From positions 1 through 22,201 of IMG/VR virus record IMGVR_UViG_3300030106_002981: 22,201 nucleotides of DNA; one strand, given 5' to 3'. Under the pieces are notes generated by a model, which had not been told where the DNA came from, made no database searches, and was given only the letters and a program-made list of their open reading frames with translations. This document shows, piece after piece, positions 1 to 22,201 of the stretch; within the stretch, counting starts at the first letter, position 1; each line of letters begins with the position of its first letter. Source of the stretch: a virus. Position numbers and translations under genes: made by a program.

Positions 1-2459
1 CGAAATACTAATTGTAAAGCAGTCATCTCTTCTGTAATATAATAATCTTGTGGTGCATTATTTGGTGAATTGTCTAATGCTCCAAATGAAATTGTTTTAT
101 ATCCCTCATCATCAATTTCACTTTCATTTAAGTAAGTCATCCAAGGACCTGGTAAAGTTCCTGTTTGAGCGTCTAAGAATGTAAGACCCGCTGGGCCTGT
201 TTTATATTTAATCTCAAACTCAAATGCTGCTACCTTAGTTAGTTCACCTGTCACCTCATCTGTATGTGGTTTAATGGTTAGTGGAACTACCACTTGATTA
301 CCCATTTGAACTTTAACACTTTCGTCATCAGGTAATAGTAATTCAACATCTGGTGTTGTTGATGTCTTACCAAGACTTCTATTGTTATCTATTGTTCTTG
401 CCCACTCATCTGGTGCGTCTCCATTACCCCAACGATAACTTGTTGTTCCGTTAATTGTTGGTGTTGTTGCTGTTCCATTTACATCTACTTTAACACCCGT
501 TAGGTTCATATCACCTGTAAAGTAATATGCTATATCTGAATCATTTGATGTATGAATAATATCTACTTGTTTATCAGAGTCATCTGTTTTAAATAAGTAA
601 TCTGGATTTACATCATTCATAGAACTCTCTGTATTGTCTGTCCAATCAGAACTACCTGCTCCTAATTGGATTAACAATGTATCTAATCCTGTTTCAACAT
701 CATCCATTAAAGGATTAAACCAAGCGACTTCACCAGCGTCTGATGTTAATTCTGCTGTTTCTTGTGCTAAGTCATCATCAACAAATATACTAAATTCTCT
801 TTTCTGTAAACTTGTTACACCATTTTGTGTTTGATAATAATTTAAAGTTTCATTATTTCCGTCATCTTTTAAATTATCAATACTTGCCCAAGACTGATAA
901 TCTTCTCCGTTTACGTGAGTATATTCTGTATCGAATACTCCTGATGAATATGCCCATATAAAGTATGCGTCATTTAATTGGAATACATCATCTCCGTCAA
1001 CATCACCAATTAAATAAGCACTTGGTGTTGCGATATCAATATCACCTGAGTTTTCAAACTTATTAGATTGGAAGTTAAATGCTGCTCTTGCGTCAACAAC
1101 ATTTGTAATATTATATCTGTCAAGTGTATATGGTGTGTGGTCTCCTGCATAATCATCTGCGTCTGGTGGCCAGAACGATACACGATATCTATTGTTTCGT
1201 GGTAAAGATATATTGAAATATCCTTTATCATCCGTGTGTGTCCAATCCCAATATGATACTCCTTCAAATCCATTAGCACCAACTTTTTGGTCTGATGTTC
1301 CACCTTGACTTTGGTCATCATAAGTGTAGTAATAATATCCTTCACTATCACTATTAGTTCCAATAACATCATCAGTAGTGGTTTCGTCCGTTAGACTTGA
1401 TTCGTCAGAAATTTCACGAACATTTAACCAATTAGAGAAAACTGTACCATCAAAATCAGTATTTGATTCATCTAACTCAAACAATACTTTCCAATATGCA
1501 TATTTGTTTCTTGAGTAGTCATTCGTTCCGTCATATTCTCCAATGTATCTCATATACCCTTCAACATCAACAAGTTTCGGGTGTAGAGTAATATCACCAC
1601 GAGCAGCTCCGTTGTTAGTTCTATCGTCTTCTGTGGTATTACCCCAATTACCATCTATGTAAACTTTATAAGGTAATAGATAATCGTCGGAAACATAAGT
1701 GTAATAACCTGAGCTTCCATCATAATGAGTAGCTACTCTAAATGATTTAGGTGCAAAGTCATCAGCCACATCATTTATTTTAAATTGTAATTTAACTAAT
1801 TGTTTTTGAACTCCATCACCACCACCAAAGTGTTTATCTGGCACTCCGTCATTATTGTCGTCGTGTCCGTGAGATACCATAGTAATTCTTAACCAATCGT
1901 ATCTATTATCTGATATTGACTCTTCTACTTGATTACCACTTACTGCTAATGAATCACGATAACCAACATTAGAAAAGTGAACCACTTCAAATGAGTAATC
2001 AGTTGTATCAGGATTTGCTGTGCTATCATCACCCTCATCCCAATTTATAATATGACTACCTTTAATTACTTTAGAATTACCTTGACTCCAAGCATTGACT
2101 GAAGTTTCGTCTGTGCCATCTGAATCTATATCTTGTTCTACCCAAGTGATTAAATCATTATCAAACGCAATGTCAAATCGAACTGCTGTAATGTAATTAG
2201 TGCCTGTATTATTATCATCTAATGTGACTTCTATCTCTAATAATTTATCTCTCCACGAATCAAAATTATTATTTTTATAAGCAGGTGTGGTTGAGTCTTC
2301 TGCTAAAAAAGTAGATAAATTTTGTGTAGTGCTATCTTTCCACCAAGTTTGTGGTGTATTCCAAGTTCCTATTTGTTTAACTCTTATAATTGGTGATTGT
2401 GCGAAAACTATTCCAAACATCACCGCTGTCATAACCATTTTCTTCATAAAATGAAACAT
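1..2459 (-). CDS. Large secreted protein with cohesin-like regions and a dockerin-like Ca-binding loop (3'-partial)
   Basis: An open frame runs uninterrupted from the ATG at 2459 to the left edge: 819 codons without a stop, so the C-terminus is missing. The start is supported by GGAG 7 nt upstream. Residues 1-20 look like a Sec signal peptide: two lysines, a hydrophobic stretch, and a likely cleavage after VFA (Ala20). Residues about 50-190 and about 710-819 have the strand pattern of cohesin-like beta-sandwiches (a V.AFEFEIKY-type strand, then a late ALQLVF strand). Residues 486-497 (GDVDGDD...ND) fit a dockerin/EF-hand calcium loop with Asp at positions 1, 3, 5 and 12; only one such loop is clear. 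The protein is rich in Asp, Asn, Thr and Tyr. It directly follows phage tail structural genes and has its own promoter-like motif upstream. The function is not known. It could be exported to the host envelope, decorate the virion, or be an acquired bacterial surface protein. The reading frame is certain; the domain calls are by eye. Confidence 0.85.
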   Translation of the reverse strand, partial: MFHFMKKMVMTAVMFGIVFAQSPIIRVKQIGTWNTPQTWWKDSTTQNLSTFLAEDSTTPAYKNNNFDSWRDKLLEIEVTLDDNNTGTNYITAVRFDIAFDNDLITWVEQDIDSDGTDETSVNAWSQGNSKVIKGSHIINWDEGDDSTANPDTTDYSFEVVHFSNVGYRDSLAVSGNQVEESISDNRYDWLRITMVSHGHDDNNDGVPDKHFGGGDGVQKQLVKLQFKINDVADDFAPKSFRVATHYDGSSGYYTYVSDDYLLPYKVYIDGNWGNTTEDDRTNNGAARGDITLHPKLVDVEGYMRYIGEYDGTNDYSRNKYAYWKVLFELDESNTDFDGTVFSNWLNVREISDESSLTDETTTDDVIGTNSDSEGYYYYTYDDQSQGGTSDQKVGANGFEGVSYWDWTHTDDKGYFNISLPRNNRYRVSFWPPDADDYAGDHTPYTLDRYNITNVVDARAAFNFQSNKFENSGDIDIATPSAYLIGDVDGDDVFQLNDAYFIWAYSSGVFDTEYTHVNGEDYQSWASIDNLKDDGNNETLNYYQTQNGVTSLQKREFSIFVDDDLAQETAELTSDAGEVAWFNPLMDDVETGLDTLLIQLGAGSSDWTDNTESSMNDVNPDYLFKTDDSDKQVDIIHTSNDSDIAYYFTGDMNLTGVKVDVNGTATTPTINGTTSYRWGNGDAPDEWARTIDNNRSLGKTSTTPDVELLLPDDESVKVQMGNQVVVPLTIKPHTDEVTGELTKVAAFEFEIKYKTGPAGLTFLDAQTGTLPGPWMTYLNESEIDDEGYKTISFGALDNSPNNAPQDYYITEEMTALQLVF

Positions 2460-2484
2460 TGTTTTCTCCGTTGGTTGTATACAC

Positions 2485-2498
2485 TAATAAATATTAAG
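2485..2498 (-). promoter_or_regulatory. Candidate promoter/processing motif CTTA-A-TATTTATTA
   Basis: The minus strand reads CTTAATATTTATTA here, ending 26 nt before the ATG of the secreted-protein gene and just after the stop of the 362-aa structural gene. The same core recurs before the genes starting at 5649 and 16288, and about 10 flanking bases upstream also resemble the 5693 copy. It may be a phage late promoter element, but it does not match the T4 late consensus TATAAATA, so the role is inferred. Confidence 0.4.
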
Positions 2499-2506
2499 AA
2501 GTAAAA

Positions 2507-3595
2507 TTATGTGTCAAATCTTAGAACAAATGTTGTTGTTATTTCTTTTGATAATTTAATTGGGTGAGCGACTTTACCAACTGCCAATAGTTCTTTGTCG
2601 TCATCATATAGACCTATTTGTGTAACATATGGATAGAATTCAGAATGTGTTACATTGTTGGCTGAGTGTGATGCTGCAGACATAGAAAGTGGAAAACTTC
2701 CTGTTCCGTGTGCTGGATTGTCTCCTGGTGGGAATAATCTATATGTCCAACTTCTATCTGCGTTTCCACCTGTATCTGTTTCAGGTGGTCTGTGAATTTT
2801 TGTCATACCTTTTCTATCTTTGGTAAAACTAACATTACTTGAATAATTAAATTCACCAGGATTTGCGTGAACAACATATTCGTGTTCATATATTTTATGA
2901 GTTGCTTGGTGCTTTAAAGTATATGGATTTCCTTGTGCTCCGAGTTCTAAGTAAGAACCTGTATCCGTTATAACTAATAAACCTTGTTCATAGAAAATAT
3001 TACCTACTTCTGAACCACTACCACGAGTTGCTGCTGTTGATGAAACCCCTTGACTTCTATTAAATGAACTTGATTTAAATGCAGCAAAACTTGCAGAGTG
3101 ATTATTATCATAAAGATTTCCATCTCCGTCATCTCGAATATCATAAGTTACTGAGTTTATTGTTGCGGACAATTCAATAGAACCTGGTTTGATTTCTTCA
3201 CCATATAAATCTCTTGGAACACTAATGACTGATGCTGATGTATTTAATTCACGAGTTTGATTATTGTAATCACGAATTCCAAATAATCTAAAAGGATATT
3301 GTTCCATAAATAGTGCTTCGTCAACACTTCTGATAGTTGGTTTATACTTTCTAAAGTTTCTATAAAACATTGTGTTGATTAGATTCCAAGTAGGAACTGC
3401 GAAATAATTTGTTGTTGTTGAACCAGATGTGATTGTAATGTTGGTGTCTGAACTACTTACATAGTTTTTTGTAGAACCATTATATGCACTTATACGAAAT
3501 ACTCCACTACCACTATCGTTATTAGTTGATGTAAAGTTTTTATTAACTTTAAAAGGTCGTATTGTGAAATCACCTGTATCAAGATTCTTGAACAT
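2507..3595 (-). CDS. Virion structural protein, marine T4-like type (362 aa)
   Basis: Predicted structural protein of the tail or its fibres. The N-terminal third (LDTGDFTIRPFKV and following) resembles a class of proteins common in marine T4-like phages. A central block (ISVPRDLYGEEIKPGSIEL, then DDGDGNLYDN, then VGNIFYEQGLLVITDTGSY) has the short beta-strand pattern typical of that class. The C-terminal segment (FNYSSNVSF ... TQIGLYDDDKELLAVGK ... VLRFDT) is clearly related to the C-terminus of the upstream neighbour at 3605-4990. There are no signal peptide, membrane segments or catalytic motifs. The start uses AGGAC, which overlaps the TAG stop of the upstream gene, so the two are probably co-translated. 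Exact position in the virion is not known. Family assignment is from recognition of the pattern, not a search. Confidence 0.75.
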   Translation of the reverse strand: MFKNLDTGDFTIRPFKVNKNFTSTNNDSGSGVFRISAYNGSTKNYVSSSDTNITITSGSTTTNYFAVPTWNLINTMFYRNFRKYKPTIRSVDEALFMEQYPFRLFGIRDYNNQTRELNTSASVISVPRDLYGEEIKPGSIELSATINSVTYDIRDDGDGNLYDNNHSASFAAFKSSSFNRSQGVSSTAATRGSGSEVGNIFYEQGLLVITDTGSYLELGAQGNPYTLKHQATHKIYEHEYVVHANPGEFNYSSNVSFTKDRKGMTKIHRPPETDTGGNADRSWTYRLFPPGDNPAHGTGSFPLSMSAASHSANNVTHSEFYPYVTQIGLYDDDKELLAVGKVAHPIKLSKEITTTFVLRFDT

Positions 3596-3604
3596 TAGTT
3601 TGTC

Positions 3605-4990
3605 CTAAAAATCAAGTTTCACTTTTATAAGAGCTTCCCTTGAATATGATTTTAATTGTGGTTGTGATAACTTAGCAACTGCCATTAAATCCAAGTTATT
3701 GTCATAAAGTCCTACTTGTGTAATGTAAGCTTTTGGGTCACCTTGGAAAGTTGGTTGAGTAAAGAATCCTCTTTCGTTAGTTCCATCAGACTTTGTTTCA
3801 TAAGTTGGGTTTGCACTAAAGTTAAATTCTTTATTAGTTGCCCTACAAAAGAAACTTCTTGAACTAATTTCTTCTTCTCTACGAACTGCGAAATATGGTG
3901 CAAATCTTGGAGCTGCTGTTGAACCACCTCTATGAACTGAAGAAGGTGATGACATCATCAAACTTGCAGATGCTGCTGCTTGTCCAAACTTATCACCAGA
4001 ACCAGTTGCTGCTCCTAAGTTTAATCCACCATTACCCGTAATCCAAGTTGTATTCAATATAAGAATACCTAAATCTGGATAGAATAAACCTGGTGCACCA
4101 GTTGCTGTTTCTGCCGATGCTGCAGTTTTGATAACTGCCGTTCCACTTGCAATAGAACCACTAACAATATTGAATACTCTACCTGCTCTATTTACCGTAG
4201 TAGTTGATGTTGCTGAACTATCGTCAATTAATTTAAGGCCAGATTGACTATTTCCACTACCACTTATATGTAGTTCCCAATTACCTGGGTCAACCTTTTC
4301 TCTCATTTGTGACCTATTAAATACAACAAAGATAAAGTCTTTTTTGTTAAGTCCTGATGTTGAACCATCTGCTACTTGAAAGTAAGTAGAGTCTGGTCCT
4401 AATATAACATTTCTAAATTGTCTATAAAGTGCTGCTGTTTCTCTGTTTCCACCTGTTGTCTTGGTTGTATTTCCTAATGAACCACTTCCGTCAATGTGTG
4501 CATATCCTACTGCAAATTGAACTTGTGCACTTGAATCACTTGCTGGGTCTGCAGCATAATGTTCAATGTATGAAGCTGTTGCTTTATTTGCTGTGGAAGA
4601 ACTAAAGTATGCAGATAAGGAACCTGCTCCATTTGCAAATAAACCAGAACTTATTACGGTTCTGTCGACTTCTGAAATATCGTTTTCTCTTACAAATGTC
4701 TTGTATACACTTGGGTTGAATTCCACTACATCACCATTTTCATCATCAACCTCACTTAAACTTGCATTATATGCCCCAATAATGTTTACTAATTGAGAAA
4801 TTGATTCTATACCCACTTGAACAATAAAAAATTCTTGAAATGTTGATTGAGTCATATATTGTCTAATTTGTATTAGTGCATTATCAACAGTCATTCCTTG
4901 TAATGAATCAATTACTGCTTGTGTTATTCGTTGATTTGTGGTTCCAAATCCTGCGCCAGTATTACCACCGCCGTTTTCTGGTCCTGCCAT
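3605..4990 (-). CDS. Virion structural protein (461 aa), C-terminal paralogue of the next gene
   Basis: Predicted virion protein with a Gly/Asn-rich N-terminus, then a helical stretch (QAVIDSLQGMTVDNALIQIR, about residues 26-45) and a long Ser/Thr/Gly-rich beta region. Around residues 300-312 (GLFYPDLGILILNT) it parallels the VGNIFYEQGLLVIT block of the 362-aa protein. The last about 75 residues (EFNFSANPTY ... TQVGLYDNNLDLMAVAKLSQP ... IKVKLDF) match that protein's C-terminus, so the two probably share a fold or a common attachment site. A strong AAAGGAG lies just before the ATG. It sits 23 nt after the 211-aa gene in the same direction and looks co-transcribed with it. The role (fibre, collar or baseplate decoration) cannot be told from sequence. 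Confidence 0.75.
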   Translation of the reverse strand: MAGPENGGGNTGAGFGTTNQRITQAVIDSLQGMTVDNALIQIRQYMTQSTFQEFFIVQVGIESISQLVNIIGAYNASLSEVDDENGDVVEFNPSVYKTFVRENDISEVDRTVISSGLFANGAGSLSAYFSSSTANKATASYIEHYAADPASDSSAQVQFAVGYAHIDGSGSLGNTTKTTGGNRETAALYRQFRNVILGPDSTYFQVADGSTSGLNKKDFIFVVFNRSQMREKVDPGNWELHISGSGNSQSGLKLIDDSSATSTTTVNRAGRVFNIVSGSIASGTAVIKTAASAETATGAPGLFYPDLGILILNTTWITGNGGLNLGAATGSGDKFGQAAASASLMMSSPSSVHRGGSTAAPRFAPYFAVRREEEISSRSFFCRATNKEFNFSANPTYETKSDGTNERGFFTQPTFQGDPKAYITQVGLYDNNLDLMAVAKLSQPQLKSYSREALIKVKLDF

Positions 4991-5013
4991 TTTAAGATAC
5001 TCCTTTTAATTTA

Positions 5014-5649
5014 TTATCCACCAAAATTTCCTTGGGTGTCATTGTTGATTGTGAAGGTCATTGTTGCTCCACTTGTTTGTCCTGTTACAAATACTACGGT
5101 GGATTTAACTACCGTAGATTGTTTTGAACTTAAATCTTTTGCTCTAACTTCTACTTGTGTTGCATTTTTTACCGTAAATGTTCTTTCGCCTGAACCAAAT
5201 TGACTTATAGTTCCTGTTGGCCCTACCAAACTTGCCACATCTGTATTTAATAATGTAAATGTGTATAATTCATCTATATTACTTGTAGAAGGTTCAATGG
5301 TTGCTGGATTTACTGAAGCGTTTCCATTAGTTCCAACTACAAATGTTGATGTTGTATTTGTTATATATGCTAATCTTGGTGTGTCTTTATCAGCTGTATA
5401 TAATTTATATCTCATTACTTGTGTTTCATCTACAAATGCTTCTAACAAAGGCATATTTTCTAAAACTGCTCCGTAATAAGTTGAACCATTTGGATGTGAT
5501 GTATCCCATAATGCATAATCTATTTCATCATCACCAAAAGCGTAGTGTGTAATACCAAGTCCACCACCTTCAGATTTTGATAGCTTTTCTCTACCCTTTT
5601 TTGTAAGGATAGCATCTACTGTAATCGTTGTGTTGTCTAAAAATCCCAT
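5014..5649 (-). CDS. Virion structural protein beginning MGFLDNTTITVDAILTKKGR (211 aa)
   Basis: The N-terminus (FLDNTTITVDAILTKKGREK, then HYAFGDDEIDYALWD) is a signature I recognise from structural proteins of marine T4-like phages; its biochemical role is not established. The N-terminal about 100 residues form that conserved module. The remainder is Thr/Ser-rich and strand-forming (FTVKNATQVEVRAKDL, STVVFVTGQTSGATMTFTI), which suggests an Ig-like beta-sandwich. The start is supported by AGGAG about 9 nt upstream. A 77-nt gap with a promoter-like motif separates it from the giant gene upstream, so it probably heads a separate transcription unit with the 461- and 362-aa genes. Confidence 0.75.
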   Translation of the reverse strand: MGFLDNTTITVDAILTKKGREKLSKSEGGGLGITHYAFGDDEIDYALWDTSHPNGSTYYGAVLENMPLLEAFVDETQVMRYKLYTADKDTPRLAYITNTTSTFVVGTNGNASVNPATIEPSTSNIDELYTFTLLNTDVASLVGPTGTISQFGSGERTFTVKNATQVEVRAKDLSSKQSTVVKSTVVFVTGQTSGATMTFTINNDTQGNFGG

Positions 5650-5692
5650 TTTATTTTGCTCCTGTGGAAATTATATAACTATTCTTATTCAG

Positions 5693-5705
5693 TAATAAAT
5701 ATAAG
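5693..5705 (-). promoter_or_regulatory. Candidate promoter/processing motif CTTA-TATTTATTA
   Basis: The minus strand reads CTTATATTTATTA in the 77-nt gap between the giant structural gene and the 211-aa gene, ending 43 nt before the ATG. It shares the core with the copies at 2485 and 16312, and its upstream flank (AATTTAACTTT) resembles that of the 2485 copy (AATTTTACTT). A TATATAAT stretch also lies closer to the gene, at about 5670-5678, and could be a -10 box instead. The role is inferred from recurrence at unit starts. Confidence 0.4.
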
Positions 5706-5726
5706 AAAGTTAAATTTTCTATTATT

Positions 5727-8700
5727 TTATTTTGTAGTTAGTTTCACCTCTTTATTAGGTGTTGCTTCCATTGTAGTTGGTGAAGTTAATGTAATTTGAA
5801 CTGGTGGTAATCCGTCTCGAGTATTATCTTCTGTTAACTTTGTTCCCTCATAATATACTTTATCAAGTATAGTGTTTTGTGTTGCTCTTTCTAAATCTGT
5901 TGCGTCAAACGAAGAACTATATTTATAAACAAATCCTCTATGTTCATTACCCCATTTAGTATGTTCACCAAATCCTTTTGCTATTGAGTCTGATAGAGAA
6001 CTTGTATAGAAAAACTTTTGTTCTTGATTTCTAACTGATAGTCTTCCATTTAAAATAGTTGGTTGAACTGATTCTCCGAATGTAAGACCCTCTCCACCAA
6101 AAGTTACACTTGCTGTTGCATAAGTTGCAGGTTCTGATGACCTTCTATCAAGTTGGTTTATATTAACCAAAGTTGAAATTTGATTTCCTCTTGAACCAGA
6201 TGATATTCCAATAACTGATGATAGTGATTCATAACTACCAAATGGTCTAATTAGATTATCGTGTGAACCTGATGTTACAATTCTTGACACTTGTATACCT
6301 GCGTCAAATTGTTCTGCATTTTCAAAGTAAGGTTGTCTTGTTGATGGCTTTTTACCAATGACTTCTTTTGTTCTTTCTAATAAGTTTGGTTCTATTAAAT
6401 TACCAAACAACTCTTTTGCTCTTGCCGGAATAAATTGTTTTAATGTTCTGAATATACTTTTATCATAATAAGTCAATATCCTTAAATAATCAAAGAAGTT
6501 ATTTGCTCCAGAATATCTTTTGAAATATTCTTTCTTCTTTATATCTAATGTTCTATAAGAGTATTCAAATTCATCTCGTGGGTCTCCAATGTAATCATCA
6601 AAGTCTATATCTGCCAATGAGTATATTATATCTTCATTGATAACATCAGTTGGTGAAAGATAAATTCCTAATTTATTACTATCTATTGGTGCAAAGTCTT
6701 GTGATGATACTTCTTGAGTTACATCAACATCTAAATCACCCAATAATTTATTATCTTCTATTCTAATCTTTGTCGCATTTCTTCTTGTTGTGCCCAAATT
6801 TGGAACTCTTATCTTTTCTTGGTCTGTCAAACTTCTATAAAAATTACCAGTAAATCCATTTACTTGAACTGATGAAGTTTCATATTGTTTAATATGAGCT
6901 GTTGATGATGCGGTAGGAAATGATTGTAAATTTTTATTTTCATTCAATTGATAACGAACTAACAAATTATCATATGAAGATGAGAAGTAATTTCCATTAT
7001 ATGCTTTTGGTGTTCTAACGTGATTATCAAATACACTTGAACTTAATGCTTCTGCCCATAAACGATACTCCATTAATGAACCTGTAAATTGTGTTCCAAA
7101 TCTACTACCACTACCACCTAAGAAAACGTGTTTACTTGAAGAATATGCTGAATTAAATTTCGATGATGTTACCACCATACTTTGACTATCTTGATAAATA
7201 ATTCTTTGTCTTGTTGAGTCGTATTGTTTAGTTGTTAATTCATAACTTGAAGTAAATTGTGTATTCTCCAAATAGTGTTCTTGTCCACTTGATGACTTTC
7301 TTGTTAACATTACACTCCACATATCATCGTTATAAAATGGTAATAATGAAGAAGTAATAAATCTTGCAGTTCCATCAGAAGCACTTAATGCAAATCGTAA
7401 GTGTCCATAGTTATCTGTTGTTCCATTATCTTGTAATGATATACCCCAAGCCCCACTAACACTACCTGTTGCTGTAAGAATTTGCATTGAACCAGAACTA
7501 CCCACACTATAAGGTGTTCTAAATCTAAACTCTACGGTATTTGGAAATGCGTTCCAAGTATTGTTAATTGTGTTGAACTTGTTCCAAGCTGTTTTAATAA
7601 ATTGACTTCCTTTAAAGTCTAATGCGTGTGTAAATCTTCTTTTAATTTCGTAACTAACTCTTGTTCCTTTATCCGGCCCACCATATTCTCTTACTCGTAG
7701 TATTGAACTCGGTATACCATAACAATTTAGTAATCCCTTTAATGAGCGTTCAGTTCCTTTAGTCTTGATAAAGAAAGGTAGATTAGCGAGAACCCTTTTC
7801 CAAATTTCTTCTGTGATTTCTTCTTGTGGTGATTCATATAAATCAGTTCCGTCTGAATTTTTACCTAACAAATATGCTGGCAAATCTAATAAATCATTTC
7901 CATTATTTAGTTCTAATCCTAATGCTTGTGCATATTGACGAGCAACATCCTTTGATATACCTTCTGATAAATTATTTATTCGTTTGTTAACATCAGTTAA
8001 GTGTCTTGTGTATATCCACACTTCGTCAAATTGTTGTCCAACCATATCCATAAATTCTAAGAATACATTATTTTGAGTGTCTGCGTAAATGTGTTCTGGT
8101 AATGAATTTCTCAATGAATTTGGATTATTGAAGTCATATGATGAAGCACTTAGTATCATATTATCATACCAAGTTGTTGCAGTTGAGTGTGATGTATGAA
8201 CTAATTTATATGGTTCTGTTGAATTGGCTTTTGGCCAAGATGTATCGTGGAATAATCCATTTGATGAACTTACATAAGATGAACTTTCAAAATACAAATA
8301 ATGTTCATATGGGTCAAATGAATTGATTACTCTTTGTCGTTTATTTTCTAAACTTCTTATTTGTGTAGTTGCACTCGTAACTCCTATCAATGAAGAACTA
8401 GCTGCAGTATGACTTTCAATTAATTGTAATTTTGTTTTAAAGTTTGTAAGTCTTCTTTCTGCATTTGAAAAGTTTACAAAGTTTCCAAAGCCAGTGTCAT
8501 CCACTTCTGTTAGTAAATCTGTTGTTGTTTTTTGATAGTCAACATTTGGTTGAACATCTAACAAACTACCTGATAGTAAAGATTTTTCAATTTTATTAGT
8601 TACTTCTAAATCAGTTCCTTTTAATGTAGTATGAGTTTTAAACTCAGTTTCTTTTGGAAGGACACCCTCTTTTATATTATCTAAATCTGCTGTGTATAAA

Positions 8701-10505
8701 AATGTATTGTTCACTTTGACTGAAGGAACCAAAGATATCTTTTCTCTTAAGTTTGGTAATCTTCTTTCAACTATTGAAAATCCATAAACATCATCTTCAA
8801 CTATATCTGTTGTATCATCATCTCTTGGATTAAAATCAGAATCATTAATCATGCTTAGAATTCTTTGACTTAGTGGTTGTTTTAATTTTAAATATAACTC
8901 ACCAAGTTGATTTCTTGAATTTGTGATTAAGTATTCATCATCTTTATATTTTAAATAAGTTTTGTAATCAGAAACATCATTAATTTGTGTCTCGATGAGT
9001 GGCTTGTCAGAGATAAGATTATTAAAGTTTATATCACTATAATTGTTTATATCTTGTCCACCCATTGTTACAACCCAAAATCCATTTTCTTTTAAATAAT
9101 GATATTGGTCTTTCATATTAGACTCAACTATAATTTGTCTTTCATTATTGACTTTTTTAATTTTAAGTCTTAGGTCAATATATACTTTCATCATATTTTG
9201 ATTAAGATGATATCCTCTTTTATCACCCAATATTTTACCATCAAGGGCTACACCTGGTTGTTGCATATCCCAATCAATATTACAAGTATCCGTTGTTCTG
9301 TCGTAAACATATCTTGGATAATCTCCTTTCCAATGTGTATGTCTTTTACCTGTTTTTAAAGTTCCGTGTCTATGTTCTGAACGATTATTAATTCCTAAAC
9401 ATAACCATCGTTCTTTAATTTTTGCCATACTATCTCGTTCAAATTTTATATTTCTTCCCGTATCAGATGCGGTTCTTTTGTAATAGTTTGTTAGACTAAT
9501 CATTGTTTCAGTATTGCCTGGTGATAACTCAGTTTCTAATGGATTAAATACTGCAAATGGTTTTGGGAAGGTTCCTACAAATTTAGCACTTGTTATTGTT
9601 CCGTCAAATAGAGCTTTAGTTAATGGTGATTTATCTAATTGAACATCGAATTTATTACCATCCTTACTTCCTCTTGAAGTTCGTGGGTCTAATGGAACGC
9701 CGTGAGTTGGAATAAGTGCTTCAAAAAAATTCTGTAATATTATTTCTTCACCTTCCATTGCTTTTGTAAATGTTAAATCACTTGCACTACCTAAACTATA
9801 ACCACTTGGTTCATACATTAATGACAAAACATTTGTTTCAGTTATTTTTTTATTGTCACCTTCTTGTCCAAATTTTATTTTTTGACCTGGAAAATAAATT
9901 ACTTTTCCATTTACATTTTGTAGATTATCTACATAAGTTGCATTATCTATACTTGGATTAGTAGATAGTTTTACTTCTGTTCCATCTGGACTTGCCTCAT
10001 CTATTCTATATGTAAATGGATGTATAAATACTTCTTTAGTTAAGTCGACAACATCGTCTATAACTTTAAAGTATCGTGGTGTAGGTGGGTCAGTTGATTT
10101 GTCCCATTCTTCTGAAGGTCCTGTTTGATAACTTCCATTGTAAACTTGTCCATTAGAATCAACGACTATAAATTGTGAGTCGTCTCCTGCCACCTTTCTA
10201 AGAAATTTATACAATACTTTATAATCACCTTGAATATATCCACAATCTCTTAGATGTTGACCAATATTCAAATTAAAGTCAATGTCTTCATCTGTTAATT
10301 TGGGTAATTTTAAAATTTTCTTTTGTAAAAAATTATCATTTATATCATAGATAAATAATTCAATGTAATCTTTTAGTCCAAGATAAGGCGGTTCAAATGA
10401 TACATCATCCGTATTGTAAATGAAAATTCTACCGAATGTAGAATCTGTTTGACTATCAGTAAAGTAAGTGCTTATTTCTCTTTTTGTAAAACCATAATCG
10501 GGCAT
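5727..10505 (-). CDS. Giant structural protein, probable baseplate wedge (gp7-like position), with P2 gpI-like and LamG-like regions (1592 aa)
   Basis: The longest gene in the window. The N-terminal about 850 residues are of mixed structure with no motif I can name. Residues about 880-940 (WKRVLANLPFFIKTKG, TERSLKGLLNCYGIP, then LRVREYGGP) resemble the conserved KGT...L..L..YG region of the P2 gpI tail-protein family, which connects baseplate to fibres. Residues about 960-1170 look like a LamG/concanavalin A-like jelly roll: FRFRTP early, and a MEYRLWAEALS segment with a shared spacing near the end. Residues about 1290-1410 are helical (YLRILTYYDKSIFRTLKQFIPARA), followed by a Ser/Gly-rich tail. 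T4 gp7 is about 1030 residues, so this is much longer. Position after gp25 and gp6 fits a wedge or fibre-attachment role. GGAG overlaps the upstream stop, giving a TAATG junction. Function is inferred from position and two partial similarities. Confidence 0.7.
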   Translation of the reverse strand: MPDYGFTKREISTYFTDSQTDSTFGRIFIYNTDDVSFEPPYLGLKDYIELFIYDINDNFLQKKILKLPKLTDEDIDFNLNIGQHLRDCGYIQGDYKVLYKFLRKVAGDDSQFIVVDSNGQVYNGSYQTGPSEEWDKSTDPPTPRYFKVIDDVVDLTKEVFIHPFTYRIDEASPDGTEVKLSTNPSIDNATYVDNLQNVNGKVIYFPGQKIKFGQEGDNKKITETNVLSLMYEPSGYSLGSASDLTFTKAMEGEEIILQNFFEALIPTHGVPLDPRTSRGSKDGNKFDVQLDKSPLTKALFDGTITSAKFVGTFPKPFAVFNPLETELSPGNTETMISLTNYYKRTASDTGRNIKFERDSMAKIKERWLCLGINNRSEHRHGTLKTGKRHTHWKGDYPRYVYDRTTDTCNIDWDMQQPGVALDGKILGDKRGYHLNQNMMKVYIDLRLKIKKVNNERQIIVESNMKDQYHYLKENGFWVVTMGGQDINNYSDINFNNLISDKPLIETQINDVSDYKTYLKYKDDEYLITNSRNQLGELYLKLKQPLSQRILSMINDSDFNPRDDDTTDIVEDDVYGFSIVERRLPNLREKISLVPSVKVNNTFLYTADLDNIKEGVLPKETEFKTHTTLKGTDLEVTNKIEKSLLSGSLLDVQPNVDYQKTTTDLLTEVDDTGFGNFVNFSNAERRLTNFKTKLQLIESHTAASSSLIGVTSATTQIRSLENKRQRVINSFDPYEHYLYFESSSYVSSSNGLFHDTSWPKANSTEPYKLVHTSHSTATTWYDNMILSASSYDFNNPNSLRNSLPEHIYADTQNNVFLEFMDMVGQQFDEVWIYTRHLTDVNKRINNLSEGISKDVARQYAQALGLELNNGNDLLDLPAYLLGKNSDGTDLYESPQEEITEEIWKRVLANLPFFIKTKGTERSLKGLLNCYGIPSSILRVREYGGPDKGTRVSYEIKRRFTHALDFKGSQFIKTAWNKFNTINNTWNAFPNTVEFRFRTPYSVGSSGSMQILTATGSVSGAWGISLQDNGTTDNYGHLRFALSASDGTARFITSSLLPFYNDDMWSVMLTRKSSSGQEHYLENTQFTSSYELTTKQYDSTRQRIIYQDSQSMVVTSSKFNSAYSSSKHVFLGGSGSRFGTQFTGSLMEYRLWAEALSSSVFDNHVRTPKAYNGNYFSSSYDNLLVRYQLNENKNLQSFPTASSTAHIKQYETSSVQVNGFTGNFYRSLTDQEKIRVPNLGTTRRNATKIRIEDNKLLGDLDVDVTQEVSSQDFAPIDSNKLGIYLSPTDVINEDIIYSLADIDFDDYIGDPRDEFEYSYRTLDIKKKEYFKRYSGANNFFDYLRILTYYDKSIFRTLKQFIPARAKELFGNLIEPNLLERTKEVIGKKPSTRQPYFENAEQFDAGIQVSRIVTSGSHDNLIRPFGSYESLSSVIGISSGSRGNQISTLVNINQLDRRSSEPATYATASVTFGGEGLTFGESVQPTILNGRLSVRNQEQKFFYTSSLSDSIAKGFGEHTKWGNEHRGFVYKYSSSFDATDLERATQNTILDKVYYEGTKLTEDNTRDGLPPVQITLTSPTTMEATPNKEVKLTTK

Positions 10506-10822
10506 TACTCTTCTCCGTCAAAAAAATGATTAAATGTTTTATCTATTTTTTTGTCAAACTTTTTGACAAAATTTTTTGATTTTAATTGAACTGAAATTAA
10601 TTCAAACTCAGTTTCATCTGCTTTTCCAAACGCTTGTGGGTCTTCAAATGAAAGTAAAAATCCTCTATTATCACGAGTTATTTCTTTAGAAAAGTTAGGA
10701 TTATCAAAAAAGTTTGTTCTTTGTCTAAGAATTTGTTGTCTTATTCTATCTCGTTCTTCTGTTCTAAATTGTGCATAATACTCGGAATTTTTAATTGCGT
10801 CGTCTGTTGATGTAAATGGCAT
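10505..10822 (-). CDS. Conserved small protein of the baseplate cluster (105 aa), function unknown
   Basis: A charged 105-aa protein without membrane segments or signal peptide. Residues about 8-35 are helical and arginine/glutamate-rich (FRTEERDRIRQQILRQR). The C-terminal third is lysine- and phenylalanine-rich (KNFVKKFDKKIDKTFNHFF). It starts 3 nt after the stop of the 387-aa gene, and its own stop overlaps the start of the giant gene by one base (TAATG), so it is translated with them. The position suggests a baseplate or assembly role, but no motif supports a specific one. Confidence 0.7.
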   Translation of the reverse strand: MPFTSTDDAIKNSEYYAQFRTEERDRIRQQILRQRTNFFDNPNFSKEITRDNRGFLLSFEDPQAFGKADETEFELISVQLKSKNFVKKFDKKIDKTFNHFFDGEE

Positions 10823-10825
10823 TAT

Positions 10826-11989
10826 TTATCTCACTACTCTAAATTCAAATTCATCATCATAAAAGTTAATCTGTTCATCAGTAGTTCCACTACCACTAAC
10901 GACTTTAATACAAAAACGATAATTTCTTTCTGCTTGTAATCCGTTCATCCACAAGTTGAAATAATTACCTGTTGTATCACAACTAATTTTTGAACCTGTT
11001 CCAAATGGAATTATTTCTTCCTCGGTATCAGCGTCTTTTACTTGATAGTATGCTGAAGCACTTGGTAAATATTTAACATTTAGTTCTGCAGGTGTAGTTG
11101 CAAATGCAGTTGTCGGATATAACTCTCTACCGACAATTCTAAATTTGACAATCGAACCTTCTTTATATTCTGTCCTTAAATTTTTAAAATAAACTTTTAA
11201 TCTTTCTAAATCCGTTGAACTCAATGGTGATAAACTTCCTGAATTCCAAGAACTATCGTCCCACATAACTTCCAATTTAGGTGGATAGATTGTATGTGTT
11301 TCTCTTGAAAAGTATTTTAGATTTCCTAATCTATCTGAACTTGCTTCGTCTTTTGTAGTATCACTTCCTGAATTAAATGCAAATGTATTATCAGTTGGAA
11401 GTATTGATTCTCTTTTTAAAATAAAGCCTCGATTCGGGTATTTAGATGATGAGTAAATATGATTCTTAACCATATCTGTTACATCTATTCTCAAATCTTT
11501 TTTATCAAATGTTAGTCCGTATGATGAACTTACTTCATACTGCCCATTCATACTTGCAGTAAACCAAGTTCCTCCGTCAGTCAATACTGAACCTGTAACC
11601 CAAGGTGTCTTGTTTTCGTGGTCACGATATTGATAACTTACTCCATCTTCTGTCGTAGGGTTATGGTCAAGTTTACCTGTTCCTTGTTTCCAATTACTAC
11701 CACTAACCATATATGCAAATACATTCTGTTCTGCCTCAACTTCTTCAGAAGTTGCGTCATATAAATTTAAATAGTAGTTTGCAGTTGAAGGTATTTTTCC
11801 ATCTTGAATAGATGAAGAAATGTAAGTGTAATCAAAGTCAATCAATACTCTTGATATATTTGCAATTGTTCCATCATTATTAACAACTTTTCTAATTTCT
11901 AATATTTCATCAAATCCAGTATTAATAGAAGCTGTTGTTCCACCTGAATAAATTGTTGCGTCTCTTTTTCCAAATTCAAAATAATGCAT
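10826..11989 (-). CDS. Virion structural protein, probable baseplate component with DNRLRE-like N-terminal region (387 aa)
   Basis: The N-terminal two thirds (KRDATIYSGG, then DEILEIRKV, then SRVLIDFDY, and later PPKLEVMWDD near residue 240) follow the order of blocks in DNRLRE-type beta-sandwich domains: a DATI opening, an L.[IV]-type strand, a SR.LI.FD strand and a final P.L.V strand. The C-terminal about 125 residues (VKFRIVGRELYP ... FRVVR) form a second beta-rich domain, possibly Ig-like. There are no catalytic residues that I can identify. It sits immediately after gp6 with a one-base TAATG overlap, the slot taken by gp7/gp8 wedge genes in T4-like phages. T4 gp8 is 334 residues, but I see no direct sequence similarity to it. 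A wedge or fibre-anchoring role is an inference from position. Confidence 0.7.
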   Translation of the reverse strand: MHYFEFGKRDATIYSGGTTASINTGFDEILEIRKVVNNDGTIANISRVLIDFDYTYISSSIQDGKIPSTANYYLNLYDATSEEVEAEQNVFAYMVSGSNWKQGTGKLDHNPTTEDGVSYQYRDHENKTPWVTGSVLTDGGTWFTASMNGQYEVSSSYGLTFDKKDLRIDVTDMVKNHIYSSSKYPNRGFILKRESILPTDNTFAFNSGSDTTKDEASSDRLGNLKYFSRETHTIYPPKLEVMWDDSSWNSGSLSPLSSTDLERLKVYFKNLRTEYKEGSIVKFRIVGRELYPTTAFATTPAELNVKYLPSASAYYQVKDADTEEEIIPFGTGSKISCDTTGNYFNLWMNGLQAERNYRFCIKVVSGSGTTDEQINFYDDEFEFRVVR

Positions 11990-13926
11990 TATAATTCTCC
12001 CACTACTCTACCCTCGATATCAGTATCGGGATATTTTAATTCAAATATACTTGGGTCTTTTGATGTATAAACAACTCCATTTCTTGTTGACATTTTGATA
12101 TCATAAACATTTCCACTATACCCACCAGATGTTGTAGCTTTATTCTCTACAATTATTAAATCATTATCTGGATTATTGTTAGGTGGTGGAACTACACTTG
12201 CTACACCATCCACTAATGATATTTGATATGCTATATCACTCAATACAATCGGTTGACCTATTTGCCATTTGTCTATATTGAAATGATTTCTAACTCTTTG
12301 AATACATTTAAACAATACATCATTGGCATTAAATCCTCTTTGTGTTACAATGGCAAACTTGATACCAATGTTAATCACATAAGCATTTTTTAAATTAATA
12401 GCGTCTGTTACTATTCTGTATTGTGATAAATACATTTTTAAATTTTGTTTTACTGCTTGATTTAAATTTGTTAATTTCTTACTTCCGTCATATCCTAATA
12501 AATACATATTTAATGCTAATGGATTAGAAATTTTTTCTGGCTCGTCTTGTTCATTCATTCTTAATTGTTCGTCTTGAACGATATATGCTTTTGCTATGTT
12601 TCCATATTTTTGTGGTAATGAATAAACTCTTGTGATGTAGTCTGCTTGTGTAACTGCCCTATTTTGTGCATTGAAATATGCTGCAGCATTTTCTTTTATC
12701 TCTGTTAATGTTTCTTGACTTGCACCACCTGATGCTGCCTCTGTATTTATTACACTTAAACTATTTTGAGCTGTTGAAACTTTATCTGAGTCTAAGCCAC
12801 TTGACGGTACGGTGAAAGTTATATCTTTTAGATATGTGATAGAATTACTTCTAACATTATGTTCTACTGCTCCACCATAACGATATGTAATCGTTAATGT
12901 TGTATTACTTGGTGCTAATCCAAATGTTCTTGTTTTCATAAAATTAGTTGGGTCAAATGCAGTATCTAAATGTGATACTCCAAAACTTAATGCCGAACCA
13001 ACATTATCTGGATTTGGAACTAATGTTTCATCTGCATTATCACTAACTCCTGCTCCAAATCTTAATTCCATTTTATTATCTTCACGAACATAAGTTGTAA
13101 ATCTTCTAGCTGTTTTAATTAGTTTTAATAAATATGGTGTGTCCATTGAGTGTTCAGAAAGTGTTGGGTCATTAAGACTCGTATTTTCTATTGATTCAAA
13201 TACTGTATCTTGTGCTAAAAAAGGAACTTCGTAATATTTGTTTCCATTACTATCAACTATCGATACAATTTCTGTAACTCTACTATTAGACAAAACAATC
13301 TTATCAAACTTTTTAGCTGATGAGAATGTAAAGTCTTCTGATGTAGTTGTTCCTGACTTTGCTAAAACTTTTTTTGTTACTCTATATGATGTTGGATTAC
13401 TTCCATTATCTGCTACTATCTCTACTTTCGTATTGTCTAATGAACTTGATGTTTTAAAATTAACATCATCCAATAATGTAAAATCTATTCCATTTTCTGA
13501 TGATACTATACCATTTGCAGAAACAACTCCTGCATAATCAAAGTCAGGAGAATATACTCCACTAATAACTTTTTCTGGCAAAGTTTGACTTAATTCTAAT
13601 TCAACCGTAGATGGAATAGCCAAACTTGGTTTGTATCCATATGCTTGAACTATATCAAAAATATTTTTCTTTTCTTCTGCGTGTTGTAATAGTGTTTCTT
13701 TAAATTGATTGTCAACATAATAATTTAATACATCACCAACATATGCTGCCATTTCAACAAACATCATACCTGGTGATGCTTCGTTAAAGTCATTATATGA
13801 ATTAGGGAAATAAGTTTTTGCGAACTCTATAAGGTTCTGTCTTATTGATGAGAAATCTCTACCAAGATAACTTACATCTTTTTTTACCATTTTTTTATTT
13901 GTTTGATAGTCTACATTTGTAGCCAT
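11989..13926 (-). CDS. 6: Baseplate wedge protein gp6-like (baseplate J family, 645 aa)
   Basis: Baseplate wedge subunit that forms the inner ring of the contractile-tail baseplate together with gp25 and gp7. The length (645 aa) is close to T4 gp6 (660 aa). The N-terminus has the expected block: a YLGRDFSSIRQNLIEFAK segment, then FNEASPGMMFVEMAAYVGD at about residues 47-65, and YYVDNQFKETLL. Residues about 410-445 carry the baseplate-J signature (AAYFNAQNRAVTQADY, then LPQKYGNIAKAY). The start is supported by AGGAG 6 nt upstream. The ATG is one base past the stop of the gp25 gene, and its own stop overlaps the next start (TAATG). High confidence in the family. Confidence 0.9.
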   Translation of the reverse strand: MATNVDYQTNKKMVKKDVSYLGRDFSSIRQNLIEFAKTYFPNSYNDFNEASPGMMFVEMAAYVGDVLNYYVDNQFKETLLQHAEEKKNIFDIVQAYGYKPSLAIPSTVELELSQTLPEKVISGVYSPDFDYAGVVSANGIVSSENGIDFTLLDDVNFKTSSSLDNTKVEIVADNGSNPTSYRVTKKVLAKSGTTTSEDFTFSSAKKFDKIVLSNSRVTEIVSIVDSNGNKYYEVPFLAQDTVFESIENTSLNDPTLSEHSMDTPYLLKLIKTARRFTTYVREDNKMELRFGAGVSDNADETLVPNPDNVGSALSFGVSHLDTAFDPTNFMKTRTFGLAPSNTTLTITYRYGGAVEHNVRSNSITYLKDITFTVPSSGLDSDKVSTAQNSLSVINTEAASGGASQETLTEIKENAAAYFNAQNRAVTQADYITRVYSLPQKYGNIAKAYIVQDEQLRMNEQDEPEKISNPLALNMYLLGYDGSKKLTNLNQAVKQNLKMYLSQYRIVTDAINLKNAYVINIGIKFAIVTQRGFNANDVLFKCIQRVRNHFNIDKWQIGQPIVLSDIAYQISLVDGVASVVPPPNNNPDNDLIIVENKATTSGGYSGNVYDIKMSTRNGVVYTSKDPSIFELKYPDTDIEGRVVGEL

Positions 13927-13927
13927 T

Positions 13928-14341
13928 TTATTCTCCTACTTGAATATCAAAGGTTATAGAATCAAGAGCGTCTGGTTCAATTGTTGTTGAATACTCCAAA
14001 GAAATAGAAATTTGATTTGGATTATCATCTGGTTGAACCACGAATAAATCATTTACTATTACATAAGGTAACCAATTTTTTATTGCCTCTATAATTGTAT
14101 CATTTATTTTATCTATTGTTTGATTAGTAATTTGTTCAAATAATAAACTTCGTAAGTTTGTTCCGAACTCTGGCTGAAATACTCTTTCACCTTTTTGTGT
14201 CAATAACAAATTTCTAATATTAGATTTTGCTTGTTGTTTAATTGTTTTTGTTGAATTAAAAAAACCAGTAGAACTATATCCTAATGGAAATTCTATTCCA
14301 ACATATATGTCATCATTTCTATCTGTCTCTCTTACACTCAT
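13928..14341 (-). CDS. 25: Baseplate wedge protein gp25 (GPW/gp25 family, 137 aa)
   Basis: Small wedge protein that joins gp6 and the sheath-proximal baseplate. The length (137 aa) matches T4 gp25 (132 aa). Recognisable elements are the N-terminal PLGYSSTGFF, the helical KQQAKSNIRNLLLTQKGERV at about residues 35-54, and the family hallmark Q-P-E-F-G-T-N-L-R-S-L-L-F-E directly after it. A helix and C-terminal strands follow (ISISLEYSTT). It overlaps the upstream gene by one base (TAATG) and is followed by gp6, which is the order seen in many contractile tail systems. High confidence. Confidence 0.93.
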   Translation of the reverse strand: MSVRETDRNDDIYVGIEFPLGYSSTGFFNSTKTIKQQAKSNIRNLLLTQKGERVFQPEFGTNLRSLLFEQITNQTIDKINDTIIEAIKNWLPYVIVNDLFVVQPDDNPNQISISLEYSTTIEPDALDSITFDIQVGE

Positions 14342-14823
14342 TATGGTCTGTAATTGCCTTCACCTTTTTTCTTTTTATCAATTGCTTTCATTAGTCCAGA
14401 ATAATCACGGGTTAGTGCATTTTGAACATCTTCTGGCACTTGGTCTACACTAACTCCTGCTTTCTTAATTGTGTCTACCGCTCCAAATTCTCTTGCTCGT
14501 TCTTTATTACCACCACGACCCATATCACCGTATCCTAATACTTCGGCCATATTGTCAGAACCTAACACTCCACCGCCCAAACTTGGATACTCATCAGTTT
14601 CTGATGTTCCTAATGGATTGGTGTTATTCAATACCTCGTTTAATGCTTGATTTTTCGTGTATTGTTTTTTGGATTTTTTCTTTACTACTTTTGATTTTGG
14701 TTTTGAAATCACTTCTGCTAATTTGATTTCCTCTTTATCATTAATAAATATCTCGGTCAGTTGTTTTTTGATTTCTTTACGAACAACTAATTCGATTACT
14801 TTTAACAATTTATCTTTTTTCAT
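14341..14823 (-). CDS. Lysine-rich conserved protein of the baseplate cluster (160 aa), function unknown
   Basis: The N-terminal about 60 residues are strongly basic and helical (KLLKVIELVVRKEIKKQL, then KPKSKVVKKKSKK). The middle is Gly-rich (PSLGGGVLGSDNMAEVLGYG). The C-terminus ends in a helix (DVQNALTRDYSGLMKAIDKK) and a short basic tail. I see no membrane segment or catalytic motif. The basic N-terminal helix and low-complexity linker would suit a chaperone, tether or nucleic-acid contact, but nothing proves it. It lies between the gp5-like spike gene and gp25 and overlaps the latter by one base. The family looks familiar from marine T4-like phages without an assigned function. Confidence 0.7.
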   Translation of the reverse strand: MKKDKLLKVIELVVRKEIKKQLTEIFINDKEEIKLAEVISKPKSKVVKKKSKKQYTKNQALNEVLNNTNPLGTSETDEYPSLGGGVLGSDNMAEVLGYGDMGRGGNKERAREFGAVDTIKKAGVSVDQVPEDVQNALTRDYSGLMKAIDKKKKGEGNYRP

Positions 14824-14831
14824 TTTTACTC

Positions 14832-15899
14832 CTATTCGACATTCAATTTATTACTTAAATAAGTTTTATCTGTTTTAATACCATTTAATCTTATATTTTC
14901 TTGCTGTAGCTCAACAATTTTTGTTGTCAGATTACCACCACTTTTCCCAAATTCTTCTACTATTGTTGCTTCATTTTCTGAAATTTTCATATCAAGAATC
15001 GTGTTAACTACTATTTGAAAATCATCATTACCTAATACTGCTTGATGTCTTCCATCGCCAAGATTTATTTTTTTATTAGAATCTATTTCAACATTTTCAT
15101 TTGATTTTATTTCTATTGTATCTTTTGCAAATAAACCAATTCCACCTTCGTGATTTTCATCTGAACCCTCTCCGACTGAATTAAAAATAAGTCTATCGGA
15201 TTGTAGTATTATTTGTGGTTTATTATAATTATCAGAAGTTAATATTTTTTCCTTACTTAATATTTCTTTGTAATCAACAAACTCATTTGTTGTTAAGTAG
15301 AGTGAACTTTGTTCTTCTCTAACGATTTCATCATCTTGATTTACTTCTGTTTCTTTTAGTGATTCATAATAGTGTGGTCTTTCTGTAAATCCACCAGCCA
15401 CTATTTTTATATTTGGTGATTCGGTATAATCTGGTGCTTCTTCATCTGCATATGATTCAACTTGATTACTTCCCAAACGAATTGAGTTTCCAAATCTACC
15501 TTGTATAATTGTATCACCTTCATTTAACCATAATTTTTTTACACGACTTACTGAATTAAAGTAAGCACCATAAGGTCTTGATTCAGATTGTCTATCTGTT
15601 ACACCACCATCTTCACCTTTTGTTAAGTATCCACTTGTGCCTCGTCTCGGGTTGTTTACTTTATTAAGAAAATTTGCTTTAGAAAAATAATAATGTTTTC
15701 CTGCATAAACACAACCAAAAACGTGTTCACCTCTAACTGGTATTTGAAACACATTAGCATCCAATGGATAATATGTTGTTGGTAGTTTTTGACCTTGTTG
15801 TGTGACAACTGCTCTACCTTCAATAGCTCCAATAAGAGTTTCGTCATAAGTATCACTATGGACACTCATAACCTCTACGGGCTCAAATGTTATTATCAT
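14832..15899 (-). CDS. 5: gp5-like baseplate hub/spike protein lacking a lysozyme domain (355 aa)
   Basis: Predicted central spike of the baseplate. An OB-fold-like N-terminal region is followed by GDTIIQGRFGNSIRLGS at residues 128-144, a motif typical of gp5/spike proteins in marine T4-like phages. After about residue 225 there are short beta-strand repeats (IILQSDRLIFNS, IGLFAKDTIEIKSNENVEID, KKINLGD), which suit the triple-stranded beta-helix of the spike. T4 gp5 is 575 aa and carries an internal lysozyme domain; here the length is 355 aa and I see no lysozyme catalytic motif, so peptidoglycan degradation would have to be done elsewhere. The ATG overlaps the upstream stop by one base (TAATG), with AAGGA as ribosome binding site. 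Confident as a spike/hub; the gp5 name is by analogy. Confidence 0.78.
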   Translation of the reverse strand: MIITFEPVEVMSVHSDTYDETLIGAIEGRAVVTQQGQKLPTTYYPLDANVFQIPVRGEHVFGCVYAGKHYYFSKANFLNKVNNPRRGTSGYLTKGEDGGVTDRQSESRPYGAYFNSVSRVKKLWLNEGDTIIQGRFGNSIRLGSNQVESYADEEAPDYTESPNIKIVAGGFTERPHYYESLKETEVNQDDEIVREEQSSLYLTTNEFVDYKEILSKEKILTSDNYNKPQIILQSDRLIFNSVGEGSDENHEGGIGLFAKDTIEIKSNENVEIDSNKKINLGDGRHQAVLGNDDFQIVVNTILDMKISENEATIVEEFGKSGGNLTTKIVELQQENIRLNGIKTDKTYLSNKLNVE

Positions 15900-16288
15900 T
15901 AGTTTTCCTTATTGATTGTCGACAAGACTTCATCTTGTTTTGTTTGTAACTCTTGAACATCTGTTTCTATTGCATTCATCAATTGTTCTTTTTCTGCTTC
16001 TGATAAACCGAACTCATCTCCTGAATCCGATACTCGTTTTTCTGCTGCTGTAATTCTTTGAACGATTGTTGCTAACTTAACAAGTTGTTCATCGTTCTTA
16101 ACATTGATTTCTAAATACTCTTTTAACATAGGTATAATCTGAACGGCTGTATCTCCGTCTTTAATAAATCCTACAACCTCTTTCATCAATACTTCTAATT
16201 GTTGTTTGTTGGTTTTGGAATTATCATAGATGTCTTTGAAGACATCAGATAGGGTTTTACCCTCGAATATTTCGTAGTCATTTGCCAT
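15899..16288 (-). CDS. Conserved helical protein heading the baseplate operon (129 aa)
   Basis: All-helical, acidic protein: EIFEGKTLSDVFKDIYDN at about residues 6-23, then helices through residue 100 (KDGDTAVQIIPMLKEYLE, EQLVKLATIVQRI), and a C-terminal coiled-coil-like stretch. It resembles small conserved proteins next to the gp5-like gene in marine T4-like phages, but I know no assigned function. The first ATG has no clear Shine-Dalgarno sequence upstream (the leader is AT-only around CATACAAAATT), and an in-frame TAA lies six codons upstream, so no longer start is possible. Its stop overlaps the next start by one base. Confidence 0.75.
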   Translation of the reverse strand: MANDYEIFEGKTLSDVFKDIYDNSKTNKQQLEVLMKEVVGFIKDGDTAVQIIPMLKEYLEINVKNDEQLVKLATIVQRITAAEKRVSDSGDEFGLSEAEKEQLMNAIETDVQELQTKQDEVLSTINKEN

Positions 16289-16311
16289 AATTTTGTATGT
16301 AATTTATCTAA

Positions 16312-16325
16312 TAATAAATAGTAAG
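16312..16325 (-). promoter_or_regulatory. Candidate promoter/processing motif CTTA-C-TATTTATTA
   Basis: The minus strand reads CTTACTATTTATTA, ending 23 nt before the ATG at 16288. This is the third copy of the motif that also precedes the genes at 5649 and 2459. All three lie in non-coding gaps directly in front of a transcription unit. On the plus strand the same bases read TAATAAATA, so a plus-strand role toward the membrane gene at 16444 is an alternative. Confidence 0.4.
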
Positions 16326-16346
16326 TTGTTAAAAAATAGGGATATA

Positions 16347-16354
16347 TATTTATA
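16347..16354 (-). promoter_or_regulatory. T4-type late promoter box TATAAATA
   Basis: A perfect T4 late consensus on the minus strand, about 58 nt upstream of the ATG at 16288, in the only sizeable intergenic region. Transcription would start near 16340 and lead into the baseplate operon. The adjacent gp55 gene makes a late promoter here plausible. The octamer also occurs by chance elsewhere in this AT-rich window, so the call is moderate. Confidence 0.4.
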
Positions 16355-16396
16355 TACCACAAATTTTTTGTTAGATTTACATATAGTTATTATACG

Positions 16397-16418
16397 AGTT
16401 GGTGAAAACCAACTTTTT
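16397..16418 (+). promoter_or_regulatory. Leader hairpin with GAAA tetraloop and T-run upstream of the plus-strand gene
   Basis: AGTTGGT pairs with ACCAACT around a GAAA loop (7-bp stem), followed by TTTTATT. In the plus direction this has the form of a weak intrinsic terminator, placed about 25 nt before the ATG at 16444. It could attenuate or stabilise the leader of that gene. No plus-strand gene lies upstream that would need termination. Confidence 0.55.
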
Positions 16419-16443
16419 ATTCATTTTAAAAGGGGGAAACTAA

Positions 16444-16665
16444 ATGAAAGACACGGTCAAAATGATTATGGAAGCAGTAGGTGGAATTAAAGAAATGCTA
16501 CTTCATATAATCGGCTTAGGTGTTCTCGTTCAATTAATATTTGTAGGGGGATTCTTAGGTATGGACATTGTTGGTAATCTAATAGGTTTAGTAAATACTA
16601 TATCAAATGCAGGATTTGCTGGCTTTATATCACTATTGGTGATATTAGGATTACTTAACAAATAA
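16444..16665 (+). CDS. Small two-helix membrane protein on the opposite strand (73 aa)
   Basis: The only convincing plus-strand gene in the window. It begins with a short amphipathic N-terminus (KDTVKMIMEAVGGIKEM), then has two hydrophobic segments at about residues 20-40 (LHIIGLGVLVQLIFVGG) and about 55-71 (GFAGFISLLVILGLL). A strong AAGGGGGAA ribosome binding site lies before the ATG. A terminator hairpin follows 13 nt after the stop, and a second hairpin lies in its leader, so it is a separate small transcription unit. Topology and size would fit a holin-like or other membrane-active phage protein, but I see no family motif and no adjacent lysis gene, so no function is assigned. Confidence 0.8.
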   Translation: MKDTVKMIMEAVGGIKEMLLHIIGLGVLVQLIFVGGFLGMDIVGNLIGLVNTISNAGFAGFISLLVILGLLNK

Positions 16666-16677
16666 AGGTGGAATTAC

Positions 16678-16705
16678 AAGGGCAGTAGAAATACTGCCCT
16701 TTGTT
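16678..16705 (+). terminator. Intrinsic terminator after the small membrane-protein gene
   Basis: AAGGGCAGTA pairs perfectly with TACTGCCCTT around a GAAA tetraloop (10-bp stem), followed by TGTT. It lies between the convergent stops of the plus-strand gene (16665) and the gp55-like gene (16713). On the minus strand it is followed by a less T-rich stretch, so it may terminate both directions but works best on the plus strand. Confidence 0.85.
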
Positions 16706-16712
16706 ACATCTG

Positions 16713-17438
16713 TTATAAATTATCCCAACTACCTGTCCATTTAGTTTCAATAGAACCAGTAGTTAAATAATTATGTTGTAGATTGGTATGATGTTTTTTC
16801 ATCACATTGACAACACGAGTAATGTGTTGGGTATTTGAATCTGTCATTTCTCTAATCAAAATATACAATGCTTTCTTATTAAAGTTTTCTATATTCTGTC
16901 TATTTTCCATAAGATATAATACTGCATTAGCAACATCCATATCTTGTTTTCTTTTAAATACGGTAGTTAAGTTATTTGTCCAATACTCTACAAATAAGTC
17001 AACATACTCTTTTTTTGCTTGAACTAAATCTGCTCTTGATGCTTCAGTCATTGGGTCTCGTTTATAATCTGTAACCTCATCACTATCAGTTTGTTTCATC
17101 TTTTTATAATTGTTGTTGTTGTGTAGAATCAAATAGTTCTTTGCAACAATACTAAAATAACTAAATGCCTTACCTTTACCTTCAGTAAATTTATGCATAT
17201 TCATATACAAGAAACTAACTACCTCGTGCATTACATCAACACTTGGAACATCAAAGTAATAAAACTTAAATGTATGGATAATGTTTTCTGCCAACTTTTC
17301 AAAAGGTTGTCTGATGTGTTCATTGTAAATTCGTTCTCTCATATGTGGACGAGTTTCTTTATTGTGTCTAATGATTGCGTCTTCTGTTCCTTGATGAAAG
17401 TAATATCTTGGTGAACCCTTTTTTGCTTTTCTTGGCAT
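16713..17438 (-). CDS. 55: Late-transcription sigma factor, gp55-like (241 aa)
   Basis: Directs host RNA polymerase to phage late promoters. Residues about 40-115 form a sigma region 2-like helical core: RERIYNEHIRQPFEKLAENI, then FLYMNMHKF, then GKGKAFSYFSIVAKNYLI, a block typical of gp55 and the -10-recognising helix. T4 gp55 is 185 aa, so this one is longer; the extra length is mostly C-terminal. The last residues (KWTGSWDNL) are hydrophobic and acidic and could be a sliding-clamp contact, as in T4 gp55, which is an inference. The N-terminus is basic (PRKAKKG). The gene ends the right-hand operon and overlaps the membrane-protein gene by one base (TAATG). Confidence 0.85.
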   Translation of the reverse strand: MPRKAKKGSPRYYFHQGTEDAIIRHNKETRPHMRERIYNEHIRQPFEKLAENIIHTFKFYYFDVPSVDVMHEVVSFLYMNMHKFTEGKGKAFSYFSIVAKNYLILHNNNNYKKMKQTDSDEVTDYKRDPMTEASRADLVQAKKEYVDLFVEYWTNNLTTVFKRKQDMDVANAVLYLMENRQNIENFNKKALYILIREMTDSNTQHITRVVNVMKKHHTNLQHNYLTTGSIETKWTGSWDNL

Positions 17439-17692
17439 TATAACTCCTCTTGTGTTATTTCGTTTAGTTCGTCTATTGCTTCTTTAATTGATGTAAATAT
17501 GACACCGACTTCATCGTCTGCTTCAAAGTCTCCTTTACTATCAATCTCTTTTAATACTCGTTGAGTATCGATTATTCTTTGTGCATAATCCTCCACCCAA
17601 GTTTCTAATCTTTCAACTTTTCTTGTAAGGTTAAATATAACATAACCTTCAACTAAAGTCAAGAGAATAAATAAAATTAAAAAATAAATCAT
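17438..17692 (-). CDS. Small membrane-anchored coiled-coil protein (84 aa)
   Basis: Residues 2-22 form one hydrophobic transmembrane segment (IYFLILFILLTLVEGYVIF). Residues about 24-84 are acidic and helical (LTRKVERLETWVEDYAQRI, later SIKEAIDELNEI), consistent with a coiled coil. It could anchor something to the inner membrane. The gene overlaps the HD-domain gene by 4 nt (ATGA) and the gp55 gene by one base. No specific function can be named. Confidence 0.75.
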   Translation of the reverse strand: MIYFLILFILLTLVEGYVIFNLTRKVERLETWVEDYAQRIIDTQRVLKEIDSKGDFEADDEVGVIFTSIKEAIDELNEITQEEL

Positions 17693-18474
17693 TTCTTTGC
17701 CTCCCCAAATAGTTCATTAAATATATCCTTAGCGTCTGTTGATTTAGTGTTGAACTTTTCTTTTACTTCCGTATCAACTGCTTTCTTGATTTTGTTAACT
17801 GATTGTTCAACTTTTTTTGACTCAATCTTATCTCCTCGTTTCCATTGGTCTGATTCAATATGAGTTGCCATCATATCTGCTTGGTGTAAGATGTAAGCAA
17901 TATTACTTCTCAATTCCCATTGTGGATTGAATCCTTTGTAATACTTTTCGTTTGCTTCTTCATATAGTCCGTCTGTCAATCTCAATCCAATAAATTCCCA
18001 CTCCGTCATTGGTATTTGAAAGTGTCCTAATATCCAAAAAGACCTATCTGACACGGTCATATATTGTAGTTCTGGATTGTGTTTATAAACACTACCTTGA
18101 TTCTTTCTATGCCAATCACTTTCTTCTGGAACATAATAGTCATTTTCTAAATCACCTATTTTACCTAAGTCGTGATGTAGAGCTGCAAACACTAATTCTT
18201 CATTTGTAAAATTAATTGTTGCTCCATTTTGTTCCCACATATCTCTTACTTGTTGTGAAAATTTTACCACGTGTAATATGTGTTCTACATATCCACCCAC
18301 CATAGCATTATGATAATGTTCTCTACCACTTGCTGGCGCCATACACATTCTATCTTCAAAGTAATCATACATCTGATTAAGATTTTCTAATCTATCTCCA
18401 CTAAATGTATTATTGATAATTGTTCGTAAGTCTTTCCAATTATCTGTTATTTGTTGTTCTGTTAATTGCTTCAT
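17689..18474 (-). CDS. HD-domain phosphohydrolase (261 aa)
   Basis: Metal-dependent phosphohydrolase of the HD superfamily. The metal-binding set is visible: H65 (GYVEHILHVV), the doublet H101-D102 (AALHHDLGKIGD) and D200 (ILHQADMMATHI). Further histidines at 132 and 151 lie in the region that often completes the active site. A C-terminal lysine-rich tail of about 40 residues follows. HD enzymes act on nucleotides, cyclic nucleotides or nucleic acids; the substrate cannot be read from sequence. It sits between the GT-B gene and the small membrane protein, overlapping both by 4 nt (ATGA). In this operon a role in nucleotide metabolism or DNA modification is possible but only inferred. Confidence 0.85.
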   Translation of the reverse strand: MKQLTEQQITDNWKDLRTIINNTFSGDRLENLNQMYDYFEDRMCMAPASGREHYHNAMVGGYVEHILHVVKFSQQVRDMWEQNGATINFTNEELVFAALHHDLGKIGDLENDYYVPEESDWHRKNQGSVYKHNPELQYMTVSDRSFWILGHFQIPMTEWEFIGLRLTDGLYEEANEKYYKGFNPQWELRSNIAYILHQADMMATHIESDQWKRGDKIESKKVEQSVNKIKKAVDTEVKEKFNTKSTDAKDIFNELFGEAKK

Positions 18475-19805
18475 TTATTTATAACCTCGTATCTATCTTT
18501 TGTTAATTTAATATCTTTTTCATTTCTCAATCTATTTCTATATGAACTAAACTTGACTCTTACTCCCCAACCACCCATATGTTCTAATATGTCATTTTTA
18601 GTTACGGACTTTTTATCTTTGATAAATTTTACAATTTTATCATATGAATCAGTTTTTTTAACTGACCTTAAATTGTCTATAGCGTCTTGAAATACATCAT
18701 TAATTTTTAATATTTGTTTGTCCCATTTACTATCTTTAAATCTCTGTAATGATTTTTTTGAATACTCATTTCTAAATTCTTTATCATCTAATGCTTTGTT
18801 CATCAGTTCAAGAAAATCATCTGAATCTTTATAATATATTCCTGCTTCATCTGCTAACTCGTGATAACTTCCGTCATCTGAAAACATATAAGGAACTCCA
18901 ACTGACATTCCGTCCGTAGCAGAAACTGCCCAACCCTCATACTTTTGTTTACAACAAACACCAACCTTACAAGAAGATAGTTTAGAAAAATAACCAAATC
19001 TATCATACTTATCGATTGTGATATATTCTTTTTCTTTGGATTCTGCTAATGGAACCCATACTTCAAAGTCTTGTCTTTGTCCCCAAAGTTTATCCATTTG
19101 TTCTAAGAACCAAGGATAGTTTTTATATGTGTGTGGTCTATGATTATAAACAATTATATTTTTATCGGTTGTTTGTTTTTCATAGTTTGGTGTTTCCCAA
19201 CCAAGATAATGTGGTTCAAGTATTTCATCTAATTGTTTAACAATATCATCATTGAAATACTCTTTAGCATTTTTCAATACAAGCTGCTTTTGTGCATTTG
19301 TATTGATACCACATTTTTGTTGTTGTAGTAAACCTACAATATTAAATGCTAAACCAACTTGATAATGATAATTAGTTATTTCTTTAAACTCAGTCCAATG
19401 AGTATATCCTAAAAATGTTGGTTCTATATTTGTTGTATTACAAAGTAGATTCTTTAACTGACCAGTGTGTTCTGGCAAATGACTATATACAATATCATAA
19501 TCATTGTGTTTCCAATTGATTGCTTTGAAAACTTCTTTGAATGGAAATGACATTCTCATAGAATTAGGATAAGATACTTGTGGAACAATTAATTGTTCAG
19601 TATTATCAAACTCTAAACTTGGTATAAGTTCTGGTGATAATATTGTCCAATGTAAATCAGTCCTTATCTTGTTCATTTCTTTAATGATGTTTCCAAGCAC
19701 GACAACATAACTATCCTTTTCTAAATCCTTTTGGAAAGTTATATTTGGATATACGAGTATTTTATACTTGTATTCTTTATCGTCTTGTGTTTCAAATCTA
19801 AACAT
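18471..19805 (-). CDS. GT-B glycosyltransferase with C-terminal winged-helix-like domain (444 aa)
   Basis: Predicted retaining-type GT-B glycosyltransferase (GT4-like). Residues about 10-200 form the N-terminal Rossmann-like domain (YKILVYPNITF, DYDIVYSHLPEH). Residues about 215-350 form the donor domain: IIVYNHRPHTYKNYP, then GYFSKLSSCKVGVC, then YEGWAVSATDGMSVGVPYM. The family E-x7-E motif appears as E290-x7-D298, so the second acid is Asp rather than Glu. The last 60 residues (YDKIVKFIKDK, VTKNDILEHMGGWGVRVKFS, then LTKDRYEVI) look like a winged helix, a DNA-binding fold, so DNA could be the acceptor. It overlaps the DUF262-HNH gene by 8 nt and the HD gene by 4 nt. GT-B fold confidence is good; DNA as target is a hypothesis. 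Confidence 0.82.
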   Translation of the reverse strand: MFRFETQDDKEYKYKILVYPNITFQKDLEKDSYVVVLGNIIKEMNKIRTDLHWTILSPELIPSLEFDNTEQLIVPQVSYPNSMRMSFPFKEVFKAINWKHNDYDIVYSHLPEHTGQLKNLLCNTTNIEPTFLGYTHWTEFKEITNYHYQVGLAFNIVGLLQQQKCGINTNAQKQLVLKNAKEYFNDDIVKQLDEILEPHYLGWETPNYEKQTTDKNIIVYNHRPHTYKNYPWFLEQMDKLWGQRQDFEVWVPLAESKEKEYITIDKYDRFGYFSKLSSCKVGVCCKQKYEGWAVSATDGMSVGVPYMFSDDGSYHELADEAGIYYKDSDDFLELMNKALDDKEFRNEYSKKSLQRFKDSKWDKQILKINDVFQDAIDNLRSVKKTDSYDKIVKFIKDKKSVTKNDILEHMGGWGVRVKFSSYRNRLRNEKDIKLTKDRYEVINK

Positions 19806-21453
19806 TAAGTATGAAATCCTTTGAAATAATAAAACCTGCTCTCATTCTAAACTCTTGAGTGATTGGTAATCCAATTTTTTCTAATTCTTTTAGAAACTCT
19901 GATGGGGATTTATTACTTTTCATATTGTTTAGTTTTGAAGAAGTGACTACTAAGTTTTTATATTCAGTAACTCCACCTCTATTGATACCCCAATTTCTTG
20001 GTATGAAGTGGTCTCCTGCAGCGTCTTTTCTACTTAGTGGTTCGCCAGTATAATAACAAGTATCTTTTTGTTCAATCAGTTTATTATCAATGTCAGTAGA
20101 ACTAAATGTTTCTCTACTATCTATTTCCAATACACCAAATGATTCTTCGTCTAAATTTAATTCATAATCTAAAACATATACTTGTGATTTAATTATAGAA
20201 TTTAGACCACCAAACAATAACTTGAATTGTCCTAACTCTCTCTTTTCTTTGGCTGGCTTATTCTCATCTCTAGCGTCAAAGTGTCCAATATATTTTTGTT
20301 TAGATGTATCACTCCACTCACGATATATTTCCCAAAATTTCTTGACATAAACTTCCTTGTCTAATTTTCCATACTTGGTTTTTAGCTCCCAACCATATAA
20401 GAACATCAAGTATGCTACATTTTTAGTCATTCTTTCTTTATCATTACCTCGAACGAAACTAACTAATCCTAAACAAAAGTCTGTAAAGTCTTCTATTATT
20501 TTTTTCTCTTTGTTCCATACTCCTTTGTCTGAAAATTTCCCACCAGACCTTTGTGTATCTTTAATCCAATTTGTCAAAGCATCATTTGATACTCCACTCT
20601 GATACCCTTTAAAAAGTCCATAAATTAGTTGTGAGTAAAACTCATCAACTTCCATTCTACCATTTAAATTAAAATTAGGAAAGTATTCTAATAATTGTTT
20701 TTCATTAGATTTATTTAAATTTTTAATCTTACGATTAAACAAGTCGTGAGTTTCAAACCTTGAGTTATCTCTGATATGTTTTGATAAAAACCCTCTAACA
20801 GCGTTTCTAATTTCTTGTGCTTTCATACCATTAGTATTGTTTAGAACTTCAACAAATAGTTCTGAAGTTATTTCATCACTAAGGTTTTCATACCAAGTAT
20901 TTTTGATTTTATAATTCATCAATTCTTTATATAGATTAGGAGCTTTCTTTCTCAAATCATCAACATTAAATTTACTACAATCTTGACTACCTACCATAAA
21001 GTTATCTGGCAATTTAAATTCACCTTTTAGAAATCCAATGATAGCTGCCCTACTTCTTTGTTGTCCATCTATTATTTCAAATGAAACAAGTCCTTCTTCT
21101 ACTTTAACTCTTATGTGGATTTCTGGAATACCTGAATAATCTCTTGTTAATATAGTTTCTAATATCCCTTGTTTCCATTTCAACTTGGCGACTTTCTCTC
21201 TTTGATATTCTCTTGCGCCAGTTTCTAATTCACGATTGTTATAAGAATCCCACAACCATTGAACTAAAATTTCTCCTGAAGTTGAATTCATATCTACTCT
21301 ATCTACATCTGCAAATACTCTGTTTGCTTTTTCACAAGGGATAAAGTCATCTATTGTTAGAAATGTAATATCTTCACAATTATGTTCTGTTTCAAAAACT
21401 TCCTCGAAATTTCCGTTTTCATCTAATACATAAAGTTTTGTTTTTTCACTCAT
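19798..21453 (-). CDS. DUF262 (GmrSD/ParB-like) protein with C-terminal HNH nuclease domain (551 aa)
   Basis: Two-domain protein. Residues about 75-145 carry the DUF262/ParB-like signature: AREYQREKVAKLKWKQGILE, then IDGQQRSRAAIIGF, with DGQQR at 129-133, the nucleotide-binding and NTPase motif of this family. The C-terminal domain is HNH-like: C466-YYTG, then AAGDHFIPR with D481-H482, N500 (KNLVVTSSKLNN), and NMKSNKSP at 510-517. GmrSD-type enzymes restrict DNA with glycosylated cytosines, so the architecture fits nuclease activity on modified or foreign DNA. The ATG overlaps the upstream glycosyltransferase stop (ATGA) after GGAG. Base use is like its neighbours, so no sign of recent transfer. 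Whether it cuts DNA here is not known. Confidence 0.85.
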   Translation of the reverse strand: MSEKTKLYVLDENGNFEEVFETEHNCEDITFLTIDDFIPCEKANRVFADVDRVDMNSTSGEILVQWLWDSYNNRELETGAREYQREKVAKLKWKQGILETILTRDYSGIPEIHIRVKVEEGLVSFEIIDGQQRSRAAIIGFLKGEFKLPDNFMVGSQDCSKFNVDDLRKKAPNLYKELMNYKIKNTWYENLSDEITSELFVEVLNNTNGMKAQEIRNAVRGFLSKHIRDNSRFETHDLFNRKIKNLNKSNEKQLLEYFPNFNLNGRMEVDEFYSQLIYGLFKGYQSGVSNDALTNWIKDTQRSGGKFSDKGVWNKEKKIIEDFTDFCLGLVSFVRGNDKERMTKNVAYLMFLYGWELKTKYGKLDKEVYVKKFWEIYREWSDTSKQKYIGHFDARDENKPAKEKRELGQFKLLFGGLNSIIKSQVYVLDYELNLDEESFGVLEIDSRETFSSTDIDNKLIEQKDTCYYTGEPLSRKDAAGDHFIPRNWGINRGGVTEYKNLVVTSSKLNNMKSNKSPSEFLKELEKIGLPITQEFRMRAGFIISKDFILNV

Positions 21454-22201
21454 TTAAACTCCTCTAATTTATTTATATACTTTGAACTATTATATGCTTC
21501 TTTAAATCTATGTTTAAATACATCTATAACTCCATAATTCTTTATTTCTATTTTCTTTTTTATGTAAGTATAAGGTTTGTATCTTGGGTTATTCATCAAT
21601 TTGATATTTTCCTCATAATGAACTTGTGGGCTTCTAATGTTCTCTAACCCACCCTCGTTTGTCCACATTGAACCAAATATATCACATACAAACTCATCTG
21701 AAATTCTATTTTTAAATCCTCTAAGTAAACATTCCAAATTAAGAATACTATCTTCTGCCACCTTGACAAATTTCCAATCTACTTCATCTTTCCACTTACT
21801 AAGTTCTTCACCATTTATAAAATGTGCGCCTGATACATACTGAAATTCGTGATAAAATTTTTCTGAAGGTATTAGATTAGAATCTCTACAACCTACATGC
21901 ATTAATCCTTCATCCATCCAACCATTGAACAACTCAAACATATCGTCCCAATCAGATGATGATAGTGGTCGTTTTGAGCGTTCCATATTAGATTCTACCT
22001 TCATATACTTTCTATTTCTTCTATAAAAAGTTATATCATCATCAACCATTAGATATCTTTTTTTACTAGCGTGATTGTATATTTGTTCTCTTGTTGCTGC
22101 AATACCAATATCATTACCTACTATCAAATATTCAACATCATAATCATACTCATCTTTTTCTTGTTCTTGAACCACCATAATAACTTTCTTTTTATACTTA
22201 T
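21450..22201 (-). CDS. GT-A glycosyltransferase, TET-associated (TAGT)-like (5'-partial)
   Basis: GT-A type glycosyltransferase. YLMVDDDITFYRR carries the D-D-D (DxD-like) metal/nucleotide-sugar motif; before it, GNDIGIAATREQIYNHAS is the usual helix. Downstream, FQYVSGAHFINGEEL and the acidic AEDSILNLECLLRGF match the order seen in this fold. Similar enzymes (TAGT) glycosylate modified bases in phage DNA. An ATG at 22178 could start the protein, but the frame stays open to the window edge and the upstream codons give KYKKKVI, which with MVVQEQE forms the first beta-strand of the fold. The true start is therefore most likely beyond the window and the gene is 5'-partial. The specific TAGT assignment is a recognition, not a search. 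Confidence 0.72.
   Translation of the reverse strand, partial: KYKKKVIMVVQEQEKDEYDYDVEYLIVGNDIGIAATREQIYNHASKKRYLMVDDDITFYRRNRKYMKVESNMERSKRPLSSSDWDDMFELFNGWMDEGLMHVGCRDSNLIPSEKFYHEFQYVSGAHFINGEELSKWKDEVDWKFVKVAEDSILNLECLLRGFKNRISDEFVCDIFGSMWTNEGGLENIRSPQVHYEENIKLMNNPRYKPYTYIKKKIEIKNYGVIDVFKHRFKEAYNSSKYINKLEEFK

Follow-up and report, generated by a model that had tools for sequence, protein, structure and literature searches.

The window analyzed here is a complete IMG/VR record of 22,201 bases, a marine-phage contig whose right end is the contig edge. Minus-strand ORFs are tightly packed between 16713 and 22201, and the adjoining ORFs at the right end of the window overlap by 4, 8, 4, and 4 nt, in agreement with the 4- to 8-nt overlaps given in the initial annotation. 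The GT-A, DUF262-HNH, GT-B, and HD genes named there proved to be real, as judged by their ORFs and profile matches. However, the view that these genes and a "gp55" form a single cotranslated cassette could not be maintained, since the HD and gp55-like genes belong to the phage backbone, GT-A and DUF262-HNH are cargo, and GT-B is a core gene.

The HD-domain phosphohydrolase (17689 to 18474, minus strand) is a conserved backbone gene and not cargo; it matches PF01966 at 19.3 bits, just under the cut-off, and phrog_28876 at 7.6e-14, and a 41% identical protein occurs in phage immuto. It had been thought to run directly into "gp55," but an ORF of 84 aa (17438 to 17692, minus strand), also backbone and kept in the relatives, intervenes. 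The "gp55" itself, a protein of 241 aa (16713 to 17438, minus strand), is 84 to 94% identical in the relatives and 45% identical in immuto; neither Pfam nor PHROGs returned a convincing family match, be it to the T4 gp55 late sigma factor or to another family, and it is best described as a conserved backbone protein. Since the same order of HD gene, small gene, and gp55-like gene, a conserved phage backbone, is found in Flavobacterium phage immuto without any glycosyltransferase, all of these lie outside the cassette, and the HD and gp55-like genes were ruled out as parts of it. The late-promoter motif TATAAATA occurs at 5 sites, compared with 4.4 expected by chance.

The gene at the right edge (21450 to 22199, minus strand) encodes a TAGT-like GT-A glycosyltransferase, the 5' end of which is lost beyond the contig edge. 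Because the window is the complete record of 22,201 bases and the gene reaches the contig end, the protein lacks its N terminus, with approximately 25 amino acids missing relative to its 57% identical counterpart in locus L166. Against TAGT PF20691 (cut-off, 27.5), the truncated protein attains 26.1 bits, and the complete 270-aa relative in L166 reaches 39.6 bits, above the cut-off. Furthermore, the window protein matches phrog_842, the T4-type alpha-glucosyltransferase family, with an E value of 1.3e-8, and the DDD motif read from its translation (VDDDI; 22035 to 22043, minus strand) is conserved in L166 and L186. A tblastn search of cultured phages with GT-A gave nothing useful.

The adjoining cargo gene (19798 to 21453, minus strand) encodes a DUF262 (GmrSD_N, ParB/Srx-type) protein with an HNH nuclease domain, as assigned by GmrSD_N and HNH_4 profiles and an 8-member alignment. 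In this alignment, the DGQQR motif of the DUF262 domain (21055 to 21069, minus strand) is invariant, as are Y468, GDH480-482, N500, N509, and K512 of the HNH region (CYYTG...GDH...EYKN...N..K; 19918 to 20058, minus strand), which also gave weak profile matches to solved HNH and Cas9 HNH domains. The window protein scores 22.2 bits against GmrSD_N (PF03235), under the cut-off of 33.2, and the family member of L303 scores 33.8 bits, over it. The C terminus matches HNH_4 instead of DUF1524 (PF07510), for which no match was obtained at an E value of 0.1; single-protein scans with the window DUF262 gave nothing useful. The substrate of the known GmrSD enzymes is modified, not unmodified, DNA.

The core gene of the operon (18471 to 19805, minus strand) encodes a GT4-like GT-B, which matches Glycos_transf_1 at 32.5 bits (cut-off, 26.4). 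Its AF2 model, with a pLDDT of 90, matches 7qsg with a Z score of 28.3 and an rmsd of 3.3 over 340 residues, the nearest solved folds belonging to GT4 enzymes that serve the metabolism of small molecules, lipids, and polysaccharides. GT-B enzymes of the GT4 type act mostly on small molecules, lipids, or surface glycans, and the fold by itself does not single out an acceptor; both points weigh against a reading of this gene as DNA modifying. At the C terminus, a helix-helix-helix-strand-strand arrangement is predicted with high pLDDT and aligned in 31 relatives, corresponding to a winged-helix-like tail (18474 to 18668, minus strand), for which sequence searches returned no meaningful match and no solved relative. 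By tblastn, no cultured phages carry GT-B.

Relatives were recovered only via the baseplate gene and alignments. Across approximately 250 related loci, GT-B is a core gene whose fixed partner is DruA (PF14236), and the two form a conserved pair: DruA is present at 37 of the 40 GT-B loci having enough upstream sequence and lies above the curated PF14236 cut-off in 19 of 22 contigs. The partner gene of the relatives scores 95.2 bits against PF14236 (cut-off, 27; E = 5e-27) and matches the PADLOC DruA at 7.6e-25. From these relatives, we infer that the DruA of the window should be located just beyond its edge. Neighbor conservation, which the initial annotation had named as a test, is thus strong for GT-B and DruA, and the fixed partner is DruA instead of a TET enzyme or hydroxymethylase, for which the initial annotation had proposed to look. 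A hydroxymethylase route found no support, a thymidylate synthase (TS)/dCMP-hydroxymethylase homolog being present in 0 of 22 related contigs (incomplete, three of approximately 95 kb; control good); the TET/JBP search gave 0 of 22 contigs, with its controls silent too.

The DruA model presents a GNAT fold, whose best solved match is phage Mu Mom (8bv8; Z score, 10.0; other GNATs, at most 8.9). By sequence, DruA was ruled out as a Mom family member (hhalign probability, 0.13), the likeness being one of fold only. In cyanophages and pelagiphages, the surroundings of DruA are replication or late-gene loci that lack both GT-B and comparable nuclease cargo, and therefore the DruA/nuclease/GT-B triad is not general to phage DruA. 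A ParB_N-DruA fusion occurs in L249.

We defined the cargo slot as the interval from the DruA stop codon to the GT-B start codon, which forms its right border; the part visible in the window (19798 to 22201, minus strand) holds GT-A and DUF262-HNH, between the predicted off-edge DruA and GT-B. Slot content differs in 41 of the 46 close pairs (GT-B at least 80% identical), compared with 0 to 2 for nearly all other junctions, and the interval is an exchange hot spot for nucleases and/or nucleic-acid-modifying enzymes. For instance, L156 and L163 hold unrelated cargo between flanks whose DNA identity is 98.0% across the 3,914 bp ending at the DruA stop and 96.1% across the 9,691 bp that begin with GT-B codon 3. 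Where the slot is empty (L119, L123, L145, L160, and L215), DruA and GT-B overlap by 1 or 4 nt.

The cargo is made up of enzymes of DNA conflict, and its types comprise DUF262-HNH (GmrSD_N+HNH) proteins, ParB-like nucleases, Mom (8e-40; cargo c9 scores 137.1 bits against Mom PF25680, cut-off 27.1), methyltransferases (D12, 3e-26; N6_N4_Mtase, 8e-57), ResIII helicase, GHKL ATPases, extra glycosyltransferases, and a GIY-YIG type matching the homing endonuclease family phrog_314; families c21, c200, c193, and c79 have no recognizable domain. Cargo genes are nearly always codirectional (2 minus-strand genes in 42 slots) and often coupled via TAATG/ATGA overlaps. Some slots hold Mom, methyltransferases, or glycosyltransferases without a nuclease, and often a modifier is paired with one: GT-A and DUF262 in the window, a glycosyltransferase and DUF262 in L246 and L089, GT-A and a ParB nuclease in L166, a PLOD-type glycosyltransferase and HNH in L159, Mom and DUF262-HNH in L133, and a methyltransferase and HNH-helicase in L168. 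The closest relative of the window, L246 (GT-B 93% identical), presents the order DruA, glycosyltransferase, DUF262-HNH (53.6% identical), and GT-B. GT-A is one among approximately 29 interchangeable cargo families, with only GT-B being core, and the earlier idea of a fixed set for two successive glycosylations is not supported. In L109, a 200-aa neighbor of the D12 methyltransferase, taken by eye for a type II nuclease, was rejected, having no library support.

The same family of DUF262-HNH proteins recurs in other lineages of phages, where it lies between DruA/Mom and GT-B, adjoining DNA polymerase and clamp genes. Counted from DUF262-HNH, GT-B follows downstream at a distance of at most 2 genes in 26 of 38 loci, and the upstream side carries DruA or Mom in 24 of 37; PolB occurs at 22 of the loci; in L279, Mom (4e-43 and 2e-42; 147.9 and 145.8 bits against PF25680), DruA (1e-22), and PolB (1.5e-35) are all recognized. 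The DruA/Mom, DNA polymerase B, and clamp neighbors favor the link to DNA modification, with an accompanying nuclease, that the initial annotation had drawn, but not the fixed double glycosylation included in it.

The locus is most likely a phage DNA-hypermodification operon (GNAT plus glycosyltransferase) with an exchangeable restriction-like nuclease; in this reading, the kind of modification, the acceptor of the sugar, and what the nuclease cuts are all inferred. The best explanation, to which we give an even chance, is a modular operon of DruA, cargo, and GT-B that modifies phage DNA and carries a swappable, modification-sparing nuclease. DruA, with its Mom-like GNAT fold, and GT-B would modify the phage's own DNA, e.g., by adding an acyl-type group and, at the same time or afterward, a sugar. 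Through NTP binding (DGQQR) and HNH cleavage, the cargo nuclease would attack DNA lacking the proper modification, such as the host chromosome or the DNA of competing phages, and the phage DNA would escape owing to its own modification. Where the nuclease needs it, matching protection may come from the additional modifiers that the slot holds (GT-A, a second glycosyltransferase, Mom, and methyltransferases), and cargo could be exchanged through homologous recombination in the conserved flanks. Against this explanation stand the sub-cut-off GmrSD_N score of the window protein, the lack of a hydroxymethylase in the 22 contigs, the empty state of some slots, the cargo families that have no recognizable domain, the cutting of modified DNA by known GmrSD enzymes, the location of DruA outside the window, the lack of GT-B in cultured phages, and the absence of sequence-profile similarity between DruA and Mom. 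More tentatively, DruA and GT-B might carry out a new two-step hypermodification (GNAT-added group plus sugar) without a hydroxymethylated base, serving as the shared protection of an open restriction-modification platform whose nucleases, with or without their own modifier, are exchanged via one stop/start junction.

DUF262-HNH could also be a modification-dependent type IV (GmrSD-like) enzyme against the hypermodified DNA of competitors, to which the GNAT, GT-B, and GT-A marks of its own phage would be invisible. The combination of GmrSD_N, DGQQR, and HNH corresponds to the type IV architecture (PMC4619093, PMC12373910), and rapid cargo turnover suits phage-phage conflict; however, the protein accompanies GNAT/Mom and glycosyltransferase genes across lineages, as a self-protected restriction partner would, and the best-known target, glucosyl-hmC, requires a hydroxymethylase, none being found in the relatives (22 contigs), so that we consider this reading rather unlikely. 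DUF262 has stayed linked to DruA/Mom and GT-B over the long term, and this, together with the ParB_N-DruA fusion, would fit ParB/DUF262 proteins that act within the modification pathway itself (by NTP-dependent selection of sites, by opening or nicking DNA locally, or by regulation) and are not nucleases against other DNA; such a role has been proposed for DndB, which is part of a modification system and belongs to the ParB superfamily (PMC10853773). We regard this as unlikely, given that the slot may also be empty or hold unrelated nucleases, methyltransferases, or GHKL ATPases, and therefore no single step is required, and that the HNH residues are invariant.

It is very improbable that the cargo consists of selfish, homing-endonuclease-like elements sharing one insertion site by chance: although HNH and GIY-YIG are typical homing nucleases and the GIY-YIG cargo matches phrog_314, the genes occupy one and the same stop-to-start interval, with the orientation and coupling described above, and include Mom, methyltransferases, and glycosyltransferases without a nuclease. 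We give the least credence to a glycosylation of host surface structures or proteins by GT-B and GT-A (receptor change, superinfection exclusion) with an incidental nuclease neighborhood. The GT4 enzymes nearest to GT-B in fold would suit such a function, whereas the winged-helix-like tail of GT-B, its placement in other lineages, where DruA/Mom lie on one side and DNA polymerase/clamp genes on the other, and the likeness of GT-A to TAGT and T4 alpha-glucosyltransferase argue against it.

Returning to the modular operon with a modification-sparing nuclease, a comparable arrangement is seen in the Mom-nuclease modules of jumbo phages (Iyer et al. 2021, PMC7824862), which have been proposed to keep the phage's own DNA safe from a nuclease directed at the DNA of the host or of superinfecting phages. 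The likeness lies in a GNAT-superfamily DNA acyltransferase, putative in our case, paired with an endonuclease; there, however, Mom and a REase-fold domain form one fused protein, whereas here a fixed DruA and GT-B accompany a separate, exchangeable nuclease of many families. The T4 glucosyl-hmC system (alpha/beta-glucosyltransferases; PMC13216743) likewise features protective phage DNA glycosyltransferases, to whose family (phrog_842) GT-A is related, but here no dCMP-hydroxymethylase/TS homolog was found in 22 relatives, and a GNAT enzyme would replace the base-priming enzyme. GmrSD/BrxU type IV enzymes (PMC4619093, PMC12373910) share DUF262 with DGQQR and a C-terminal HNH; different from these, the window protein is phage encoded, inside a probable modification operon, with a weak profile score and no DUF1524 match. 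As for Druantia, the DruA domain (DUF4338) is over Pfam and PADLOC thresholds, but it lies in a phage operon with GT-B in place of DruBCDE; a full Druantia system was ruled out, the DruE-type C-terminal domain PF09369 being found in 0 of 22 fragmentary contigs (control positive in 8 genomes). GT-A resembles the TAGT sequence family (PF20691), whose cut-off its complete relative in L166 passes, but is optional cargo here, and no adjoining TET enzyme was seen in a search whose controls were silent. Defense-system hot spots of phages and satellites hold alternative conflict systems at one genomic site. Here, in contrast, the site is a stop/start junction within a probable modification operon of two genes, and the phages are tailed and have T4-like baseplate genes.

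The four neighboring genes would thus be recast as a platform with a fixed modification pair and a plug-in nuclease slot. This gives DruA, a Druantia component, a testable function in phages; if true, this bacterial defense component would be a Mom-like DNA modification enzyme. The proposal predicts an undescribed DNA modification made without a hydroxymethylase, and the natural modifier-nuclease sets may become a resource for new restriction specificities.

The window, which comprises an IMG/VR record in full (22,201 bases), ends on the minus strand with genes whose successive overlaps are 4, 8, 4, 4 and 1 nt: a TAGT/phrog_842-family glycosyltransferase lacking its start (GT-A, 21450 to the edge), a DUF262-HNH protein (19798-21453; GmrSD_N and HNH_4, both below cut-off), a second glycosyltransferase (GT-B, 18471-19805; Glycos_transf_1 above cut-off), an HD hydrolase (17689-18474; HD/phrog_28876), an 84-aa protein (17438-17692) and a 241-aa protein (16713-17438), called gp55 in the initial annotation, for which profile searches gave no convincing family match. 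That annotation, which had read the four larger upstream genes as a co-translated cassette preceding a late sigma factor, was largely right in its observation and half right in its interpretation; the motifs it named were found in the window proteins and are conserved among relatives. The predicted model of GT-B (pLDDT 90) presents a GT-B fold resembling that of GT4 enzymes (Z scores as high as 28), followed by a C-terminal tail whose predicted elements occur in winged-helix order.

Close relatives of the cassette proteins were absent from the cultured phages searched. The baseplate protein (11989-13926) has 107 relatives among viral contigs, 80 of which were kept, and a 40% match in Flavobacterium phage immuto; the GT-B and gp55-like alignments, used as queries, yielded about 160 further loci. 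Because immuto keeps the order HD, small gene and gp55-like (the latter 45% identical) with no adjoining glycosyltransferase, these three genes belong to the conserved backbone, and HD and "gp55" had to be removed from the proposed cassette. At the opposite end of the window (3-2459, minus strand), an 819-aa protein cut by the contig end shows a signal-peptide-like start and a dockerin-like DVDGD...N stretch, and a Pfam search with it returned no match.

Upstream of GT-B, the relatives encode a protein of 380 to 400 aa (cluster c0) identified as DruA (PF14236, 95 bits versus a cut-off of 27), which also matches PADLOC DruA. Of 22 contigs, 19 carry it with a score above cut-off and the rest are edge fragments; it is present in 37 of the 40 GT-B loci having enough upstream sequence. 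The closest relative of the window, L246 (GT-B and HD each 93% identical; a 10-base N gap from a scaffold join lies within its GT-B at 1857-1866), has the order DruA, GT, DUF262-HNH, GT-B and HD, and locus L166 the order DruA, GT-A, ParB-like nuclease, GT-B and HD. The window ends short of the expected position, and from these two gene orders it is therefore very likely that DruA lies beyond its right edge. The predicted DruA model (pLDDT 87) presents a GNAT fold, the class to which its family, DUF4338, had previously been assigned (PMC10853773). Among solved structures, phage Mu Mom (8bv8) resembles the model most closely (Z 10.0, rmsd 4.0 over 181 residues), with the other GNATs at Z 8.9 or lower; despite this likeness in fold, the sequence-profile comparison of DruA with Mom gave no match. 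The phage group also conserves a strongly matching RimK-type ATP-grasp protein (PF08443, E 8e-51), encoded several genes ahead of DruA (L092:5795-6685, L113:5802-6692).

The finding grows once GT-B is set apart from the cargo: DruA and GT-B form a fixed pair enclosing an exchange slot with sharp limits, running from the stop codon of the former to the start codon of the latter, of which no description was found in the literature searched, whose coverage of older work is incomplete. Across 42 dereplicated loci, the cargo falls into 29 families, and six slots are empty, these keeping a DruA/GT-B stop/start overlap of 1 or 4 nt. The gene content of the slot differs in 41 of 46 close pairs (GT-B at least 80% identical), with 0 to 2 pairs differing at the adjoining junctions (3D-domain protein/DruA, GT-B/HD, HD/small gene, small gene/gp55-like and others). 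In 31 of the 36 close pairs with filled slots the cargo falls below 30% identity x coverage, its similarity being undetectable in 23, and DruA and HD average 76 to 95% and 84 to 93%, respectively. The borders are sharp: in L156 and L163, unrelated cargo separates two conserved flanks, one with 98.0% identity over the 3,914 bp that lead up to the DruA stop and one with 96.1% identity over the 9,691 bp from GT-B codon 3 onward, and four further pairs show the same pattern. A second, weaker variable site is the junction of the gp55-like and gp53-like genes (window approximately 16288-16713), at which 11 of 37 close pairs differ.

The cargo includes Mom (E 8e-40), GmrSD-like DUF262-HNH proteins, ParB-like proteins (one with profile support; in some, the alignment shows a D...E-x-K pattern at the end), GIY-YIG/homing-type N-termini (phrog_314), D12 and N6_N4 methyltransferases, ResIII helicase, GHKL ATPases and extra glycosyltransferases of the TAGT, PLOD and GT-B types. 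A modifier and a nuclease often co-occur, namely, GT-A with DUF262-HNH in the window, a GT with DUF262-HNH in L246 and L089, GT-A with a ParB-like nuclease in L166, a PLOD-type GT with an HNH protein in L159, Mom with DUF262-HNH in L133 and a methyltransferase with HNH/helicase in L168.

Gene identities, order, exchange and fold being observed, we infer substrate, chemistry and target, for which the best reading is that DruA and GT-B would modify the phage's own DNA, that the cargo nuclease would cut DNA without the mark and that extra modifiers in the slot would widen the protection. Since no thymidylate synthase/hydroxymethylase homologue was found in the 22 contigs, all incomplete, the sugar acceptor would be other than the classical hydroxymethyl group. 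A Mom-nuclease proposal has been published for jumbo phages (PMC7824862), a precedent for the concept but not for the set of DruA, GT-B and cargo. Alternatively, the cargo nuclease, GmrSD-like in several loci, might mount a type IV-like attack on the modified DNA of competitors, or the cargo, some of which carries homing-type N-termini, might consist of selfish homing elements.

Two other alternatives are that ParB/DUF262 might act within the modification pathway and that the glycosyltransferases might serve surface glycosylation. The DUF262-HNH family is present in other phage groups: 26 of 38 loci have GT-B at most two genes downstream of it, and 24 of 37 have DruA or Mom on its upstream side. 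L279 has the order Mom, Mom, DruA, DUF262-HNH, GT-B, DNA polymerase B and clamp-like protein, confirmed by Pfam, but with DUF262, GT-B and clamp scoring below cut-off; L138-type contigs carry DruA and GT-B directly before DNA polymerase B, and cyanophage DruA sits among clamp-loader genes. Moreover, a contig of a Pacearchaeota bin (L249:1800-3608) encodes a 603-aa ParB_N-DruA fusion (DruA 76 bits; ParB_N 23.6 bits, just below cut-off). Together, these neighborhoods and the fusion tie DruA, ParB/DUF262 and GT-B to DNA. In Synechococcus phage S-SCSM2R (L256, PQ898602), the DruA-family protein of the clamp-loader region is annotated "methylcarbamoylase mom," and about 25 Synechococcus phage records contain such a protein.

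In the phages of the group without DruA and GT-B, the position next to HD is taken by a 450- to 550-aa protein (cluster c5), with a TSPPY methyltransferase-like motif read by eye and no match in a Pfam search; it seems to be a different modification module that uses that site. It occurs in 9 of 17 GT-B-less loci with enough sequence, none of these nine having DruA; its carriers are L010, L018, L079, L169, L184-L188, L226, L234 and L235. In L079, an aspartyl/asparaginyl hydroxylase-type protein (PF05118) is added to c5, and in L265-L273 and L274-L276 GT-A directly precedes HD without GT-B, beside cluster c105 or c5.
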